Source of the DNA: Spirochaetota bacterium | Lineage (GTDB): Bacteria; Spirochaetota; Spirochaetia; Treponematales; UBA12059 | Direction: 5' to 3' | NCBI GenBank assembly: GCA_022703505.1 | Contig: JAKLDN010000003.1 | Coordinates: forward strand, 248,001-312,000 | DNA length: 64,000 nt | Shown: one piece after another, positions 1 to 64,000 of the stretch | How the letters are laid out: every line of letters begins with the position of its first letter | Numbering within the stretch: position 1 is the first letter of the stretch | Notes under the pieces: generated by a model | Seen by the model: only the letters and a program-made list of their open reading frames with translations | Told to the model about the DNA's origin: nothing | Database searches by the model: none | Made by a program: the position numbers and the translations under genes

Positions 1-529
1 CGATTTCCGCCAGGGAGGACCCGGACCAGGCCAGGAGGAAGGAGATACCGTACACCCCGGTCCGATCCGCGATCTGGATCAGGGGGAGGACCTCGTTCAC
101 GCTGTAGGCCAGAAGGCCCCAGGGATAGCCCAGAAACCCCGTGGACTTGTAGAATTCCAGTCCCGCCCACAGGAGGGCGTAGGCCAGGGGGCGACAGACG
201 CCTCCCCGCCGGAGCAGGAAGGAGAGCCAGAGGGCGAAGTGGGCGTACACGACGGCATAGGCCAGAACCGTGCTTCCCAGGGTCCAGACGGCGTAATCCT
301 TGAAGAACCAGAGCCAGTAGGAGGAAAACCCGTGGGCCGCGGCCCCGTAGACGGCGCCCAAGGCCGCGGAGAACCCGTAACCCGGGGATGCGGCCAAGGC
401 GAAATAGAGAGGCGCGGCGGCCAACCAACCCAGGGCGGGATTCCCCCGGGGAAAGAGTTCGTTCGGGACCGCGAGGGCCGTCAGCGCGCCACCCAGGAGG
501 GCCAGGAGGATCAGGCTGCCGCGTTTCAT
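1..529 (-). CDS. lnt: apolipoprotein N-acyltransferase, N-terminal part (runs off window start)
   Basis: The minus frame from ATG at 529 stays open to base 1 (176 codons) and continues outside the window. Lnt is an inner-membrane enzyme that N-acylates the lipid-modified cysteine of lipoproteins. Several hydrophobic helices are visible. The segment reading LEFYKSTGFLGYPWGLLAYS, followed by PLIQIADRTGVYGISFL, is the characteristic Lnt stretch just before the nitrilase domain (E..+..GF..PW..L.YS, Q.A...GVYG.SFL). The catalytic nitrilase-like domain lies outside the window. There is no Shine-Dalgarno before the ATG; a TATTAT box ends 8 nt upstream, so the transcript may be leaderless. Recognised from motif order; confident despite truncation. 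Confidence 0.88.
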   Translation of the reverse strand, partial: MKRGSLILLALLGGALTALAVPNELFPRGNPALGWLAAAPLYFALAASPGYGFSAALGAVYGAAAHGFSSYWLWFFKDYAVWTLGSTVLAYAVVYAHFALWLSFLLRRGGVCRPLAYALLWAGLEFYKSTGFLGYPWGLLAYSVNEVLPLIQIADRTGVYGISFLLAWSGSSLAEI

Positions 530-537
530 CGGAAGGA

Positions 538-566
538 ATAATACAGGGTGGGAGGGAAGTTTGAAA
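538..566 (-). promoter_or_regulatory. putative leaderless promoter of lnt
   Basis: On the minus strand TTTCAA (566-561) and TATTAT (543-538) are 17 nt apart, and only 8 nt separate the -10 box from the lnt ATG. The -35 match is weak (3 of 6), but the same geometry recurs at seven other genes here. Confidence 0.45.
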
Positions 567-574
567 GGGTTAAA

Positions 575-709
575 GGGTGAATGGGTGAATAGGTGAATGG
601 GTGAATGGGTGAATGGGTGAATGGGTGAATGGGTGAATGGGTGAATAAGGAAGGCCGCCAGCGGGTTCGCAGTCCCTCCTATTCACGTATTCACGATTCA
701 CATATTCAC
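575..709. repeat. 8-bp tandem repeat array facing an inverted ATTCAC array
   Basis: Nine consecutive 8-bp units GGGTGAAT fill 575-646; the third unit starts with A. A spacer of 34 bp is followed by four ATTCAC units (681, 689, 696, 704), the complement of GTGAAT, at 7-8 bp spacing. RNA or single-stranded DNA from this spacer could fold into a long slipped hairpin. It lies between the divergent lnt and coaD promoters and has no coding potential that I can support. Confidence 0.9.
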
Positions 710-720
710 CTCCCGTTACC

Positions 721-749
721 TTGACCGCCCGCTCCCGATGCTTTAGATT
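721..749 (+). promoter_or_regulatory. coaD promoter, probably leaderless
   Basis: TTGACC (721-726), a 17-nt spacer and TAGATT (744-749), with only 7 nt before the ATG at 757. There is no Shine-Dalgarno between the -10 box and the start. Confidence 0.6.
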
Positions 750-756
750 GCCAGCT

Positions 757-1236
757 ATGGTAAAGGCCGTGTTCCCGGGGTCCTTCGATCCCCCCACGTA
801 CGGACACCTTAACATCATCGAGCGGGCACGGGGCATCTTCGAGGAGCTCTACGTGGTCGTGGCCGTGAACCGGGAAAAGAGCTACCTGTTCAGCCCGGAC
901 GAGAGGCTCAGTCTGCTCAAGGACCTCCTCAAGGGCTATCCGAACGTCTCCGTACACCTCTGCGACACCCTGATCGTCGATTTCGCCCGGAAGTACGGCT
1001 GCCGGGTCCTCCTGCGGGGGGTACGCAGCGTCCCGGATTTTTCCTACGAGTTCGAGCTCTCGGTCATGAACAAGGGCCTGGACCCCGCCATCGAGACCTT
1101 CATCATGCCCACGGATCCTCGGTACTTCGTCCTGCGGTCCAGCGCGATCAAGGAATTGGTGGCCTTCAACGGAGACGTCTCCGGGATGGTCCCGCCCTCG
1201 GTGGCCATGGCCCTGAAGGGCAGGATTTCCCGGTAG
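757..1236 (+). CDS. coaD: phosphopantetheine adenylyltransferase
   Basis: Makes 3'-dephospho-CoA from 4'-phosphopantetheine and ATP, the penultimate step of CoA synthesis, in the cytosol. The 159-residue protein matches the usual length of about 160. The N-terminus [18 protein letters not shown] contains the nucleotidyltransferase TxGH motif, and the C-terminal part carries the CoaD-type [22 protein letters not shown] 757 is preferred over upstream in-frame starts because the family begins here and the promoter -10 box ends just 7 nt before it. It heads a cluster with rpmF, acpP and rnc, linking CoA and ACP supply. Confidence 0.96.
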
Positions 1237-1271
1237 CCTCTGCAATTCCGGCCGCCCCCGGCCGCTCCATC

Positions 1272-1300
1272 TTGACAAAATCCCCGGCCTCCGTTACGGT
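1272..1300 (+). promoter_or_regulatory. putative promoter of rpmF-acpP-rnc
   Basis: A perfect TTGACA (1272-1277) is followed after 17 nt by TACGGT (1295-1300), about 50 nt before the rpmF ATG. The -10 match is modest (3 of 6). Confidence 0.5.
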
Positions 1301-1349
1301 TGCGAGTCGGTATCCAATTCGGACAATTCTACGGGAATGAGGTTTAGAC

Positions 1350-1535
1350 ATGGCTGTACCTAGATCAAAGACTTCGAAGGCCCGGACCAGCCGTCGGCAG
1401 TCGATCAATATGAAATTGACCGCTCCGGCCGTCGTGTCCTGCGGGAACTGCGGCAACCCCGTGCTGTCGCACCGCGTGTGCCCGAAGTGCGGTTTCTATC
1501 GCGGGCGTCAGGTTCTGACCCCCGAAACCAAGTAA
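1350..1535 (+). CDS. rpmF: 50S ribosomal protein L32
   Basis: Small protein of the large ribosomal subunit, 61 residues. It begins MAVPRSKTSKARTSRR, the standard basic L32 start. It then has two zinc-binding pairs, CGNC and CPKC, so it is the zinc-containing form, not the zinc-independent paralogue. A GAGG-type ribosome binding site lies about 7 nt upstream. acpP follows after 12 nt, the common rpmF-acpP arrangement. Confidence 0.97.
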   Translation: MAVPRSKTSKARTSRRQSINMKLTAPAVVSCGNCGNPVLSHRVCPKCGFYRGRQVLTPETK

Positions 1536-1547
1536 AGGAGCATTCAC

Positions 1548-1784
1548 ATGGACGAACTTTTCGCCAAGATCAAGAAAATCATCGCGGACAAGCTCGAGGT
1601 CGAGGAGGACAAGATCACCCTCGAGGCCAGCTTCCGCCAGGACCTCGGCGCCGACAGCCTCGACACCTACGAGCTGGTCTACGGCATCGAGGAAGAGCTC
1701 GGCATCACGATCCCGGACGAGAAGGCCAACGAATTCGAGACCGTCAAGGACGCCTACGAGTTCATCAAGTCCCAGATAAAGTAA
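1548..1784 (+). CDS. acpP: acyl carrier protein
   Basis: Carries fatty acyl intermediates on a phosphopantetheine arm. The 78-residue acidic protein contains the DSLD motif (sequence LGADSLDTYELV) whose serine is the attachment site. A strong AAAGGAG site lies 7 nt before the ATG. It sits between rpmF and rnc. The arm comes from CoA made by the pathway that includes the neighbouring coaD. Confidence 0.97.
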   Translation: MDELFAKIKKIIADKLEVEEDKITLEASFRQDLGADSLDTYELVYGIEEELGITIPDEKANEFETVKDAYEFIKSQIK

Positions 1785-1798
1785 GTTCCCTTCGCGCC

Positions 1799-2560
1799 GT
1801 GTTGTTCGGAACGAGCGGGCTGTCCCGCGAGCGTCGCGACCAACTCGCGGCATTCCAGAAGAAAATCGGGGTCCGGTTCAAATCCGTCGAGCTCTTGAGC
1901 CGGGCCCTGACCCACCGGTCCCGCACCAACGAGGACCCCTCCCGAAACGAGAACAACGAGCGACTCGAGTTCCTGGGCGACGCCGTCCTGGGCATGGTCG
2001 CGGCCTCCTACCTGTTCCGCAAGCTCCCCGAACGCGCGGAGGGCGAACTTGCCCGCATCAAGAGCTTCATCGTCTCCGAGGACACCCTGTCCGAGGTCGC
2101 CCTGGACCTGGGGGTGGACCGGGCCCTCCTGATCGGCAAGGGGGAGGAGCAGTCCGGGGGCCGGACCAAGAAAGCCATCCTGGCGGACGCCATGGAGGCG
2201 GTCTTCGGGGCCTGTTACCTGGACCAGGGTTTCGACAAGGCCTGCTCCTTCATCCTCAAGCTTTTAGCCCCGGAGGTGGACAAGGTCCTCGCCAACCGGC
2301 ACCGGAAGGATTACAAGACCATCGTCCAGGAATTCGTCCAGAAGCAGTACCGGTCCTACCCCAAGTACACCGTGGTGCGCAGGTCCGGGCCGGACCACGA
2401 CCGGACTTTCTGGATAGCCTGCGTCATCGAGGACCGGGAGTACGGCCCCGCGGAAGGCAAGAACAAGAAGGAAGCGGAGCAGAAGGCCGCTTCCCTGGCC
2501 TACGAGGCCATCGCGGCTGCGGGGGGACCGGACGCCCAGCTCCTACGGGAGCTGGGCTGA
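1799..2560 (+). CDS. rnc: ribonuclease III
   Basis: Double-strand-specific endoribonuclease for rRNA and mRNA processing. The catalytic domain has the signature NERLEFLGDAVLG (Glu57 and Asp61 by this start) and a second acidic pair in LADAMEAVFGA. A dsRNA-binding domain follows from about residue 177 to 245 (DYKTIVQEFVQ to KEAEQKAA). 253 residues, normal for the family. The start is uncertain: GTG 1799 is the first usable codon after acpP, TTG 1802 follows directly, and the ribosome binding site is weak, so translation may be coupled to acpP. Confidence 0.95.
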   Translation: MLFGTSGLSRERRDQLAAFQKKIGVRFKSVELLSRALTHRSRTNEDPSRNENNERLEFLGDAVLGMVAASYLFRKLPERAEGELARIKSFIVSEDTLSEVALDLGVDRALLIGKGEEQSGGRTKKAILADAMEAVFGACYLDQGFDKACSFILKLLAPEVDKVLANRHRKDYKTIVQEFVQKQYRSYPKYTVVRRSGPDHDRTFWIACVIEDREYGPAEGKNKKEAEQKAASLAYEAIAAAGGPDAQLLRELG

Positions 2561-2565
2561 AACCC

Positions 2566-2594
2566 TTGCCCCCGGCCGTCGCCCGTCGTACAAT
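2566..2594 (+). promoter_or_regulatory. leaderless-type promoter of the CsgG/PEGA gene
   Basis: TTGCCC (2566-2571), a 17-nt spacer and TACAAT (2589-2594). The ATG at 2602 is 7 nt beyond the -10 box and has no Shine-Dalgarno. Confidence 0.65.
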
Positions 2595-2601
2595 CCCCAC
2601 C

Positions 2602-3789
2602 ATGAAGACCCGAATTCCTCGCCTCGCCGTCCTGGCCGCCGTCGTCCTGGCCTTCGCGGGAGCTCCGCCCGCCCCGGCTCAAACCGCCCCGAAGCTTTCC
2701 GTGGCCGTCCTGGGCCTCGAGAACTCCGGGGGAGATCCCCGGCAGGACTACCTGGCCTCCCTGGCGGAGGGCATCCTCCGATACGACCTCTCGGTTTTGG
2801 CCGACATCCCCCTGGTGGAGCGCAGGAACCTGGACAAGCTCCTCTCGGAAAAGGAATTCTCCTTGAGCGCCGCGGCGGATCCCGCCCGAGCGGCCCGCGC
2901 GGGGGGCCTCATCGGCGCGAGCCACCTGATCCTGGGGGAGTACGCGGTCGTGGCGGGGGAACTGTCCCTTACGGTCCACCTGGTGGACGCGGCCTCGGGC
3001 CAGGCGGTCACCTTTCGCGACCGGGGGGCGTCGGAGCACGCGGTGCACCGAATCGCGGAGAAGATCGCCGCCCGGCTCCTGGACCGGCGGGGCATCGTCT
3101 TCGCGGACGCGGCCAACGACCGGTCCATCCTCTCCCTCCGGGACGAGACTCCCGGGATCATCGCCCTCCATTCCCCTATACGCTCCGCGGAGATCTACCT
3201 GGACGGGGAGTTCGTGGGCTTCACCAAGGGGAACGAAATCGAACCCATCCTCCTGGAGTCCGTGCGCCCCGGTCGCCATACCCTCCGGGTCCACCTGTCC
3301 GGCGGGGACTTCGGGGTCGTGATCCTTCCCCAGGTGGAGTTCAAGGACTGGGAGACCGTGGTGGACGTGCGGCCGGGCGGACGGCATGCGGTCCGGGACC
3401 AGACCCGCCACTTCAACGAGACCCTGTACCGTCTCGAGTACCTGGGCTCCTTCGAGCTGAAGGCGGAGCGCGGCAAGGGTTCCGCCCTGGGGTTCTCCCG
3501 GGAGCTGTCCTTCACGGACCGAACCGGAAAAACCGTTCCCGTCAAACTGACGGGAACCCCCTCGGAAACCCCGGAGGGGGTGGCCGTATCGCTGACGTTC
3601 ACCGTGGGAGGTCAGGAGGCCCGGGGACGGATCGCCTTCCCCGCCCGGCCGGACGCCCCCGCGGAGCTCCGCATCACGGCCGGTTCGGCCGCCCTGGAGG
3701 TCGAACTCTCGGACTCCTGGGGCTCCTGGGAGCTCGACGTGACGGTCCGCCGCACCGACGTCTACCAGGGCCTGCATCGGGAGAAATAA
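2602..3789 (+). CDS. secreted CsgG-like / PEGA-domain protein
   Basis: A 395-residue exported protein. Residues 1-26 form a signal peptide ending in PAPAQT. The next ~130 residues resemble the CsgG/TPR-region family seen in envelope proteins (VAVLGLENSGG, LVERRNLDKLLSEKEF, GASHLILGEY). Around residue 195 is a PEGA-like segment (SAEIYLDGEFVGFTKGN then VRPGRHTLRVHLSG). The C-terminal third is unassigned. Such architectures are common in spirochaetes and are thought to act in the periplasm or cell surface; no enzymatic motif is seen. ATG 2602 is chosen because it starts the signal peptide and fits the promoter. The exact role is unknown. Confidence 0.75.
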   Translation: MKTRIPRLAVLAAVVLAFAGAPPAPAQTAPKLSVAVLGLENSGGDPRQDYLASLAEGILRYDLSVLADIPLVERRNLDKLLSEKEFSLSAAADPARAARAGGLIGASHLILGEYAVVAGELSLTVHLVDAASGQAVTFRDRGASEHAVHRIAEKIAARLLDRRGIVFADAANDRSILSLRDETPGIIALHSPIRSAEIYLDGEFVGFTKGNEIEPILLESVRPGRHTLRVHLSGGDFGVVILPQVEFKDWETVVDVRPGGRHAVRDQTRHFNETLYRLEYLGSFELKAERGKGSALGFSRELSFTDRTGKTVPVKLTGTPSETPEGVAVSLTFTVGGQEARGRIAFPARPDAPAELRITAGSAALEVELSDSWGSWELDVTVRRTDVYQGLHREK

Positions 3790-3802
3790 AGAGCTTTCAC
3801 GC

Positions 3803-3921
3803 GAGGAATAACAGGATGGACAGGATTTTTTTGGGATCAACAGGATGAAGTCTGAAGGTCAAGATTCCAAACTCTTGATTGATCTTGTCCATCCGTTTTC
3901 CATCCTGTTCATCCTGTCTCG
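3803..3921. repeat. intergenic inverted element built of ACAGGATG/CATCCTGT units
   Basis: Between the convergent PEGA and CCA-enzyme genes, the left side repeats units such as AACAGGATGGACAGGAT (3810-3826) and AACAGGATGA (3839-3848). The right side carries the complements (CTTGTCCATCC, then CATCCTGTTCATCCTGT up to 3917). An inner hairpin TCAAGA/TCTTGA (3859-3864, 3873-3878) sits at the apex. The spacer can fold into a long imperfect hairpin. Similar short-period elements occur dispersed in many bacterial chromosomes; no ORF is supported here. Confidence 0.75.
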
Positions 3922-3930
3922 CATTGTTCA

Positions 3931-5280
3931 TTAAACGCCGTATTTTTCTTTTATCCTTCTTGCGATGTCCAATAGGCGCTCGGAGGTGTTCAGCTCCGGG
4001 TCGTCCAGGACCGTCTCCAGCAATTCCGCCAGGATCCTGCCCATGACCGGCCCCCGGGGCACCCCCAGGGCCGCGAGTTCGTTCCCGCCGATCGCCAGGT
4101 CCTTGATCGACAGGGCCCGGGACCGCCCCAGGAGGTCCTCCACGCGCCGTCTCAGGGGGTCCAGCCCCCGCGGGTCGGGCCGCTCCCCCGTCGTGCCGTA
4201 GGCGTCCGCCAGCCGGAGGGCCAGGAGGTCCTCCAGGTTTTCCGGGCCCGTCCGGGCCAGGAAGCGGCGGACCGCGGCGTCTCCCCAGGAGTCGTCGTAG
4301 GCGAACATGTGGTGCCGCACCAGGTGGGAGACGGACGCGATGACCGCGTTGGGGAACTTGAGCCGCCGCAGGGCTTCCTCGGTCCCGCGGGCGGACAGCT
4401 CCTCGTGGCGGTGGAAGGTGGGAAGGCCGTCGGGTCCCTCCACCCGGGCGGCGGGCTTGCCGATGTCGTGGAGCAGGGCCGCCAGCCGGAGCTCGATCCG
4501 GTCCGGGGCCCCGTCGCAGGACAGGAAGGAATGGTCCAGGACGTCGAAGCGGTGGAAGCCCTTCTGCTCGACCCCCCGGCAGGCGGAGAGCTCCGGCAGG
4601 ATGTCCGGGAGCATCCCCGTGTCCTCCAGGAGCTTGAGGCCGTAGGAGGGCCGGGGGGACAGGAGGATCTTGACCAGTTCGTCCCGTACCCGCTCCACCG
4701 AGACCCGGCGAAAGTTCTCCAGGGTTCGCGGAATGGCGGCCAGGGTCCCGGGATCGATCCGGTAGTCCAGCTGGCTTGCGAAGCGGACAGCCCGCAGGGG
4801 CCTGAGGCCGTCCTCGGTGAAGCGCTCCACTGGATCCCCGATGGCCCGCACCAGCCCCGCAGCCAGGTCCTCCCGGCCTCCGTGGGGGTCCAGGAGCTCT
4901 CCCGTCTCCAGATTGTAGGCCAGGGAGTTCATCGTGAAGTCCCGGCGCCGGAGGTCCTCCCGGATGTCGGAGGTGAAGGTCACCGAATCCGGTCGCCTTC
5001 CGTCCCCGTAGTCCCCGTCCACCCGGAAGGTGGTGGTCTCGATGGTGAGACCCTTCCAGAGGACCGTGACGGTGCCGTGCTGGATCCCCGTGGGTATGAC
5101 CCGGGGGAACATCCGGGCCACCTCCTGGGCCGGGGCGTCGGTAGCCACGTCCCAGTCGTTCACCTTCTTGCCCAGGATCATGTCCCGGAGGGCCCCGCCC
5201 ACCAGCCACGCCTGGCGTCCGGCATCCTTGAAGACGCGGGCGTATTCGCGGAGGGCCGGGGGGATCGGGAAGGCGCGCAT
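3931..5280 (-). CDS. cca: CCA tRNA nucleotidyltransferase (or poly(A) polymerase family), HD-type
   Basis: Adds or repairs the 3' CCA end of tRNAs. 449 residues. The class II nucleotidyltransferase head has GGALRDMILG and NDWDVATDA (metal-binding DxD), then RRDFTMNSLAYN and the RNA-binding region with RPLRAVRFAS. An HD domain follows (LLHDIGK, HRHEELSA). The ATG at 5280 is preceded by AAGGAG. It converges on the PEGA gene and is divergent from the thiamine kinase. The poly(A) polymerase PcnB shares the head domain, but the HD domain and length favour the CCA-adding type. Confidence 0.92.
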   Translation of the reverse strand: MRAFPIPPALREYARVFKDAGRQAWLVGGALRDMILGKKVNDWDVATDAPAQEVARMFPRVIPTGIQHGTVTVLWKGLTIETTTFRVDGDYGDGRRPDSVTFTSDIREDLRRRDFTMNSLAYNLETGELLDPHGGREDLAAGLVRAIGDPVERFTEDGLRPLRAVRFASQLDYRIDPGTLAAIPRTLENFRRVSVERVRDELVKILLSPRPSYGLKLLEDTGMLPDILPELSACRGVEQKGFHRFDVLDHSFLSCDGAPDRIELRLAALLHDIGKPAARVEGPDGLPTFHRHEELSARGTEEALRRLKFPNAVIASVSHLVRHHMFAYDDSWGDAAVRRFLARTGPENLEDLLALRLADAYGTTGERPDPRGLDPLRRRVEDLLGRSRALSIKDLAIGGNELAALGVPRGPVMGRILAELLETVLDDPELNTSERLLDIARRIKEKYGV

Positions 5281-5338
5281 CGGGGCTCCTTGACCACCGT
5301 TGTACCGAATTCCAGCCCCCGGGACAAGGGACCCTCGG

Positions 5339-5367
5339 TTGACAGGCCGGACCCGGGCGGACACACT
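5339..5367 (+). promoter_or_regulatory. leaderless-type promoter of thiamine pyrophosphokinase
   Basis: Perfect TTGACA (5339-5344), 17-nt spacer, CACACT (5362-5367), and 6 nt to the ATG at 5374. Confidence 0.55.
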
Positions 5368-5373
5368 CGTCCC

Positions 5374-6000
5374 ATGGAACGAGCCTTGCTGGTGATCGGA
5401 GGGGAGGCGCCGCCCCGGGCCGCCCTGGAACCCCTGTTCGGGTCCTTCGGGGCCGTGTGCGCGGCGGACTCGGGCCTGGAGGTCGTCCACGACTGGGGCC
5501 TCTCGCCGACCCTCATCGTCGGGGACATGGATTCCCTCACCCGTCCCGAGCTCCTGTCCGCCTATCCCGGGGCGCGGATCGTCTGTGCGGACCGGGCCAA
5601 GGACGAGACGGACACGGAGATGGGCCTCCGGCTCCTGGCGGTGGCGGGGAACCGCGAGATCGTCCTGGCCGGCGGGGGCGGGGGACGCCTGGACCACCTC
5701 CTGGCTGTCCGGGCCCTCTTCGAGCGGGAGATCCGGCCTCGGGAATGGTGGACCGCCCGGGAGCGGGTCGTCCTGGCGGACCGCCCCTTCGAGGCGGACC
5801 TTCCGCCCGGCACCGTCGTCTCGGTCTTTCCCCTTGCCCGGGGGGCCCGGGGCATGCGGAGTTCCGGGCTCCGTTGGCCCCTGGACGGGCTTTCCTGGGG
5901 TCCCGGGGATTTCGGGGTGAGCAACGAGGCCGAGGGCGGGACGATGCGGGTGGAGCCGGGGGAGGGGGACCTCCTGGTCGTCCTTCCCCTGGGCGATTAA
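5374..6000 (+). CDS. thiN: thiamine pyrophosphokinase
   Basis: Transfers pyrophosphate from ATP to thiamine to give the cofactor TPP. The 208-residue protein shows the family motifs AADSGLE, VGDMDSL, DETDTEMGL and GGGGGRLDHLL in the right order, with the C-terminal substrate-binding part (SNEAEGG). The start matches the family N-terminus and lies 6 nt after a promoter -10 box. TPP made here would serve the TPP-dependent enzymes at 37-38 kb and 61-63 kb. It converges on the HIT gene: the stop codons of both share the palindrome TTAA at 5997-6000. Confidence 0.9.
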   Translation: MERALLVIGGEAPPRAALEPLFGSFGAVCAADSGLEVVHDWGLSPTLIVGDMDSLTRPELLSAYPGARIVCADRAKDETDTEMGLRLLAVAGNREIVLAGGGGGRLDHLLAVRALFEREIRPREWWTARERVVLADRPFEADLPPGTVVSVFPLARGARGMRSSGLRWPLDGLSWGPGDFGVSNEAEGGTMRVEPGEGDLLVVLPLGD

Positions 6001-6482
6001 GGGGCGATTTCCGCGAAGACCTTCCGCAACCGGTCCTGGGTTTCCAAGGGATCCTGGACCAGGACGCGCTTGCCGGCGATCAGTTCCACGATGCCGATCT
6101 CCCGGGGGAAGCGGGGTATTATGTGCAGGTGGAGGTGGTCGATGGAGGCCCCGGCCACGAGCCCCATGTTGTAGCCGATGTTGAATCCTCCGGGGGAAAA
6201 GGCCCGCTCCAGGGCGTCCAGGCAGAGGTCCGTCAGGGCGGTCAGTTCGGCCTTTTCGGCCCCGTCCAGTTCCCGGACGTCGGTGACGTGACGGCGGGGA
6301 AAGACCAGGAGGTGCCCCGGATTGTACGGATAGAGGTTCAGGGATACCAGGAACCTCTCCGTCTCGTGGACCACCAGGCGTTCGACCTGGTCCGATCCGT
6401 CCTTGACCAGGCAGAGGATGCATCCCTCGGGCCTTCCGCCCTTCAGGTATCCCAGCTTGTCGAAGTTGAAGAAGTACTCCAT
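5997..6482 (-). CDS. HIT family nucleotide hydrolase/phosphorylase
   Basis: A 161-residue histidine-triad protein with the active-site motif HLHLHII near residue 122. The flanking sequence (EGCILCL near the N-terminus, NLYPYNPGHLLVFPRRHV) resembles the Ap4A phosphorylase-like HIT branch. It probably cleaves dinucleoside polyphosphates or AMP conjugates in the cytosol. It follows the SPFH-like gene by 4 nt on the same strand, so the two are probably co-transcribed. Substrate not determinable from sequence. Confidence 0.88.
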   Translation of the reverse strand: MEYFFNFDKLGYLKGGRPEGCILCLVKDGSDQVERLVVHETERFLVSLNLYPYNPGHLLVFPRRHVTDVRELDGAEKAELTALTDLCLDALERAFSPGGFNIGYNMGLVAGASIDHLHLHIIPRFPREIGIVELIAGKRVLVQDPLETQDRLRKVFAEIAP

Positions 6483-6486
6483 CCCG

Positions 6487-7329
6487 CTACTCGACCCGCT
6501 TCCCCAGGGCTTCCAGGAGGGCCGCGTCGGTGCGGTTCTCCACGGCCAGGAAGTCGATCAGCTTGGGGTACTTCGTGATGAGTTGGCCGTAACGCTCCAG
6601 GGACTCCAGGCGGAGCTCCGTCTGGGCCCGGGCCTGGGCTTCCCGCTCCAGGGTGCGGCTCAAGGCGCTGTCCGCGGATGCAAGGAATCCCAGGTACTTG
6701 GCCTTGACGGCCTCGTAGAGGTCGAGGTCCGGAACCCGGATCGAGCGGACCGAGACGGAGCGGATCTCCAGGTCCGGGACCGCGGCTCCGATTCGGGCGG
6801 CCAGGTCCTCCGAAGTACCCGGTTCCCCCCGGAGGACCGCGGCGATCCAGTCGGGGTCCGAGGCCCGGGCCAAAAGGAGGCCCCGGAGGCTCTCCCCCGC
6901 GGTCCGGATGCCCTCGGAAAGCCAGGCGTCCAGGGCTTCCTGGGTTTCGATCTTCCGGGACTCCGCGGCCTTGGGCAGGGCTTCCGGCCGGACCGAGGCG
7001 ACGATCCCGTAGGACGCTTCGTACGAGAAATCCGGGCTGCCCACCGCGAAGGCCGCGTAGACTTCCGAGGAGGGGAGGGTGCCGGAGAGGGTCACGGTCT
7101 CGGTCCTCGGTTCCAGGGCGAACCGGAAGAGCCGGAAATTCGAGGGGATCAGGGCTTCCCAGGACCAGGCGAAGCGGCCGGGCACCAGGACCTCGGAATG
7201 CCAGCCCCGGGTCTTGGTCACGTAGACCCCGTACTGGCCGGCGGGCACCCGGAACTGTATCCATCCGGCCGCGAACACGGCTCCCGCGAGAACGATCAAC
7301 ACGAGCATCCAGGTTATGAACTTTTTCAT
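6487..7329 (-). CDS. membrane-anchored SPFH/band-7-like protein
   Basis: A 280-residue protein with one N-terminal membrane anchor (residues 4-22). The following segment is of SPFH/stomatin-like style (FRVPAGQYGVYVTKTRGW, LVPGRFAWSWEALIP). The C-terminal third is helical and charged (EREAQARAQTELRLES). A signal-anchor with a periplasmic SPFH-like body is the best reading. No catalytic motif is visible. A GAGGAA site supports ATG 7329. It probably forms an operon with the HIT gene. The assignment is by resemblance only. Confidence 0.55.
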   Translation of the reverse strand: MKKFITWMLVLIVLAGAVFAAGWIQFRVPAGQYGVYVTKTRGWHSEVLVPGRFAWSWEALIPSNFRLFRFALEPRTETVTLSGTLPSSEVYAAFAVGSPDFSYEASYGIVASVRPEALPKAAESRKIETQEALDAWLSEGIRTAGESLRGLLLARASDPDWIAAVLRGEPGTSEDLAARIGAAVPDLEIRSVSVRSIRVPDLDLYEAVKAKYLGFLASADSALSRTLEREAQARAQTELRLESLERYGQLITKYPKLIDFLAVENRTDAALLEALGKRVE

Positions 7330-7466
7330 CCGGGTTCCTCGAGGGTCCGGTTGACCCGGTTTCGAGTCTATCCGATTCCGGGGAGCATTTCCATACCGGG
7401 TTTTCCGGTCTGCGGATCCCTTGCGCGATCCGCCCGGGACATGTACCTTTCTGTCGGGAGGATCCG

Positions 7467-7811
7467 TTGAAGGATTCCGTTGCCGCGCGTTCCGTCTGGA
7501 AGTCCGCGTTCAAGCGGGCCGCCCTGTATTTCCTCGGCCTGGACCTCCTGGCCTTTTTCTATTACCTCCTGGGCAACTATCAAGGGTTCCTGTCGGATAC
7601 CCAGATCATGCTGTTACGGTTCGTGTCCGGTCTTTCCGCCGCGGCCTTCCTGTCCGGGCTCGCGGGGCTGGCGCGGGGCGTGTTCGCGGCCCTCAGGCGG
7701 CGGGAGGCCCTGCCCCTTGCGGCGGCCGTCGGGTGGCTCGCGTGCATGGCCGCCGCGGTGGTCCTGGCCCTGCTTTCCCAGGGGGTCCGGGCGTTCGCCG
7801 CGGGCATCTGA
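7467..7811 (+). CDS. small multi-pass membrane protein of unknown function
   Basis: 114 residues with three to four hydrophobic segments (about 18-36, 47-68, 80-107) and an Arg-rich turn LRRRE. The start is TTG 7467, supported by GGGAGG upstream; no ATG fits. A weak TTGCGC/TACCTT promoter lies at about 7420-7447. It is divergent from the SPFH-like gene and precedes gltX. I recognise no family. Confidence 0.6.
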   Translation: MKDSVAARSVWKSAFKRAALYFLGLDLLAFFYYLLGNYQGFLSDTQIMLLRFVSGLSAAAFLSGLAGLARGVFAALRRREALPLAAAVGWLACMAAAVVLALLSQGVRAFAAGI

Positions 7812-7827
7812 CCGGAAGCCCGGATTC

Positions 7828-7857
7828 TTGACCCCCCCTTCCCGGCCCGACTATAAT
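7828..7857 (+). promoter_or_regulatory. gltX promoter
   Basis: TTGACC (7828-7833), an 18-nt spacer and a consensus TATAAT (7852-7857). The transcript would have a leader of about 50 nt, unlike the leaderless-type promoters nearby. Confidence 0.7.
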
Positions 7858-7916
7858 CCCCGTCACGACGAGTCCAAATCCGGCGCGCCGTCCGCGCCGC
7901 GTCCCTAGGAGTCAAC

Positions 7917-9419
7917 ATGAGCGTCCGAGTCCGCTACGCCCCGTCGCCGACGGGACTCCAGCATATCGGCGGGGTGCGCACCGCCCTGTTCAACTACCTC
8001 TTCGCCCGGGCCAACGGGGGGAAGTTCATCCTGCGCCTGGAGGACACGGACCGCACCCGGTCCTCCGAGGAGTACGTGAAGAACCTCTACGACACCTTCG
8101 ACTGGCTGGGGATCCGCTGGGACGAGGGACCCGACGTGGGCGGCCCGAAGGGGCCCTACGTGCAGTCCGAGCGCTTCGGTCTGTACCGCCAGTACGCTGA
8201 AAAGCTCGTGGCCGCGGGCAAGGCCTACTACTGCTTCTGCGGGGAGGACCGGCTCTCCCGGATGCGCTCCGACGCGGAACCCGAGGAGGGGGAGGGCGCG
8301 GCCAGCTACGGCTACGACCGGGCCTGCCGGAACATCGAGAGCGCGGAGGCCCGGCGCCGGGCCGAGGCGGGGGAGGCCCATGTCATCCGCCTCAAGATCC
8401 CCCTGGAGGGGACCACGAAGTTCCGGGACCTCCTCCTCGGCGAGATCGAGTGGAAGAACGCCGACGTGTCCCCGGACCCCGTGCTCCTCAAGAGCGACGG
8501 ATTCCCGACCTACCACCTGGCGAACGTGGTGGACGACCACCTCATGGAGATCACCCACGTGATGCGGGCCCAGGAGTGGATACCCTCGGCGCCGATGCAC
8601 ATGATCATGTACGAGGCCTTCGGCTGGACACCTCCCTCGCTCTGCCACCTCCCCATGGTCCTGGGCTCGGACGGGCACAAGCTGTCCAAGCGCCACGGGG
8701 CCACGGCGGTCAACGAGTTCCGGACGAAAGGCTACGTGAAGGAAGCCCTGATCAACTACGTGGCCATGCTGGGGGCCAGCTACGAGGACGGCCGGGACCT
8801 CTACTCACTGGAGGATCTGGCTCGGCTCTTCCGGATCGACCGGATCAACAAGGCTCCCGCGGTCTTCGACTACGTCAAGCTCGAGTGGTTCAACGGCCAG
8901 TACATCCGTGCCAAGGAGGACGGTGAGCTTACGGAAATGCTCCTGCCCTTCGCCGTGGACGCGGGGCTCTTCGGAGCCCCGGGAACCCGGCCCTCCGGCG
9001 GCCAGGACAGCCTCTTCAGGTCCGCGGTGCCCCTGGTCAAGGAGCGCCTTTCGTACCTGAGCGAGGCGCCCGCCAAGCTGGCCTACCTCTTCTCCGAGCC
9101 GCCCCTGGCCCCGGTCGAGGAGTTCATCCCCAAGAAGCTGGACGCTCCCCGGGCCGCGGAGCTCCTGGCCATCGCCGCCGCCCTGCTTCCGGACTGCGAC
9201 CTGTCCGACATCCCCGCCAGCGAGGAGAAGTTCCGGACCAAGGCCGCCGAGGCCGGCTGCAAGCTGGGGGACCTGATGATGCCCCTGCGGGTGGCCGTCA
9301 CGGGCAGCCGGGTGAGCCCCCCCCTCTTCGAGTCCATCCGCTTATTGGGCCTGCCCGCGGTACTGGCCCGGGCGGCCAAGGCCCGGGCGGCCCTGGCCGC
9401 GGCCGGGAGCGCCCCGTGA
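7917..9419 (+). CDS. gltX: glutamyl-tRNA synthetase
   Basis: Charges tRNA(Glu) with glutamate. 500 residues, class I. The signature PSPTGLQHIGG gives the HIGH-type motif at residues 16-19, and KLSKRHG is the KMSKS loop. It keeps the bacterial C-terminal anticodon-binding region. It overlaps the next gene by 4 bp (GTGA). A separate glnS at 31.6 kb implies direct Gln-tRNA charging, so this enzyme need not be non-discriminating. Confidence 0.97.
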   Translation: MSVRVRYAPSPTGLQHIGGVRTALFNYLFARANGGKFILRLEDTDRTRSSEEYVKNLYDTFDWLGIRWDEGPDVGGPKGPYVQSERFGLYRQYAEKLVAAGKAYYCFCGEDRLSRMRSDAEPEEGEGAASYGYDRACRNIESAEARRRAEAGEAHVIRLKIPLEGTTKFRDLLLGEIEWKNADVSPDPVLLKSDGFPTYHLANVVDDHLMEITHVMRAQEWIPSAPMHMIMYEAFGWTPPSLCHLPMVLGSDGHKLSKRHGATAVNEFRTKGYVKEALINYVAMLGASYEDGRDLYSLEDLARLFRIDRINKAPAVFDYVKLEWFNGQYIRAKEDGELTEMLLPFAVDAGLFGAPGTRPSGGQDSLFRSAVPLVKERLSYLSEAPAKLAYLFSEPPLAPVEEFIPKKLDAPRAAELLAIAAALLPDCDLSDIPASEEKFRTKAAEAGCKLGDLMMPLRVAVTGSRVSPPLFESIRLLGLPAVLARAAKARAALAAAGSAP

Positions 9420-9883
9420 TCGATCAGCGCCGCCCCGCCGCCTACGAGCGGATCTACCGGCAGTTGGAGCCCCTGATCCGGGAGAAGTCCCCCAACTTGG
9501 TTGCGGGCATGGCCACGGTCGCGGCCCTCCTGCACGGCAAACTGAGGCACCACTTCTGGACAGGGTTCTACTTCGTCGCGGGTCCCGAGGAGCTCCACGT
9601 GGGACCCTACCAGGGCTCCGTGGCGTGCCAGGTGCTCAAGGGGCGGGGGGTCTGCCTGCACGCCGTGAAGACCGGGGCCCCCGTGGTAGTCCCGGACGTG
9701 GAAGCCTTCCCGGGCCACATCGCCTGCGACTCCCGGTCCAAGAGCGAGATCGTCCTGCCCCTCAGGAAGGACGGCCGGGTGGTGGCGGTCCTGGACATCG
9801 ACTCCGACAAGCCCGCACAGTGGGACTCCGACGACGTGGAGCCCCTGGCGAGGATCGTGAGCCTCCTGGAGCCCCTGGCCTAG
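9416..9883 (+). CDS. msrC: free methionine-(R)-sulfoxide reductase (GAF domain)
   Basis: Reduces free Met-(R)-O, protecting against oxidation. 155 residues, one GAF domain. The family block GPYQGSVAC...GVC...VVPDVEAFPGHIACDSRSKSEIVLPL is complete, with the three conserved cysteines at 71, 80 and 104. The GTG start overlaps the gltX stop by 4 bp, so translation is coupled. The pairing with a tRNA synthetase has no obvious logic beyond housekeeping. Well recognised. Confidence 0.9.
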   Translation: MIDQRRPAAYERIYRQLEPLIREKSPNLVAGMATVAALLHGKLRHHFWTGFYFVAGPEELHVGPYQGSVACQVLKGRGVCLHAVKTGAPVVVPDVEAFPGHIACDSRSKSEIVLPLRKDGRVVAVLDIDSDKPAQWDSDDVEPLARIVSLLEPLA

Positions 9884-9941
9884 CGGACCGTCCGTGCCGC
9901 CGCCCACGGATGCCGCCGGCATGGAGCGATGGACGGGACGC

Positions 9942-10415
9942 TCAAGCCCCTCCCGCCAGCCTCCGGAGGCACTCCACCACCAGGGCGTGGTCCTCCTCCT
10001 GGGGGAGGCCGGACACGGTCGCGCAGGCGACGATCCCCACGTTCCGGACCCGGATCGGAACGGCGCCCCCGTGGGCGCTGTACTCGAAGGAACTGACGAA
10101 GGACTTCTCCTCGAGGGTCTTTCCCGCCAGGGCCAGGCCGACCCCCACGGCCAGGGAGGACTTGGAAAAGCGGAAGGCGCAGGCGGACTTGCGGCGGACC
10201 CACTCGTCGTTGTCCGGGGTGGCTCCCGGAAGGGCCGCGTGGAAGAGGATCTGCCCGGGCCGCCGCACGTCCACGGCCACGGGGGCCTTCCGCCTCCGGG
10301 CCTCTTCCGTCAGGAGGAGACCCAAGCGCCAGGCGTCCTCCTCGTCGAAACGGTCCAGGGCGAGGGCGGCTTCCTCCGCGGAGATCCGGTCCAGGAGTTC
10401 TTTTGTAGGGTTCAT
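9942..10415 (-). CDS. UPF0303 / YBR137W-like heme-binding-fold protein
   Basis: 157 residues. The sequence FDEEDAWRLGLLLTEEARRRK, then PVAVDVRRPGQILFHAALPG and TPDNDEWVRRK, matches the UPF0303 family, related to the GlcG/HbpS fold. The biochemical role is not settled. ATG 10415 is preferred to an upstream in-frame ATG at 10451, because a TATACT box ends 6 nt before 10415 and would lie inside the longer version. It converges on the msrC gene. Confidence 0.82.
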   Translation of the reverse strand: MNPTKELLDRISAEEAALALDRFDEEDAWRLGLLLTEEARRRKAPVAVDVRRPGQILFHAALPGATPDNDEWVRRKSACAFRFSKSSLAVGVGLALAGKTLEEKSFVSSFEYSAHGGAVPIRVRNVGIVACATVSGLPQEEDHALVVECLRRLAGGA

Positions 10416-10421
10416 GGACGG

Positions 10422-10451
10422 AGTATACCCCGTGCGGGGAAGGACCGTCAC
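10422..10451 (-). promoter_or_regulatory. leaderless-type promoter of the UPF0303 gene
   Basis: On the minus strand GTGACG (10451-10446), 18 nt, then TATACT (10427-10422), with 6 nt to the ATG at 10415. Confidence 0.55.
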
Positions 10452-10459
10452 GGTTCCGG

Positions 10460-10891
10460 CTACAGACCCCGTAGTTCCGCCGCCGAGATCGTCCGTATCC
10501 CTTTCGCCTTCAGGACCTCCCGGGCCCGCTCGCGCTCGTCGATCTTGCAGACGACCACGGCATGTTCCCGGGCCTTGGCCACGAAGGCGTACATGTATTC
10601 CACGTTGAGTCCCGCCTCGTCCAGGACATCCAGGACCCGGGACATCCCGCCCGGCCGGTCCTCCACCTCCACGGCCACGACCTCCGTGGTCCGGGCCACG
10701 AAACCGTTCTCCTTCAGGACCCCCAGGCAGCGATCGGGATCCGCCACGATGATGCGGAGCACCCCGAAGTCCGAGGTGTCCGCCAGGGACAGGGCCCGCA
10801 GGTCGATCCCTTCCTTGGCGAGGATCCGGGTCACCTCCGCCAGCCGGCCTTTGGAGTTCTCCAGGAATATGGAAACTTGGTTCACGCTCAT
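10460..10891 (-). CDS. tandem ACT-domain protein
   Basis: 143 residues made of two ACT modules (about 3-68 and 71-138; VSIFLENSKGRLAEVTRIL and VEVEDRPGGMSRVLDVL). ACT modules bind amino acids or similar small ligands. Such stand-alone ACT pairs are usually found next to phenylacetate-CoA ligases, as here: the paaK-like gene ends 26 nt upstream, so the two form an operon. A GAGG site precedes ATG 10891. Likely a ligand sensor or modulator; the ligand is unknown. Confidence 0.9.
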   Translation of the reverse strand: MSVNQVSIFLENSKGRLAEVTRILAKEGIDLRALSLADTSDFGVLRIIVADPDRCLGVLKENGFVARTTEVVAVEVEDRPGGMSRVLDVLDEAGLNVEYMYAFVAKAREHAVVVCKIDERERAREVLKAKGIRTISAAELRGL

Positions 10892-10917
10892 ATCGCCTCC
10901 CCGGGTCCGAGCCCGGC

Positions 10918-12216
10918 TCAGATCTGCCGCTTGTCCAGGATCCGCTTGGCCTTGCCTTCGCTGCGCGCGATAGTCTTGGGTTCCACCAGCTTGACCCGGG
11001 AATGGATGTTCAAGGTCCCGTAGAGCCGGCTTTCGATGAGCTTTTCCGTGCGCTCCAGGTCGCGGATCTCGTCGGAGAAGAGGCCCTCGGTCATCTCCAC
11101 CTGGACCTCCAGGCTGTCCAGCTGGTTCCTGCGGTCCACGATGATCTGGTAGTGGGGCTCGACGCCCTCGATCGCCAGGATGACCTCCTCGATCTGGGAG
11201 GGGAAGACGTTCACCCCCCGGACGATGAGCATGTCGTCCGTTCGCCCGAGGAGGCGGTGCATCCGGACCGTGGTCCGCCCGCAGGGGCAGGGCGTGCGGT
11301 CCAGGTAGGTGATGTCCCGGGTCCGGTATCGGAGGATGGGCGTGCCCTGCTTGGTCAGGGTGGTGATGACGAGTTCTCCCTTCTGGCCGTCCGGGAGGAC
11401 TCGCCCCGTCTCGGGATCCACGATCTCCGGGTAGAAGAGGTCCTCGTTGACGTGGAGCCCGTCCTGGCGCTCGCATTCGAAGGCCACCCCGGGACCGATG
11501 ATCTCCGTGAGCCCGTAGATGTCGTAGGCCGCGAGGCCCAGGCTCGCCTGGATCTCCGAGCGCATGGTGTCGCTCCAGGGTTCCGCCCCGAAAAACCCGG
11601 CTCGGAGCCCCATGTCCCGGGGCTTCATCCCTTCTTCCCGGAGGGCTTCCGCCAGGTACAGGGCGTAGGAAGGGGTGCAGGTCAGTACCGTGGTGCCGAA
11701 GTCCCGCAGGAGCTCCACCTGGCGCTTGGTGTTCCCGCCGGAGATGGGCAGGACCGTGGCCCCGATCCTGCGGGCGCCGTAGTGCACCCCCAGGCCGCCG
11801 GTGAACAGGCCGTAGCCGTAGGCGTTCTGGACGATGTCGTGCCGGGTGGCCCCGCCCGCGGAGAGGGTGCGGGCCATGGCCTCCGCCCAGGTGTCCAGGT
11901 CTCCCGCGGTGTAGGCGTCCACCACGGGCTTGCCGGTGGTCCCCGAGGAGGTGTGGATCTCCACGATCTCCCGGAGATCCACCGCCAGGAGCTCGAAGGG
12001 GTACCCCGAGCGCAACTCGTCCTTGGTGGTGAAGGGCAGACGGGCCAGGTCGCCGATGCCCCGGATATCCCCGGGCTTGATCCCCGAGGCGTCCATCTTG
12101 GTACGGAAGAACGCGACCCTCCGGTACAGCATGTCCACCAGGGTTCCCAGGCGTTCGTCCTGCAGGCGCTTGAGCCCGTCCGGGGGAAGGGACTCGTAGT
12201 CGGGATTCCAGATCAA
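10918..12216 (-). CDS. paaK: phenylacetate-CoA ligase-type acyl-CoA synthetase
   Basis: Adenylate-forming enzyme that activates phenylacetate or another aryl acid to its CoA thioester. 432 residues. Motifs: HTSSGTTGKPV (ATP loop, about residue 88), YGLTEIIGPGV, and LGRTDDMLIVRGVNVFPSQIEE at the C-terminal hinge. The start is TTG 12216, with AAGGAG 8 nt upstream. No other phenylacetate pathway gene is present, so it may serve indolepyruvate or amino-acid-derived acids as in anaerobes; that is inference. Confidence 0.92.
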   Translation of the reverse strand: MIWNPDYESLPPDGLKRLQDERLGTLVDMLYRRVAFFRTKMDASGIKPGDIRGIGDLARLPFTTKDELRSGYPFELLAVDLREIVEIHTSSGTTGKPVVDAYTAGDLDTWAEAMARTLSAGGATRHDIVQNAYGYGLFTGGLGVHYGARRIGATVLPISGGNTKRQVELLRDFGTTVLTCTPSYALYLAEALREEGMKPRDMGLRAGFFGAEPWSDTMRSEIQASLGLAAYDIYGLTEIIGPGVAFECERQDGLHVNEDLFYPEIVDPETGRVLPDGQKGELVITTLTKQGTPILRYRTRDITYLDRTPCPCGRTTVRMHRLLGRTDDMLIVRGVNVFPSQIEEVILAIEGVEPHYQIIVDRRNQLDSLEVQVEMTEGLFSDEIRDLERTEKLIESRLYGTLNIHSRVKLVEPKTIARSEGKAKRILDKRQI

Positions 12217-12260
12217 GGCGGATTCTCCTTCCGGTCTTCGCGGCGGCAGTGATCGGCGGC

Positions 12261-12289
12261 AGTCTGGCGAACCGGATTGATTCTGTCAA
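12261..12289 (-). promoter_or_regulatory. promoter of the paaK-ACT operon
   Basis: On the minus strand a perfect TTGACA (12289-12284), 17 nt, then CAGACT (12266-12261), about 45 nt before the TTG start. Confidence 0.6.
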
Positions 12290-12365
12290 GAGAAACATGG
12301 CAAAAAATCCGGAGGCCTGGTGAGTTCGCTCCGGGTTCCGTACAATACGGGGCAAGGAGAACCGC

Positions 12366-13166
12366 ATGCCCACAGCACGAACCTCCTCCTCCTCCTCCTC
12401 CATTACCGGGTATTTCGTCCTCTCGTACCTCCTGTTCTGGGTTTTGCTGGGGGTGACCGGGTTCCTGATTTTCCTGAAGGCTCCCGGACCCCTGGTCGCG
12501 GCGATGAAGAACGTGTGCGCATGGGCTCCCACCTTCGCCCTGGCGATCCTCTTCCGGAGGTTGAATCCGGGAACGAGCTGGAAGGACTTCCTCCGGGCCC
12601 AGGTGGCCGAGAAGCCCCGGGCGGGACTCTTCCTGGCCGTCCTGGCCGCCCAGGCGGGCATCCTGGTCCTGGCCCGGGCCGTCCACTCCGCCCTGGGGGG
12701 ACAGCCCTTCGCCGCCTGGACGCTCCCGGCCCCGGCCGCACTGGCCGCCGCCTTCGTCGTGAACCTCACCTCGGGCCCCCTCGGGGAGGAACTGGGATGG
12801 CGGGGTTACGCCCTTCCCCGGCTTCGCCGGACAAGGTCAACGACCGCGTCCGGACTGCTCCTGGGCCTGGTCTGGGGGTTTTGGCACCTGCCTCTGTGGC
12901 TGATGTCCGGATTCTCCGGCCCGGACCTCCTTCGGTACGTCCTGGCCTTCCTGGCGGCCATCGTCTCCGTGTCGGTCCTCATCGCCCACGCCCTGGAACG
13001 AAACCGGAACATCCTGCTGGCCGTCTGGATCCATTTCTGGTTCAATTTCCTGGTCCAGCTCGCGGGGATCGATATCCTGGCCCTTATGACATACATCGCC
13101 GTAGGATACGGGTTCGCGGCTGTCCTGGTCGTAGCCCTCGCGGAACGCCGTCCCGCCGCGCCCTGA
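12366..13166 (+). CDS. CPBP-family intramembrane metalloprotease (CAAX-like)
   Basis: A 266-residue multi-pass membrane protein. It has the three CPBP/Abi motifs: EELGWRG near residue 140, FWHLPLW near 175, and a third histidine in WIHFWFNF near 222. These form the metal site of Rce1-type proteases. TACAAT at 12341 could be its -10 box, and AAGGAG precedes the ATG. Substrate unknown; bacterial members may process peptides or regulators. Confidence 0.88.
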   Translation: MPTARTSSSSSSITGYFVLSYLLFWVLLGVTGFLIFLKAPGPLVAAMKNVCAWAPTFALAILFRRLNPGTSWKDFLRAQVAEKPRAGLFLAVLAAQAGILVLARAVHSALGGQPFAAWTLPAPAALAAAFVVNLTSGPLGEELGWRGYALPRLRRTRSTTASGLLLGLVWGFWHLPLWLMSGFSGPDLLRYVLAFLAAIVSVSVLIAHALERNRNILLAVWIHFWFNFLVQLAGIDILALMTYIAVGYGFAAVLVVALAERRPAAP

Positions 13167-13297
13167 ACAGGGGTCCGCGGGAGGCGATCCGAGATGAGGC
13201 AGCCGGGGCGCAGCCGACCTTCCGGCCGACGGGATCCCCGGATCGAGCGAATTCCGTCGGCCCGAGTCCGGCCCTACCCATCCTTCCGGAAATAGGG

Positions 13298-13303
13298 TAT
13301 ACT
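13298..13303 (+). promoter_or_regulatory. putative -10 box for the RRM gene, long leader
   Basis: TATACT with no good -35 hexamer. If used, it gives a leader of about 105 nt before the TTG start at 13413. The interval 13167-13412 otherwise shows only an inverted pair CCGACGG/CCGTCGG (13228-13262) and no gene. Confidence 0.35.
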
Positions 13304-13412
13304 GCCGTCAGCTTGATCGCCGATCCGCGAGGATTTCCGATTCGGTCATCCGCGTCTTCTGCGGAACATGTTGAGGATACCCGCTCTACGTCGGCGGGTG
13401 GAGGAAAAGATT

Positions 13413-13685
13413 TTGGGCAAGAAACTGTATGTAGGAAACCTGAGCTACAATACCGGAGAGAACAGCCTCCGGGAGCTGTTCCAGAATTACGGCACCGTAG
13501 CGTCCGCCAAGATCATCACGGACCGGGATTCCGGCAATTCCAAGGGCTTCGGCTTCGTGGAGATGGGTTCGGACAGCGAAGCCCAGGCCGCCATCGCCGG
13601 GACCAACGGCACCGACCTCGACGGCCGGCAGATCAAGGTCAACGAGGCCATGGACAAGCCCCGCCGGGACGACAACCGCTGGTAG
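13413..13685 (+). CDS. RRM-type RNA-binding protein
   Basis: A single RNA-recognition motif of 90 residues. RNP2 is KLYVGNL at the N-terminus and RNP1 is KGFGFVEM. The C-terminus is short and basic (KPRRDDNRW). These small glycine-poor RRM proteins occur in cyanobacteria, spirochaetes and others and are often cold- or stress-responsive. The start is TTG 13413: GGAGG lies 8 nt upstream and the RRM begins immediately. The longer in-frame ATG at 13368 would add an odd basic extension. A strong terminator follows. Confidence 0.9.
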   Translation: MGKKLYVGNLSYNTGENSLRELFQNYGTVASAKIITDRDSGNSKGFGFVEMGSDSEAQAAIAGTNGTDLDGRQIKVNEAMDKPRRDDNRW

Positions 13686-13710
13686 ATCCGGCCGCGTTCC
13701 GCGCCTGAAA

Positions 13711-13740
13711 GCCGCCCCCTTCCGGGGCGGTTTTTCTTTT
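13711..13740 (+). terminator. rho-independent terminator after the RRM gene
   Basis: Stem CCGCCCC (13712-13718) and GGGGCGG (13724-13730) with a 5-nt loop, followed by TTTTTCTTTT. Confidence 0.9.
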
Positions 13741-13814
13741 TGGACTTCCCGTCCGCATCTCCGGAAGGTAGAATCGCCGGGATATTCCGAATCGTGCGAA
13801 ACGGGGGAGCTAAC

Positions 13815-14024
13815 ATGAATCATTCCGGCTGGATCTTCATGGCCATCGGGCTTTTCTCTGTGGTCTGCGCGGCCTTCGATTTCGAGTGGTTCATGAACCA
13901 CAGGAAGGCCCGGTTCTTCGTGAGGATCCTGGGCCGAACGGGCGCCCGGGTGTTCTATATCGTGCTGGGGGCGGCGATCCTGGTCCTGGGAGGACTGGTC
14001 CTGTTCGGCGCCCTGCATACCTAG
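13815..14024 (+). CDS. small two-helix membrane protein, Imm17-like
   Basis: 69 residues: helix 1 (about 6-22), the central segment FEWFMNHRKARFFVRILGRTGARVFY, then helix 2 (about 47-64). The N-H-R-K-A-R-F-F and GR.GAR.FYI pattern resembles the immunity-17 family of small membrane proteins, which are widespread even without toxins. No toxin gene is adjacent. GGGGGAG precedes the ATG. Low certainty on the family, good certainty that it is a gene. Confidence 0.65.
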   Translation: MNHSGWIFMAIGLFSVVCAAFDFEWFMNHRKARFFVRILGRTGARVFYIVLGAAILVLGGLVLFGALHT

Positions 14025-14052
14025 GCACCCCGGCCGGCGGGCCGGGGCCCGG

Positions 14053-14790
14053 TCAATACAGATGGCCCATGCGGTCCCGCTTGGTCTCCAGGTAGCTTCC
14101 GTCGTGGGGATTGGGCTCGATGACCACGGGAATCCGGCCGGTCACCTCGATGCCTTCCTTCCGCATCCCCTCGATCTTGTCCGGGTTGTTGGTCATGAGA
14201 CGGATCGACTTGATCCCGAGCAGACGAATGATCGCGGCGGTCACCGCGTAGTCCCGGGCGTCGTCCGGGAATCCCAGGTAGCGGTTGGCCTCCACCGTAT
14301 CCAGGCCGAGTTCCTGGAGGCGGTAAGCCTTGATCTTGTTCAATAGGCCTATGCCCCGGCCCTCCTGCTTCATGTACACCACGGCGCCCCGTCCCTCGGC
14401 CTCGACGTACCTCAGGGCCGCCTCCAGCTGGTCCCGGCAGTCGCAGCGGAGGCTGCCGAACACGTCCCCGGTATGGCACTGGGAGTGGATGCGCAGGGGC
14501 AGGTCCACCGCTCCTTCCACGGTCCCCTTGAGCACGGCGGTGTGCTCCTTGTCGTGCTTGGCGTCGTAGAACCCTGCGATCTCGAACTCTCCGAACCGGG
14601 TCGGGAGCCGGGCCCGCGCGACGAGCTGGACGCAGAGCTCCTCGTCCCGGCAGTAGGCGCCTTTTCCGGCGCAGAAGTACTCCTCCGCGTAGTAATCGGG
14701 CTTCCCCTTGAGCTTGGCTTCCAGCTCGGCCCGGCTCATCGTGTTGTCGCAGGATGCAAGGATCTCTTCGGGCGAGTTCAAGGTTTCCAT
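14053..14790 (-). CDS. ribA: GTP cyclohydrolase II
   Basis: Opens GTP to the first riboflavin-pathway intermediate with release of formate and pyrophosphate. The 245-residue protein is a stand-alone RibA without the RibB half. Zinc ligands are in HSQCHTGDVFGSLRCDC; the GTP-site block is MKQEGRGIGLLNKIKAY, followed by LMTNNPDKIEGM. About 50 extra N-terminal residues precede the core, rich in charge and two cysteines. The start at 14790 has GGGAG upstream; an in-frame ATG at 14826 is possible. Converges on the Imm17-like gene. Confidence 0.93.
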   Translation of the reverse strand: METLNSPEEILASCDNTMSRAELEAKLKGKPDYYAEEYFCAGKGAYCRDEELCVQLVARARLPTRFGEFEIAGFYDAKHDKEHTAVLKGTVEGAVDLPLRIHSQCHTGDVFGSLRCDCRDQLEAALRYVEAEGRGAVVYMKQEGRGIGLLNKIKAYRLQELGLDTVEANRYLGFPDDARDYAVTAAIIRLLGIKSIRLMTNNPDKIEGMRKEGIEVTGRIPVVIEPNPHDGSYLETKRDRMGHLY

Positions 14791-14868
14791 CCGCGTCTCC
14801 CGGCCGGATGACCCGGCCCGGGTCAAAGGTACTTACCGGATCGGCCGCGGGCAAGGCGGGGCGAAGGA

Positions 14869-15324
14869 TCAGAGCACCGAGACGACGGCTCCGGCCAGCA
14901 GGAGGACGGCGCCCAGGGCCTTGCGCAGGGTGAGGGGATCCCGGGCCGTACCCAGGAGCCCGAAATGGCTGACCGCCAGGGCCATGATTACCTGACCCGC
15001 CACCTGCAGGAGGAAGAGGCGCCGCGCCCCCAGGCGCGGCAGGAGGAGGATCGTCCCCAGGACCATGACGGAGCTCATGCTGCCCGCCAGGAGCAGGGCG
15101 GGAGGGAGCTCCAGAAGCCGAGAGGCCAGTCCGGGGGCGCCCGGGCGGACCAGGGTCCAGACCGACATCATGGCCGCGGAGGAGAGGAAGGCCACGAAGT
15201 AGAAGAGGGTGTTGGCCGCCAGGGGGGAGCCCGTGATCCGGGACACGAGGCCGTTCATGGGCTGGTAGATCGAGATGGTGGCTCCGAGGAGGCCCGCGGT
15301 GAGTAGGGCCGCGAAGGTGGACAT
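14869..15324 (-). CDS. DMT-superfamily inner-membrane protein (DUF606/YdcZ type)
   Basis: 151 residues with five hydrophobic helices. The opening pattern GATISIYQPMNGLVSRITGSPLAA and the terminal GAVLLLAGA block match the YdcZ/DUF606 branch of drug/metabolite transporters, which probably act as dimers. An AGGAG site precedes ATG 15324. Substrate unknown. Confidence 0.85.
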   Translation of the reverse strand: MSTFAALLTAGLLGATISIYQPMNGLVSRITGSPLAANTLFYFVAFLSSAAMMSVWTLVRPGAPGLASRLLELPPALLLAGSMSSVMVLGTILLLPRLGARRLFLLQVAGQVIMALAVSHFGLLGTARDPLTLRKALGAVLLLAGAVVSVL

Positions 15325-15421
15325 GGCTGTTCGCTCCTAGGGCCGGCCGCGCGCCGGATCTTTCGAATGGTACTTCGGGAAGGCGGCCCGAGTCAGCCCC
15401 CGGTCCGGCCGCGCGGCCGCG

Positions 15422-15450
15422 TTGACAGGAGGATCCGGGTAGCCTAGTGT
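15422..15450 (+). promoter_or_regulatory. leaderless-type promoter of the M81 peptidase gene
   Basis: Perfect TTGACA (15422-15427), 17 nt, TAGTGT (15445-15450), and 8 nt to ATG 15459, with no Shine-Dalgarno. Confidence 0.55.
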
Positions 15451-15458
15451 TACGGACC

Positions 15459-17018
15459 ATGAACCACTTCCGGATACTTGGCGCGGCCTGCCTGGCCCTT
15501 GCCCTGGGCTCCTGTTCCCCCGCCGACCGTCCCGCCCCCGGGACGGACCCGAAGATCGTGCTGTACGCGGAGTTCATGCACGAGGTCAACTCCTTCTCCC
15601 CCATCCTGACCACGGAGAGGGATTTCCGGGCCATGGCCCTTCGGTACGGAGCGGAAGTCGCCGCCGCCGCGCCGGGGGAGAAGACCCAGTTGGCGGGCTT
15701 CCTCAAGGCCGTGGAGAAATCCGGCGCGGGTGCCGTGAAGGCCGTTCCCGTGCTCCAGGCCAAGTCCATGTCCGGGGGACCCGTGGACCGGGCCTTTTAC
15801 GAGCGGATCAAGAAGGAGATCCTGGACGCCGTGAAGGCGGCGGACCGAGTGGACGGGGTCTACCTGTCCCTCCACGGGGCGATGGGCGTGGACGGGATCT
15901 TCGACCCCGAGGGGGATATACTCGTCGACCTGCGCACCTTGTTGGGGCCGGAGGTGCCGGTTGCCGTGTCCTTCGACCTGCACGCGAACGTCACGAAGCG
16001 CAGGGTGGAGAATACGGATATCATCGTGGGGTACCGGACCAATCCCCACCGGGACCACTTCGACACGGGCCGCCGGACCGGCGACCTCCTTGTGCGCACG
16101 GTCCTGGGCCGGATCGATCCGGTCATGCGGGTCAACAAGATGGCCCTCCTCAAGGGGGGCGGGATGAACGTGGATTTCCTGCCTCCCTTCCGGAAGATCT
16201 TCAGCGCCCTGAAGAGGATGGAACGTAAGGGCGGGGCCCTTTCCGTCTCCTTCTTCCCGGTGCACATCTGGATCGACGAGCCGGAGCTGGGGTACAGCAC
16301 CGTTGCGATCACGGACGGCGACCCGGACCGGGCGGCCGCCCTGGCGGACGAGATTTCCGATATGGCCTGGGCGGTCCGCGACGTGCCCCAGCCCGCGGGC
16401 GCCACCCCGGAAGAGGCCGTGGACCTCGCCCGGAAGGCCGGGCTCGCCCGGGCCCTGGGCACCGTGGTCTTCTGCGACGTGTCCGACGCGGTCGGAACCG
16501 GCACGCCCGGGGAAAGCGTGTGGATCCTCAAGGCCCTCCTGGAGCGGGGGAGCGACCTGGTCTCGTACCTCTCGATCCGGGACGAAAAGGCCGCCGCCCT
16601 GGCCTGGGATCGCAAGGTCGGGGACGAGGTGACCCTGAGCGTGGGCGGAAAAATCGACCTGCTGTACAACCGGCCCCTGGAGTATTCCGGCATCGTGGAG
16701 TGGAAGGCCGAGACCTCCTTCGGGAAGACCGTCATCGTCCGCCGGGACGGGATCCGGCTGGTGATCTCGGAACTCCCCATGGCTTCCAGGACCCCCAAGG
16801 AGTTCAAGAGCCTGGGGCTGGACCCCTGGAAGGCGGACATCGTGGTCGTCAAGAACCTCTTCCCCTTCCGGTACAATTTCCTCCTGTACAACCGCAAGAC
16901 CGTGAACGTGATGTCCCCGGGCCTGAGCAATACGGACGTCTTCGGCCTGAAATACCGGAACATCCCCCGACCCATCTACCCCTTGGACAAGGTGGAGGAT
17001 TGGCGGATCGAGCCGTAG
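15459..17018 (+). CDS. M81 family metallopeptidase (MlrC/microcystinase-like), putative lipoprotein
   Basis: 519 residues. The body is a complete M81 protein: ...YAEFMHEVNSFSP, GVYLSLHGAMGVDG, VSFDLHANVTKRRVENTDIIVGYRTNPH, HIWIDEPELGYS. MlrC-type enzymes hydrolyse linear peptides or amide bonds. The N-terminus is unusual for the family: hydrophobic LGAACLALALGSC followed by a Pro-rich linker reads as a lipobox, placing the enzyme outside the inner membrane. ATG 15459 fits both the signal and the promoter; the in-frame GTG at 15447 overlaps the -10 box. Substrate unknown. Confidence 0.88.
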   Translation: MNHFRILGAACLALALGSCSPADRPAPGTDPKIVLYAEFMHEVNSFSPILTTERDFRAMALRYGAEVAAAAPGEKTQLAGFLKAVEKSGAGAVKAVPVLQAKSMSGGPVDRAFYERIKKEILDAVKAADRVDGVYLSLHGAMGVDGIFDPEGDILVDLRTLLGPEVPVAVSFDLHANVTKRRVENTDIIVGYRTNPHRDHFDTGRRTGDLLVRTVLGRIDPVMRVNKMALLKGGGMNVDFLPPFRKIFSALKRMERKGGALSVSFFPVHIWIDEPELGYSTVAITDGDPDRAAALADEISDMAWAVRDVPQPAGATPEEAVDLARKAGLARALGTVVFCDVSDAVGTGTPGESVWILKALLERGSDLVSYLSIRDEKAAALAWDRKVGDEVTLSVGGKIDLLYNRPLEYSGIVEWKAETSFGKTVIVRRDGIRLVISELPMASRTPKEFKSLGLDPWKADIVVVKNLFPFRYNFLLYNRKTVNVMSPGLSNTDVFGLKYRNIPRPIYPLDKVEDWRIEP

Positions 17019-17100
17019 AAGGCTGGACTCCGGCCCGGCGGACGCGATGCCCCGGCCGGGGTCACCGCGTCGAAACCGGGCCGGGAAAGGATCGCAGCGG

Positions 17101-18264
17101 CTAGGGCAGGGGACCGGCCCCGTACCCCCGGGCCGGGGAGGACGGATCCGGCAGGACGGTCCAGACGGGTCCGCCGTGGTCCGCGAGGACGAGGGGGCCG
17201 GGGTCTCCCACGGCCGAGCCGGGAAGGTTGCCGGACTGGCAATAGTTGCCCTCGTTGAGCACCAGGGCCCCCGACCCGAACTCTCCTCCGGAATCGACGG
17301 CCCGGTAGTACGCGGTTCCGTATTCACCGGCGAGCAGGCAGCCGGACAGGGAAAGCCGGCCGCGATTGTGGACGGCGAAACCTTTTCCGGTCGAGACGTT
17401 GCCGGCCACGGTGCAGCGCTCGAGGATCAAGGTCCCCCCGGCCAGATCGATTCCCCCGCCCCGGGTCTTGGACGAATTGCCGAAGATCGTACAGCGGGAA
17501 AGGCGAACCTCGGTCTCGCAGGCCACGTGGAGACCGCCTCCGCCCTTCAGGGAGGCGTTCCACGCGATCAGGGTGTCCTCGATCCGGGCGGATCCCGGCT
17601 TGTCCACCTTGATCCCCGCCCCGCTGCCCTGGCAGCCCACGGCGGCCGTGGCGTCCGCCGCGGGCCTCGGGACGGTGCGGTTCGCGGCGATCACGGACCG
17701 CCGGATCTCCAGGGGCCCCGCCGACCAGATTCCCGCTCCCGCGGAGGACTGGTTGTCGATCACCGCGCAGTCCTCGATGACCAGGCGCCCGTAGTTGGCG
17801 ATGCCCCCCCCGTTGCGCAGCCGGTCGGAGGGGCGCCCTCCCCGGACCGTCAAGCCCGAGAGGTACAGGCATGCGCCTTCCTCGACCCGGATGACCCGGT
17901 CCCCGGCCTCCTCCGGACGCGCCGCGGCCTCCAGGACGGTCCCTACGGCGCCGAAGCCGAAGATTTCCACGTTACCCCGGATGACGATCCCGCTTTCCCG
18001 GTGCACGGTGTCCATGAGGCAGATCCGCGCGTTTCCGCCGGGACTCGCCTCCAGCGCGGCCTTCAGGGTCGGGAAACGGCAGCCGACCCGTCCGACCGTG
18101 ATCAGGGTTCCCGGCGATTCCAGGATGGCGGCGCGGCCCCGGGCCAGGAGCGGGTGGATCGCGCTCGGAAGCGGAAGGGGGGCGGGAGCCGCAGTCTGGG
18201 CGTCCGTCGAGGTCAGGACCGCGCAGACCAGCGCCAGGGCGATCAGGGCGGATCGCGCCCTCAT
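17101..18264 (-). CDS. secreted right-handed parallel beta-helix protein
   Basis: 387 residues with signal peptide 1-23 (VCAVLTSTDAQ). Repeated short turns of the pattern GGGI.N.G.L.IEDC.V..N and GGGLHV...V.LSRCTIFGNS identify a pectate-lyase-like beta-helix of the right-handed repeat type, as found in surface adhesins and polysaccharide-active proteins. No catalytic residues can be assigned. Its ATG overlaps the stop of the upstream serine hydrolase gene by 4 bp (TCAT on the plus strand), so translation is coupled. Confidence 0.82.
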   Translation of the reverse strand: MRARSALIALALVCAVLTSTDAQTAAPAPLPLPSAIHPLLARGRAAILESPGTLITVGRVGCRFPTLKAALEASPGGNARICLMDTVHRESGIVIRGNVEIFGFGAVGTVLEAAARPEEAGDRVIRVEEGACLYLSGLTVRGGRPSDRLRNGGGIANYGRLVIEDCAVIDNQSSAGAGIWSAGPLEIRRSVIAANRTVPRPAADATAAVGCQGSGAGIKVDKPGSARIEDTLIAWNASLKGGGGLHVACETEVRLSRCTIFGNSSKTRGGGIDLAGGTLILERCTVAGNVSTGKGFAVHNRGRLSLSGCLLAGEYGTAYYRAVDSGGEFGSGALVLNEGNYCQSGNLPGSAVGDPGPLVLADHGGPVWTVLPDPSSPARGYGAGPLP

Positions 18265-19685
18265 CGGGAGGGGATCCTGGGGAAGCGGTAGCTTTCGTAG
18301 GCGTCGCTCACGACCACGGCTTCCGCGGCGCCGTCCGGCCCCGGGATGAATTCGTACTTGACGTCCCCGGTCTTGTCGAAGAAGCCTCCTCCCTCGAGGG
18401 GATAGATGTGCATGGGCAGTCCCAGGGAATCGTAGACCGTGTTTCCCCGGTACCAAATCCGGGGGCCCTCCGTCCAGACCTGCATGGACGCGCCGTCCCC
18501 GAAGATCTCGCTGGTGTCGTACACGCCCTCGAAGTTCTTGAGACCGGAACTCGGAAGCGATGCGGGCACCCGGAACTCCGGCGGGTCGTAGGGAATCCCG
18601 AAAAGGATCGCGGCGAGGTCCTCCGCCATCCGCCGGGTGGGCGCCTGGTCGACGTTGCTGAGCACGATGATGTCGGCTTCCTCTCCCGGGTATCGGGTGA
18701 AGTCGCTGCGGAATCCGAAGACGTAGCCGCCGTGGTAGGTCCGGGCCCTGCAGTCGTTCGGCCGCAGGTACCAGCCCATGCCGTAGGCGTTCCGGCTCTG
18801 GGGAGTGGGGCCGAACAGGAGGTCCCGGGAACGGTCGCTCAAGATTCTGCCCCGGGCAAGGGCCCGGCTCCAGGAGTACAGGTCCACGGCGCTCGCGCAG
18901 ACCGCACCGGCGCCGGCCGCCCAGGAGGAATCCCAGCGGGGCACGGGAACATAGTCCTCTCCGGTGTAGTGGTACCCCACGGCAACATCCCCCGCCGCGA
19001 GCCCCTCCTCGTAGTCGCAGCCGGCGTCGGACATCCCGGCGGGACGGAACAGCTCGGTCCCGAGAAAATCCTCGTACTCCATCCCGGATACCACCTCGAC
19101 GATCCGGCCGAGGACCACGTACCCGGAATTGCTGTACCGGAACTTCGTCCCCGGTTCGAACTCGAGGTCCGGCGCCGCGATGGAGGCCAGGAGCGCATCC
19201 GGATCGGTCGCTTCGGCGAAGGCCTCGAAGGCCCCGGGGAACAGGATATAATCCGGAAGTCCGGACGTATGGGTGAGCAGGTGCCGGATCGTGATCCCCT
19301 TCCCTTCGAACAGCCCCGGAAGGTACCGGGAAATCGGGTCGTCGATCGAAAGGGCTCCCCGCTCCTGGAGCAACAGGACGGCCGCCGCGGTGAAGTTCTT
19401 GGAGACGGAGCCCAGCCGGTACCGGGTCCGGATGTCGTTCCGGATACCCCGTTCCCGGTCCGCCATCCCGTAGCCCTTGCACAGGAGGATGCGGCCTCCC
19501 CGGGCCGCAAGGACGGTACCCGTGAAGGTTCCGGAGCTCACCATCCCGCGCACGTAGGCGTCCAGCTCCGAAGCGAGCGAGGCATCCGTCCGTTCCTGGG
19601 AAACGATCGGAGAAACCAGAACCAAGGAAGCGAGGACCAGGGCCATCGCCCGCGCCCAGCGGACGAATCCGAATTTCCGTACCAT
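18261..19685 (-). CDS. secreted serine hydrolase, class C beta-lactamase/esterase fold
   Basis: 474 residues with an N-terminal export signal (ALVLASLVLVSPIVSQ). Catalytic motifs of the S12/beta-lactamase family: SVSK (SxxK, within YRLGSVSKNFT), YSN (Tyr in RYSNSGYVVLG) and HGG (YHGGYVFGF). A C-terminal extension after residue 380 resembles the lipocalin-like tail of such hydrolases. Probably a D-ala-D-ala peptidase or esterase rather than a true beta-lactamase. Start ATG 19685 has GGGAGGTG upstream; the frame extends to 19775 without such support. Operon with the beta-helix gene. Confidence 0.87.
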   Translation of the reverse strand: MVRKFGFVRWARAMALVLASLVLVSPIVSQERTDASLASELDAYVRGMVSSGTFTGTVLAARGGRILLCKGYGMADRERGIRNDIRTRYRLGSVSKNFTAAAVLLLQERGALSIDDPISRYLPGLFEGKGITIRHLLTHTSGLPDYILFPGAFEAFAEATDPDALLASIAAPDLEFEPGTKFRYSNSGYVVLGRIVEVVSGMEYEDFLGTELFRPAGMSDAGCDYEEGLAAGDVAVGYHYTGEDYVPVPRWDSSWAAGAGAVCASAVDLYSWSRALARGRILSDRSRDLLFGPTPQSRNAYGMGWYLRPNDCRARTYHGGYVFGFRSDFTRYPGEEADIIVLSNVDQAPTRRMAEDLAAILFGIPYDPPEFRVPASLPSSGLKNFEGVYDTSEIFGDGASMQVWTEGPRIWYRGNTVYDSLGLPMHIYPLEGGGFFDKTGDVKYEFIPGPDGAAEAVVVSDAYESYRFPRIPSR

Positions 19686-19776
19686 CGGCGCACCTCCCCA
19701 TAGGAATCCTGGAATACCGGGGGATCGATGAATTGTCCTCCCCTTCGGGCGGGGCGTCAAGGAAAACCGATGCATA

Positions 19777-19804
19777 TTGCCTGCCCGCGAATTGCGTCTA
19801 TACT
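19777..19804 (+). promoter_or_regulatory. leaderless-type promoter of the formate dehydrogenase operon
   Basis: TTGCCT (19777-19782), 16 nt, then TATACT (19799-19804), with 6 nt to ATG 19811. It is divergent from the serine hydrolase. Confidence 0.6.
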
Positions 19805-19810
19805 TATTCC

Positions 19811-21574
19811 ATGATACGCCCAGATCGCCTTCTCGAGGACCTGCACGGTATCCAGGAAGTCTCGGGCCGAAATTGGCTGCCGCCGGCGGAATTGGACCGG
19901 CTGGGCCTGAGATACGGCAAGCTCCGGGGGGATATTCGGGGGGTCGCGTCCTATTATTCCATGCTCAGCCTCGAGCCCCGGGGCCGCCACGTGATCCGGC
20001 TCTGCGTGTCCCCGGTCTGCCGCATGATGGGCTCCGAGGATCTGCTTGCGTTCCTGCGTGCCGAACTGGGTGTCGAGTCCGGAGGGACGACCCGGGACGG
20101 CCTGTTCACCCTGGAGGAATGCCAGTGCCTGGGGCAGTGCGGGCGTTCCCCGGCCATGATGGTGGACGACAAGGTATTCACCCGCTTGACCCCCGTGTCC
20201 GTCCGGGCGGCCCTGGACCTGTACCGGATCGCGGGCGCCGCGGATCGCTCCGCCTCCGCTCCGTCGGCCCTGGAACCGGAATCCGCCCGCGGCGCGGCTT
20301 CCTCCTGCCCCGGGGAGACTCGGATCGCCCTGCGGTACATCGATCTGCACGATCCCGGGGACCTCGGGTCCTACGAGGCCGCCGGCGGCTGGGCCGGGCT
20401 CCGCGCGGCCCTCGGGAAGGACCCCGACGATCTGGTCGCGGATCTCACGAAGGCCGGGCTCCGGGGGCGGGGAGGGGCCGGCTTCCCCACGGGCACCAAG
20501 GAGCGGTCCACGGCCCAGACCTGCGAGGACTGCGACCGGTACGTGGTGGTGAACGCCGACGAGGGCGAGCCGGGAACCTTCAAGGACCGGATCATCCTGG
20601 AGCGGGAGCCCCAGCTTCTCCTGGAAGGCCTGGTCATCTCGGCGTACGCGATCGGGGCCCGGATGGGGTATATCTACGTCCGGGGGGAGTACGGCCGCTC
20701 CATCCGGAACCTCCGGACCGCGATCGACCAGGCCAAGGCCGCGGGGTATCTGGGGGAGAACATCCTGGGCTCGGGCTTCGACTTCGACGTGGAGATCCGG
20801 AGGGGCGCGGGCTCCTACCTCTGCGGGGAGGAACTGACCCTCCTGGAATCCCTGGAAGGCAAACGGGGGTATCCCCGGATCAAGCCGCCCTTCCCCGCGG
20901 AGAAGGGGCTCTGGGGCAAGCCCACCCTGGTCAACAACGTGGAGACCCTGGCCAACGTGCCCTGGATCGCCGAAAATGGGGCCGACGCCTATCTGGCCCT
21001 GGGAGTGCCGGGTTCTCCGGGAACCAAGATCTTCTGCGTCTCCGGGGACGTGGTCCGCCCGGGTTTTTACGAGGCCGAGCTGGGCATCTCCCTGCGGGAC
21101 CTGGTGGACGGATTCGCGGGCGGGATTTCCCCCGCGCCGGACGGTTCGGTCCGGTCGGTGCGGGAACCGGCCGCCGTCCTCCTGGGCGGGGCGGCGGGAA
21201 CCTTCGCCTCCGCCGCCCGGATGGACCTCCGCCTCGACTACGACTCCCTCAAGAAGGAGGGGCTCACCCTGGGTTCCGGGGCGGTCATCGTGCTGGGCCC
21301 GGGGCGGGATCCGGCGGACACGATCCTGTCCATCCTGGAGTTCTTCCGCCACGAATCCTGCGGCAAGTGCGTGCCCTGCCGGGTGGGAACGGCGCGCCTC
21401 GCGGAGGCGGGCAGGGAACTGGCGGCCGCGAAGCCCGGCGAGCGCCGGGGGATCCTGGACGCCCTGGTGGTGGAGGCCCGGCGGATGGCCGCAACTTCCC
21501 TCTGCCCCCTGGGGCAGTCCCCGATCCTGCCCCTGGCGGCCGCTGCCCGGGAGCTCCGGGAGGCCCTGTCGTGA
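19811..21574 (+). CDS. NAD-linked formate dehydrogenase, NuoE-NuoF fusion subunit
   Basis: 587 residues joining two diaphorase modules. Residues 1-140 are NuoE-like (thioredoxin-fold [2Fe-2S]: cysteines in LCVSPVC and CQCLGQC). Residues 170-587 are NuoF-like: GLRGRGGAGFPTG (NADH/FMN loops), NADEGEPGTFKDR, GAGSYLCGEE, and the [4Fe-4S] ligands SCGKCVPC plus SLCPLG. It passes electrons between NAD and the catalytic subunit. The fusion saves one gene relative to FdsG/FdsB. GTGA overlap with the next gene. Could equally serve a bifurcating enzyme, but the partner is a formate dehydrogenase and not a hydrogenase. Confidence 0.93.
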   Translation: MIRPDRLLEDLHGIQEVSGRNWLPPAELDRLGLRYGKLRGDIRGVASYYSMLSLEPRGRHVIRLCVSPVCRMMGSEDLLAFLRAELGVESGGTTRDGLFTLEECQCLGQCGRSPAMMVDDKVFTRLTPVSVRAALDLYRIAGAADRSASAPSALEPESARGAASSCPGETRIALRYIDLHDPGDLGSYEAAGGWAGLRAALGKDPDDLVADLTKAGLRGRGGAGFPTGTKERSTAQTCEDCDRYVVVNADEGEPGTFKDRIILEREPQLLLEGLVISAYAIGARMGYIYVRGEYGRSIRNLRTAIDQAKAAGYLGENILGSGFDFDVEIRRGAGSYLCGEELTLLESLEGKRGYPRIKPPFPAEKGLWGKPTLVNNVETLANVPWIAENGADAYLALGVPGSPGTKIFCVSGDVVRPGFYEAELGISLRDLVDGFAGGISPAPDGSVRSVREPAAVLLGGAAGTFASAARMDLRLDYDSLKKEGLTLGSGAVIVLGPGRDPADTILSILEFFRHESCGKCVPCRVGTARLAEAGRELAAAKPGERRGILDALVVEARRMAATSLCPLGQSPILPLAAAARELREALS

Positions 21575-24297
21575 GCGCGGCCCGGACGGTACGCTTCCAC
21601 GTGGACGGCAGGTCAGCCGAGGCCCCGGAAGGCTCGAACCTGCTCGAGGCTCTGCGGGCCGCGGGCTCCGAGGTGCCCAGCCTCTGCTGGCATTCCAGGC
21701 TCACCCCCACCGGGGCCTGCCGGCTCTGCGTGGTCAAGATCGAGGGCCGCCGTGGGCTCGTCACCTCCTGCTCGACCCCGGTGGAAGAGGGCATGAAGGT
21801 CACCGCCTTCGACGGGGAGCTCGAGGAAGCCCGCCGCTGGATCCTTTCCCTCCTGGCCGAGGAGGTCGAGACCGGGTCCGACGGCAGCCACAGGGACGAG
21901 CTGGAGGAGCTTCTCCTCCGGTACGGGGTCGAGAGGCCCGCGAAGCTCCGGCCCTCCCGGGGAGCTGCCCGTCCCCCGGACCGGAGTTCCCACGTCCTTG
22001 CCTTCGACGCGTCCCGGTGCATCAAGTGCTTCCGCTGCGTCAAGGCCTGCCTGGAGGTCCAGGGCAAGGGCGTCCTGTCCGTGGACGGCCGGGGCCTGGA
22101 CTCGGTGATCCTGGCCGGGGAGGGGACCTGGGGGGCCTCGGAGTGCGACGGCTGCGGGGAGTGCGTCCAGCTCTGCCCGACCGGAGCCCTTACGGAAAAA
22201 CCGAACCGGGACTCCCTCCGCGCCGGAGGGGTTCCCGTATCCAAAGTCCGCACCACCTGCCCCTATTGCGGGGTGGGCTGCCAGCTGGACCTGAGCGTCC
22301 GGGAGGGCCGGATACTCCGATCCGACGGGGCGGAGGGACTCTCCCCCAACGACGGCAGGCTCTGCGTCAAGGGCCGCTTCGGCTACGGCTTCGCGAACCA
22401 TCCCGACCGGCTGACCGTACCCCTTGTCCGGGAGGGTTCCGGCTTCCGGAAGGCTACCTGGGACGAGGCCCTGGACCGCGTCGCGGCGGGGTTGAACTCG
22501 GTACGTGACAAGTACGGTCCCGACGCCCTGGCGGGCTACTCCAGCGCCAAGTGCACCAACGAGGAGAACTACCTCTTCCAGAAGCTCGTGCGGGTCACGT
22601 TCGGCACCAACAACCTGGACTACTGCACCCGGCTCTGCCACGCCTCCACGGTCACCGCCATGCTCAAGGCCATCGGGGACGGGGCGGGAAGCGCTTCCAT
22701 CGAGGACTACGAGACCGCGGACTGCACCCTCGTGATCGGCAACAACATGGCGGAGACCCATCCCGTCACGGCCACCTTCCTAAAACGCGGCCTGGCCCGG
22801 GGCGGGTCCCTGGTGGTCATCGACCCCAAGTGGACCCCCCTGGTCCGGCACGCGGAGGTCTGGCTCCAGCCGCGGCTGGGCACCGACGTGGCCCTGCTCA
22901 ACGGGATGACCCGGGTCGCCTTCGAACGCGGCTGGGTGGACCGGGACTTCGCCCGGCGGCGCATCCAGGGGGGCGAGGAGGCTCTGGCTACCCTGCGCGC
23001 CGCCGTGGACGCCTACACGCCGGAACGGGTGGAGGCGATCTGCGGGGTGCCCCCGGACAAGGTCCTGGCCGCGACCCGGCTCTATGCCCGGGCGGACCGC
23101 GCCCTGATCGCGACGGGCATGGGGATGAGCCAGCAGACCGTGGGCACCGACAACGTCTTCGCCCTGATGAACCTGATGCTGGCCTGCGGAAAGATCGGCC
23201 GGGACGGATCGGGCCTGGCCCCGCCCCGGGGTCAGAACAACGTGCAGGGGGCCACCGACGTGGGCTGCTCGCCCCTGTTCTACCCGGGCTACGTCCCCGC
23301 CTCGGACGAGGTCAACCGGCGCCGGATCGCGGAGTTGTGGGGCGTGCCCGCGGTGTCCCTGCCTTCGGAACGGGGCCTGACCACCGTGGAGATCGCCAAG
23401 GCCGCCCATGAAGGCCGGATCCGGGGACTGTTCATCATGGGGGAGAATCCCGTGATGACGGACCCGAACGCCTTCCACGTGGAGGAGGCCCTGGAGGGCC
23501 TCGAGTTCCTGGCGGTGGCGGACATCTTCCTGACCCCGACGTCGGAGAAGGCCGACGTGATCCTCCCCGCGGCCTCCTGGGCCGAGAAGGACGGCACCTT
23601 CGTCAATTCGGACCGTAGGGTCCTGCGGGTCCGACGGGCGATCCGGTCGCCCGGAGAGGCCCGGGAAGACCTCTGGATCCTGCAGGAGCTCGCGCGCCGG
23701 ATGGGACGGCCCATCGGAACGTACAGGTCCGCCTCGGAGGTATGGGATGAGACCGCCCGGGCCGCGCCCGCCATCTTCGGGGGGATCACCTGGTCCCGAC
23801 TGGAGGAGCGGGGCATCCAGTGGCCCTGCCCGAGGGCGGACCATCCGGGCACCCGCACCCTATTCCTGGAGCGGTTCAACACCCCGGACGGGTTGGCCCG
23901 GGTCTTCCCGGTCGACTGGCGGCCCCAGGCGGAACTCCCGGACGCGGAGTATCCTCTGGTCTTGAACACCGGACGCATCCTGTACCAATACCATTCCTCC
24001 ACCATGAGCCGCAGGGCCGGGCCCCTGGACGCCTTCGCGCCGGAGGGGTACATCCTCCTGCACCCCGAGGACGCCCGGCGGATCGGGGTCGGGGACGGGG
24101 ACCGGGTACGGGTGACGTCCCGGCGGGGCGGCCTTGTGACGCGGGCGCGCTCCAGCGAAGAGGTGCGGGAGGGTGAACCCTTCATGCCCTTCCACTACGA
24201 GGCGGCCCGGGTCAACATCCTGACCCGGGACGAGCTGGACCCGTCCTCCAAGATCGCGCCCTTCAAGAATACCCCCGTGCGGGTGGAAAAGGCCTAG
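21571..24297 (+). CDS. fdhA: formate dehydrogenase catalytic (alpha) subunit, Mo/W-bis-PGD, Cys type
   Basis: 908 residues. Order: NuoG-like [2Fe-2S] domain (1-80, CWHS..LTPTGACRLC), two [4Fe-4S] motifs (CIKCFRCVKAC from residue 150; CDGCGECVQLC), the [4Fe-4S] of the oxidoreductase (CPYCGVGC, 230), the MopB core, and the C-terminal dinucleotide-binding domain (NTGRILYQYHSSTMSRR). The metal ligand is Cys356 in TRLCHAS, encoded TGC, so this is not the selenocysteine form; the adjacent His357 is conserved in formate dehydrogenases. GTG start overlaps the previous stop. Oxidises formate with NAD, or works in reverse as CO2 reductase. Confidence 0.94.
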   Translation: MSAARTVRFHVDGRSAEAPEGSNLLEALRAAGSEVPSLCWHSRLTPTGACRLCVVKIEGRRGLVTSCSTPVEEGMKVTAFDGELEEARRWILSLLAEEVETGSDGSHRDELEELLLRYGVERPAKLRPSRGAARPPDRSSHVLAFDASRCIKCFRCVKACLEVQGKGVLSVDGRGLDSVILAGEGTWGASECDGCGECVQLCPTGALTEKPNRDSLRAGGVPVSKVRTTCPYCGVGCQLDLSVREGRILRSDGAEGLSPNDGRLCVKGRFGYGFANHPDRLTVPLVREGSGFRKATWDEALDRVAAGLNSVRDKYGPDALAGYSSAKCTNEENYLFQKLVRVTFGTNNLDYCTRLCHASTVTAMLKAIGDGAGSASIEDYETADCTLVIGNNMAETHPVTATFLKRGLARGGSLVVIDPKWTPLVRHAEVWLQPRLGTDVALLNGMTRVAFERGWVDRDFARRRIQGGEEALATLRAAVDAYTPERVEAICGVPPDKVLAATRLYARADRALIATGMGMSQQTVGTDNVFALMNLMLACGKIGRDGSGLAPPRGQNNVQGATDVGCSPLFYPGYVPASDEVNRRRIAELWGVPAVSLPSERGLTTVEIAKAAHEGRIRGLFIMGENPVMTDPNAFHVEEALEGLEFLAVADIFLTPTSEKADVILPAASWAEKDGTFVNSDRRVLRVRRAIRSPGEAREDLWILQELARRMGRPIGTYRSASEVWDETARAAPAIFGGITWSRLEERGIQWPCPRADHPGTRTLFLERFNTPDGLARVFPVDWRPQAELPDAEYPLVLNTGRILYQYHSSTMSRRAGPLDAFAPEGYILLHPEDARRIGVGDGDRVRVTSRRGGLVTRARSSEEVREGEPFMPFHYEAARVNILTRDELDPSSKIAPFKNTPVRVEKA

Positions 24298-24309
24298 GGA
24301 GAGGGAGAC

Positions 24310-24873
24310 ATGCTGATCGATCTGAGCATCCTGGTGACACGGTACCGGAGCAGGGAAGCCCTGGACAACGAGAAGATCGCGGCCTTCGGGCACATGGGGA
24401 CGCATTTCGACGTGATGGACAAGGAGTTCCCCCTGGAGTTCCTGAGGAGGAAGGCGGTCGTGTTCGAGGTCCCCCCGGATCCGGATCGGGAGATCGGGGT
24501 CCCGGATATCGACCTGTCCCTGGTCGGACCGGGGATGTTCGCCGCTTTCCGGACGGGCTTCATCGAACGGCACGAGTACGGCTCCAAGGAATATTTCTCC
24601 GGCCACCCCCAACTTTCGGAGGATCTGATCGAGGCCCTCCTGGAACGCGGGGTTTCGATCATCGGCATCGACTTCGCGGGGATGCGCCGGGGATCCGAGC
24701 ATACCCCCAAGGACCAGTACTGCGCGGACCGGGGCGTCTTCGTGGTGGAGAACCTCTGCAACCTGGACGCGGTCCTGCGGGGACGGCCCTCCGCGTCCTG
24801 CGTGATGTATACCTTCCCGATCAAGTTCGCGGGGCTCTCCGGCCTGCCCTGCCGGGTGGCGGCGGAGCTATGA
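24310..24873 (+). CDS. cyclase-family metal-dependent hydrolase (kynurenine formamidase-like)
   Basis: 187 residues. The family motif HxGTHxD appears as GHMGTHFDV near residue 28, and IIGIDFAGMR fits the second conserved block. Members include bacterial arylformamidases, which release formate, and other cyclic-amide or ester hydrolases. It begins 12 nt after the formate dehydrogenase gene, with GGGAGAGGGAGAC upstream, so it is co-transcribed. A formate-releasing activity would make sense of that, but it is inferred from context only. Shorter than typical KynB (about 210). Confidence 0.8.
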   Translation: MLIDLSILVTRYRSREALDNEKIAAFGHMGTHFDVMDKEFPLEFLRRKAVVFEVPPDPDREIGVPDIDLSLVGPGMFAAFRTGFIERHEYGSKEYFSGHPQLSEDLIEALLERGVSIIGIDFAGMRRGSEHTPKDQYCADRGVFVVENLCNLDAVLRGRPSASCVMYTFPIKFAGLSGLPCRVAAEL

Positions 24874-24886
24874 TGCGGTCGGCGAG

Positions 24887-27484
24887 GTGTCCATGGTGAA
24901 CCCGGAAGGAAAGCCCCGGAAGAGACTCCTCCTGGTCGAGGACGAGGCCCTGATCGCCCTGGCGGAAAAGAAGGCGCTGGAGAAATACCGCTACGACGTC
25001 CTTACGGTCGACACCGGGGAGGCCGCGGTCGAGGCCGTCGCGGGGGGGATCGACGCGGACCTCGTGCTCATGGACATAGACCTGGGACCGGGCATGGACG
25101 GAACCCAGGCGGCGGACCGGATCCTGGAGTTGCGGGACCTGCCGATCCTCTTCCTTTCCTCCCACACGGAACCGGAGATCGTGGAGAGGACGGAGAAGAT
25201 CACCTCCTACGGCTACGTGGTCAAGAACTCCAGTATCACCGTCCTGGACGCCTCCATCAAGATGGCCTTCAAGCTCTTCGACGCCGATCGGAAGACCCTG
25301 GAAAGTGAGCGCAAGCAGAACGCCCTGATCGCCAACATCTCCGACGTGATCGTGATCATCGGCCGCGACGGAACCAACAAGTACAAGAGTCCGAACATCC
25401 ACAAATGGTTCGGCTGGGAACCCGGGGAGGTCGTGGGAAGGCCGGCTTTGGACAACGTGCACCCCGACGACCGGGCCGCCTCCCGGGAAATCCTCGATCG
25501 GCTCATGTCCTCGGACGAAGGGACGACCGCGACCACGGAGACGCGATACCGTTGCAAGGACGGTTCCTACAAGTGGATCCGGATCACCCTGGTCAACATG
25601 CTCGACGATCCCGTGGTCCAAGGCATTCTCGGGAACTATCACGACATCACGGAACGAAAGCACGCGGAGCAGGTGAACGAATTCGAGCGGAGGTTCGCCG
25701 AGCGGCTCCTGGAAAGCATGCCCGGGATCTTCTACCTCTACACCTACCCCGAGCTTAGGCTGGTGCGATGGAACCGGGACCACGAGTCGTTGTTGGGATT
25801 CGAAGCCCGGGAAATGCAGAACCGCTCCATCTTCGAATGGCACGTGCCGGGCACTGAAGAGGCGATCCGGGCGGCCGTGGATGTGGCCATGGAGAAGGGC
25901 TTGAACCAGATCGAAGCCCCGCTGATCGCGAAGGACGGGCGGAGGATACCCTTCCTCATGACCGGAGTCCCCTTCGAATCGGAGGGACGCCGATACCTCA
26001 TGGGTATCGGAATCGACCTGACCGATTACAAGCGGATCGAGACCGAACTTCAGGAAAGCCGGTCCCGCCTTTCCGCCCTCTTCGGGGCCATGACCGAAAT
26101 GGTGGTCCTGCATGACCTGGTCTTCGACGAACACGGTCGTCCCGTGGATTACCGCATCATCGATTGCAACGAAGCCTATACGCGCGTCACGGGTATCCCC
26201 AAGGAGGAGGCCGTCGGCCGTCTGGGAAGCGAGGTGTACGGCTCGGATCCGGCGCCCTATTTGAAGGAGTTCTCGGACGTCGGTATCACGGGGATACCGT
26301 ACCATTATTCGACCTACTATGCCCCCATGCAGAAGCACTTCTCGATCTCCGTCGTCTCCCCCGGGACGAACCGGTTCGCCACGATCACCACGGACATCAC
26401 GCCCCTGAAGGAGGCCGAGACCAAGCTCCAGCTTCAGGTGGAGGAGTACGAAGTCCTCAACGAGGAGCTCCGATCCTCCACCGAGGAATTGAAGCGCTCC
26501 CACGAATTGTTGACCCAGTGCACCGAGGAACTGGACCGCTATTTTTCCAGCAGTCTGGACCTCCTGTGCATCGCGGACACGGACGGATACTTCCATCGAC
26601 TGAATCCCGAGTGGGAGAACGTCCTGGGGTATCGTATCGAGGATATGGAGGGACGGCGCTTCCTGGATTTCGTCCACCCCGAGGATCTGGACAGAACCCT
26701 CAAGGCCGTCTCCTCCCTCGATTCCCAGCACAGCATCCTGAATTTCGAGAACCGGTACCGGTGCAAGGACGGCTCCTATCGCTGGATCGAGTGGAGATCC
26801 CATCCCCAGGGGCGCCTGATCTACGCCGCGGCCCGGGACGTTACGGAACGGAAGCGGACGGAGGAGGAGCTCAAGCGGAGGGTCGAGGAAAAGGAGACCC
26901 TCCTCAAGGAAGTGCACCACAGGCTCAAGAACAACTTCGCCTCCATCGAAGCCCTGGTGTCCATGCAGGCCGCCGAGGTCCAAAGCCCGGAAGCCCGTTC
27001 CGCCCTGGGCGACACCCTCGGCAGGATCGCGGGAATGCGGATCCTCTACGAAAAACTCCTGGCCACGGAGCGATACGAGGAGAGCTCCGTGAGGGAATAC
27101 ATAGAAAGCCTCGTCGAATCCATGGAGGACGCGCTCTCGGTCCATGAGGGGATTTCCCTCCTGCCCCGGGTGGAGGACTTCCAGCTCCCGACGAAGAAGC
27201 TCTTCCCCCTGGGCATCATCGTGAACGAGCTCGTCACCAACGCCCTCAAGTACGCGTTCGAGGGCCGGGAGGCGGGGACCGTCGCGATCCGCCTGGAACG
27301 GATCGGTCCCTCCGCGACCCTGGAGGTCCGGGACGACGGGAAGGGCCTCCCGGAGGGCTTCCGGATCGAGGACAGCCGGGGATTCGGCATCACCCTGGTC
27401 CGCATGCTCGCGGAACAGCTGGGCGGAACCTTCTCCATGGAATCCGCCGGCGGGACCCGGGCGGAGCTGAGGTTCCCGGTATAG
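24887..27484 (+). CDS. hybrid sensor kinase: receiver, PAS repeats, HisKA_2-type kinase
   Basis: 865 residues, no membrane segment. An N-terminal receiver (LLLVEDEA; phospho-acceptor Asp63 in LVLMDIDLG; Lys in YGYVVKNS) is followed by about four PAS domains (starting near 145, 268, 390 and 550). A coiled linker leads to a HisKA_2/HWE kinase: EVHHRLKNNFASIEAL (His677/678), then ATPase motifs NELVTNALKYAF, DDGKGLP and GFGITLV. The receiver-first design is frequent in spirochaetes. GTG 24887 and ATG 24893 are both possible. It follows the cyclase gene by 13 nt and may sense a signal related to the operon. No output regulator is adjacent. Confidence 0.9.
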   Translation: MSMVNPEGKPRKRLLLVEDEALIALAEKKALEKYRYDVLTVDTGEAAVEAVAGGIDADLVLMDIDLGPGMDGTQAADRILELRDLPILFLSSHTEPEIVERTEKITSYGYVVKNSSITVLDASIKMAFKLFDADRKTLESERKQNALIANISDVIVIIGRDGTNKYKSPNIHKWFGWEPGEVVGRPALDNVHPDDRAASREILDRLMSSDEGTTATTETRYRCKDGSYKWIRITLVNMLDDPVVQGILGNYHDITERKHAEQVNEFERRFAERLLESMPGIFYLYTYPELRLVRWNRDHESLLGFEAREMQNRSIFEWHVPGTEEAIRAAVDVAMEKGLNQIEAPLIAKDGRRIPFLMTGVPFESEGRRYLMGIGIDLTDYKRIETELQESRSRLSALFGAMTEMVVLHDLVFDEHGRPVDYRIIDCNEAYTRVTGIPKEEAVGRLGSEVYGSDPAPYLKEFSDVGITGIPYHYSTYYAPMQKHFSISVVSPGTNRFATITTDITPLKEAETKLQLQVEEYEVLNEELRSSTEELKRSHELLTQCTEELDRYFSSSLDLLCIADTDGYFHRLNPEWENVLGYRIEDMEGRRFLDFVHPEDLDRTLKAVSSLDSQHSILNFENRYRCKDGSYRWIEWRSHPQGRLIYAAARDVTERKRTEEELKRRVEEKETLLKEVHHRLKNNFASIEALVSMQAAEVQSPEARSALGDTLGRIAGMRILYEKLLATERYEESSVREYIESLVESMEDALSVHEGISLLPRVEDFQLPTKKLFPLGIIVNELVTNALKYAFEGREAGTVAIRLERIGPSATLEVRDDGKGLPEGFRIEDSRGFGITLVRMLAEQLGGTFSMESAGGTRAELRFPV

Positions 27485-27487
27485 GAC

Positions 27488-28639
27488 ATGAACCTTGCGC
27501 CAGGAGGTATGGTGCGCATCGAAACCGTGGCTCCGGGAGACCGAAACGCGGTCCGCCGCTTCATCCGAGTCCCCTTCGACTTCCTCGCCGGGGAGGAGAA
27601 CTGGGTTCCTCCCCTGGCCGGGGAGCTCCGGGTCCTCCTCCGGCGGCGGCATCCCTTCTTCGAGCACTCCGACGCCGCATTCTTCCTGGCCTCCGAGCAC
27701 GGCCGGGACCTCGGCCGTATCGCGGTCCTGGATCACCGGGGCTACAACGGACACCACGGGACGCGCACGGCGTTCTTCTGCCATTTCGACGTCCGGGACG
27801 ACGGGGCCGCCGCCCGCGCCCTCCTTGACGCCGCGTCGGAGTGGGCGGCCATCCGGGGACTCGACCGCCTGATCGGGCCCAAGGGCTTCCTGCGCTCCGC
27901 CGGGCAGGGCGTCCTCGTCGACGGATTCGACAGGTTTCCCGCCACGGGCATCCCCTGGAATCCCCCGTACTACGCCGGGCTGCTCGAGGCCAGCGGCTTC
28001 TCCAAGGTGACGGACTTCCTGTCGGGATACCTGGACCGGAACCGGCCCGGGGACGGTCGCCTCTACCGGGTGGCCGAGATCGCCCGCAAGCGCGGCGCCT
28101 TCGAGATACTCGCCTTCCGCCGCCGGGGCGAGATCCGGCGGTGGCTGCCCGCGCTCAAGATCCTCCAGCACGAGGCCTTCGCGGACAATCCGAACTACGT
28201 GCCCTCCACGGACGGGGAGTTCGCCCTCATGTCCGAATCCATGATCTTCGCGGCGGATCCGTCGGTGGTCCGCTTCATCCTCCGGGACGGGGAGCTGGCC
28301 GGCTTCATGGGAGCCTTTCCCAACCTCGGCCGAGGAATCCGCAGGGCGGGCGGGGAGCTCCTTCCCCTGGGCTGGTACCACATCCTGAGGGAGAGGTCCC
28401 GCTCGAGGATCCTCGACCTGAACGGCCTGGGGATCCTCCCGAAGTTCCGGAAGATGGGAGGCGACGCCATCCTGTTCGCGGAGCTGGAGCGGCTGATCCG
28501 ATCCTCCCGCTACGAGTCCGTGGAGTTCATCCAGGTGGACGAGAGGAACTTCCTGTCCCGGTCCGGTATCGAGCACTTCGGGGTGGACTGGGCCAAGCGG
28601 CACAGGATGTACGGGAAGGACCTGGGAGGCCGCCGGTGA
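27488..28639 (+). CDS. GNAT-fold acyltransferase-like protein
   Basis: Up to 383 residues. The opening (FIRVPFDFLAGEENWVPPL) and the central LIGPKGFL, NPPYYAGLLEASGF and C-terminal LNGLGILPKFRKMGGDAILFAELE segments resemble the two-GNAT-domain proteins annotated only as acyl-CoA N-acyltransferases. The Q/R-x-x-G-x-G/A acetyl-CoA loop is not clear. Start alternatives: ATG 27488, or GTG 27512 with AGGAGG 4 nt upstream, which may be better. Its stop overlaps the GPH symporter start (GTGA), so the two products probably function together. Substrate unknown. Confidence 0.6.
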   Translation: MNLAPGGMVRIETVAPGDRNAVRRFIRVPFDFLAGEENWVPPLAGELRVLLRRRHPFFEHSDAAFFLASEHGRDLGRIAVLDHRGYNGHHGTRTAFFCHFDVRDDGAAARALLDAASEWAAIRGLDRLIGPKGFLRSAGQGVLVDGFDRFPATGIPWNPPYYAGLLEASGFSKVTDFLSGYLDRNRPGDGRLYRVAEIARKRGAFEILAFRRRGEIRRWLPALKILQHEAFADNPNYVPSTDGEFALMSESMIFAADPSVVRFILRDGELAGFMGAFPNLGRGIRRAGGELLPLGWYHILRERSRSRILDLNGLGILPKFRKMGGDAILFAELERLIRSSRYESVEFIQVDERNFLSRSGIEHFGVDWAKRHRMYGKDLGGRR

Positions 28640-30099
28640 CGCGTCTCGGTCTGGGACTCAAGCTGGCCTACGGGGCGGGGGATTTCGGGCGCGCCTGCTA
28701 CAACACCCTGCGGATGTTCTTCTACGCCATCTTCCTGACCGACGTCGTGGGCCTGGATCCTCTTCTCGCCTCCGGTGCGGCCCTGGTCGCCCTGGTCTGG
28801 GACGCGGTGAACGATCCCCTGGTGGGCCTGCTTTCGGACCGCGTCCGGACGCGGTGGGGGCGGAGGAGACCCTTCTTCCTCTGGTTCTCCGTGCCCTTCG
28901 GGCTTTCCTTCCTGGTCCTGTGGTGGGCCCCGCCCTGGAGCTCCCAGGCGGCCCTGGCGATCCACGTGACGGCGGCCTTCATGATCTCCGACACCTTCCA
29001 GACCCTGGTCTCCGTGCCCTACCTGGCCCTGGGTCCCGAGCTGGCGCCGGGCTACGACCAGCGCACCTCCCTCATGAGCTGGCGCATGTTCTTCAACCTG
29101 GCGGCCTCCCTGGTCGCCGCGGGCGCGGGACCCGAGCTGATCGACGCGGCGCTCGGGGCGGGGCTCTCGCTCCGGAGTTCCTATCTCGTGATGGGAGCCG
29201 TCTTCGGGGGCATCTCGACGGTGCCCTTCCTTCTTCTCTTCGCCGTGGCCCGGGAGGTCCCCGCGGCTCCGCCCGCGAGGGGCCCGGGCTTCCTGGGCAC
29301 CCTTCGGATCCTGGCGACCAACAAGCCCTTCGTCCTGGCGGGTTCGGTCTACGTGCTCAACTGGATCTGCTTCGACCTCCTGGCCCTCATGCTCCCGTAT
29401 TTCCTGCTATACTGGCTGGGGGGCGGCGACCTGCTGGCCAGGGTCTCCCTGTTCGGAGTCCGGCTCGCCCCGGAGACCGCGGCGTTCGGCATCCTCCTCG
29501 CGACGGCCATCCTGACTCTGCCGTTCTGGAACTCCCTCGCCAGGCACACCTCGAAGCGGTCCGCCTACCTCGCGGGCATGGGGCTCTGGGCGGCCGTGCA
29601 GGCGGTCATCGGCCTGCTGCCCCGGGACCGGCTCTCCTCGAGCCTCTGGGTGGCCGCGCTGGCGGGTCTGTTCACCTCTTGCGCCCACATCCTGCCGGAA
29701 TCCATGTTCCCGGAGGCGATAGACTGGGACGAGCTTCGCTCGGGGGAGCGCCGGGAGGGGTTGTACTACGGGGCCGTCACCTTCATACGCAAGCTGGCCA
29801 CGGCGATGGCCACCTTCCTGGCCCTCCAGGTCCTGGGGCGTTCGGGCTATGCGGCGCCCCCGGAGGGGGCCTTGGTCTTCGAGCAGTCCGCCTCCACCCT
29901 GTCCGCGATCCGGATCCTGACCGGTCCCGGGGTCATCCTGGTCCTGGTGCCCGTCATGCTCCTGGCCGCAAGGATTCCCGTGGACCGGCGGAGGCAGGGA
30001 CGGATCCGATCCCTGCTGGATCGGCGGCGTGCGCTCCGATCCAGCAGGTCCGGAAACATAGTGAAAAAAAAATATAGGGAGCTTGCCGACGGCGGTTAG
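28636..30099 (+). CDS. MFS / GPH-family cation symporter
   Basis: 487 residues with about 12 transmembrane helices. The N-terminal LKLAYGAGDFGRACYNTL and DAVNDPLVGLLSDRVRTRWGRRRPF are the hallmark GPH (glycoside-pentoside-hexuronide:cation symporter) loop 2-3, and MSWRMFFNLAASL fits loop 4-5. A polar, basic C-terminal tail ends at 30099. It probably co-transports a sugar, glycoside or sulphated compound with H+ or Na+. GTG 28636 overlaps the acyltransferase stop. It may also flip a lipid-linked sugar, as MelB-like relatives do; not decidable. Confidence 0.87.
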   Translation: MTRLGLGLKLAYGAGDFGRACYNTLRMFFYAIFLTDVVGLDPLLASGAALVALVWDAVNDPLVGLLSDRVRTRWGRRRPFFLWFSVPFGLSFLVLWWAPPWSSQAALAIHVTAAFMISDTFQTLVSVPYLALGPELAPGYDQRTSLMSWRMFFNLAASLVAAGAGPELIDAALGAGLSLRSSYLVMGAVFGGISTVPFLLLFAVAREVPAAPPARGPGFLGTLRILATNKPFVLAGSVYVLNWICFDLLALMLPYFLLYWLGGGDLLARVSLFGVRLAPETAAFGILLATAILTLPFWNSLARHTSKRSAYLAGMGLWAAVQAVIGLLPRDRLSSSLWVAALAGLFTSCAHILPESMFPEAIDWDELRSGERREGLYYGAVTFIRKLATAMATFLALQVLGRSGYAAPPEGALVFEQSASTLSAIRILTGPGVILVLVPVMLLAARIPVDRRRQGRIRSLLDRRRALRSSRSGNIVKKKYRELADGG

Positions 30100-30165
30100 A
30101 GATTCTATTATTGAGGTGTATACCATCAACTTAGGAAGCAGCGGATCGACAAGGAGGGGAGAGCC

Positions 30166-30624
30166 ATGAAGACCGTACGGGACATCCTGAAATCCAAGGG
30201 CGGGGAAGTCGTGACCATCGGGCCGGATTCCACGGCTCTGGCGGCTCTTACCCTGATGGCGGAGAAGAACATCGGTGCCATCATGGTGGTGGACTCCAAG
30301 GGCGACACGGTGGGCATCTTCTCGGAACGGGATTTTGCCCGGAAGATCATCGTGAAGGGCCGCGAATGCGAATCCACTCCGGTCAAGGACATCATGACCA
30401 AGAACATCACGTACGCCGAACCCGACACCACCATCGAGGCGTGCATGAACCTCATGACCGACGGACGGTTCCGCCACCTTCCCGTGAAGGACAAGGGCAA
30501 GCTCGCGGGGGTCATCTCCATCGGGGACGTCGTGAAGGCGCTGATCAAGGAACAGGGCAAGATCATCGCCGAACAGGCCTTCGAGATCGGCCAGAACGAG
30601 AGGAAGTCCGGCGGAGTCATCTAA
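30166..30624 (+). CDS. CBS-domain pair protein
   Basis: 152 residues forming one Bateman module: two CBS domains (about 8-65 and 72-130), seen in AEKNIGAIMVVDSKGDTVGIFSERDFARK and MTDGRFRHLPVKDKGKLAGVISIGDVVKA. Such stand-alone proteins bind adenine nucleotides and modulate partners. AAGGAGGGGA lies just before the ATG. It is monocistronic in appearance: its TAA stop is also the first arm of an inverted repeat. Confidence 0.92.
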   Translation: MKTVRDILKSKGGEVVTIGPDSTALAALTLMAEKNIGAIMVVDSKGDTVGIFSERDFARKIIVKGRECESTPVKDIMTKNITYAEPDTTIEACMNLMTDGRFRHLPVKDKGKLAGVISIGDVVKALIKEQGKIIAEQAFEIGQNERKSGGVI

Positions 30625-30705
30625 CGTAGGGATGACAAGCTTCTAGCTTGTCATCCCTACGTTAAGCAATTTCTTGGAAAAGCGAGAGCTTTTCCGAGAA
30701 ATTGC
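30622..30705. repeat. two adjacent long inverted repeats without T tracts
   Basis: First: arms 30622-30640 and 30646-30664, 19 bp and perfectly complementary (TAACGTAGGGATGACAAGC and its reverse complement) with a 5-nt loop. The first arm includes the CBS stop codon. Second: arms 30666-30683 and 30688-30705, 18 bp with one G-T wobble and a GAGA loop. Neither is followed by a run of T, so an intrinsic terminator is unlikely. A dispersed repeat or mRNA-stabilising structure is more plausible. Confidence 0.9.
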
Positions 30706-30738
30706 ACTACCAAGGAATACATCGATTAAGGCGATTTC

Positions 30739-31518
30739 ATGAAGAACATACTCAAGGAAAAACTCGCGGCCGGTGCGCGCCCCGTCGGGACCTTTTTCGA
30801 GCTCGGCTCGGAGTCCGTGGTCGAGGCCCTGGGAAAAACGGGCCTCGATTTCCTGATCGTCGACAACGAGCACGGTCCCTTCGAGGCGGAACGCACCGCG
30901 GATTTCGTCCGTGCCGCGGAGCTGGCCCGCATAGCCCCCCTGGCCCGGGTCCGGGAGATCAGCCGGCCCGCGGTCCTGAAGCTTCTGGACGTGGGTGTCC
31001 AGGGGATCATCGTCCCCGACGTCCACACCCCGGATCAGGTGAGGGCCCTGGTGGACTATGCGAAGTTCTCGCCGGTGGGAAGGCGGGGTTTCTGCCCGAC
31101 CCGGAAGGACGGTTGGGGCTTCGATTACCCCGCCACCGAGGATCTCCGCACGAACATGGCGTACTGCAACGCCGAGACCCTCCTCATCCCCCAGTGCGAG
31201 ACCGTCGGCTGCCTGGAGAACATCGAGGCCGTCGCGGCGACGGAGGGGGTGGACGGAATCTTCATCGGCCCCTTCGACCTTTCCATATCGATGGGCATCC
31301 CCGGGCAGTTCGAGCACCCCGACTTCCTTCGTGCCCTGGGACGGATCCGGGACGCGTGCCGGGCCGCGGGAAAGTTTTCCATCTACTTCACCGTCCGGGA
31401 GGACAAGGTGGCGGAGGGTTTCCGTGTTGGATTCGACGTCATGACCTACAGCCTGGACGCCCGGATCCTCATCCAGGCCTACCGGGACGCGCTGGATCGC
31501 ATCCGGAAAGATATCTGA
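30739..31518 (+). CDS. HpcH/HpaI family aldolase
   Basis: 259 residues. Class II pyruvate-type aldolase or lyase of the HpcH/HpaI/GarL family: FLIVDNEHGPF, LLDVGVQGIIVPDV, PQCETVGCLENIEA and IFIGPFDLSISMGIPGQF are the family blocks with the acidic metal ligands. It cleaves 2-keto-3-deoxy sugar acids or related 4-hydroxy-2-oxo acids to pyruvate and an aldehyde. It stands alone, 33 nt after an inverted-repeat element and upstream of glnS, so the substrate is not indicated by context. Confidence 0.92.
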   Translation: MKNILKEKLAAGARPVGTFFELGSESVVEALGKTGLDFLIVDNEHGPFEAERTADFVRAAELARIAPLARVREISRPAVLKLLDVGVQGIIVPDVHTPDQVRALVDYAKFSPVGRRGFCPTRKDGWGFDYPATEDLRTNMAYCNAETLLIPQCETVGCLENIEAVAATEGVDGIFIGPFDLSISMGIPGQFEHPDFLRALGRIRDACRAAGKFSIYFTVREDKVAEGFRVGFDVMTYSLDARILIQAYRDALDRIRKDI

Positions 31519-31520
31519 TC

Positions 31521-31550
31521 TTGACCCGTCCCCCCCTCGGGGGGCATAGT
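31521..31550 (+). promoter_or_regulatory. glnS promoter
   Basis: TTGACC (31521-31526), 18 nt and CATAGT (31545-31550), giving a leader of about 32 nt containing AAGGAG. The spacer holds a CCCCCC/GGGGGG inverted pair. Confidence 0.5.
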
Positions 31551-31588
31551 CTACCTGCCGCGCCCCTGAAGCGCGGTAAGGAGTTCCC

Positions 31589-33307
<1,719 letters not shown>

Positions 33308-33329
33308 GCGGCTCGGAGGTAGAACCTAG

Positions 33330-33359
33330 CGGGGGTCCTACGAGACCCTCGTTTTTTTT
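33330..33359 (+). terminator. rho-independent terminator after glnS
   Basis: Stem 33330-33337 with 33344-33351 (8 bp including one G-U), 6-nt loop, then eight T (33352-33359). Confidence 0.88.
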
Positions 33360-33392
33360 CCCAACCACAGCGGCATATCCGCGTACTGCAGG

Positions 33393-33935
33393 GTGACGAT
33401 GCGGGACGATGCGGCGGACTCCAGGTTCTTGGCTCACCTCGATTTCCGGGAACTCTGCCGCGAGTGGCGCCCCCGGGCGGCCGCGTATTGCCGGGTCTTC
33501 CGGGGGCTGTCGGACCAGGACCGGGAGGATGTCGTGGGGGAGGCCCTTGCCCGCGCCTGGGCCGCCCGGGACCGGTTCGATCCGGCCCGTCCCTTCGCAC
33601 CCTGGTTCCTCACGATCGTGAGGCGGGCCGCCCTGGACGCCCTGGCCCGTCCGGGACGCCGCATCTCCCCCGAATGCGTCGACGACGTCCCATCCCCGGT
33701 CCCGGGGGCGGAGGAGGCGGCGGTCCGGGATTCGGAGGCCGAATTCGTCCGCCGCTTCGTGGCGGCCCTGGATCCGCGGGACCGGGAGCTCGCCAGCCTG
33801 GTGTACGGACAGGATTTGTGCCTGGCGGACGCGGCACGAACTACGGGGATTCCCGTCGGTACGGTAAAATGGAGGCTCCACGAAATTCGGATCGCCCTGC
33901 GCAGGGAATGGGAGAGGGAGAATGGAGAACGGTAG
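33393..33935 (+). CDS. ECF-type RNA polymerase sigma factor
   Basis: 180 residues. Region 2 is seen in LSDQDREDVVGEALARAWAARDRFDP and region 4 in LDPRDRELASLVYGQDLCLADAARTTGIPVGTVKWRLHEIR, a helix-turn-helix. There is no region 3, as in ECF factors. The start may be GTG 33393 or ATG 33399; neither has a strong ribosome site. It overlaps the next gene, a likely anti-sigma factor, by 14 nt, the normal ECF pairing. Confidence 0.9.
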   Translation: MTMRDDAADSRFLAHLDFRELCREWRPRAAAYCRVFRGLSDQDREDVVGEALARAWAARDRFDPARPFAPWFLTIVRRAALDALARPGRRISPECVDDVPSPVPGAEEAAVRDSEAEFVRRFVAALDPRDRELASLVYGQDLCLADAARTTGIPVGTVKWRLHEIRIALRREWERENGER

Positions 33936-34341
33936 GCGGATCGATCCGGATATCCTGCTCAGGCGGCATTTTTCCCGGGAGATCGAGGAAGAGAGAAATC
34001 TTCCGACATCCCGCGTGCAGCATGCGACTACCGATGTCGAGCAGGACGGCGCTTCCCGGTGGAACGATCGGCCCCCATCCAGGGCACCCCGACGTTCGGC
34101 GTGGTTCCAGGAGGCGGCGGCGGCCGCGGTCCTGGCGGCCTGCGTCGGTGCCGCCTTCCTCGCTGTTCCGGGGGAGAGTTCGACGGCGGCACCGGAAGTC
34201 CTGGGGGCAAAAGCCGTGATCGTGGGTCGATTGATCGAAACGAAACTGGTTTGGGCGGTATCGGAATTCGCGGATATGCGGGGTCCGGAACCGCAGGGAT
34301 TCGGTATTCCAGGACGATTCCGGGAAAAGGAGCGAAAATGA
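33922..34341 (+). CDS. single-span membrane protein, candidate anti-sigma factor
   Basis: 139 residues: a charged cytosolic N-terminus (1-58), one transmembrane segment (about 66-83, AAAVLAACVGAAFLAV), and a short outer tail. Size, topology and the 14-nt overlap with the ECF sigma gene fit an anti-sigma factor. The zinc-binding HxxxCxxC motif of ZAS-type anti-sigmas is missing, and I recognise no family, so this is contextual. It overlaps the next gene by ATGA. Confidence 0.55.
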   Translation: MENGRRIDPDILLRRHFSREIEEERNLPTSRVQHATTDVEQDGASRWNDRPPSRAPRRSAWFQEAAAAAVLAACVGAAFLAVPGESSTAAPEVLGAKAVIVGRLIETKLVWAVSEFADMRGPEPQGFGIPGRFREKERK

Positions 34342-34793
34342 AAGCGAAGTATTTCACGGGGATTTTCCTTACTCTCGCGGTGTCCGCCGCGATCGTCCTC
34401 ATGTCCGGGGGCACCCTTCCGACCTTCGTGGACGTGCCCACCTATCTGCTGCTGATCCTGGTGCCCGCGACACTCGCCTTCGCGTCCTGGCCTGTCCGGG
34501 AAATCGGCCGGGCCTTTTCCGCGCCCTTCGATCCCGCCGCCGCCCGGAATGACCTGGAGAAATCCCGGCTCTTTTTCCAGGACTTACGGAAATGGCTGTA
34601 CACCGCCGCCGGACTCGGAACCATGCTGGGTTTGGTGAGCATCCTGGTCTTCGCGGACGGCGAACACCTCGACCGGCTGGGCAGGAATCTGGGAGTCATG
34701 CTACTCTGCGTGACCAACGCGTTCCTGTTGGCCTTGATGGTTCCCCTTCCGCTGGAGTCGATCGTCCGCCGGCGGCTCGCGGAACTCGCATAG
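34338..34793 (+). CDS. small MotA-like inner-membrane protein
   Basis: 151 residues with four predicted helices (about 6-22, 33-49, 88-106, 119-137). The segment GGTLPTFVDVPTYLLLILVPATLAF resembles the start of MotA (GG....ID.PS..I..GG), and the four-helix plan is the same, but the large cytosolic loop between helices 2 and 3 is only about 35 residues. It is coupled to the anti-sigma candidate by ATGA. It may be a stripped-down relative of MotA/ExbB without a known partner. Function unknown. Confidence 0.55.
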   Translation: MKAKYFTGIFLTLAVSAAIVLMSGGTLPTFVDVPTYLLLILVPATLAFASWPVREIGRAFSAPFDPAAARNDLEKSRLFFQDLRKWLYTAAGLGTMLGLVSILVFADGEHLDRLGRNLGVMLLCVTNAFLLALMVPLPLESIVRRRLAELA

Positions 34794-34823
34794 GGATTCC
34801 GGGGGCGCGGAAGGAGCATCCGG

Positions 34824-35723
34824 ATGGAATTCTACGGCGCCGTCGAGGCCGGGGGAACCAAGATCGTAGCCGCGATCGGGAAGGCAGGGGAGGAACCCCG
34901 GGCCCTGGAGCGCATTCCGACCACGGATCCCGGGGAGACCCTGGACCGGATCATCGGATTTTTCCAGGCCCGGGTTTCCGAAGGACTCCCGGTCCGCGCC
35001 CTCGGCGTGGGCTGCTTCGGTCCCGTGGATCTCGACCCGGCCTCCCCCCAGTGGGGCTTCATCACCTCGACCCCCAAGCTCCGGTGGCAGGGGACGGACG
35101 TGGCGGGCACCCTGGGGCGAGCCCTGGGGGTTCCCGTGGGGTTCGACACGGACGTGAACGCCGCGGCCCTGGCGGAGTACCGGCTCGGCGCGGCCCGGGG
35201 CCTGGATCCCGCGGTCTACCTGACCGTGGGCACCGGGATCGGGGGAGGGGCGGTCGTGAACGGCCGGCTCCTCCACGGGGCCGCGCACCCGGAGATGGGG
35301 CACATGCTCGTGTCCCGCCGCGGGGACGACGCGTTCCCGGGCTCCTGCCCCTTCCACGGTTCCTGCTGGGAAGGGTTGGCTTCCGGGCCGGCCGTGGAGG
35401 CCCGATGGGGGCGGCGGGGACAGGACCTCCCTCTCGATCACCCCGCCTGGGACCTGGAGGCCTGGTACCTGGCCCAGGGAATCGTATCCCTGCAGATGGT
35501 ACTATCCCCCCGGGCCGTGATCCTGGGCGGAGGGGTGTCCGAGGTTCCCGGGCTGATCGACCGGGTGCGGTCCGCGGCCGCCTCCTTGTGCGCGGGCTAC
35601 CTGGACAGGCCCCGGACTCCGACGGAATGGGCGGACGTGATCCGGGCCCCGGGCCTCAAGATCCCCGGGCTGGACGGCGCCTTCCTGCTGGCCGAGGACG
35701 CCGCGGGCTCGAGGATTGCGTAG
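34824..35723 (+). CDS. ROK-family fructokinase
   Basis: 299 residues. ATP-binding EAGGTK at the N-terminus, the GxGxG hinge VGTGIGGGAV, and the zinc/ROK motif in HPEMGHMLV followed by GSCPFHGSCWEGLASGPA, which is typical of bacterial fructokinases (ScrK/GmuE branch). It phosphorylates fructose at C6. GGAAGGAG lies upstream. It is 30 nt after the MotA-like gene and may be in the same transcript, although the functions do not match. Confidence 0.92.
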   Translation: MEFYGAVEAGGTKIVAAIGKAGEEPRALERIPTTDPGETLDRIIGFFQARVSEGLPVRALGVGCFGPVDLDPASPQWGFITSTPKLRWQGTDVAGTLGRALGVPVGFDTDVNAAALAEYRLGAARGLDPAVYLTVGTGIGGGAVVNGRLLHGAAHPEMGHMLVSRRGDDAFPGSCPFHGSCWEGLASGPAVEARWGRRGQDLPLDHPAWDLEAWYLAQGIVSLQMVLSPRAVILGGGVSEVPGLIDRVRSAAASLCAGYLDRPRTPTEWADVIRAPGLKIPGLDGAFLLAEDAAGSRIA

Positions 35724-35734
35724 CCTAGTGAAAG

Positions 35735-35766
35735 GGCCGGGCTGATGCGCCAGCCACGGCCCGGCC
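35735..35766. terminator. possible bidirectional hairpin between convergent genes
   Basis: GGCCGGGC (35735-35742) pairs with GCCCGGCC (35759-35766) in the 47-bp gap between the fructokinase and aminotransferase stops. There is no T tract, so termination is only a guess. Confidence 0.35.
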
Positions 35767-35770
35767 TGAA

Positions 35771-36982
35771 CTACTTCAACGCCGACAGCGCTGTCCGGAG
35801 TCGGTCCACGCCCTTTCGACATTCCTCGGTGGAGCAGGAGTAGGCGAGGCGCAGATGTCCTTCCCCGGAGGGACCGAAGACGCTTCCGGCCACGCAGGCG
35901 ATGTGGTGCTCGTTCAAGAGGTAGTCCGCGACCTGGGCGGAGGATTTTCCGAAGGACCGGATGTCCGGGAAGACGTAAAACGCGCCCTTCGGCTCCGCGA
36001 CCTTCACTCCCGGGATCTTGGCCAGGCCGTCCAACATCACGGTTCGCCGTTTGGAGAATTCTCCGACCATCTGATCCACGCAGGACTGGTCCGCGGACAG
36101 GGCCTCCGCCGCGCCGTACTGGATGAAGGTGTTCACGCAGACCGTAGTGTACTGCCGGACCTTGAGGATGGCCCGGGTCATCTCCTCGGAGGCGACGGTC
36201 CATCCCAGGCGCCAACCGTCCATGGCGTAGGTCTTGGAAAAGCCGTTGATGATGACCGTACGCTCCGGCATGCCCGGCACGGAATAGAAGCTGGGCGCGT
36301 AATTCCTTTCCCCGTAGTAGATGCGGGAGTAGATCTCGTCCGCCAGGACCACCAGGTCGTGCCTGCGGGCGATGTCGGCCAGGGCCTTGAGGTTTTCGGC
36401 GCTCTCCACGCAGCCCGTGGGGTTGGCCGGAGAGGTCAGGCAGAGCATCTTGGTCCTCGGGGTGATCCTCTTCTCGACCTCGTCGGGGGACATGGAGAAC
36501 CCGTCCTCCAGGCGCACGGGCACCTCCACGGGGATCCCGCCGGCCATGGAGGCGCAGGACTTGTAGTGGTGCCAGTTGGGATCCGGGACCAGGACCTCGT
36601 CGCCGGGATTGATGAAGGCCAGCATGGAAACCAGGATGGCCTCGTTGGCGCCCGCCATGACGCAGGTCTGTTTTTCCCCGTCCACGGGCACCCCGGTGTC
36701 GATCGTGGTCCGCGCCCCGATGGCCTTCCGCAGGGCGGGGATGCCCAGGTTCGGGGCGTAGTGGACCTCGCCCCGTTTCAGCGCCGCCGCTGCCGCGGCC
36801 TTGATATGCTCGGGGGTGTCGAAATCCGGCCGCCCTATCTGCCAGTGGATGACGTCCTTGCCGGCCGCCTCCAGTTCCTTCACCTTGTCGAAGACCTTGC
36901 GTATCCCCGAAAACGGAACCAGCGAGAGCCTGTCCGCCATCGCCCGCTCCGCGAAGCTCTTTCCCGTATCCTTGGTATCCAT
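35771..36982 (-). CDS. PLP-dependent aminotransferase, class I/II
   Basis: 403 residues of the AAT-I fold. The PLP lysine is Lys250 in NGFSKTYAMDGWRLGW. Other marks are IHWQIGRPDFDTPEHI near the N-terminus, TSPANPTGC, VLADEIYSRIYYG and the C-terminal LRLAYSCS. Close to aspartate/aromatic aminotransferases, specificity unresolved. AGGAGG precedes ATG 36982, 10 nt after the TPP enzyme gene on the same strand, so the two act in one pathway, likely making or consuming a 2-oxo acid. Confidence 0.92.
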   Translation of the reverse strand: MDTKDTGKSFAERAMADRLSLVPFSGIRKVFDKVKELEAAGKDVIHWQIGRPDFDTPEHIKAAAAAALKRGEVHYAPNLGIPALRKAIGARTTIDTGVPVDGEKQTCVMAGANEAILVSMLAFINPGDEVLVPDPNWHHYKSCASMAGGIPVEVPVRLEDGFSMSPDEVEKRITPRTKMLCLTSPANPTGCVESAENLKALADIARRHDLVVLADEIYSRIYYGERNYAPSFYSVPGMPERTVIINGFSKTYAMDGWRLGWTVASEEMTRAILKVRQYTTVCVNTFIQYGAAEALSADQSCVDQMVGEFSKRRTVMLDGLAKIPGVKVAEPKGAFYVFPDIRSFGKSSAQVADYLLNEHHIACVAGSVFGPSGEGHLRLAYSCSTEECRKGVDRLRTALSALK

Positions 36983-36992
36983 GTGGTTCCTC

Positions 36993-38609
36993 CTACTTGT
37001 GCTTGCGCAGGATCAGGTCGTCATACTCCGAGGCGTCGATGGAGGCCTCCACGATGACGGGACCGTCCGACTTGAACGCCTTAGATAGGGCGTCCCGGTA
37101 ATCCGAGGCGTTCCCGGCGCGGATCACGGGGACTCCGAACACGGAATCCGCGTGCGGGTAGTCCCGGTCCAAGAGGTCCGTACCGTACCGGGGCATCTTC
37201 TTCTTGTCCTGCTTCAGGCGGATCAGGTCCAGGCTGCGGTCGTCCAGCAGGACGAACACGATCGGTAGTCCGATCCTGCGGGCCGTGGCCATCTCTCCGG
37301 CCATCATGTGGAAACCGCCGTCTCCGGTCACGCAGGCCACCTTCCGGTCCGGGCGGCAGAGCTTGGCGGCCAGGGCGGCGGGGATGCCGAAGCCCATGGA
37401 CGACCATCCGTTGGTCATCAGCTGAAGCCCCGGGGCGGGGGTCCTCCACATCTGGCCGACGAGGTGGATGTGGGCTCCGACGTCGCAGGTCATGATTCCG
37501 TCTTCGGGCAGGGCTTCCCGCAGGCCGGCCAGGGCCGCCCGGGGGCCGAAGGATCCCGGAGGCGGCTCCATGGCCCGGAACATGGCGTCGCGCCGCCCGG
37601 CCAACTCCTTGAGGTCCCAACGGGAATCCAGGGGAGCCAGGGCTTCCAGCCTGAGAAGGGATGTGCCGATATCTCCCGTCACGTCCGTGACCTCGGGATA
37701 GAGGATTCGGTCGATGTCCGCGGGAAGGGTGTCCAGGCAGAGCAGGGGAACGGAGGGCATCCAGTCCTCGTAGTTGAACTCGATGGGATCGTACCCGACC
37801 GCCACCACCAGGTCCGCCTCCTTGTGGGTTGCCGCCACACGGTCGGACAGGGCATGGAAAAGAACCCCGACGTAGAGGGGATGGTTTTCCGATACCAGGC
37901 CCTTGGCCATGGGGGTCAGGATGATGGGCATCCGGTGCTTTTCGGCGATCCGGATCAGCCGGGGACCCAGGCCCGCACGGACCGCGGACAATCCGACGGC
38001 CAGGACGGGCCTGCGGGAAGCGGACATGGCGGTTTCGATCGAGCGGAGGGCATCCTCCGAGGCCGGGCCCAGGGTACGCACCGGGGGCAGACCCGCGGCG
38101 ACGGGAGAGTTCGTGGTCTCCTTGGGACCCAGATCCTCGGGCAGGCCGATGTGTACGGGCCCGGGCATGTCGGAGAGGGCTATCTGCAGGGCCTGGTCGA
38201 GGACCTGGTCGACCCTGTCCGGAGCGAGGCGGGTGGTCCACTTGGTCAGGGGCCGGTACAGGGCCTGGTGGTCGACGGCCATCTGGACCGTGCGGCCCAG
38301 CATCTTCTCAGGCGGCTCGCTGGTGAACGCCAGGAGAGGGGAGCGGTCCAGGAGTGCTCCCCCGACCCCTGTGCTGAGGTTCGTGGCACCGGGTCCCACG
38401 GTACCGTAGCAGGCTCCCGGGATACCCGTCAGGCGGGCGGAGACATCGGCCATGAACCCGGCGGTAGCCTCGTTCGCGACCAGCACGAAATCCACGCCGC
38501 CGGCTCGCATGGCATCCATATAATAGAGCCACGAGCCGCTGGGTACGCCGAATACTCGTCGGATACCTGCGCTGCGCAGGCGGGCTACCAATCTCTCGGC
38601 GACAGTCAT
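36993..38609 (-). CDS. TPP-dependent 2-oxo acid decarboxylase/synthase (acetolactate synthase superfamily)
   Basis: 538 residues with the three-domain POX/ALS layout: Pyr domain with catalytic Glu47 (VANEATAGFMAD), central domain, and PP domain with GDGGFHMMAGE followed by LLDDRSLDLI. The usual Asn-Asn after the GDG motif is Asp-Asp here, as in some decarboxylases and catabolic acetolactate synthases. No FAD-type signature can be called by eye. The substrate could be a 2-oxo acid formed by the adjacent aminotransferase. ATG 38609 has GGAG upstream. Confidence 0.87.
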   Translation of the reverse strand: MTVAERLVARLRSAGIRRVFGVPSGSWLYYMDAMRAGGVDFVLVANEATAGFMADVSARLTGIPGACYGTVGPGATNLSTGVGGALLDRSPLLAFTSEPPEKMLGRTVQMAVDHQALYRPLTKWTTRLAPDRVDQVLDQALQIALSDMPGPVHIGLPEDLGPKETTNSPVAAGLPPVRTLGPASEDALRSIETAMSASRRPVLAVGLSAVRAGLGPRLIRIAEKHRMPIILTPMAKGLVSENHPLYVGVLFHALSDRVAATHKEADLVVAVGYDPIEFNYEDWMPSVPLLCLDTLPADIDRILYPEVTDVTGDIGTSLLRLEALAPLDSRWDLKELAGRRDAMFRAMEPPPGSFGPRAALAGLREALPEDGIMTCDVGAHIHLVGQMWRTPAPGLQLMTNGWSSMGFGIPAALAAKLCRPDRKVACVTGDGGFHMMAGEMATARRIGLPIVFVLLDDRSLDLIRLKQDKKKMPRYGTDLLDRDYPHADSVFGVPVIRAGNASDYRDALSKAFKSDGPVIVEASIDASEYDDLILRKHK

Positions 38610-38645
38610 CGATGCACTCCTTGAAAAAGGGGAATATCCACGATC

Positions 38646-38686
38646 ATATATCATATATTTATAACATTCTTGTACAGTATTGGCAA
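38646..38686 (-). promoter_or_regulatory. promoter and operator of the TPP enzyme operon
   Basis: On the minus strand TTGCCA (38686-38681), 17 nt, TATAAA (38663-38658), directly followed by TATATGATATAT (38657-38646), which covers the start point. The same 12-mer is at the promoter of the divergent GntR gene. Confidence 0.7.
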
Positions 38687-38748
38687 GGTGAAAGTTGAAA
38701 TTGGGTAGAATCCGCCCTATCCAGTGTGGTCCGTTCAGAGTATTTTCA

Positions 38749-38777
38749 TGGACAGTATGAAGTATATGATATATAAT
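38749..38777 (+). promoter_or_regulatory. promoter and operator of the GntR gene
   Basis: TGGACA (38749-38754), 17 nt, TATAAT (38772-38777). TATATGATATAT at 38763-38774 overlaps the spacer and -10 box, ideal for autorepression. Confidence 0.72.
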
Positions 38778-38792
38778 GCTCGCGGTGACATC

Positions 38793-39461
38793 ATGAACAA
38801 GAAAATTACCGCCATGCCGATCCGCGAACAGCTCTACGAAGCCGTCAAGGAGTCCATCCTTCGGAACGCCTTCATCCCCGGTTCCCTTCTGCAAATCGAC
38901 CGCCTCGCGGAGGAGTACGGGGTCAGCGCCACCCCCGTCCGGGAGGCCCTGGTACGCCTGGAATCGGACGGTTTGGTAACCCTCATCCCGAACAAGGGCG
39001 CCCAGGTCACGGAGATCACGGAAAAGGATATTCGGGAAATATGGGAGATGCGCCGGCTTCTGGAACCCTATGCGGCCCGATCCAGCGCCCCGGCCATTTC
39101 GGAGGAGGATATCTCCGGACTCGAGCGCCTGATCCTGAATCTCCGGGAAGACCCGTCCAATACGGAACTCTATATCAAGACGGATATTATGCTACACGAG
39201 ATGTTGTACTTCCATTGCCCGAATTCCTATCTTCGGGAAACCCTGAGAAAGGTGCACGAGGTCTCATACCGGATCCGATACTTCGCGGAGAGCAGAAAGA
39301 CCATGCATGACACGGTCATTCACGAGGTGATTCGTGAACATTTGGACATTCTGGATATCCTGCGTTCCCGAGACCCCGACCGGATCGTTGTTGCCGTCAG
39401 CTCCCACCTGTTGAACGGCGAGAGAAGAGCCCTTTCTGCCCTTCCCAAGAGCAAGTCCTAG
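38793..39461 (+). CDS. GntR-family regulator, FadR/FCD subfamily
   Basis: 222 residues: winged helix-turn-helix (about 8-75, REQLYEAVKESILRNAFIPGS, YGVSATPVREALVRLESDGLV) and an all-helical FCD ligand domain (EIWEMRRLLEPYAA, with acid/His metal ligands further on, LHEML and HL). It probably represses the divergent TPP/aminotransferase operon and itself through the shared 12-bp sites, and perhaps the TRAP genes downstream. The longer in-frame ATGs upstream overlap the promoter, so ATG 38793 is used. Confidence 0.9.
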   Translation: MNKKITAMPIREQLYEAVKESILRNAFIPGSLLQIDRLAEEYGVSATPVREALVRLESDGLVTLIPNKGAQVTEITEKDIREIWEMRRLLEPYAARSSAPAISEEDISGLERLILNLREDPSNTELYIKTDIMLHEMLYFHCPNSYLRETLRKVHEVSYRIRYFAESRKTMHDTVIHEVIREHLDILDILRSRDPDRIVVAVSSHLLNGERRALSALPKSKS

Positions 39462-39573
39462 GACAGATCCCTCCATCCAATCCGTTCGGCGAAGAAATTG
39501 TCCGAAAATCCCTTCCATATTTAGCCCTAAGCCGGATTGTCCCTGCTTCTTCGCGTAGCCCTTTATTTTTTAC

Positions 39574-39601
39574 TTGACGGATACTATACTCATGATACAC
39601 T
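39574..39601 (+). promoter_or_regulatory. putative promoter of the TRAP transporter genes
   Basis: TTGACG (39574-39579), 16 nt, TACACT (39596-39601), inside an AT-rich pocket; the spacer holds ACTATACTCATGAT. The leader of about 105 nt contains the GGATATA repeat. Confidence 0.5.
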
Positions 39602-39628
39602 GGATATAGGATATAGGATATAGGATAT
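39602..39628 (+). repeat. 7-bp tandem repeat GGATATA
   Basis: Three full GGATATA units and a fourth partial one, followed at 39640-39653 by ATCCATATCCATAT, a near-complement that could pair with them as a leader hairpin. Confidence 0.85.
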
Positions 39629-39714
39629 CGATCAACTAGTATCCATATCCATATGCAGCCCGAAGTGATTCGGGCCAACGATACCGGGAGCCCGCTCCCG
39701 GCAAGGGGAAAGGC

Positions 39715-41679
39715 GTGGAAAAGAAAGCAGAGACTGCGGCGGCAGCCGAAGCGGCCCCGGATGGAGAGAAGATCCTCCAGCAGATCGACCGGGAATCGGG
39801 ATATCGCAGGAATGTCGACCTGTTCTGGAAATATGTGATCTTCGCGATTTCCGTGGTCTTCATATCCTACCATATGTGGACATCCCGGTTCGGGATGCCC
39901 GAGGTGATCAAGCATCGAGCGATCCACGTCGGATTCATTCTGTTGCTTGTCTTCCTGTATTTCCCTTCTTCGAAGAAATCGCCCCGGAACCGGCCCACGG
40001 TGTTCGATCTCATCCTGGCCGCGCTGTCCATCGGCATGGTCCTGTACACCCTTCTGCAGAGGGATGCCTTCCTCAAGCGTGGCGGCGTGGCGGAGCCCAT
40101 GGATCTCATCGTGGGAGGCGTGGCGATCCTGCTGGTATTGGAGGCCTGCCGAAGGTCCGTGGGGCCCCAGCTCCTCATCCTGTGCATCGTCTTCCTCCTG
40201 TACGCCTGGGGTGGACGGTACATACCGGGGATCCTTTCCCACCGGGGCCACTCCCTCGAGCGGATCATCTACCAGATGTACCTGACCAGCCAGGGAATAT
40301 TCGGCATGCCCATCGGGGTTTCGTCGACCTACCTGATCATATTCGTGGTACTCGGGGCCATGCTGGACAAGAGCGGCCTGTCCAAGCTGTTCAACGACAT
40401 CGCCCTGGCCATCGGGGGACGCCTTACGGGCGGTCCCGCCAAGGTATCCGTGGTGGCCAGCGCCCTGGTCGGCATGATCAGCGGGAGCGCGGCGACCAAC
40501 GTGGCGACCACGGGGGCCTTCACGATCCCCCTCATGAAGAAGGTCGGCTACAAGCCGTACTTCGCGGGGGCCATCGAGGCCGCCGCCTCCACGGGCGGGC
40601 AGTTCATGCCCCCCATCATGGGCTCCGTGGCCTTCATCATGGCCGAGTTCCTGGGGGTGCGCTACCTGACCATCGCCGGAGCCGCGATCATCCCGGCCCT
40701 CCTGTACTTCGCGGGGGTCTTCTTCCAGATCGACCTGCGGGCCCGGTCCATGGGACTCCGGGGACTCTCGAAGGAGGAGATCCCGAACGTCTGGAAGACG
40801 ATTCTGCGCTACGGCCAGATGATCATTCCCATCTTCGTGTTGGTGTACCTGCTGTTCGAAGGGCGAACCCCGCTCTACGCGGCCTTCTATACCGTGGTGA
40901 TCACCGCCCTCCTGTCCTGGATCCGCAAGGAGACCCGGATCGGCGCCAAGGAGTTGCGGGATGTGGCGGTCAACTCCGCCCGGAGCTCCTTGAGCATCGG
41001 CGTGGCCATGGCCAACGCCGGGTTCGTGGTCGCCGTCCTCTCCATGACGGGCATCGGCATCATCCTGGCGGACAATATCGTCCGGCTATCAGCGGGCCAG
41101 CTCCCGATCGCCCTGTTCCTATGCATGGTGGTGTCCATCATACTGGGCATGGGCCTGCCGACCAGCGCCTGCTACGTGATCGCCGGGTCCATCGCGGTGC
41201 CCATTCTAACCAAGATGGGGGTCCCCCCCTTCCAGGCCCACTTCTTCGTGCTCTATTTCGCCTGCCTGTCTACCATCACCCCGCCGGTGGCCCTGGCCGC
41301 CTACGTCGGGGCGGGGATGTCCGGAGCCTCCCCCAACAAGGTGGGGTGGACCGCCTTCCGCCTGGCTCTGGCCGGGTTCATCGTGCCGTTCTTCTTCATC
41401 TACAACCCGGAGATGCTCCTGATCTCCGATTCCAAGCTCGCGATCATCTGGTCGGCGATCAGCGGGCTCGCCGGCACCGCCCTCCTGGCCGTGGCTGTGG
41501 AAGGATACCTCACGAAGCGGATCATCTGGCCCCTCCGTATCGTGTTCGGCGCCGCGGCCCTGATGCTCATCGCCCCGGGCCTCCGGACCGACTTGATCGG
41601 CCTGGGCCTGACCCTGACGGGCTTCGCGGGCGTGAAGTTCCTTCCCGCCGCCAAGGAGCGTAAGGCCGCCGCGGCATGA
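39715..41679 (+). CDS. TRAP transporter fused small/large permease (DctQM type)
   Basis: 654 residues with some 17 hydrophobic segments: a DctQ-like N-terminal part (to about residue 170) fused to a DctM-like channel (GMISGSAATNVATTGAFTIPLM, GLPTSACYVIAGSIAVPIL, TPPVALAAYVGAGMSGA). Such fusions go with TAXI-type binding proteins, as here. It imports an organic acid with Na+ or H+. The start is GTG 39715, supported by AAGGGG 6 nt upstream. Confidence 0.93.
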   Translation: MEKKAETAAAAEAAPDGEKILQQIDRESGYRRNVDLFWKYVIFAISVVFISYHMWTSRFGMPEVIKHRAIHVGFILLLVFLYFPSSKKSPRNRPTVFDLILAALSIGMVLYTLLQRDAFLKRGGVAEPMDLIVGGVAILLVLEACRRSVGPQLLILCIVFLLYAWGGRYIPGILSHRGHSLERIIYQMYLTSQGIFGMPIGVSSTYLIIFVVLGAMLDKSGLSKLFNDIALAIGGRLTGGPAKVSVVASALVGMISGSAATNVATTGAFTIPLMKKVGYKPYFAGAIEAAASTGGQFMPPIMGSVAFIMAEFLGVRYLTIAGAAIIPALLYFAGVFFQIDLRARSMGLRGLSKEEIPNVWKTILRYGQMIIPIFVLVYLLFEGRTPLYAAFYTVVITALLSWIRKETRIGAKELRDVAVNSARSSLSIGVAMANAGFVVAVLSMTGIGIILADNIVRLSAGQLPIALFLCMVVSIILGMGLPTSACYVIAGSIAVPILTKMGVPPFQAHFFVLYFACLSTITPPVALAAYVGAGMSGASPNKVGWTAFRLALAGFIVPFFFIYNPEMLLISDSKLAIIWSAISGLAGTALLAVAVEGYLTKRIIWPLRIVFGAAALMLIAPGLRTDLIGLGLTLTGFAGVKFLPAAKERKAAAA

Positions 41680-41837
41680 CCCCGAAGGAGCGGGGCCCCG
41701 ACCCTGGGGTTCCGCGTCCGTCCCCGGCGCGCCGGCCCGTCCGGCGTACCGGGCTCGAAAAGTGCCAAGGCCATCGTGGATGGCTGGATATAGTTCGAGA
41801 TCCGTCGCACGCGGACGGTAGATTAGGAGGAAGGAAG

Positions 41838-42839
41838 ATGACGAATCTGAAGAAGGGATTCGCGCTGCTCGCGGTGGCGGCCCTGGTCCTGCTCGCGGCC
41901 TGCGCCCCCAAGACGGAAGCCGCCAAGCCGGCCGCTCCCACGGAAGTCCGCCACATCACCATGGGCACGGCGGGCGTGGGCGGTTCGAACTATCCCACGG
42001 GCATCGCCATGTCGGCCCTGTGGAACGCCAACATCCCGGGCGTCAAGGCCGTGGCCATCGCAACCGGCGGGAGCCCCCACAACATCGACCTCTTGCGCAC
42101 CAAGGACGCGGACGTCGCCGTCTGCCGCTCCCTGGAGGCCTACCGGGCCACGAACGGCATCGAACCCTACAAGGAGAAGATGCCCTGGCTCCGGTCCCTG
42201 ACGGGCGGGCTGTTCACGGACGTCTTCCAGGTAGTGGCCGTTAAGGCAAGCGGCATCAAGAGCGTGGCGGACTTCAAGGGCAAGCGGATCGTCGTGGGCC
42301 CCGTCGGTTCCGGCGGCGAAGTGGACGCGCGGGAAACCCTGGCGGCCTACGGCCTGACGTACGAGGACATGAAGGTGAGCTTCGTGGAGTTCGCCCAGGG
42401 CATCGACATGATGAAGGACGGTCTCGCGGACGCCGGCATCATCGGCCTGGCCATGGGAGCCTCGGGCATGCAGGAACTGCTACTGGACGGCAAGGTAGGA
42501 CTCATCCCCATCACGGACGAAGCCCTGGCGAACCTCCGGAAGAAGAACGAGTTCCTCATCCGGCGCAACATCCCCGCGAACACCTACCCCAACCAGCCCG
42601 AGGCGGTCCCGACGGTCGGAACCCCCCCGGACATCATCATCGTCCGGGACGACATGCCCGAGGACCTCGTGTACCAGATGACCAAGACCCTGTACACGAA
42701 CCTGCCCGCCATCCACGCCGTCTCGGCCCTGTTGACCCAGTTCACCAAGGACCTGGTGCTGCCCGAGGATCAGATGCTGATCCCCTATCACCCCGGCGCC
42801 AAGAAGTACTTCGTGGAGATGGGCTGGCTGAAGAAGTAG
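41838..42839 (+). CDS. TAXI-family TRAP transporter substrate-binding lipoprotein
   Basis: 333 residues. Lipoprotein signal: MTNLKKGFALLAVAALVLLA then AC, with cysteine near residue 22. TAXI-type body: ITMGTAGVGGSNYPTGIAMS, IATGGSPHNIDLLRTKDADVAVC, and KRIVVGPVGSGGE. It delivers the ligand to the fused permease encoded just upstream. ATG 41838 has AGGAGGAAGGAAG. A strong terminator follows, closing the unit. Confidence 0.93.
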   Translation: MTNLKKGFALLAVAALVLLAACAPKTEAAKPAAPTEVRHITMGTAGVGGSNYPTGIAMSALWNANIPGVKAVAIATGGSPHNIDLLRTKDADVAVCRSLEAYRATNGIEPYKEKMPWLRSLTGGLFTDVFQVVAVKASGIKSVADFKGKRIVVGPVGSGGEVDARETLAAYGLTYEDMKVSFVEFAQGIDMMKDGLADAGIIGLAMGASGMQELLLDGKVGLIPITDEALANLRKKNEFLIRRNIPANTYPNQPEAVPTVGTPPDIIIVRDDMPEDLVYQMTKTLYTNLPAIHAVSALLTQFTKDLVLPEDQMLIPYHPGAKKYFVEMGWLKK

Positions 42840-42870
42840 CCTCTCGTCTCGGGTAGATTCTCCCGTTTCC

Positions 42871-42910
42871 GCCGCCCCCGTGATGCCTCCCGGGGGCGGC
42901 ATTTTTATTT
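42871..42910 (+). terminator. rho-independent terminator after the TAXI gene
   Basis: Perfect 10-bp stem GCCGCCCCCG (42871-42880) and CGGGGGCGGC (42891-42900), then ATTTTTATTT. Confidence 0.93.
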
Positions 42911-42972
42911 CCTTGGCACCGTATTGCGCGCCGGGCCGGGGAGGAGTACCCTGTTCCAGAAAAGGAGCGCGC

Positions 42973-44499
42973 ATGGAACACAATCCTGAAACCGTAGGCA
43001 AGGAACCCGGCCTGACGGAATCCAAAACGGCGTACAATCCGCCCAAGGGGGCGCGGGCATCCCTCTCGATACGAATTGACGGCCGCGAACTTCCGTACCA
43101 GGCCGAGGCCGACTGGATCATCCTGCGCAAGGATGAAAAGCCCGCGGCGGAGATGTTCTATACGGGCTATTTCCTGCCGGACGGCCGTGACCGCCCCGTG
43201 ACCTTCGTGTTCAACGGCGGGCCCGGATCCTCCTCCGTGTACCTACATTTCGGCGCCCTGGGTCCCCGGAGGGCGGTTTTCGGTCCCCGCGGCGAGCCCG
43301 AACCGCCCCCGCACAAGCTGGAGGACAACCAGGAGACCTGGCTCCGGTTCACGGACCTGGTTTTCATCGACCCGATCGGCACGGGACTGTCCCGGATGAT
43401 CCCGGACGCGGAGGCCAAGAAGGACCCGGAAAAGAAGGGGTCGGATGAAAAGAAGGACGTGGAGTACTGGGGCCTCAAGCGGGACCTGGAGTCCATCTGC
43501 GAGTTCATCCGGAAATTCCTGTCCCGCAAGAAGCGGTGGGACAGTCCCGTGTACCTGGCCGGAGAAAGCTATGGCGGCTTCCGGGTGGCCAAGCTCGTGC
43601 GCCTTTTGCAGCAGGACTACGGGGTGGCCCTGGCGGGCGCGGTCCTGATCTCACCGGCCCTGGAGTTCGCCCTGCTGGACCCCTCGGACTACGACGACCT
43701 GCCCTGGGTGGATACCTTCCCGACCATGGCGGGCGCGGCCTGCTTCCACGACCGGGCCCGGAAATGGAAGCCCGGGGAGTCCCGGCAGGACTACGCCCGA
43801 AGGGCTTCCGAATTTGCGGTCACGGAACTCCTTCCGGTGCTGGCCGCGGGGGACCTGGTCGGGGAAGCCCGGCGGGTACGGGTTCTGGACGCGGCCGCGG
43901 ATTTCATCGGACTTCCCCGGGACATCGTCCGCTCCAAGGGCGGCCGGGTTTCGATCGAATACTTCGCCAAGAGCCTGCTCCGGGACCGGGGCCTCGTCCT
44001 GGGGCTCTACGACGCCAGCGCCACGGTCCGGGATCCCTACCCGGACCGGGACGATTGGTCCGGTCCGGATCCGACCCTCCACGTGGTGGAACGCATCTTC
44101 ACGGCCGGCGTGAACAGCCAGCTTCGGGCCGCGATCGGACTCGAAACCGACCGGGACTACTCCACCTCCAGCGACGAGGTGAACGAGAACTGGAAGATCG
44201 ACACCCGCAAGCATGCCTTCGAAAGCCAGGTCGGCGCGACGGACGACCTCCGCTACGGCATGAGCGTGAACCCCCACATGAAGGTCTACCTGACCCACGG
44301 AGTGTTCGACCTCGTGACGCCGTTCTTCACCGCGGAGCGGATCCGACGGCTCATGAAGCTGGACGAGGAGCGTAAGCGCCTGCTCACGGTGCGGCACTAC
44401 GACGGGGGACACATGTTCTACACCTGGGACGAGAGCCGGAAGGCCTTCGCCCGGGACCTGGAGGTGTTCTACCGGGCGAGTCCGCCGACGGGTGCCTGA
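42973..44499 (+). CDS. S10-family serine carboxypeptidase-like protein without signal peptide
   Basis: 508 residues. Alpha/beta-hydrolase with the S10 catalytic set: Ser199 in AGESYGG, Asp446 in THGVFDLVTP and His480 in DGGHMFY; the oxyanion block FVFNGGPGSSSVYLH is also intact. S10 enzymes remove C-terminal residues from peptides, usually in acidic or extracellular places. Here the N-terminus is hydrophilic, so the protein should be cytosolic. AAAGGAG precedes ATG 42973. It is a single-gene unit between a terminator and convergent genes. Confidence 0.9.
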   Translation: MEHNPETVGKEPGLTESKTAYNPPKGARASLSIRIDGRELPYQAEADWIILRKDEKPAAEMFYTGYFLPDGRDRPVTFVFNGGPGSSSVYLHFGALGPRRAVFGPRGEPEPPPHKLEDNQETWLRFTDLVFIDPIGTGLSRMIPDAEAKKDPEKKGSDEKKDVEYWGLKRDLESICEFIRKFLSRKKRWDSPVYLAGESYGGFRVAKLVRLLQQDYGVALAGAVLISPALEFALLDPSDYDDLPWVDTFPTMAGAACFHDRARKWKPGESRQDYARRASEFAVTELLPVLAAGDLVGEARRVRVLDAAADFIGLPRDIVRSKGGRVSIEYFAKSLLRDRGLVLGLYDASATVRDPYPDRDDWSGPDPTLHVVERIFTAGVNSQLRAAIGLETDRDYSTSSDEVNENWKIDTRKHAFESQVGATDDLRYGMSVNPHMKVYLTHGVFDLVTPFFTAERIRRLMKLDEERKRLLTVRHYDGGHMFYTWDESRKAFARDLEVFYRASPPTGA

Positions 44500-44523
44500 T
44501 CCGGCCGGCGGGTTACCCCGGCG

Positions 44524-44955
44524 CTATCCCTGGCGGGGAAGGGACAGCGCCTCCTCGTGGAGCGACCGGTGCCGGGCGAGGTAGTCCGCGGGCAGGGACA
44601 GCCCGTGGGGCAGGGCCTTTCCGTCGGCGTCCACGTGCACGAAGGTGGCGAAGCCCTTGACCGTGGGCGTGGGGGTTTCGTTGATGAAGATCTCGCCGGA
44701 GACCGTGACGCTGGTCCTTCCCGTGTGGGCGATCCGGGCCACGATCTCCACGCAGTCGCCGGGATGGGCGGGCTTCGTGAAGGTGAGGCCGTGGATCCGC
44801 ACGCAGACGAGGCCGGCGGGATCCCCGGTGAACCGGGCCGCGGCGATGAAGCAGGTCTCCGTGAACCATTCCGCCGCCCGGCCCGCGAACAGGGTTTGAT
44901 GGTGGTTCAGGTCCTGGCTCTTGACGAGCCGGGCCGTACGGGCTTCCAGGATCAT
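44524..44955 (-). CDS. acyl-CoA thioesterase, hotdog fold
   Basis: 143 residues. YciA/BACH-type thioesterase: N-terminal DLNHHQTLFAGRAAEWFTE with the catalytic Asp/Asn region, then FTKPAHPGDCVEIVARI. It hydrolyses acyl-CoA to free acid and CoA. GGGAGG lies before ATG 44955. The ABC ATPase gene lies 42 nt upstream on the same strand, so both may share a transcript. Confidence 0.87.
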   Translation of the reverse strand: MILEARTARLVKSQDLNHHQTLFAGRAAEWFTETCFIAAARFTGDPAGLVCVRIHGLTFTKPAHPGDCVEIVARIAHTGRTSVTVSGEIFINETPTPTVKGFATFVHVDADGKALPHGLSLPADYLARHRSLHEEALSLPRQG

Positions 44956-44997
44956 GTCGTTACCTCCCGCGTGCGTGGATTCCGGCCCGGGCGGGCC

Positions 44998-45783
44998 TCA
45001 GGCCGGGACCGCCCGGTACCGGCCGTTTTCCTCCCGGACGGTCAGGGGGATGCCGAAGAGCTCGGATATCACTCCGGATACCAGGACCTCCCGCTTCGGA
45101 CCGTCCGCCAGGATGCGGCCCTCCTTGACCAGGATGACCCGGTCCATCTCGGGAGGGATCTCCGACAGCTCGTGGGTCACGAGGATGATGGCGTGGCCCC
45201 GGGCGGCCAGGTGACGGACCCGCTCTGCGAAGGTGTGGCGGGCGGCGATGTCCAGGGAGGTGTACGGTTCGTCCAGGAGCAGGGTTTTCGGCTCGTGAAC
45301 CAGGGCCCGGGCGACCAGGACCCGGCGCATCTGCCCGGAGGAGAGGGTCCCCACCAGCCGGCCCAGGAGCTCCTCGATCCCCAGGATCCGGGCCGCCTCC
45401 TCGGCCTTCCTCTCCCTCCAGGTCTCCGGAGCGCCCCGCATCGGGAGGCCCACGCCTCCGAAGAAGCCCGAAAGGATGGTGTCCCGCACGCTTTCCCCGC
45501 CCGCGGCCTGCCATGCCTGGAGGGTGTCCGAGACGATCCCCAGGCGGCCGCGAATTTGGAAGAGGTCCCAGCGCTCCCGTCCGAAGAGGCGAACCGCCGC
45601 GGGTTCCCGGTACAGGGGAAAGAGGTCCCCGGAGATGAGCCGTACGATGGTGGACTTTCCGGAGCCGTTCGGCCCCAGGATACAGACGTGTTCGTCCTCC
45701 TCCAGGGTGAAGGAGGCCTCCCGGAGCACCGGACGGCCGCCCAGCAAGACGGTCGCGTCCCTCATTTCGACAGAAACTGCCAT
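44998..45783 (-). CDS. ABC transporter ATP-binding protein
   Basis: 261 residues, one ATPase domain: Walker A GPNGSGKST, signature LSSGQMRRVLVARAL, Walker B KTLLLDEP, and switch His in LVTHELSEIP. It resembles the YlmA/ModF-like stand-alone ATPases. No membrane subunit is adjacent. A leaderless-type promoter lies directly before the ATG. It could power a transporter elsewhere, but the family does not match the sugar ABC ATPase missing from the operon at 58 kb. Confidence 0.88.
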   Translation of the reverse strand: MAVSVEMRDATVLLGGRPVLREASFTLEEDEHVCILGPNGSGKSTIVRLISGDLFPLYREPAAVRLFGRERWDLFQIRGRLGIVSDTLQAWQAAGGESVRDTILSGFFGGVGLPMRGAPETWRERKAEEAARILGIEELLGRLVGTLSSGQMRRVLVARALVHEPKTLLLDEPYTSLDIAARHTFAERVRHLAARGHAIILVTHELSEIPPEMDRVILVKEGRILADGPKREVLVSGVISELFGIPLTVREENGRYRAVPA

Positions 45784-45792
45784 GGTGTGCGA

Positions 45793-45821
45793 AGGGTAGC
45801 GGAGGGGAAGAGGCGGGTCAA
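45793..45821 (-). promoter_or_regulatory. leaderless-type promoter of the ABC ATPase gene
   Basis: On the minus strand TTGACC (45821-45816), 17 nt, TACCCT (45798-45793), then 9 nt to ATG 45783. Confidence 0.6.
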
Positions 45822-45838
45822 GGCCGGGACGATCCGGA

Positions 45839-46513
45839 TCAAGACAGGTCGACGGACTCGCATAGTGAGAACGCTTGTATCAGCAGGTTTCGGTACTCCG
45901 GCTCCGGGATGGGAATGTCCGGAAGGACGGCATGCCGGAAGAAGTAATCCGAAGCCTCGTACAGGTCGAAGTCGAGGATTCCCGTGGACACAGCCTTGAA
46001 GATGGATTTTGCCGCGGCGTTGGTGGTGACGATGAAGGCGACGAGTTCGGCCTCGGTGAGACGCCTTCCGTAGAGGGAGGCCAGGAAGACCGTGTCCTTG
46101 AAGGTCGTCCGCTTCAACCGATCGATGTTCTCCCGGTCGTAGTCCGCGAAGTTCACCAGGTCGTAGTAGACCGCGTGGGTGGCTTTGTTCAGGGCTATGA
46201 ACCGGAACAGCAGGATGTACTCAACGAACACGCTGAGGAGCAGGGGGCGGCGGAGTTCCTCGGCGGAGGCGTTAGCGTCGGATTTCGGCACGACCCGTTC
46301 CGCCGCCGCGTAGATACCCTCCACGTAGGTGTCGAAGACCGCCCGGGCGGCCTTCTCCTTGTCCGTGAAGTGGTAGTAGAAGGAAGCCCTGCCGATGCCC
46401 GCCTCCCGGGCGATGTCTCCGATGCCCGTCTCGTAGTAGCCCCGCTCCGAGAACAGCCGGGCAGCGGCCTTTAGGATACGCTCCCGAGTTTCCCCGCTTT
46501 TTCTGTACGCCAT
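45839..46513 (-). CDS. TetR-family transcriptional regulator
   Basis: 224 residues. Helix-turn-helix near the N-terminus: TRERILKAAARLFSERGYYET, IGDIAREAGIGRASFYYHFTDKE. The C-terminal ligand domain is not assignable. It is divergent from the M20/DUF5058 unit, with likely operators in the 194-bp gap, so it presumably represses that unit. ATG 46513 starts the HTH region; the frame is open further upstream but without support. Confidence 0.9.
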   Translation of the reverse strand: MAYRKSGETRERILKAAARLFSERGYYETGIGDIAREAGIGRASFYYHFTDKEKAARAVFDTYVEGIYAAAERVVPKSDANASAEELRRPLLLSVFVEYILLFRFIALNKATHAVYYDLVNFADYDRENIDRLKRTTFKDTVFLASLYGRRLTEAELVAFIVTTNAAAKSIFKAVSTGILDFDLYEASDYFFRHAVLPDIPIPEPEYRNLLIQAFSLCESVDLS

Positions 46514-46539
46514 GGTGGTCCCCCGTCGATCAGCGTCGC

Positions 46540-46596
46540 TTGAAATTCGACAGCTGTTTGAAATTCGTTGACAGCCCGGCAAGGCGGGTTTATAGT
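46540..46596 (+). promoter_or_regulatory. promoter and TetR operator of the M20/DUF5058 unit
   Basis: Perfect TTGACA (46568-46573), 17 nt, TATAGT (46591-46596). Just upstream, TTGAAATTCG occurs twice (46540-46549, 46558-46567) around the palindrome ACAGCTGT (46550-46557), a good TetR-type site. Confidence 0.72.
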
Positions 46597-46707
46597 CGAC
46601 CTGTAATTCGGACACATGTTGAAAAACAAGCACCGACCCGAAAAGTATCCCCCGACCGACGTCCGCTGTCAATCTCGGACCGGGCTGGAGAGAATCGGAG
46701 GCAGGGA

Positions 46708-48162
46708 ATGGAAGGGAAGCGCGTCGTACTTGAAAGCGTGGATCGAAACCGGGCGCTCTACGAGGCCTTGAGCGACCGGATCTGGGGATTCGCGGAGACG
46801 GGATTCCAGGAGCGGGCCTCCGCCGCCGCGATCGCCGATCGTCTGGAGTCGGAGGGTTTCACGGTGGACCGGGGAATCGCGGGGATGGAAACCGCCTTCG
46901 TCGGAAGCTACGGTTCCGGGAGTCCGGTCGTCGCGGTATTGGGGGAATACGACGCCCTGCCGGGACTTTCCCAGGCGGCATCCCTTCCGGAGCAGAAGGA
47001 ACTCGATTCCGGGAAGGCAGGGCACGGCTGCGGCCACAACCTCCTGGGGATCGGAGCCCTGGCGGCCGCGGTGGCGGCCAAGGACTTCCTTCGGGATTCC
47101 GGAGTACCCGGCACGGTTCGGTATTACGGATGTCCCGGCGAGGAGTTCGGCTGCGGGAAGACCTTCCTGGTCCGCGCGGGGGTCTTCGGGGACGTGGACC
47201 TGGCCTTCTGCTGGCACCCGAGCGACATCAACGCCGTGTGGCAGGCCCGGACCCTGGCCAACCTGTCGGTCTATTTCCGGTTCCGGGGGAAGGCTTCCCA
47301 CGCGGCGGCTTCCCCCCACCTGGGGCGGAGCGCCCTGGACGCCGTGGAGCTCACGAACGTGGGCGCAAACTACCTGCGGGAGCACATCGTCCCCGAAGCC
47401 CGGCTCCACTACGCCATCACCAACCCCGGGGGCAGGGCGCCCAACGTTGTCCAGGCTTCCGCGGAGTCCTTCTACTACTGCCGGGCCCCCCGGATCGCCC
47501 AGGCCCGGGAAATCTACGAGAGGCTCTGCGACGTGGCCCGGGGGGCGGCCCTGATGACGGGGACGAACCTGGAGATCGTTTTCGCACAGGGGTTGTCCGA
47601 CTACGTACCGAATCTCGTCCTCGGAGAACACCTTCAGAAGTGCATGGAGGAAGCGGGCGGCCCGGCCTTCGACGCGGCCGATCTCGAATTGGCGGAGAAA
47701 TTCCGGGCCACCCTCACGGAGGCGGAGAAGGCCGCGATCCTGGGACAGCTCCGGATGACCCAAGGCCCCGCCGTCCTGGAGGCGATCGGCGGCTCTCCAC
47801 TGGATTCGGTGGTGGGCCCCCTGTTCCGGGGGGATATCTGCCTCCCGGGCTCCACGGACGTGGGAGACGTGAGCCAGGTCGTGCCCACGGGACAGATCGT
47901 CTACGCCGCGGCGGCCCTGGGTACCCAGGCGCACTCCTGGCAGAACACCGCCCAGGCGGGTTCCTCGATCGGGCGCAAGGGGATGCTCGCCGCGGGCCGT
48001 GCCCTGGGATTGGCCGCCGCCGCGGCGTTCCTGGATCCCGCACTCGTGGAGCGGGCCCGGGAGGAGCATGCGTCCAAGGTCGGCGATTCCTATTCCAGCC
48101 CCATCCCGGAAACCATCGAACCGGAGGACGTGCTTCGGTCCGTGAGCAATGTACCGTTCTGA
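46708..48162 (+). CDS. M20 family amidohydrolase, AbgB-like
   Basis: 484 residues. Zinc motif GHGCGHNLLGIGALAAA, catalytic Glu in YYGCPGEEFGCGKTF, dimerisation domain with FRFRGKASHAAASPHLGRSALDAVEL, and late ligands in GSTDVGDVSQVVPT. Close to AbgB, which cleaves aminobenzoyl-glutamate and similar N-acyl amino acids in the cytosol. It is followed by two membrane proteins where AbgT would be expected, suggesting the substrate is imported by them. The leader is about 105 nt and has a weak GGAGGCAGGG site. Confidence 0.93.
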   Translation: MEGKRVVLESVDRNRALYEALSDRIWGFAETGFQERASAAAIADRLESEGFTVDRGIAGMETAFVGSYGSGSPVVAVLGEYDALPGLSQAASLPEQKELDSGKAGHGCGHNLLGIGALAAAVAAKDFLRDSGVPGTVRYYGCPGEEFGCGKTFLVRAGVFGDVDLAFCWHPSDINAVWQARTLANLSVYFRFRGKASHAAASPHLGRSALDAVELTNVGANYLREHIVPEARLHYAITNPGGRAPNVVQASAESFYYCRAPRIAQAREIYERLCDVARGAALMTGTNLEIVFAQGLSDYVPNLVLGEHLQKCMEEAGGPAFDAADLELAEKFRATLTEAEKAAILGQLRMTQGPAVLEAIGGSPLDSVVGPLFRGDICLPGSTDVGDVSQVVPTGQIVYAAAALGTQAHSWQNTAQAGSSIGRKGMLAAGRALGLAAAAAFLDPALVERAREEHASKVGDSYSSPIPETIEPEDVLRSVSNVPF

Positions 48163-48205
48163 ACCGAGAGAAGCCGCAGAGATCGTTTGAATCAAGGAGG
48201 GGAAC

Positions 48206-48922
48206 ATGAATTTCTTCGATGTGGCAAACGGGAGTCTGCTTTTCGTGCTGGTCGGGGCGGGCATCGCCTATGTCCTGGTCCAGTGCGTCCTGTTCCTGAG
48301 GATGTCCCTGAAACGAGCCCGGGAACTCGGCATTGATCCGAAGGTGGTCTCGAACACCATCAAGTCCTCCGCGGTCTTCACCTTGGCCCCCTCCATCGCC
48401 GTGGCCCTGGGCCTGGCCGCCATGGCTGCGAGCCTGGGGATCGCCTGGCCCTGGTTCCGGCTCTCGGTCATCGGAAGCGTCAGCTACGAGCTCATGGCCG
48501 CCAACATGGCCTCCAGCGCCTTGGGATTCGCCAAGCTCGCGGACGCCTCCAAGGCCGGACCGGAACCCCTGGGCGCCATCATGTACGCCATGACCGGAGG
48601 GCTAGCGGGCGCCATCATCTTGGACATTCTGTTCATCAAGAAGGTGGATTCCCTGGCGGTCAAGATGAAGGCCAAGGCGGGCAGTTTCGGGATCGTAGCC
48701 ATCGGCGTGCTCTACTACGCTGTCCTCGCGGTGTTCGTGGCGCCCTTCTTCGGACAGGGCGTCGTGGCTGTGGCTACCTTCTTCACGAGTATCGTCCTGA
48801 CCCTCTTCCAGGGCTTCCTTGCCCGGAAGTTCAAGATCGTCTGGCTGGGGAACTTCATCCTGTCCTTCAGCCTCATCCTCGGTATGTGCTCCGCCGTGCT
48901 CTGGACGGCGCTGGCTAAGTAG
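48206..48922 (+). CDS. DUF5058 family multi-pass membrane protein
   Basis: 238 residues with about six to seven helices. The N-terminal part (GAGIAYVLVQCVLFLRMSLKRARELG, STIKSSAVFTLAPSIAVALGLAA by pattern) and the central helix with RLSVIGSVSYELMAA fit what I know as DUF5058, a family found near M20 amidohydrolases. Function uncharacterised. AAGGAGGGG precedes the ATG; the next gene starts 10 nt after its stop. It probably forms a transporter with that protein. Confidence 0.75.
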   Translation: MNFFDVANGSLLFVLVGAGIAYVLVQCVLFLRMSLKRARELGIDPKVVSNTIKSSAVFTLAPSIAVALGLAAMAASLGIAWPWFRLSVIGSVSYELMAANMASSALGFAKLADASKAGPEPLGAIMYAMTGGLAGAIILDILFIKKVDSLAVKMKAKAGSFGIVAIGVLYYAVLAVFVAPFFGQGVVAVATFFTSIVLTLFQGFLARKFKIVWLGNFILSFSLILGMCSAVLWTALAK

Positions 48923-48932
48923 GAGGGAACCC

Positions 48933-49652
48933 ATGGAAACCCGAGAGCAGTATTTTACCCGAATCAACCGGTTCGGAAGGATCAGCTTCGCGATCTTCTT
49001 CGTGCTGATGTTCGCCATCCCCACCGTGGTCTGCGCGGTCTACGACATTTTCCCCAGCCTGGCCACGGCTCTCAAGGCTACGATGGGCCTGTTCCTGATC
49101 CTGACTCCTATCGCCCTGTCCGAGATCGTGAGTTTCGTGCCCCTTCTGGGCTCGGGAGCATCCTACCTCACCTTCGAGACCGGAAACGTCTCCAACATAA
49201 AGCTTCCCTGCGCCATGAACGCCCTCAAGCTCGCGGGAGTCCAGCCGGCCAGCGAGGAAGGGGAGGTCCTGTCAACCATCTCCGTGGCGATCTCCTCGAT
49301 CGTGACGACCGCGGTCATCATGGCCGCCGCCCTTCTTCTGGCGCCCCTCGCCCCGGTGTTCGCGAACCCCTCGGTTCGGATCGCCACGGCGAACGTCCTT
49401 CCGGCCCTGTTCGGAGCCCTGGTCGTCGCGTTCCTGACCGGCGGCGACTCGGGTCCCGTGGTAATTCGGGGACAGTGGAAGGCCTTCATCCTTCCGCTCC
49501 TGGTCGTGGCCGTCATCCACTACCTGGTATTCCCGATCAAGGGCTGGGAGGGCGTAACGATCCTGGTCCTCCTGCCCATAACGATCCTGGGAGCCCGCTT
49601 CCTGTTCAAGCGGGGACAGATCACCGTGGTGTCCAAGGAAGCGAAACCCTGA
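48933..49652 (+). CDS. membrane protein of unknown family, partner of DUF5058
   Basis: 239 residues, nearly the same size as the DUF5058 protein, with about seven helices: starts ATRINRFGRISFAIFFV-like (residues 9-30), then ALSEIVSFVPLLGSGASYLTF and FLTGGDSGPVVIRGQWK. The polar motif GSGASYL.FETGNVSNIK between helices may be a substrate path. I recognise no named family. AGGAGG is 5 nt before the ATG. Tight spacing argues for a heteromeric complex with the DUF5058 protein. Confidence 0.65.
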   Translation: METREQYFTRINRFGRISFAIFFVLMFAIPTVVCAVYDIFPSLATALKATMGLFLILTPIALSEIVSFVPLLGSGASYLTFETGNVSNIKLPCAMNALKLAGVQPASEEGEVLSTISVAISSIVTTAVIMAAALLLAPLAPVFANPSVRIATANVLPALFGALVVAFLTGGDSGPVVIRGQWKAFILPLLVVAVIHYLVFPIKGWEGVTILVLLPITILGARFLFKRGQITVVSKEAKP

Positions 49653-49723
49653 CCGACCCGCCTCGATGCGGGCCGGGAGTGAACCCGGTCCGCGGCGGTC
49701 GCGTACACCGAGGAAGGCACGAC

Positions 49724-51058
49724 ATGGCGGATTTCAAGGTGAAGGTCGCATGCCGGATCTACGGGTTCCGGCACCGGAAGACGTTCTCCGCGTCGCGTCC
49801 CTTGGAGGGCAACGGGCCGTTCATGGACGCGGACGAGAAATACTGGTGGGGATACAAGTATTACTGGGGCCCGATCGAGGAACCGGAACCCGGCGCGGGC
49901 CTGGAGGAGCATTTCCGAGGCAAGGATCTCGACTTTCGCCCCCGGGACGGGTTCGAGGAGGCCGCCGGATTCACCCTCTGCGTCGGAGGGGACATGATGC
50001 CCTACCCGGGAATCCGACCCGAAACCACGGAATCCCTGTGGGATGACGTGAGGCCCTTTTTCTTCTCCGGAGACCTTGTCTGCGCGAACCTCGAGTCCCC
50101 CGTCGCGCCCTCGCTTCCGGCTCGCTACATACCCGAAAGTATATTGCTGCCCGGACTCCTGAACGGCACTCCGGAGATGTTCGACCGCATCGTCGACGGA
50201 GGACGGGGGGTGACCTTTTTCTCCACCGCCAACAACCACTGCCTGGACATGGGGGAGGCGGGGCTGCGGGAGACCCTCGATTTCCTCGACGCCCGGGGAT
50301 ACCGCCATGTCGGAACCGCCCGGAGCACCGAGGAACGGGACGCGGTGGAGATTGCGGAGCGGAACGGCGTGAAGGTCGCCTTCCTGTCCTTCACCTTCGG
50401 ACTCAACTGGGGCAAGCTTCCGAAAGGCCGGGAATACCTGGCCAATTACGTGCGGTTCAACAAGCCGAACGAGGACCTCTCCCCCGTAGCGCGGCAGGTA
50501 CGGGCGGCAAGGGCGGCGGGGGCAGACGCCGTCGTGGCACTGATTCACTGGGGGCTCGAGTTCGAGTCCTTCCCGGTCCGGAGCCAGGTGGAAACCGCGC
50601 ACCGCCTGATCGAGCTCGGCATCGACACCGTCGTCGGGAACCACCCCCACAACGTCCAGCCCGCGGAGCGCCATACCTATACGGACCCCGAGGGCGTCCG
50701 CCGGGATGGGCTCATACTCTATGCCCTGGGGGACCTGCTGTCGATCCACCGGACCCTGCCGAACTCCCGGCTCGCGTGCCTGGCGCGTATCCGGATCTCG
50801 AAGGGGTCGGTCTCGGGAAAGTCCGCGACGAGGGTGACCTCCCTCGAGACCTTGCCCGTCTACCTGCATGTCGGACGGAGGGGCCGGCAGGTCGTGGACT
50901 ACCGGGTCCTGGATTTCCGGAGGCTGGCGGACTCGCTCCGGGCCGGGGACGATCGGTACGGACTGGGCACCCGGAAGACCCGGGAAGTGTTCCGACTGGA
51001 AGCCCTGCTGCACAGAATCCTAGGTCCGGCCCTGGGTGCCGCAGGCAGCGCGCCCTGA
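49724..51058 (+). CDS. CapA-like metallophosphatase-fold protein
   Basis: 444 residues. The CapA/PgsA domain starts after about 85 residues: TLCVGGDMMP, CANLESPV, STANNHCLDMG, HWGLEFESFP and VGNHPHNVQP give the usual metal ligands. CapA proteins act in poly-gamma-glutamate synthesis or on other cell-surface material. No signal peptide or membrane anchor is visible, and the first 85 residues, rich in Tyr and Trp, are extra. GAGGAAGG precedes ATG 49724, 71 nt after the DUF5058 partner. A link to gamma-glutamyl or N-acyl-glutamate chemistry fits the M20 neighbour, but is inference. Confidence 0.85.
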   Translation: MADFKVKVACRIYGFRHRKTFSASRPLEGNGPFMDADEKYWWGYKYYWGPIEEPEPGAGLEEHFRGKDLDFRPRDGFEEAAGFTLCVGGDMMPYPGIRPETTESLWDDVRPFFFSGDLVCANLESPVAPSLPARYIPESILLPGLLNGTPEMFDRIVDGGRGVTFFSTANNHCLDMGEAGLRETLDFLDARGYRHVGTARSTEERDAVEIAERNGVKVAFLSFTFGLNWGKLPKGREYLANYVRFNKPNEDLSPVARQVRAARAAGADAVVALIHWGLEFESFPVRSQVETAHRLIELGIDTVVGNHPHNVQPAERHTYTDPEGVRRDGLILYALGDLLSIHRTLPNSRLACLARIRISKGSVSGKSATRVTSLETLPVYLHVGRRGRQVVDYRVLDFRRLADSLRAGDDRYGLGTRKTREVFRLEALLHRILGPALGAAGSAP

Positions 51059-51118
51059 GCCGTCCGGAGCCTCCTGATATCCGTATACGCCCCCGTAGCC
51101 CCTCCCGCCGCTTTCCGG

Positions 51119-51322
51119 TATACTCCCGCCCAAGCCCGGTCCGAGCGCAGGAGCGGCCGGGCCACCGGGGGGAGCCGTCCGCGGCTGTCCCCGTCCCGAC
51201 AAGGTCCGGGACGGGGAAACGCCTTCCCGGCGGACCGCCGTAATCCGTCGGCGGCCCGAAATCAGGACCTCTCGGGGATAGTCGCCCGGGCGCCGGCGGG
51301 TCCGGCGAAGCAGGAGCACAGC
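51119..51322 (+). promoter_or_regulatory. promoter -10 box and structured leader of glyQS
   Basis: TATACT (51119-51124) with a weak -35 is followed by some 190 nt before the glyQS ATG. The leader holds a hairpin of CCCCGTCCCG (51189-51198) with CGGGACGGGG (51207-51216), a GCCG/CGGC pair around 51236-51254, and CGCCGG/CCGGCG (51291-51307). No T-box signature sequence is visible. The rest of 51059-51322 shows no gene. Confidence 0.55.
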
Positions 51323-52672
51323 ATGGATTCCAGCGTCACGATGGAAAAGATCGTCTCCCTGGCCAAGCGCCGCGGTTTCGTCTTCCAGTCCTCGGAGATC
51401 TACGGCGGCCAGGCCGGAGCCTGGGACTACGGTCCCGCGGGCATCGAGCTCAAGAACCGCATCCAGCGGTTCTGGTGGAAGGAGATGACCCAGCTCCACG
51501 ACGACATCGTGGGCCTCGACGCGGCCATCCTCATGCACCCCCGGGTCTGGGAAGCCTCCGGCCACGTGGAGAACTTCACGGACCCCCTGGTGGACTGCAA
51601 GAAGTGCAAGCAGCGCTTCCGAGCGGACATGGTGCCCGAGGAGAAACTCGCGAAGAAGGAATGCCCCGAATGCGGAGGGGAGCTGACGGACACCCGCAAG
51701 TTCAACCTCATGTTCAAGACCAACATCGGCCCCGTGGACGACGGCACGGGCCTCATCTACCTCCGCCCCGAGACCGCCCAGGGCATCTACGTCAACTACA
51801 AGAACATCGCCGGATCCAACCGGATGAAGCTCCCCTTCGGGATCGCCCAGGTGGGCAAGGCCTTCCGGAACGAGATCGTCACCAAGAACTTCATCTTCCG
51901 CACCTGCGAGTTCGAGCAGATGGAGATGCAGTACTTCGTGAAGCCCGGCGAGGACGAGAAGTGGTTCGACTACTGGCGGGAGCAGCGGTGGGCCTACTAC
52001 GAGAAGCTCGGGGTCCGCATGGACAAGCTCCGCTGGCACCGCCACGGCCCCGGGGAGCTGGCCCACTACGCCAAGGACGCCTACGACATCGAGTACGAGT
52101 TCCCCATGGGCTGGAAGGAGCTCGAGGGCGTGCACAACCGCTCGGACTACGACCTGACCCGGCACCAGCAATTCTCCGGCAAGGACCTCCAGTACATCGA
52201 CCAGGACAACGGCAACGCCCGGTACATCCCCTTCATCATCGAGACCTCCGCGGGCCTCACTCGCCAGCTCCTCATGGTCCTCTGCGACGCCTACGAGGAC
52301 GAGAAAGTGGCGGACAAGGGCAACGAGGATGATTGGCGGACCGTCCTGCGCTTCCACCCGGCGTTGGCCCCGGTCACGGTCGCGGTCCTGCCCCTCATGA
52401 AGAAGGACGGACTCGCGGAGCTGGCCCAGGACATCCGGAAGGATCTCAAGGAGGACTTCGCCACGGACTACGACCAGGGCGGGGCCATCGGCCGCCGCTA
52501 CCGGCGCCAGGACGAGATCGGCACCCCCTTCTGCGTGACCGTGGATTACCAGTCCAAGGAGGACGGCACCGTCACCGTTCGGTACCGGGATTCCATGGAG
52601 CAGATCCGGGTTCCCCGGGCCGAGCTGGCCGCCCGGATCCGGGCGGACATCAAGGCGTACAAGCGGGTCTGA
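51323..52672 (+). CDS. glyQS: glycyl-tRNA synthetase, dimeric (alpha2) type
   Basis: 449 residues, class II. The eukaryote/archaea-like single-chain GlyRS: SLAKRRGFVFQSSEIYGGQAG at the N-terminus, LRPETAQGIYVNYKN (motif 2 region), FEQMEMQYFVKP and the anticodon-binding C-terminal domain with RYRRQDEIGTPFCVTVD. It is not the two-gene glyQ/glyS tetramer. The stop TGA overlaps the presumed start of the next gene. Confidence 0.97.
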   Translation: MDSSVTMEKIVSLAKRRGFVFQSSEIYGGQAGAWDYGPAGIELKNRIQRFWWKEMTQLHDDIVGLDAAILMHPRVWEASGHVENFTDPLVDCKKCKQRFRADMVPEEKLAKKECPECGGELTDTRKFNLMFKTNIGPVDDGTGLIYLRPETAQGIYVNYKNIAGSNRMKLPFGIAQVGKAFRNEIVTKNFIFRTCEFEQMEMQYFVKPGEDEKWFDYWREQRWAYYEKLGVRMDKLRWHRHGPGELAHYAKDAYDIEYEFPMGWKELEGVHNRSDYDLTRHQQFSGKDLQYIDQDNGNARYIPFIIETSAGLTRQLLMVLCDAYEDEKVADKGNEDDWRTVLRFHPALAPVTVAVLPLMKKDGLAELAQDIRKDLKEDFATDYDQGGAIGRRYRRQDEIGTPFCVTVDYQSKEDGTVTVRYRDSMEQIRVPRAELAARIRADIKAYKRV

Positions 52673-54054
52673 TCCTGCCGCTCCTCGTCTCCGCGGCCCT
52701 GACCTTGGCGGCCATCCTGGGCCTGGGTTTCCTGACCGGCCGCGGGGTCCGGGACGCCTCGGACTTCGACACCGGGGGGAACCGGGCCGGCCCGGTCCTC
52801 ACGGCCGGCGCGATCGTCGGGACCTTGGTGGGAGGCTCGTCCACCGTCGGGACCGCCCAGCTCGCCTTCCTGCACGGGCTCTCCGCCTGGTGGTTCACCC
52901 TGGGCGCGGCCGCGGGATGCCTGTTCCTAGCGGCCCTCTGCGGACCCCTACGGTCCGCCCGGAGCGGGACCATTCAGGAAATCATCCGCAGGGAATACGG
53001 AGCCGTGGCGGAAGTGGTCACCTCCGTCCTGGCCTCCGCGGGATTCCTGATCAACATCGCCGCCCAGATCCTGGCCGCCGACGCACTCCTGGAGACCCTT
53101 TTCGGACTTCCTCCCGCCGCGACCGCGGCCCTCGGCGTCCTCCTGATGGCGGGGTACGGCGTCTTCGGGGGGATCCGGGGATCCGGGATCCTGGGCATCT
53201 TCAAGATGGCCCTGGTCTACCTGGCCGCGGCGGTCGCAGGCCTGCTCGCCCTCAGGCTCTCCGGCGGAATCGGGACTTTCCTGCGGGAACTACCGCGGGA
53301 CGGGTATTTCAACCTGTTCACCCGGGGAATCGGGACGGACCTGGGGGCGGGGCTGTCCGTGGCCCTGGGGGTCCTCTCGACCCAGACCTACGTCCAGGCC
53401 GTCCTCGCGGCCCGGAGCCTTCGCGCCGCCCGCGGGGGTGCCCTCCTCTCCGCGGCTATCATTCCCCCTGTGGGAATCCTGGGCATCCTCGTGGGATACC
53501 ATATGCGACTCCGGTTTCCGGACCTGCCGTCGGGGCAGGCCTTCCCGCGGTTCCTGGCGGAAAACCTTCCGCCCGCCTGGGCCGGGGTCTTCCTGGCCGC
53601 CCTGCTCATAGCCGTCCTGGGCACCGGTTCCGGGATGGCCCTGGGGTTCGGACGGATCGTGGTGAACGACATCTACCTTAGGATCCGTCCCGGGGCGGAC
53701 GGGAAGCGAACGCTCCGGGTGAGCCGTACGGTGATCCTCGCGGCCCTGGCGGGATCGGCCCTCCTGATCCTGGGCGTGCCGGGGAGCACCATCCTGTCCT
53801 TCGGGTTTCTGTCCATGGAACTCCGGGCAGCCGTACTCCTGATCCCCATGCTGGCCGCCCTCTTCCTGCCCGGGCGGATGCGGGGCGGCTGGGCGATAGC
53901 TTCCAGCGCCGCGGGACTCGCGGCCGTGCTGGCCTCGAAGGCCGCGGGCCTTCCCTTCGATCCCCTCCTGCCGGGGATCGCGGCGGGGGCCGTGGTCGCG
54001 GGCGCGGGCCTGATCGCGGGTGGGCCTAGATCCGGAACGACGGGGACGGGGTAG
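52669..54054 (+). CDS. sodium:solute symporter (SSS family) with unconventional start
   Basis: About 461 residues with 12-13 helices. SSS marks: GAIVGTLVGGSSTVGTAQLAF after helix 1, FLINIAAQILAADALLETLFG and TGSGMALGFGRIVVNDIY. It would import a metabolite with Na+. The first helix begins right at the glyQS stop, yet the frame has no ATG, GTG or TTG there. The first TTG (52705) would cut the helix. CTG 52669, overlapping the stop as CTGA, is proposed by analogy with the GTGA and ATGA couplings nearby. Confidence 0.8.
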   Translation: MILPLLVSAALTLAAILGLGFLTGRGVRDASDFDTGGNRAGPVLTAGAIVGTLVGGSSTVGTAQLAFLHGLSAWWFTLGAAAGCLFLAALCGPLRSARSGTIQEIIRREYGAVAEVVTSVLASAGFLINIAAQILAADALLETLFGLPPAATAALGVLLMAGYGVFGGIRGSGILGIFKMALVYLAAAVAGLLALRLSGGIGTFLRELPRDGYFNLFTRGIGTDLGAGLSVALGVLSTQTYVQAVLAARSLRAARGGALLSAAIIPPVGILGILVGYHMRLRFPDLPSGQAFPRFLAENLPPAWAGVFLAALLIAVLGTGSGMALGFGRIVVNDIYLRIRPGADGKRTLRVSRTVILAALAGSALLILGVPGSTILSFGFLSMELRAAVLLIPMLAALFLPGRMRGGWAIASSAAGLAAVLASKAAGLPFDPLLPGIAAGAVVAGAGLIAGGPRSGTTGTG

Positions 54055-54069
54055 GGGAGGCCGTCGGCC

Positions 54070-54552
54070 TCACTTCCCGCAGCAGTGCTTGTACTTTTTC
54101 CCGGACCCGCAGGGGCAGGGATCGTTGCGGCCTACTTTCGGTCCGGCGCGGACCACGGTTTCGGTCCGGACGTTCCCGGAGTCGTAGAGCCAGGTACCCG
54201 CCTTCTTGATGAAGTACGCGGTCTCCCGGTGCTCTTCGGCACGCCCGTCCGTCTCGAACTTCGCGGAGAACTCGACCATGCCCTCCGTGTCGCCCGCGCC
54301 TCCCTTCTCGACCCGGTGGATCTCGAGACCTTTCCACACGGCCTTGCGGCTCCAATCCTCTGTGGCCTTCCGGTTGGCGCCGTCCGCCCGGGCGTAGGTG
54401 CCCAGGATGTGGTCGATCTCTCCTTTGACGTAGGCGGTATAGCGGGAGCGCATCAACGCTTCCGCGGTCGGGGCCGGAACGGCGCCGGCTATGACGGGTC
54501 CGCAGCACGCGGAGTATTCGCGGCCCGAGCCGCAGGGGCAGGTTTCGGTCAT
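54070..54552 (-). CDS. ychJ: YchJ family SEC-C metal-binding protein
   Basis: 160 residues. SEC-C zinc motifs at both ends: [14 protein letters not shown] at the N-terminus and [13 protein letters not shown] at the C-terminus. Between them is the YchJ NTF2-like domain ([22 protein letters not shown]). Function unknown; such proteins may interact with the translation or secretion machinery. A promoter TTGCCC/TATACA lies 23 nt upstream and GGAGG before ATG 54552. Converges on the SSS gene. Confidence 0.93.
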
Positions 54553-54574
54553 GGTGGATCCTCCGGTGGGAGGT

Positions 54575-54602
54575 TGTATACCGGATCGGCCCGCCCGGGC
54601 AA
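54575..54602 (-). promoter_or_regulatory. ychJ promoter
   Basis: On the minus strand TTGCCC (54602-54597), 16 nt, TATACA (54580-54575), with a short leader containing GGAGG. Confidence 0.6.
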
Positions 54603-54609
54603 GCGCATG

Positions 54610-55302
54610 CTAGGGCTTGAGGGCCGTACTTTGTCCTGGTTCGAGGACGAGCACCTCGGGGCCCCGGACGGCCCGGGCGTTCTTTCCGTCGAACAGCTCC
54701 GACTTGCTCGAGTGGATCGGGATGACGACCCGGGCCTTCACGGCGGCCGCGCATCTTGATGCCTCCTCGGGGCCCATGTTGTAGAACCCGTCGCAGGGCA
54801 GGAGGGCGTAGCCGATCCCGTACTTCGCGAAACCCTCCATCTCGGACAGCCAGTTCGTGTCGCTGGCGTGGTACACGACGATCCCGTCGAAGGAGACGAG
54901 GAAGCCGAGGGTCTCTCCCCGCCGGTGGTTCTTGTTGGAGGCGGGGAGTGCGCGGACGGTCACCGGGCCGGCCTGGAAGGAATCCCCTTCCGCCAGGAAC
55001 CGCACCCCCTTCCCGGGGACGGCGCCCGGAGCCGATGCGATCGCCGCGCCGGGTTTCAACTTGACCAGGTCCACCCGGTTGTGGTCCCCGTGGCCGTGGG
55101 AAACCAGGACCAGGTCGGCCGGCTCGGAGTAGTCCCCCGGTGCGTATGGATCGATGTACAGGACGAATCCGGATACCGTCCGGATCTTGACGGTCGCCCG
55201 GCCGAAGTAGGTAAGCTCGGTCTGAACCGCACCTTGTGCCGCGGCGGCGGCCAGACAGCCGACGGAGAGAAAGGGCAGGGCCAGGAACTTCGTGCCGTTC
55301 AT
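54610..55302 (-). CDS. exported MBL-fold metal-dependent hydrolase (UlaG-like)
   Basis: 230 residues. Signal peptide at 1-23 (FLSVGCLAAAAAQG). Metallo-beta-lactamase motif SHGHGDHNRVD, then the later ligands ASDTNW and IHSSKSE, as in the UlaG/L-ascorbate lactonase-like group. Substrate unknown. GGAGG lies before ATG 55302, which is 9 nt after the DUF4139 stop, so both are co-transcribed. Export of this group is unusual but common in envelope-rich bacteria. Confidence 0.85.
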   Translation of the reverse strand: MNGTKFLALPFLSVGCLAAAAAQGAVQTELTYFGRATVKIRTVSGFVLYIDPYAPGDYSEPADLVLVSHGHGDHNRVDLVKLKPGAAIASAPGAVPGKGVRFLAEGDSFQAGPVTVRALPASNKNHRRGETLGFLVSFDGIVVYHASDTNWLSEMEGFAKYGIGYALLPCDGFYNMGPEEASRCAAAVKARVVIPIHSSKSELFDGKNARAVRGPEVLVLEPGQSTALKP

Positions 55303-55311
55303 GGACGCCTC

Positions 55312-56964
55312 CTAAAGACCCTCGACCCTGCGGTCCGAGGGGTATTCGACCAGGTATGCCAGAGGCAGTTCCCGCTTTTCTCCGGGCTTCAGGGAGAAAG
55401 TCCAGGTGATGCGGGATTCGTCGTCCAGGGCGACTTCCCGGGGATTTTCCCGCGCCTGGGGCTGGAGAGCCTTGACGACCAGGTCCTTGTCCGAGGTCAG
55501 GGGAAATTGATCCGAAACCGAAAGGTCCACCGGCCGGGTCCGGTTGTTGGTGACGCGGATCTGGTGTTCGAATTGCTCGCTCACCCGCTTGTTGACCAAC
55601 CCCTCGCCCTTCCGGAACCGTTTGAGGAATCGGTATTCCACCTTCACTCCCTCGTCGACGCCCAGGGAGACTTCCGTCTCCTGACCCGGCATGATCAGGC
55701 CGAAGGCGGAGCCGGACACGAAGGATCCGTCGAAGAAGATGTTTACTGCCCCGGGCAGGATCGGGAAGTCCGCCTCGTTCTTGAACCGGGCGGTGAGGTA
55801 GGCGAACTCCGCGAGCTTCGGGACGGCCTTGTGCAGGAAAGCCGCGGGGAACTCCCGCCGGGCCACCCCGACCCGGGTGTCCTTGTTGTCCCCGGATACG
55901 TTTCCGCCCCCGGCCACGGTGAATACGACGCTGGCCCCGGAATCCCGGACCTCCGCCTCGTCCCGCTCGAAGTCCAACTCCGCCGCATCTTCCTCCTCGT
56001 AGGGGGCGGACGGAGCGGCTCCCGAGGCGAAGTCGGCGACTTCCCGCAGGTCCGCCTTGGCCGATTCCTTGGCCATGACGGAGCGGAGGACCGCGTGACG
56101 GGGGCGATGGAATTCCAGGCGCCAGGGACGCAGTTCCGGAATCACCCCGGACACGTTGACCCGGGCGGTGGACAGCCGGAGCTCGACGCCGGACCAGTCC
56201 TCCCCGGTGGCCTGGGAGATGTAGGCGTCGTATTCCAGCTGGAGGGTGTCCGAGTCTCCGGAAGCCCTAAGATTGTACACCGGGCGCCAGGAAGGTCCCG
56301 AGAGCATGTAGGAAAGCCGAAGGACCAGGTCCCCGGCGGTTTTCTTCCGGATCCCGACCTTGACGACTTCCCGGGATCGACGGCCGGATGCTCCCAGGTC
56401 TTCCAGCCGCGCGTCCAGATTTTCTATCTTGTCGGAGATATCCCGCAGCTTCCGTTCCGCCGTAAGCCTGAGGGAATCGAGTTCAGAATGCTTGGAACGG
56501 TAGAAATCGGTAATCCCCGACCAGGTCCCGACGTCCAGGACGGTTTGCGGGCACGGAGTCCCGGGACCCGCCGAAGGTCCGCCCTGGGGTGTCCCGCCGG
56601 GAGGGGGAGTGGTCAGAAGGGAGGATATCCTGTCCAGGAAAGCCTTCTCGCCGTCCAGGCGCGACAGGTGCAGGTTGAGCTCTTCGGCTTCGTCGGACAC
56701 CCGGCGACGTTCCGCCAGGAGGGGACGCCGCTTCCCGTCCACGTCCTCCTCGAAGTACTCCGTCTCGAAGACGCATTCCCCCAGTACGGCTTCCCCGGTG
56801 CCCTTGACCTGAAGGCTGTCCCGGTCCAGGTCCGAGGGGAGGCCCGGGAATACGAGGACATGATCCCCCGCGGCCAGACGGGCCTTGGCCTCCCGGGTGA
56901 TCATGGCCCGGCCCTGGTACACGGTGACGGAAAGGACGACGGATTCGACTTCGGTGATGGTCAT
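55312..56964 (-). CDS. DUF4139 / MuiA mucoidy-inhibitor-like protein
   Basis: 550 residues. The N-terminal part (VTVYQGRAMITREAKARLAAGDHVLVFPGLP) and the C-terminal DUF4139 region (VELRLSTARVNVSGVIPELRPW, LSYMLSGPSWRPVYNLRA) match the MuiA family. A coiled coil spans about 85-190 (AERRRVSDEAEELNLHLSRL). There is no signal peptide. Function not established; linked to mucoidy in one system. Own promoter TTGCTT/TACACT about 34 nt upstream. Confidence 0.85.
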   Translation of the reverse strand: MTITEVESVVLSVTVYQGRAMITREAKARLAAGDHVLVFPGLPSDLDRDSLQVKGTGEAVLGECVFETEYFEEDVDGKRRPLLAERRRVSDEAEELNLHLSRLDGEKAFLDRISSLLTTPPPGGTPQGGPSAGPGTPCPQTVLDVGTWSGITDFYRSKHSELDSLRLTAERKLRDISDKIENLDARLEDLGASGRRSREVVKVGIRKKTAGDLVLRLSYMLSGPSWRPVYNLRASGDSDTLQLEYDAYISQATGEDWSGVELRLSTARVNVSGVIPELRPWRLEFHRPRHAVLRSVMAKESAKADLREVADFASGAAPSAPYEEEDAAELDFERDEAEVRDSGASVVFTVAGGGNVSGDNKDTRVGVARREFPAAFLHKAVPKLAEFAYLTARFKNEADFPILPGAVNIFFDGSFVSGSAFGLIMPGQETEVSLGVDEGVKVEYRFLKRFRKGEGLVNKRVSEQFEHQIRVTNNRTRPVDLSVSDQFPLTSDKDLVVKALQPQARENPREVALDDESRITWTFSLKPGEKRELPLAYLVEYPSDRRVEGL

Positions 56965-56997
56965 CTCGGCGCGCCTCGACGATTCAGGATGAACTCA

Positions 56998-57026
56998 AGT
57001 GTAACGCGCCCGAACCGGTGAAGCAA
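56998..57026 (-). promoter_or_regulatory. promoter of the DUF4139-MBL operon
   Basis: On the minus strand TTGCTT (57026-57021), 17 nt, TACACT (57003-56998). Confidence 0.5.
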
Positions 57027-57083
57027 ATGGAACGGCCGCCCCGGAGAGTTCCCGAAGGCGGCCGTACTTGGATTCTCGGCAAA

Positions 57084-57488
57084 TCACCGGAACAGGGAAT
57101 GTCCCTCCTTGTTCAGGGCCTGGAGCTCCTCCACGATCTTGAGTCCCTTGGGGGCGTCCCGTTCGCCCGCGGCCCCGACGCCTCGCAGGGCGGTATCCAC
57201 GAATTTCCCCAGGATCCGGTCCCACTCGGCCTTGCTGCCCTTGGGGGGGGTGAACTGCAGGATCCGGTTCTGTCCTTCCGCGAACTTCCAGAATCCCTCG
57301 GCTGCGGCGTAGAAATCTCCCTTGTTCAGGGCCGCCCGGACCTGACCTAGGGTCTGCAGGTTGGTCCGCATCACCTGGACCACTACGTCCCGGTCGTAGG
57401 CGGACTGGGCCGCGGCGGGCAGGGCGAGGGTCAGGGCAAATGCAACCACGATCACCCCGGCGAGGGGCAGGGATCTCAACCGTTTCAA
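57084..57488 (-). CDS. small exported helical protein, unknown function
   Basis: 134 residues with signal peptide (LAGVIVVAFALTLALPAAAQS). The mature part is helical and charged (VVVQVMRTNLQTLGQVRAALNKGDFYAAAEGFWKF by pattern), recalling the four-helix cytochrome c-prime fold, but it has no CxxCH heme motif. The start is TTG 57488, with GGAGG 5 nt upstream; no ATG lies in a suitable place. It probably works in the periplasm. Family unrecognised. Confidence 0.7.
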   Translation of the reverse strand: MKRLRSLPLAGVIVVAFALTLALPAAAQSAYDRDVVVQVMRTNLQTLGQVRAALNKGDFYAAAEGFWKFAEGQNRILQFTPPKGSKAEWDRILGKFVDTALRGVGAAGERDAPKGLKIVEELQALNKEGHSLFR

Positions 57489-57576
57489 GACGACCTCCTT
57501 CGATACGTAAAGATTATAGAAAAAGTAATATAACCATGTTGGGAAGGCAAATGATTCATGCAGGGGCCGGTTTTCG

Positions 57577-57638
57577 TTGACAGATCCGGAAAAGGGGTGG
57601 ATACTCATCTTAACTGGTTAACCACTTTTGTTAACCAT
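57577..57638 (+). promoter_or_regulatory. promoter and operator of the GntR-sugar operon
   Basis: Perfect TTGACA (57577-57582), 17 nt, GATACT (57600-57605). At the start site is the palindrome TGGTTAACCA (57615-57624) and a second copy TGTTAACCA (57629-57637), well placed for repression. Confidence 0.75.
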
Positions 57639-57660
57639 ACGGCAAAGAAGGGCGTGTGGA

Positions 57661-58359
57661 ATGTCGGACGTTAATCCGGACAGCGAGAGGATCGTTCTTG
57701 AGCATCTCCGCGACCAGATCGTCTCCGGGAAGCTGAAGGCGAGTACGAAGCTGCCCTCCGAACGCGCCCTGTGTCAGACCCTGGGCGTAAGTCGCGGTTA
57801 CGTCCGGAAAGCCCTGGCCAAGCTGGAACACTACGGGTTGATACGAACCCTTCCCCAGAGGGGCACGATCGTAGCGGGGCTGGGCAGCAAGGCCATCTCG
57901 GGCTTGATCGCCAGCATCGGCAGCCTGGACGAGGACTTCGGGCCGGTGGAGTTGTTCGAGATCCGGGCACTCCTGGAAACCTTCGCGGCCCGGAAGGCTG
58001 CGGAGCGGGCGGGGGCGGACGATATCACAGAAATCCTGAAGTGGCATTCAGAATTCCGGATCCGGGCGGATGCCGGACAACGGGGGCTGGAGGAGGATCA
58101 TCTCTTCCACCTGGCCATCGCACGGGCCAGCGGCAACCCGGTATGCCTGGCCCTGACAAGCTACTTCACCCCCCAGATCATTTCGCTCAACGCGGATTAC
58201 GCGGAGAGCGACCCGGACCGATTCCGACGAACCTTCGCGGAACACGACGCCATCGTCCGGGCGATCCTGGCCGGGGATCCCGACGTTTCCGCGGAGGCGA
58301 TGCGGAGCCACATGGAGGAAGCCTGGAAGCGGAGGCTTCCCGAAAGATCGCCCCGCTGA
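57661..58359 (+). CDS. GntR-family regulator, FadR/FCD subfamily
   Basis: 232 residues: winged HTH at 8-76 (LEHLRDQIVSGKLKASTKLPSE, LGVSRGYVRKALAKLEHYGLI) and an FCD ligand domain (ELFEIRALLETFAARKAA, with His residues in DHLFHLAIARASGN and FAEHDAIVRAIL). First gene of a carbohydrate operon. The TGGTTAACCA palindromes over its own start site suggest autoregulation with the downstream transport and transketolase genes responding to a sugar acid or phosphate. ATG 57661 is the first after the operators. Confidence 0.9.
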   Translation: MSDVNPDSERIVLEHLRDQIVSGKLKASTKLPSERALCQTLGVSRGYVRKALAKLEHYGLIRTLPQRGTIVAGLGSKAISGLIASIGSLDEDFGPVELFEIRALLETFAARKAAERAGADDITEILKWHSEFRIRADAGQRGLEEDHLFHLAIARASGNPVCLALTSYFTPQIISLNADYAESDPDRFRRTFAEHDAIVRAILAGDPDVSAEAMRSHMEEAWKRRLPERSPR

Positions 58360-58440
58360 ACGTGGGGGCACGAGGCAAGGGTAGGCGGCCGGTACGTATA
58401 GATCGGCCATGTATCAAACGTCCCGAAGGAGGGAACAGTC

Positions 58441-59667
58441 ATGAAAAAGGTATTCGCGCTGGCCGTCGTCCTGTCGATGATCGCGCTGGCCGTCGCCGCG
58501 GCTCCCAAGCCGGTCACCATCACCCATTGGTACTGGGCGGACAATCCCAAGTACTCCGCGGTCATGAAGGAAATGGCGGCGGACTTCAACGCGACCAACG
58601 GCAAGGGGATCACCGTGGTGGTCCAGGAATATCCCTGGGACGGCGGAGGATACAGCGAGACCCTCTTCCGGGCCGCGATGGGCGGGGGCGGGCCGGATAC
58701 CTCCTCGGCCAAGCTGACCTCGACTCCTCTCTTCGTGTCGAACAACCTGTGGGAAAATCTGGACAAATACATCAACCGCTGGAAGGACAAGGACCAGATC
58801 GATCCCGCCCTCTGGAAGACCATGCGGGATGCCAGCCGGACCAAGAACGTGTTCCTGATGCCCTGGACCACCCAGGTCCTGTACGTGTACTACCGGCCCT
58901 CCATGTTCAAGGCCGCGGGGATCTCGGTGCCCAAGAACTACGCCGAGTTCCTGGACGCCTGCGCCAAGCTGACCAAGGACACCGACGGGGACGGCCGAAC
59001 GGACGTATACGGTTTCGGGATGCGCGGCTTCCGGGGAGGACACGAGCCATGGGGGAGCTTCATCCAGGCCCGGGGCGGGACCTTCGCGGACTTTACCACC
59101 GCCAAGGCCGTGGCGGGGATGCAGGACTTCATCGACCTCTTCAAGAAGGGTTACGTACCGCCGACCGCGCCGATGGACGGGTTCAACGAGATCATCGCCA
59201 ACTTCAAGTCCGGGAAGACCGCCATGACGGTTCACCACATCGGATCCTCCACGGGCATGATCGACACCTTCGGGGATGACGTGGACGCCTTCCCCTTCCC
59301 CGGCGCCGAGGGCAAGTGGACCTCCATGGGGGACACCGAGAACGTGATGTTCCGGTCCAGCAAGAACAAGGACGCGGCCTTCGAGTGGCTGGCCTACTTG
59401 GCCGCCGGCAAGGGGCAGATCACCTGGTGCGCCGCCACCGGCAACGTGCCCGTGAGCAAGGCCGTCCAGAAGCTGCCCCAGTTCCAGAGCAGCCGGTTCA
59501 TGAAGGTCTCCATCGAGGGAGCCCCCTTCGCCGGCATCTACCCGGTCCTGGACACTACTACTGAATGGATCAGCACGATATGGCCCAACACGATCGCGGC
59601 GGCCCTCCAGGGCAAGATCTCCGCGGCGGAGGCCATGAAGCAGCTCCAGACCGGACTGTATAAGTAA
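58441..59667 (+). CDS. sugar ABC transporter substrate-binding protein (family 1)
   Basis: 408 residues. Signal peptide at 1-20 (LSMIALAVAAA). MalE/UgpB-type fold with ITHWYWADNPKYSAVMKEM, PWTTQVLYVYYRPSMFKAAGI, and the C-terminal KGQITWCAATGNVPVSKA. It captures a sugar or polyol for the two permeases downstream. GAAGGAGGG precedes ATG 58441. A 143-bp spacer with a hairpin separates it from the permeases, allowing higher expression of the binding protein. Confidence 0.92.
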   Translation: MKKVFALAVVLSMIALAVAAAPKPVTITHWYWADNPKYSAVMKEMAADFNATNGKGITVVVQEYPWDGGGYSETLFRAAMGGGGPDTSSAKLTSTPLFVSNNLWENLDKYINRWKDKDQIDPALWKTMRDASRTKNVFLMPWTTQVLYVYYRPSMFKAAGISVPKNYAEFLDACAKLTKDTDGDGRTDVYGFGMRGFRGGHEPWGSFIQARGGTFADFTTAKAVAGMQDFIDLFKKGYVPPTAPMDGFNEIIANFKSGKTAMTVHHIGSSTGMIDTFGDDVDAFPFPGAEGKWTSMGDTENVMFRSSKNKDAAFEWLAYLAAGKGQITWCAATGNVPVSKAVQKLPQFQSSRFMKVSIEGAPFAGIYPVLDTTTEWISTIWPNTIAAALQGKISAAEAMKQLQTGLYK

Positions 59668-59680
59668 AGGTTTTCAGAAT

Positions 59681-59768
59681 CACCACGGAGGTCACGGGAT
59701 GCACGGAGGTGTGAAAAAGGAAAGTTCATTCTTTCCTTCCTCCGTGACCTCCGTGCCCTCTGTGGTGA
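59681..59768. repeat. intergenic hairpin built of CACGGAGG / CCTCCGTG units
   Basis: The left side CACCACGGAGGTCACGGGAT then GCACGGAGG (59681-59709) is answered by CCTCCGTGACCTCCGTG and CCCTCTGTGGTG (59739-59767). An inner stem GGAAAG (59719-59724) and CTTTCC (59731-59736) closes the loop. The element is inside the ABC operon, between the binding-protein and permease genes, and is not followed by a T tract. Confidence 0.85.
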
Positions 59769-59810
59769 AATCCCGAAAGGTGATTATCCCCGCGACAGGG
59801 ATGGAGAAGA

Positions 59811-60692
59811 ATGGGACGTAAGAGAAACCCCTGGCCCTACCTGCTGGTGGCGCCGGCCCTGCTCACCGTGCTGACCGTCGTGTTCATCCCCGTGGTGAAC
59901 GCGGTCTCCATGAGCTTCCAGAGCTACGACCTCCGGCGGCCCAGCCGCATAGGCTTCATCGGCCTCGGGAATTACGCCGAGGTTCTCTCGGACCCACTCT
60001 TCTGGCAGTCCGTCTGGAAGACCGTGGTCTGGGTCGGCGTGGGGGTGGGTTTCCAGTTCCTCTTCGGATTCATCCTGGCCCTCCTGCTCAACCGGCGCTT
60101 CTTCGGCCGGGGGATCGTGCGTTCGATCAGCCTGATCCCCTGGGTGACCCCGGGGGTGCTCATCGGCCTCATGTGGCGGTGGATCTACGACGGGAGCTAC
60201 GGGGTCCTGAACGATATCCTGCTGAGGCTCGGGATCATCCGGGACTACGTGCCCTTCCTGGCCCGGGGGGATACGGCCTTTCCGGCCGTGATCCTGACCA
60301 TCATCTGGCAAGGCATCCCCTTCTTCGCCCTGATGATCCTGGCGGGCTTGCAGGGGATCCCCGAGGAGCTCTACGACGCCGCGGACGTGGACGGGGCCAA
60401 CGGTGTGCAGAAGCTGTTCCGCATCACCATCCCGTCCCTCCGGAACGTGATCTTCGTCACCACCCTGCTCAGGATCATCTGGGTGTCCAACTCCGTGGAC
60501 GTGATTTTCAATCTGACCGAGGGCGGCCCCGCCTACGCGACCCAGACCCTGAGCGTCTACGTCTTCAACAAGGGGAATTCCCTGAACCTGGGGTACGCCG
60601 CGACCATGTCCATCCTGCTGGCCCTGATGCTGTCCTCGGTGGCGGTGGTGTACCTGCGCAGAATTTTCCGGAACCAGGAGGCCGCCCGATGA
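59811..60692 (+). CDS. ABC sugar permease, MalF-like
   Basis: 293 residues, six helices. N-terminal helix LLVAPALLTVLTVVFIPVVNA; the EAA loop appears as EELYDAADVDGANGVQKLFRITIPSLRN, which contacts the ATPase. Pairs with the next permease. AGAAGA-type site before ATG 59811. Its stop overlaps the next start (ATGA). Confidence 0.94.
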   Translation: MGRKRNPWPYLLVAPALLTVLTVVFIPVVNAVSMSFQSYDLRRPSRIGFIGLGNYAEVLSDPLFWQSVWKTVVWVGVGVGFQFLFGFILALLLNRRFFGRGIVRSISLIPWVTPGVLIGLMWRWIYDGSYGVLNDILLRLGIIRDYVPFLARGDTAFPAVILTIIWQGIPFFALMILAGLQGIPEELYDAADVDGANGVQKLFRITIPSLRNVIFVTTLLRIIWVSNSVDVIFNLTEGGPAYATQTLSVYVFNKGNSLNLGYAATMSILLALMLSSVAVVYLRRIFRNQEAAR

Positions 60693-61525
60693 AACGATCC
60701 CCCGCCGGCGCGGCCAAGAACCTGGTTTCCTATCTTCTCCTGGCCGGGATGCTGGTCTTCCTGCTCTTCCCCTTCTACTGGACCTTCGTAACCTCGATCA
60801 AGCCGGAGAGCGAACTGTACGGAAAGACCGTCACCTACTGGCCCCGGAAAGCCACTTTCGAATCGTACACGAGGCTATTCAGCGACTACAATTTCATCCG
60901 CCCCATGACGAACAGCCTGATCGTCGCGGCCTCCACCACCCTGGTGTCCCTGACGGTCTCCCTGCTCGCCGCGTACTCCTTTTCCCGGTTCCAGTTCAAG
61001 GGGCGCAAGTTCCTCATGACCCTGTTCCTGACGAACAACATGTTTCCGACGGTCCTCCTCCTGATTCCCCTGTACGCCATCATGAGGAAGCTCGGCATCC
61101 TGTATACCCCTTTCGCCCTGATCCTGGCGTACACGACCTTCACGATCCCTTTTTCCATCTGGCTGCTCAACGGGTACCTTGCGGACCTTCCACCCTCCCT
61201 GGAGGAGGCGGCCATGGTGGACGGCGCCAACCGCGCCCAGGCCTTCGTGCGCATCGTGCTTCCGGTCCTGATGCCCTGCATCGTGGCGACCGGGGCCTAC
61301 GTGTTCATGACATCTTGGAACGAGTATACCTTCGCGGTGATGTTCACCAACGAGGCCAACCGCACCATTCCCGTGTCCTTGAAAAACCTCATCGGACAGC
61401 TGGGGGTGGAGTGGGGAATGCTGACCGCGGGAGGCATCATCACCATCGTACCCGTCTGTTTCATGTTCTTCTTCGCGCAGAAACGGTTGATAGAAGGCCT
61501 GACCGCCGGAGCGGTCAAAGGCTGA
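60689..61525 (+). CDS. ABC sugar permease, MalG-like
   Basis: 278 residues, six helices. Opening FPFYWTFVTSIKPESELYG is the MalG-type start. The EAA loop is LEEAAMVDGANRAQAFVRIVLPVLMP. Overlaps the previous gene by ATGA. No ATPase gene follows in the window, so a shared MsmK-type ATPase elsewhere, or one beyond base 64000, must energise the transporter. Confidence 0.94.
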   Translation: MKRSPAGAAKNLVSYLLLAGMLVFLLFPFYWTFVTSIKPESELYGKTVTYWPRKATFESYTRLFSDYNFIRPMTNSLIVAASTTLVSLTVSLLAAYSFSRFQFKGRKFLMTLFLTNNMFPTVLLLIPLYAIMRKLGILYTPFALILAYTTFTIPFSIWLLNGYLADLPPSLEEAAMVDGANRAQAFVRIVLPVLMPCIVATGAYVFMTSWNEYTFAVMFTNEANRTIPVSLKNLIGQLGVEWGMLTAGGIITIVPVCFMFFFAQKRLIEGLTAGAVKG

Positions 61526-61544
61526 CGGAAAGGAGTTCCCGAAC

Positions 61545-62363
61545 ATGGCCCACGAACCTCAGGACGCGACGGCGCGTCGGATACGCCGCGACATTCTCAA
61601 AATGCTCTACCTCTGCCAGTCGGGCCACCCGGGAGGATCCCTCTCGTGCGTGGAAATCCTGGAGGGACTCTACTACCGGACGATGCGGGTCGATCCGTCC
61701 CGGCCGGGCTGGGAAGACCGGGACCGCCTGGTGCTGAGCAAGGGCCATGCCTGCCCCGCCCTGTACGCCGTCCTGGCCGACCTGGGCTTCTTCCCCAGGG
61801 AGGATCTCTGGAGGCTCCGCCAGGTGGACAGCCACCTCCAGGGGCATCCGGACATGACCAAGACCCCCGGGGTGGACGCCAACACGGGCTCCTTGGGCCA
61901 AGGACTATCCATCGCCGTGGGCCTGGCCCTGGCGGCCAAGCACAAGAAAAAAGACTACCGCGTGTTCGCGGTGGTCGGGGACGGGGAAGTCCAGGAGGGC
62001 ATGATCTGGGAGGCGGCCATGGCCGCGGCCCATTACAAGCTGGACAACCTGATCGTGCTCCTGGACCACAACGGCTTGCAGATCGACGGACCCAACGACA
62101 AAGTCATGGGACTGGGCGACATAGTCGGTAAATTCTCCGCCTTCGGATTCGACTGCGAGGTGGTGGACGGCCACGATGCCCAGGCGGTCGCCGAGGCCGC
62201 TGGGCGACGCGCGGACGGAAAACCCCGGTTCATCCGCTGCCGCACCGTCAAGGGCCGGGGGGTCTTGTTCATGGAGGGCAACGCGGGCTGGCACGGCAAG
62301 CCCATGAACGCCCAGGAGTACGAAGCTGCGATGAAGGAACTCGGGGGTGCAGACCATGTCTGA
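61545..62363 (+). CDS. transketolase, N-terminal (TPP-binding) subunit
   Basis: 272 residues, the first half of a split transketolase: LCQSGHPGGSLSCVEIL, LVLSKGHACPALYAVLADLGFF, SLGQGLSIAVGLALA, and the TPP motif GDGEVQEGMIWEAAMAAAHYKLDNLIVLLDHN. Moves two-carbon units between sugar phosphates together with the next protein. AAAGGAG precedes the ATG. Location in a sugar-uptake operon suggests a catabolic role separate from the pentose phosphate enzyme. Confidence 0.94.
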   Translation: MAHEPQDATARRIRRDILKMLYLCQSGHPGGSLSCVEILEGLYYRTMRVDPSRPGWEDRDRLVLSKGHACPALYAVLADLGFFPREDLWRLRQVDSHLQGHPDMTKTPGVDANTGSLGQGLSIAVGLALAAKHKKKDYRVFAVVGDGEVQEGMIWEAAMAAAHYKLDNLIVLLDHNGLQIDGPNDKVMGLGDIVGKFSAFGFDCEVVDGHDAQAVAEAAGRRADGKPRFIRCRTVKGRGVLFMEGNAGWHGKPMNAQEYEAAMKELGGADHV

Positions 62364-63288
62364 CGCGAAATCGCTGCGGGTGGCCTACGGGGAGGCCCTG
62401 GTGGAACTGGGGGCCCAGGACGACCGGGTCGTGGTCCTGGACGCCGACCTGGCCCACGCCACCATGACCAGCCTCTTCGAGGCCAAGTTTCCCGACCGGT
62501 TCTACAACTTCGGGCTTGCGGAAGCCAACATGATGTGCGCCGCCGCGGGCTTCGCCCACTCGGGACTCCTTCCCTTCGCCTCTACCTTCGCCCTGTTCGG
62601 AACCGGGAGGGCTTACGAGCAGATCCGCAACTCCATAGCCTACGTGAACGCCAACGTAAAGTTCGGCCTATCCCATTCGGGCCTCTCCGTGGGCGAGGAC
62701 GGGGGGAGCCACCAGAGCATCGAGGACATCGCCCTCATGCGGGTGGTGCCGAACATGACCATCTTCGTACCCTGCGACCCGATCGAGACCCGGAAGGCCG
62801 TTTTCGCGGCGGCCAAGATCGAGGGCCCCGTGTACATCCGGGTGGCCCGCCCGGTGGTGGAGACGATCACGACGCCCCAGACGCCCTTCGTTCCGGGGAA
62901 AATCGTCCGGCTCCGGGACGGCACGGACGTCTGCATCCTGGCCACGGGGCTCATGGTCAAGGAGGCCCTCAAGGCCGCGGATCTCCTTGCCTCCGAGGGC
63001 ATACGCGCCGCCGTGGCGGACGTCCACACCCTTAAGCCCTTCGACGCCGAGTTCGTGCTGGAGGCGGCCCGGACCTGCGGCCGGATCCTGACGGTGGAGG
63101 AACACTCCGTGATCGGAGGCCTCGGGTCCGCGTCCGCGGAAGTCCTGGCGGGGGCCTCTGCCGCAAAATTCCGGCGGATGGGGATCGGGGACAAATTCGG
63201 ATTCTCGGGCAAACCCGCGGACCTCTTCGAGTCCTTCGGACTGACCGCAGGGGATATAGCCCGTGAATGCAAGGCCCTGCTGGACTAG
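62356..63288 (+). CDS. transketolase, C-terminal subunit
   Basis: 310 residues: the Pyr and C-terminal domains, with FYNFGLAEANMMCAAAGFAHSG (catalytic Glu), FGLSHSGLSVGEDGGSHQSIEDIA and TVEEHSVIGGLGSASAEVLA. Completes the split transketolase. ATG 62356 overlaps the previous gene by 8 bp; an upstream GTG at 62347 is also possible. Split transketolases of this type are used in several sugar pathways, including apulose phosphate cleavage. Confidence 0.94.
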   Translation: MSDAKSLRVAYGEALVELGAQDDRVVVLDADLAHATMTSLFEAKFPDRFYNFGLAEANMMCAAAGFAHSGLLPFASTFALFGTGRAYEQIRNSIAYVNANVKFGLSHSGLSVGEDGGSHQSIEDIALMRVVPNMTIFVPCDPIETRKAVFAAAKIEGPVYIRVARPVVETITTPQTPFVPGKIVRLRDGTDVCILATGLMVKEALKAADLLASEGIRAAVADVHTLKPFDAEFVLEAARTCGRILTVEEHSVIGGLGSASAEVLAGASAAKFRRMGIGDKFGFSGKPADLFESFGLTAGDIARECKALLD

Positions 63289-63303
63289 GGCGGAGGACGG
63301 ATC

Positions 63304-63714
63304 ATGAACATAGAATCCCGCGGGCACGAGGGGGAAGGGCTGGCCCGGGTCTACGAAAACGACCGTTGGATGGTCGCGGTCAAGAACTGGAAGCCCGCGA
63401 ACGACCTCGAAGGCATAGACTGCCTGGAGCGTCACAACGAGACGGACGAGCTCTTCGTCCTCCTGGCCGGCCGCTGTGTCCTGCTGTCCGGGACGGAGAA
63501 GCCCGGAGGCGGATTGGATATCCGGGCGCATTCCATGGAACCCGGAAAACTCTACACGATTCCCCGGGGCCTTTTGCACAACACGGTAACCCGCAGGGAC
63601 ACCAAGCTCCTATTAGTGGAGGCCCCGGACACGTCCATGGCGAACAGCGAGGTCGTGAGCCTGGACGCGGAGCAGAAGGCCTCCGTGCGGGCCCTCGCGC
63701 GCCCGGGGTTGTAG
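63304..63714 (+). CDS. cupin-fold protein
   Basis: 136 residues, single cupin: [22 protein letters not shown] gives the HxH-like/Glu metal-site region and [15 protein letters not shown] the second His motif. It may be a sugar isomerase, a lyase or a sensor. GGAGGACGGATC precedes the ATG; 15 nt after the transketolase gene, so co-transcribed. Substrate unknown. Confidence 0.8.
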
Positions 63715-63721
63715 GACGGGC

Positions 63722-64000
63722 ATGAGGATCAGCGAAGTCGTCGCGCCCCGTCGGTCCCGTGTTTCGGAGGCGACGGTCCCCGAGCCCGGGGCGAACGATA
63801 TCCTCGTCCGGGTCCGGGCCTGCGGGGTCTGCGGATCCGAGTTTCCGACCTGGACGGAGGGAAGGGATCCCCCCGTCCGGCTGGGCCACGAGGTCGCCGG
63901 GGAGGTCGCCGCGGCGGGGACAGGGGTTTCCGGATTCGAGCCCGGGGACCGGATCACCGGGCTCTTCCGTCAAGGTTTCGCGGAGTACGCGGTCTGTCCG
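63722..64000 (+). CDS. zinc-dependent alcohol/polyol dehydrogenase, N-terminal part (cut by window end)
   Basis: 93 codons, open to the last base. MDR-family start: [23 protein letters not shown], with the catalytic zinc Cys in CGVCGSE, then [23 protein letters not shown] with the ligand pair His-Glu. Ends within the Gly-rich barrel ([15 protein letters not shown]). Start ATG 63722 follows the cupin stop by 7 nt. Likely oxidises the imported polyol or a sugar intermediate; substrate open. Confidence 0.87.

Follow-up and report, generated by a model that had tools for sequence, protein, structure and literature searches.

A putative operator joining an importer, an aminotransferase, a ThDP enzyme and an unlinked asd gene in Spirochaetota

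What is the role of a TPP (ThDP) enzyme that is encoded with an aminotransferase and faces a GntR regulator and a TRAP-TAXI transporter? The question was raised by a gene island within a 64,000-nucleotide stretch of a Spirochaetota genome (hereafter, the window). Spirochaete genomes seem to place the importer, the aminotransferase, this unusual ThDP enzyme and a distant second copy of the aspartate-semialdehyde dehydrogenase gene (asd) under a single DNA-binding switch, and this shared control points to an undescribed acid-breakdown route.

Island genes and their putative operator

Pfam and NCBIfam profile searches agreed with the gene content and coordinates of the original prediction. On the minus strand, the gene for the ThDP enzyme (538 aa; 36993–38609; Pfam TPP_enzyme_N/M/C) is followed after 10 bp by that for a class I/II PLP aminotransferase (35771–36982; PF00155, 239 bits). 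The plus strand encodes a GntR/FCD regulator, a putative repressor (38793–39461; PF00392 and PF07729), a fused TRAP transporter permease (39715–41679; TIGR02123, 687 bits, cut-off 321) and a TAXI-type solute-binding protein (41838–42839; TIGR02122, 249 bits, cut-off 84), both profiles placing the transporter in the TAXI-TRAP family. The TAXI frame is open from 41676, and its start is probably 41838, as judged by comparison with an alignment of 11 island TAXI proteins; by eye, its N-terminus with LAAC resembles a lipobox. The GntR frame is open from 38724, the start in the list of open reading frames, whereas relatives use the ATG at position 38793, which puts the second copy of the 12-mer described below inside the promoter and outside the gene. 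A ROK gene (34824–35723) lies behind the aminotransferase gene; among the loci compared, only those of this genus have it there.

The divergent promoters occupy an AT-rich pocket in G+C-rich DNA, as had been described: the G+C content of 38610–38792 is 38.8%, compared with 65.8% for the window, and is equally low in 3 of 3191 sliding 183-bp windows. The exact 12-mer TATATGATATAT, noted earlier at both promoters, is present at 38646–38657 (minus strand) and 38763–38774 (plus strand). These are its only two exact matches in the whole 3.66-Mb genome (reversed control pattern, 0), so it is not common elsewhere; allowing up to two mismatches, the window holds 8 matches, where shuffles give an expectation of 0.16. 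The exact sharing is thus real, but the element had been read incompletely, as the 12-mer is a worn copy or fragment of a 19-bp palindrome, the putative operator ATCCTATATNATATAGGAT, which other spirochaete islands also preserve at the corresponding intergenic position.

Sites were scored with a PWM built from 8 islands of other genera. Putative operator 1 (38643–38661, minus strand; 19.2 bits) contains the first 12-mer and overlaps the -10 region of the ThDP enzyme/aminotransferase promoter, which by eye consists of TTGCCA (38686–38681), N17 and TATAAA (38663–38658). Putative operator 2 (38759–38777, plus strand), which contains the second 12-mer, scores weakly (13.7 bits, compared with 14.9 for the best shuffled window) and overlaps the -10 of the GntR promoter found by a promoter scan (TGGACA-17-TATAAT, 38749–38777). 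The top score in the window, 27.0 bits, belongs to putative operator 3 before the TRAP/TAXI genes (39601–39632, plus strand), which carries the 7-bp repeat GATATAG and lies directly downstream of a promoter-like TTGACG-16-TACACT (39574–39601; promoter scan); operator-like sites are found upstream of TRAP genes in other islands too. The best non-site scores were 7.6 in the window and 6.1 in five other stretches of the same genome. The GntR helix GVSATPVREALVRLE is identical in 9 of 11 aligned rows.

An unlinked asd gene in the putative regulon

A fourth site, with a PWM score of 28.9, was found 15 bp upstream of asd on another contig, and each of the three species in the genus has it unchanged. 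With up to one mismatch, TATATNATATANGAT has five matches in this genome, four in the island (three sites) and one before asd, and its reversed control has two. The original reading of the island as one regulated unit holds, but its extent was underestimated, since the site at 39601–39632 and the one before asd had been missed. In five other spirochaete loci (L038, L040, L041, L054 and L076), asd lies directly behind the aminotransferase gene. The gene families, the putative operator, its conservation and the asd link can all be read from the sequence, and a regulon of importer, aminotransferase, ThDP enzyme and unlinked asd under putative operators is well supported. It is also testable, as one candidate operator joins an importer, an aminotransferase, a ThDP clade and an additional Asd.

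The regulon Asd is of the asd_B type and passes TIGR01296 (435.8 bits, cut-off 324.2); the second Asd of the genome is archaeal-type, and both are above their cut-offs. In G1004 and G1005, asd_B is the sole Asd found, so it may also serve biosynthesis. The asd locus of G1005 has no operator site, which argues against asd being in the regulon everywhere, and the gene behind its aminotransferase is an acyltransferase-like ORF, not asd. Two zero-mismatch operator-like sites (G1005:C48:82333 and G052:C41:37522), which sit between RpiR-like and sugar-ABC-like genes (ORFs named by eye), were set aside as probably unrelated, and the one-mismatch sites at G005:C382 and C395 have no island gene beside them.

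Placement of the ThDP enzyme and its partners

In the phylogeny, the ThDP enzyme belongs to a separate clade (support 100/100) that groups with AlsS and with aldehyde-dehydrogenase-linked 2-oxoglutarate-decarboxylase-like (KGD-like) enzymes, for which ALDH-linked plasmid genes served in the tree as stand-ins for cyanobacterial KGD. It falls outside anabolic acetolactate synthase (ALS), whose group closes without it (98/93), and apart from Xsc (one row). The best NCBIfam match is PRK08322 (352.9 bits, below the 509 cut-off); the score against TIGR00118 (IlvB) is 271.6 bits, below 538, compared with 680 for the genome's own IlvB-type paralog. Xsc, Ppd and ComDE gave no match among the best 25 of 53 NCBIfam families. 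On scores and tree position, we rejected anabolic ALS, Xsc, Gcl, Oxc, PoxB, IolD and AruI as its identity. The nearest structure to its AF2 model (pLDDT 85.1) is catabolic ALS, and no assigned reaction was found for any clade member in the present analysis.

Among known systems, the closest comparison is with cyanobacterial 2-oxoglutarate decarboxylase (KGD; sll1981, A2770 and MaKGD) and succinic semialdehyde dehydrogenase (SSADH), whose genes are adjacent in cyanobacteria. Both have an ALS-like ThDP enzyme, and one clade member, in Leisingera, is encoded ~27 bp behind an SSADH-type dehydrogenase gene; for the KGD-like enzymes, all 4 of the records retrieved show an aldehyde/SSADH gene next door. 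Unlike KGD, the island enzyme scores below the PRK08322 cut-off and lies in a clade of its own, and in other clade loci SSADH is replaced by asd or by homoserine dehydrogenase (HSDH), a second copy of which is the partner gene in L037 and L043. Lys466, kept in 31 of 31 clade members, corresponds to MaKGD K471, whereas the K386 position holds Thr, Ile or Leu, both positions being taken from PMC10418658 and mapped by motif in an alignment made without MaKGD. The docked MaKGD model in that paper has K471 salt-bridging 2-oxoglutarate.

The AruH/AruI arginine transaminase pathway is similar on paper (an aminotransferase, then a ThDP 2-oxo acid decarboxylase), but the AruI rows branch apart (100/100) and PRK07524 (AruI) gave 217 bits against a cut-off of 500. 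The classic taurine set (Tpa/Xsc) also combines an aminotransferase with a ThDP enzyme; it had been judged unfit earlier, and the tree concurs, with the Xsc row on a long branch with PoxB, away from the island clade.

The aminotransferase reached no equivalog cut-off among the 25 of 88 NCBIfam matches listed. Its gene follows the ThDP gene in every compared spirochaete locus with a TRAP/TAXI set; outside Spirochaetota, none of 13 loci compared had this aminotransferase or this transporter near the ThDP gene. The Bacteroidota neighbours (parE, parC, aroK, obgE and mutS-like) were dismissed as uninformative housekeeping genes. The transporter shares its TAXI and fused permease families with the glutamate transporter VcGluPQM, but in place of Tyr45 and Gln93, which are key pocket residues of VcGluP according to PMC11574862, every one of the 11 island TAXI proteins has Asn and Arg. 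Because the pocket is unlike the characterised glutamate pocket, import of a free amino acid is only a putative reading.

A candidate route and its competitors

The explanation we favour, although we put it somewhat short of an even chance, is a GntR-repressed route of acid import, transamination, C5 2-oxo acid decarboxylation and delivery of a C4 semialdehyde to Asd. The GntR/FCD repressor would bind sites of the ATCCTATATNATATAGGAT type that lie on the -10, or immediately after it, in the ThDP enzyme–aminotransferase, gntR and TRAP-TAXI promoters, as well as the site before the unlinked asd, and would be released in the presence of a ligand. TRAP-TAXI would import an acidic compound, the aminotransferase would interconvert amino acid and 2-oxo acid, and the ThDP enzyme would decarboxylate a C5 2-oxo-dicarboxylate (2-oxoglutarate or a 4-substituted relative) to succinate or aspartate semialdehyde, which the dedicated asd_B-type dehydrogenase would oxidise with phosphate or link to aspartate. 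Gene families and gene neighbours suggest the uptake, transamination and decarboxylation; repression, the direction of the steps and the substrate are what we infer. Decarboxylase chemistry is proposed because of the position beside KGD-like enzymes in the tree, the Lys466 match and the HSDH/SSADH-like partner genes elsewhere. The lost K386 equivalent counts against it, as do the asd exceptions in G1004 and G1005, the lack of the aminotransferase and transporter near the ThDP gene in the 13 loci outside Spirochaetota and the ordinary ASADH sequence retained by the regulon Asd, and we know of no use of succinate semialdehyde by Asd. A literature search judged by titles and abstract openings returned no paper fitting the combined route. 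If the chemistry is true, "acetolactate synthase" genes in Spirochaetota, Prolixibacteraceae and others perform another reaction, and Asd, regarded as biosynthetic, has a catabolic use.

It is unlikely, but deserves weighing, that aspartate is transaminated to oxaloacetate and decarboxylated by the ThDP enzyme, with loss of C1, to malonate semialdehyde (C3). The nearest PDB relatives of the aminotransferase are aspartate/aromatic aminotransferases, asd and the homoserine dehydrogenase gene belong to the aspartate family, split genes for aspartase and aspartate dehydrogenase lie in the Leisingera region, and a FAH-family gene lies behind the ThDP gene in Thalassotalea. Yet the nearest kin of the ThDP enzyme appear, by their gene neighbours, to use C5 2-oxoglutarate, Asd and HSDH handle C4 semialdehydes, and the lysine that binds the distal carboxylate in Thermus AspAT is Asn in this aminotransferase (alignment with 1j32).

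We give similarly little credence to a biosynthetic set in which the ThDP enzyme would act as a carboligase, decarboxylating a 2-oxo acid and coupling the product with aspartate semialdehyde derived from Asd or homoserine. Its fold and sequence are nearest to AlsS acetolactate synthase and carboxyethylarginine synthase, asd_B is the sole full match in G025 besides its sole occurrence in the two genomes above, and a homocitrate/isopropylmalate-synthase-like gene lies nearby in L038, L054 and L076. Opposed to this, the presence of an importer and of GntR control hints at catabolism, all 31 clade members have Met110 where 23 of 27 comparison enzymes have Gln, and the SSADH-like dehydrogenase adjoining the ThDP gene in Leisingera would drain the aldehyde acceptor. 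Somewhat less probable again is an undescribed catabolic route in which a diamino or hydroxy-amino dicarboxylate would yield 4-amino-2-oxoglutarate and the ThDP enzyme, then a new one, would decarboxylate this directly to aspartate semialdehyde, which the dedicated second Asd would convert to aspartyl phosphate and thence ATP, with homoserine dehydrogenase or an aldehyde dehydrogenase replacing Asd in other phyla.

Most improbable is a route for sulfonates or phosphonates, in which cysteate or phosphonoalanine would meet a transaminase and then a decarboxylase. A TauE-family gene before the ThDP gene in Thalassotalea and the regulator's top NCBIfam match, phnR_burk (87 bits, cut-off 271.5), could be cited for it, but it is opposed by the profile results for Xsc, Ppd and ComDE and by the place of Xsc in the tree, and it leaves the asd and HSDH links unexplained.

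One further genome (G263) also counts in favour of the preferred route: its oligopeptide ABC operon, which comes with an M18 aminopeptidase and this ThDP enzyme, has regulator kin and operator-like sites on its flanks; M18 aminopeptidases prefer N-terminal Asp/Glu.

The island and its operators

The gene content and coordinates of the island (35771–42839) were as originally predicted. In this genome of 3.66 Mb and 14 contigs, a class I/II aminotransferase gene lies on the minus strand 10 bp behind the gene for a ThDP enzyme of 538 aa, while a GntR/FCD regulator, a fused TRAP permease and a TAXI binding protein are encoded on the plus strand. The 12-mer predicted at both promoters was located there (38646–38657, minus; 38763–38774, plus), and no exact match occurs in the rest of the genome. 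Its nature was revealed by the non-coding DNA between the genes of comparable islands in other spirochaetes. There, palindromes of the ATCCTATATNATATAGGAT type occur together with 7-bp repeats of ATATAGG and border the gap between gntR and the ThDP enzyme gene on both sides, most cleanly in locus L042. A third such stretch of the window precedes the TRAP genes (39601–39632). At the ThDP enzyme promoter (TTGCCA-17-TATAAA, read by eye) the operator lies over and behind the -10 element, and it is placed likewise at the gntR (TGGACA-17-TATAAT) and TRAP (TTGACG-16-TACACT) promoters, both from a promoter scan. This layout at three promoters would suit repression.

With a PWM built from 26 sites in 8 islands of other genera, non-sites of the 64-kb window scored 7.6 at best, and those of the five other stretches of the genome that were scanned reached 6.1. 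Operator 2, before gntR, scored weakly (13.7, under the best of 20 shuffles, 14.9). Zero-mismatch operator-like sites were also seen between RpiR-like and sugar-ABC-like genes in two other genomes (L167, G1005:C48:82333; L168, G052:C41:37522).

An unlinked asd gene

Allowing at most one mismatch, TATATNATATANGAT matched five times in the whole genome, with four matches at the three island sites and one on another contig (C7:233435–233449); the reversed control matched twice. The 19-bp site on C7 ends 15 bp upstream of the GTG of asd (aspartate-semialdehyde dehydrogenase), has a PWM score of 28.9, above every site in the window, and is identical in 3/3 species of the genus. We consider the predicted regulon of island and asd solid at the level of sequence. 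In five compared loci (L038, L040, L041, L054 and L076), asd stands immediately behind the aminotransferase gene. The genome also encodes a second Asd, which is of the archaeal type (409 bits; cut-off 301), so the regulon Asd is an additional enzyme there. The asd_B type is the only Asd found in genomes G1004 and G1005, and no operator site was found at the asd locus of G1005. An acyltransferase-like gene replaces asd behind the aminotransferase gene in three related genomes (L035, 12936–13838; L036; L056).

Phylogeny and distribution of the ThDP enzyme

The ThDP enzyme did not group with anabolic acetolactate synthase (ALS), the outcome that would have spoken against the original prediction. 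In a tree of 47 rows (58 before removal of 11 near-copies), its clade (support 100/100) was separate from the biosynthetic ALS group (98/93), which includes the genome's own IlvB, and was nested in a group supported at 99/98 that also contains AlsS, four ALDH-linked rows resembling 2-oxoglutarate decarboxylase (KGD) and two rhizobial rows. Because several reference rows are long-branched and three joins between long rows carry a flag for possible artefact, it is uncertain which row is the clade's exact neighbour. The 31 members of the clade that were aligned share 103 invariant columns, among them Gln109-Met110, His252 in VLFHALS, His380, His382 and Lys466. The structural model (pLDDT 85.1) is nearest to catabolic ALS structures, thus the fold does not decide the reaction. 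ALS-annotated genes adjoining aldehyde or succinate-semialdehyde dehydrogenase genes in L096, L097, L098 and L099 look as if they encode KGDs.

The clade is rare. It was detected in 5/296 Spirochaetota genomes (E 1e-120) and, at ≥65% identity, in 11/58 relatives, own genome counted. In searches with the ThDP enzyme the genome's closest relatives were entries titled Treponema sp. AS27 and uncultured Spirochaetes, and we therefore regard it as a spirochaete. Counts elsewhere, each with the centre genome itself among the positives, were 1/369 in the Thalassotalea class, 1/294 in the phylum of L043 and 4/5 in the small phylum of L037. ThDP enzyme, aminotransferase, TRAP and TAXI genes share one contig in the window, L034, L035, L036, L038, L039, L040, L041, L042, L054, L056 and L076, with gntR between set members in all except L040 and L041. 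In the 13 loci from outside the spirochaetes that were compared, neither the aminotransferase nor the transporter was found near the ThDP enzyme gene.

Importer pocket, partner genes and proposed reaction

Tyr45 and Gln93, named in PMC11574862 as the residues mattering most in the glutamate-transporter TAXI protein VcGluP, are replaced by Asn and Arg in 11/11 island TAXI proteins. The pocket, predicted to be positively charged, would fit a di- or oxo-acid. For the P. mirabilis TAXI, uptake of 2-oxoglutarate and 2-hydroxyglutarate is reported, as cited in PMC12344293.

The best-fitting reaction order, to which we give somewhat less than an even chance, would lead from a C5 2-oxo acid to a C4 semialdehyde. 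It is favoured purely on gene-neighbour evidence, since most partners encoded near the ThDP enzyme act on C4 semialdehydes or, judging by their families, on acidic amino acids. Oxaloacetate as the substrate remains an alternative, as do carboligation and a sulfonate or phosphonate route.

In L037 and L043 a homoserine dehydrogenase gene directly follows the ThDP enzyme gene and is a second copy in each genome. On a Leisingera plasmid an SSADH-like gene lies ~27 bp upstream; a split aspartase gene and one for aspartate dehydrogenase are located farther along. The aspartate ammonia-lyase of L058 (NZ_CP081041.1, 20556–21679) appears as a pair of neighbouring CDS that look like parts of a broken gene; one of the pair was scanned. 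In Thalassotalea, TauE is upstream and a FAH-family gene downstream. Homocitrate/isopropylmalate-synthase-like genes, of which two of three were scanned and fell below every NCBIfam cut-off shown, were seen near the island in L076 (13361–14566), L054 (11084–12286) and L038 (15052–16242).

Genome G263 encodes a GntR protein 46% identical to the island regulator, with operator-like sites, which faces an oligopeptide ABC operon containing M18 aminopeptidase and ThDP enzyme genes. This operon (L075, 889–17903), which those sites and the GntR gene flank, also includes DUF885 and nitroreductase genes, and its oligopeptide ABC importer differs from the TRAP/TAXI system of the island.

Follow-up and report, generated by a model that had tools for sequence, protein, structure and literature searches.

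A pair of small membrane proteins, DUF5058 and a partner without family name, as a candidate two-subunit transporter serving amide hydrolases

The locus considered here raises the question of why an amidohydrolase gene is followed by two genes encoding membrane proteins of almost the same length, and of what the three products could do together. It lies in a window of 64,000 nucleotides (the whole stretch of DNA that was analysed) from the spirochaete assembly GCA_022703505.1, in which a first-pass annotation had described five genes. All five are present in the order given: a divergent TetR-family regulator of 224 residues (45839..46513, minus strand; PF00440, E 1.7e-16) and, on the plus strand, an AbgB-like M20 amidohydrolase of 484 residues (46708..48162), the DUF5058 membrane protein of 238 residues (48206..48922), a membrane protein of 239 residues without family name, called the partner below (48933..49652), and a CapA-like (PGA_cap) cytosolic protein (49724..51058). 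The near-equal lengths of DUF5058 and the partner, putative transporter subunits A and B, and their spacing by 10 nt, as first described, are exact from stop to start. The start that had been given to the unit, 46540, is replaced: it proves to be only an upstream in-frame TTG, and the M20 gene starts at the ATG in 46708, which has a ribosome-binding site.

The DUF5058 protein matches PF16481 with 173.3 bits over residues 8-227 (gathering score 28.2), and we found no mention of DUF5058 or PF16481 in the papers searched. The partner belongs to no Pfam or NCBIfam family, and a comparison of 40 of its homologues with Pfam gave no credible family either; its assignment relies on its strict co-occurrence with DUF5058. 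Rare co-occurrence of the two had been named at the outset as a ground for giving up the pairing. Instead, the partner and DUF5058 matches above the cut-off are found in an identical set of 27 out of 296 Spirochaetota genomes, nearly always adjoining. At least 543 relatives of the partner are present in genome contigs, 80 of which were taken as named loci; DUF5058 lies directly upstream of the partner in 79 of these, usually with a gap of 1-22 nt, and in the 80th the partner starts 41 bp inside the contig edge. Matrices of pairwise distances, computed for each of the two proteins over 79 loci, show a correlation of 0.94 (shuffled maximum 0.27), a value to which shared ancestry contributes. All these comparisons support the view that DUF5058 and the partner are an obligate pair.

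The pair occurs in Spirochaetota, Bacillota, Pseudomonadota, Actinomycetota and haloarchaea and is common in gut Clostridia, while the unit of hydrolase, DUF5058 and partner is also carried by plasmids of haloarchaea and Paracoccus. A scan of viral contigs for relatives found none. One DUF5058 copy, in the spirochaete genome G031, contains an internal stop. In G126 (L142, L161), which has two pairs, a rearrangement has separated the genes of one of them: on a single contig, DUF5058 lies at 2.918 Mb and the partner at 38 kb. On some plasmids, too, the pair looks damaged (L193, 5220-6681; L195; L196; L198): in Vibrio diabolicus DUF5058 is split into two frames beside transposases, and in Arthrobacter, Paenarthrobacter and a single strain of Paracoccus it is the partner that is split or too short.

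In 96 of 107 loci, an amide hydrolase is encoded immediately next to the pair and on the same strand. Besides the window and the 80 named loci, this set takes in 18 regions from spirochaetes and 8 from plasmids; it may count a few genomes twice, since L062 and G297, and likewise L063 and G305, share CapA identities. Among the 11 loci with no adjacent hydrolase, L081, L094, L101 and L112 are at contig ends, and seven lack one despite neighbouring sequence (L083, L090, L132, L135, L143, L145 and L159). As the window's genome contains 11 M20 matches in 3.66 Mb, we estimate chance adjacency to the pair at well under a few percent. The recurrent association with M20 enzymes that had been proposed is borne out, and it extends over several subfamilies: AbgB-like in the window, L062-L064, L154 and L160, HmrA/CpsA-like in L065, L066, L068, L075, L158 and Paracoccus, CPS1-like (relatives of PRK08262) in most Clostridia and many spirochaetes, and AbgA-like in haloarchaea. 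The place can also be taken by an M19 membrane dipeptidase (L144) or by a Xaa-Pro dipeptidase of amidohydrolase fold (L126). In a tree built from 105 partner sequences, the hydrolase class switches at least nine times, an approximate figure given a quick tree with long branches, and the distance matrices of the pair and of the M20 enzymes of the same loci correlate at 0.79, shared ancestry again contributing.

These sequence comparisons give good support to a membrane system of two subunits that serves an amide hydrolase. Because the two proteins are always together, and nearly always beside an amide hydrolase of varying type, they are probably a two-part transporter feeding the enzyme; and because the hydrolases, of unlike fold, have the amide bonds of dipeptides or amino-acid conjugates as their common target, these compounds are the candidate substrate class, which is our main argument on this point. 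The function that we favour, and consider rather probable, is that of an importer, encoded in an operon that TetR would repress. DUF5058 and the partner would be obligate subunits of one transporter, which would bring in small conjugates of amino acids joined by an amide bond, either N-acyl amino acids or compounds resembling dipeptides; the AbgB-like M20 enzyme in the cytoplasm would then cut this bond, giving an amino acid and an acyl or amine part; and TetR, acting through two operators that straddle the promoter, would presumably be released by the substrate or the product. That there is one complex, that it transports, that it does so inwards and that it takes this substrate class we infer from the comparative evidence.

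The M20 enzyme of the window is in agreement with such a role. It matches TIGR01891 with 243.8 bits (cut-off 153.75), and its proposed likeness to AbgB is confirmed: along its full length 45% of residues are identical in AbgB of E. coli, as against 29% in AbgA over a 249-residue stretch. Its matches among solved structures include HmrA (E 2.6e-40) and a Xaa-Arg dipeptidase (8e-35). The first-pass annotation had pointed to loss of the zinc ligands as something that would undo its reading; the motifs GHGCGHN, GCPGEE, WHP and AHSWQ are all retained, with C108, H110, E145/E146, H170 and H409 as the ligands according to these motifs and to the alignment with HmrA and AbgB, and the reading stands. 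No signal peptide is detected on this enzyme by hydropathy. Two loci with HmrA/CpsA-like enzymes, in a Blautia (L066, 10000-11325) and in a spirochaete (L075, 8735-10009), have a protein of about 430 residues without known family adjoining the pair; one of the two has a C-terminal helix-turn-helix, and these proteins may regulate the unit or act as its sensor.

The direction of transport is the point at which the nearest alternative arises. Gene association alone fits import and export alike, and the pair could be an exporter of amino-acid conjugates or of the products of the cytosolic hydrolase, since neighbourhood and topology are equally compatible with product export and an efflux function has been argued for in some members of the AbgT family. 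The hydrolases themselves incline us towards import. An N-terminal membrane anchor is found in 52 of 55 CPS1-like M20 enzymes, and lysine and arginine are more frequent after the anchor in 43 of these 52 and before it in 3, a bias which predicts a cytoplasmic catalytic domain; none of the other hydrolases sampled carries an export signal. A cytoplasmic hydrolase needs its substrate inside, which favours import. The genes accompanying the pair are, moreover, degradative hydrolases, and two haloarchaeal units adjoin glycine cleavage genes or an operon of them, which fits nutrient use better and weakly hints at glycine conjugates in those two haloarchaea. We consequently regard export as improbable. 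Beside the Paracoccus unit (L194, 6735-12179) lie genes for a beta-keto acid cleavage enzyme, an aminotransferase, a glutamine-type ABC importer and a C45 (acyl-amide) peptidase, and these neighbours may point to the substrate pathway of that unit.

It is slightly less probable still that the pair does not transport at all but acts on the hydrolase from within the membrane, controlling or anchoring it as a scaffold, a sensor or an intramembrane partner. The nearly universal adjacency of hydrolase and pair would be expected in that case too, and known transporter folds gave no match: the single-chain models of the two subunits (mean pLDDT 82 and 79, pTM only 0.60 and 0.57) were matched to no PDB structure, the best Foldseek E values being 0.8 and 2.4 and VIA Z remaining below 5. 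PDB profile searches with both subunit alignments returned nothing meaningful. An absent fold match does not, for all that, demonstrate a new fold. A scaffold or sensor is difficult to reconcile with the exchange of hydrolases of unrelated folds beside the pair, and with the anchor that most CPS1-like enzymes possess on their own, so that a dedicated one is not needed.

The sequences of the two putative transporter subunits contain a further element. Both have a conserved polar or charged interruption between hydrophobic helices, after the second long helix, with E64, TGN, K90 and P92 conserved in the partner and P62, R85, G90 and E95 in DUF5058; transporters often show such a break. When the two families are aligned with hhalign, 107 columns are collinear through the broken-helix motif, with P 0.003 one way round and 0.08 the other way round, and a score of 29 compared to 22 for the reversed control, which is not significant in both directions. 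The helix order is similar in the two models. Taken together, profile alignment and predicted helix order lend weak support to a common ancestry of DUF5058 and the partner. A tentative extension, to which we would give distinctly less credit than to the importer itself, is that they go back to one ancestral subunit, as its diverged halves, and represent a new bacterial and archaeal transporter family, an import module with interchangeable amide hydrolases.

How the unit could be controlled is indicated by the region between the TetR and M20 genes. A paired operator facing a consensus promoter had been described there; the two sites and the divergent TetR gene are confirmed, but the description was rough, the sites being near-palindromic and flanking the promoter. 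Site 1 (AAATTCGACAGCTGTTTGAAA, 46543..46563, plus strand) precedes the promoter TTGACA-17-TATAGT (46568..46596, plus strand; 11/12 consensus), which is followed by site 2 (AATTCGGACACATGTTGAAAA, 46605..46625, plus strand). Both sites have a core ACA-NN-TGT with A/T-rich arms, and their cores are 62 bp apart. L062, L063 and L064 share this arrangement, with sites 61-64 bp apart and a TetR orthologue in the same place (90%, 72% and 45% identity to that of the window, respectively). In a pattern search of the 3.66 Mb genome, the only two matches are these sites, with no others even when one mismatch is allowed. As the pattern was derived from the sites, their own match is given by construction; its absence elsewhere is not, and suggests that TetR is a regulator dedicated to one operon.

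The last gene of the series, the CapA-like one, had been read as part of the unit, with a poly-gamma-glutamate theme. The protein is a clear match to PF09587 (174.2 bits, cut-off 27), and its gene comes directly after the pair in five different genomes, all of one family (the window, G297/L062, G305/L063, G306 and G308), among which CapA identity falls to 65-70%. It is absent beside the pair in L064, where the partner is still 61% identical, and no CapA was detected next to the remaining 77 of the 80 named loci. Being confined in this way to one bacterial family, it is best taken as a lineage-specific companion and not as a core component, and that part of the first reading is given up. The only CapC homologue of the genome is on contig C10 (G000:C10, about 120770-122300; L202, 3770-5319), beside a Mur-ligase-like (CapB-type) gene and with no CapA next to it, and neither CapB nor CapC was found beside the CapA gene of the window. 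That all four plus-strand genes make up one gamma-glutamyl or poly-gamma-glutamate pathway, for which the retention of CapA in the five genomes despite its divergence and the existence of CapB/C-like genes could be invoked, is very unlikely given the absence of CapA beside the pair from L064 onwards and the location of those genes on another contig.

With the importer as the preferred reading, the closest known arrangement is the AbgABT/AbgR system of E. coli, in which AbgA and AbgB jointly cleave p-aminobenzoyl-glutamate (PMC5082436). As there, the window has an AbgB-like M20 enzyme beside a candidate membrane transporter and a divergent regulator, the haloarchaeal units having an AbgA-like M20 enzyme in its stead; unlike there, two small membrane proteins stand in place of AbgT and a TetR regulator in place of one of LysR type. 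No second M20 gene lies beside the unit as AbgA would, and AbgT (PF03806) has no match in the unit or the window and only sub-threshold ones in the genome. p-Aminobenzoyl-glutamate itself, considered as a substrate from the relation to AbgB, was set aside.

Two-gene heteromeric membrane carriers are exemplified by AzlCD and MadLM. The pair resembles these, by description only, in having two small adjacent membrane-protein genes for a proposed single carrier, and differs from them in that its subunits match no profile of a named transporter family. The window M20 enzyme, for its part, matches both PM20D2 (Xaa-Arg dipeptidase) and HmrA, and other pairs are accompanied by CPS1-like enzymes; all three kinds are described as lone enzymes, whereas here the enzyme comes with a transporter-candidate pair. 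A widespread two-gene membrane module, present in gut Clostridia, spirochaetes, Paracoccus and haloarchaea, is thereby given a concrete and testable function. If it is true, DUF5058 and the partner would have a role, the acquisition of N-acyl amino acids or dipeptides by many anaerobes would be explained, and the substrates of M20 enzymes could be assigned through their transporter.

Elsewhere in the window (39715-42839), the gene directly behind a TRAP permease-like one (654 residues) encodes a TRAP solute-binding protein of TAXI type, and upstream of these two lie genes for a regulator of GntR type (38724-39461) and for a thiamine-enzyme-like protein (36993-38894).
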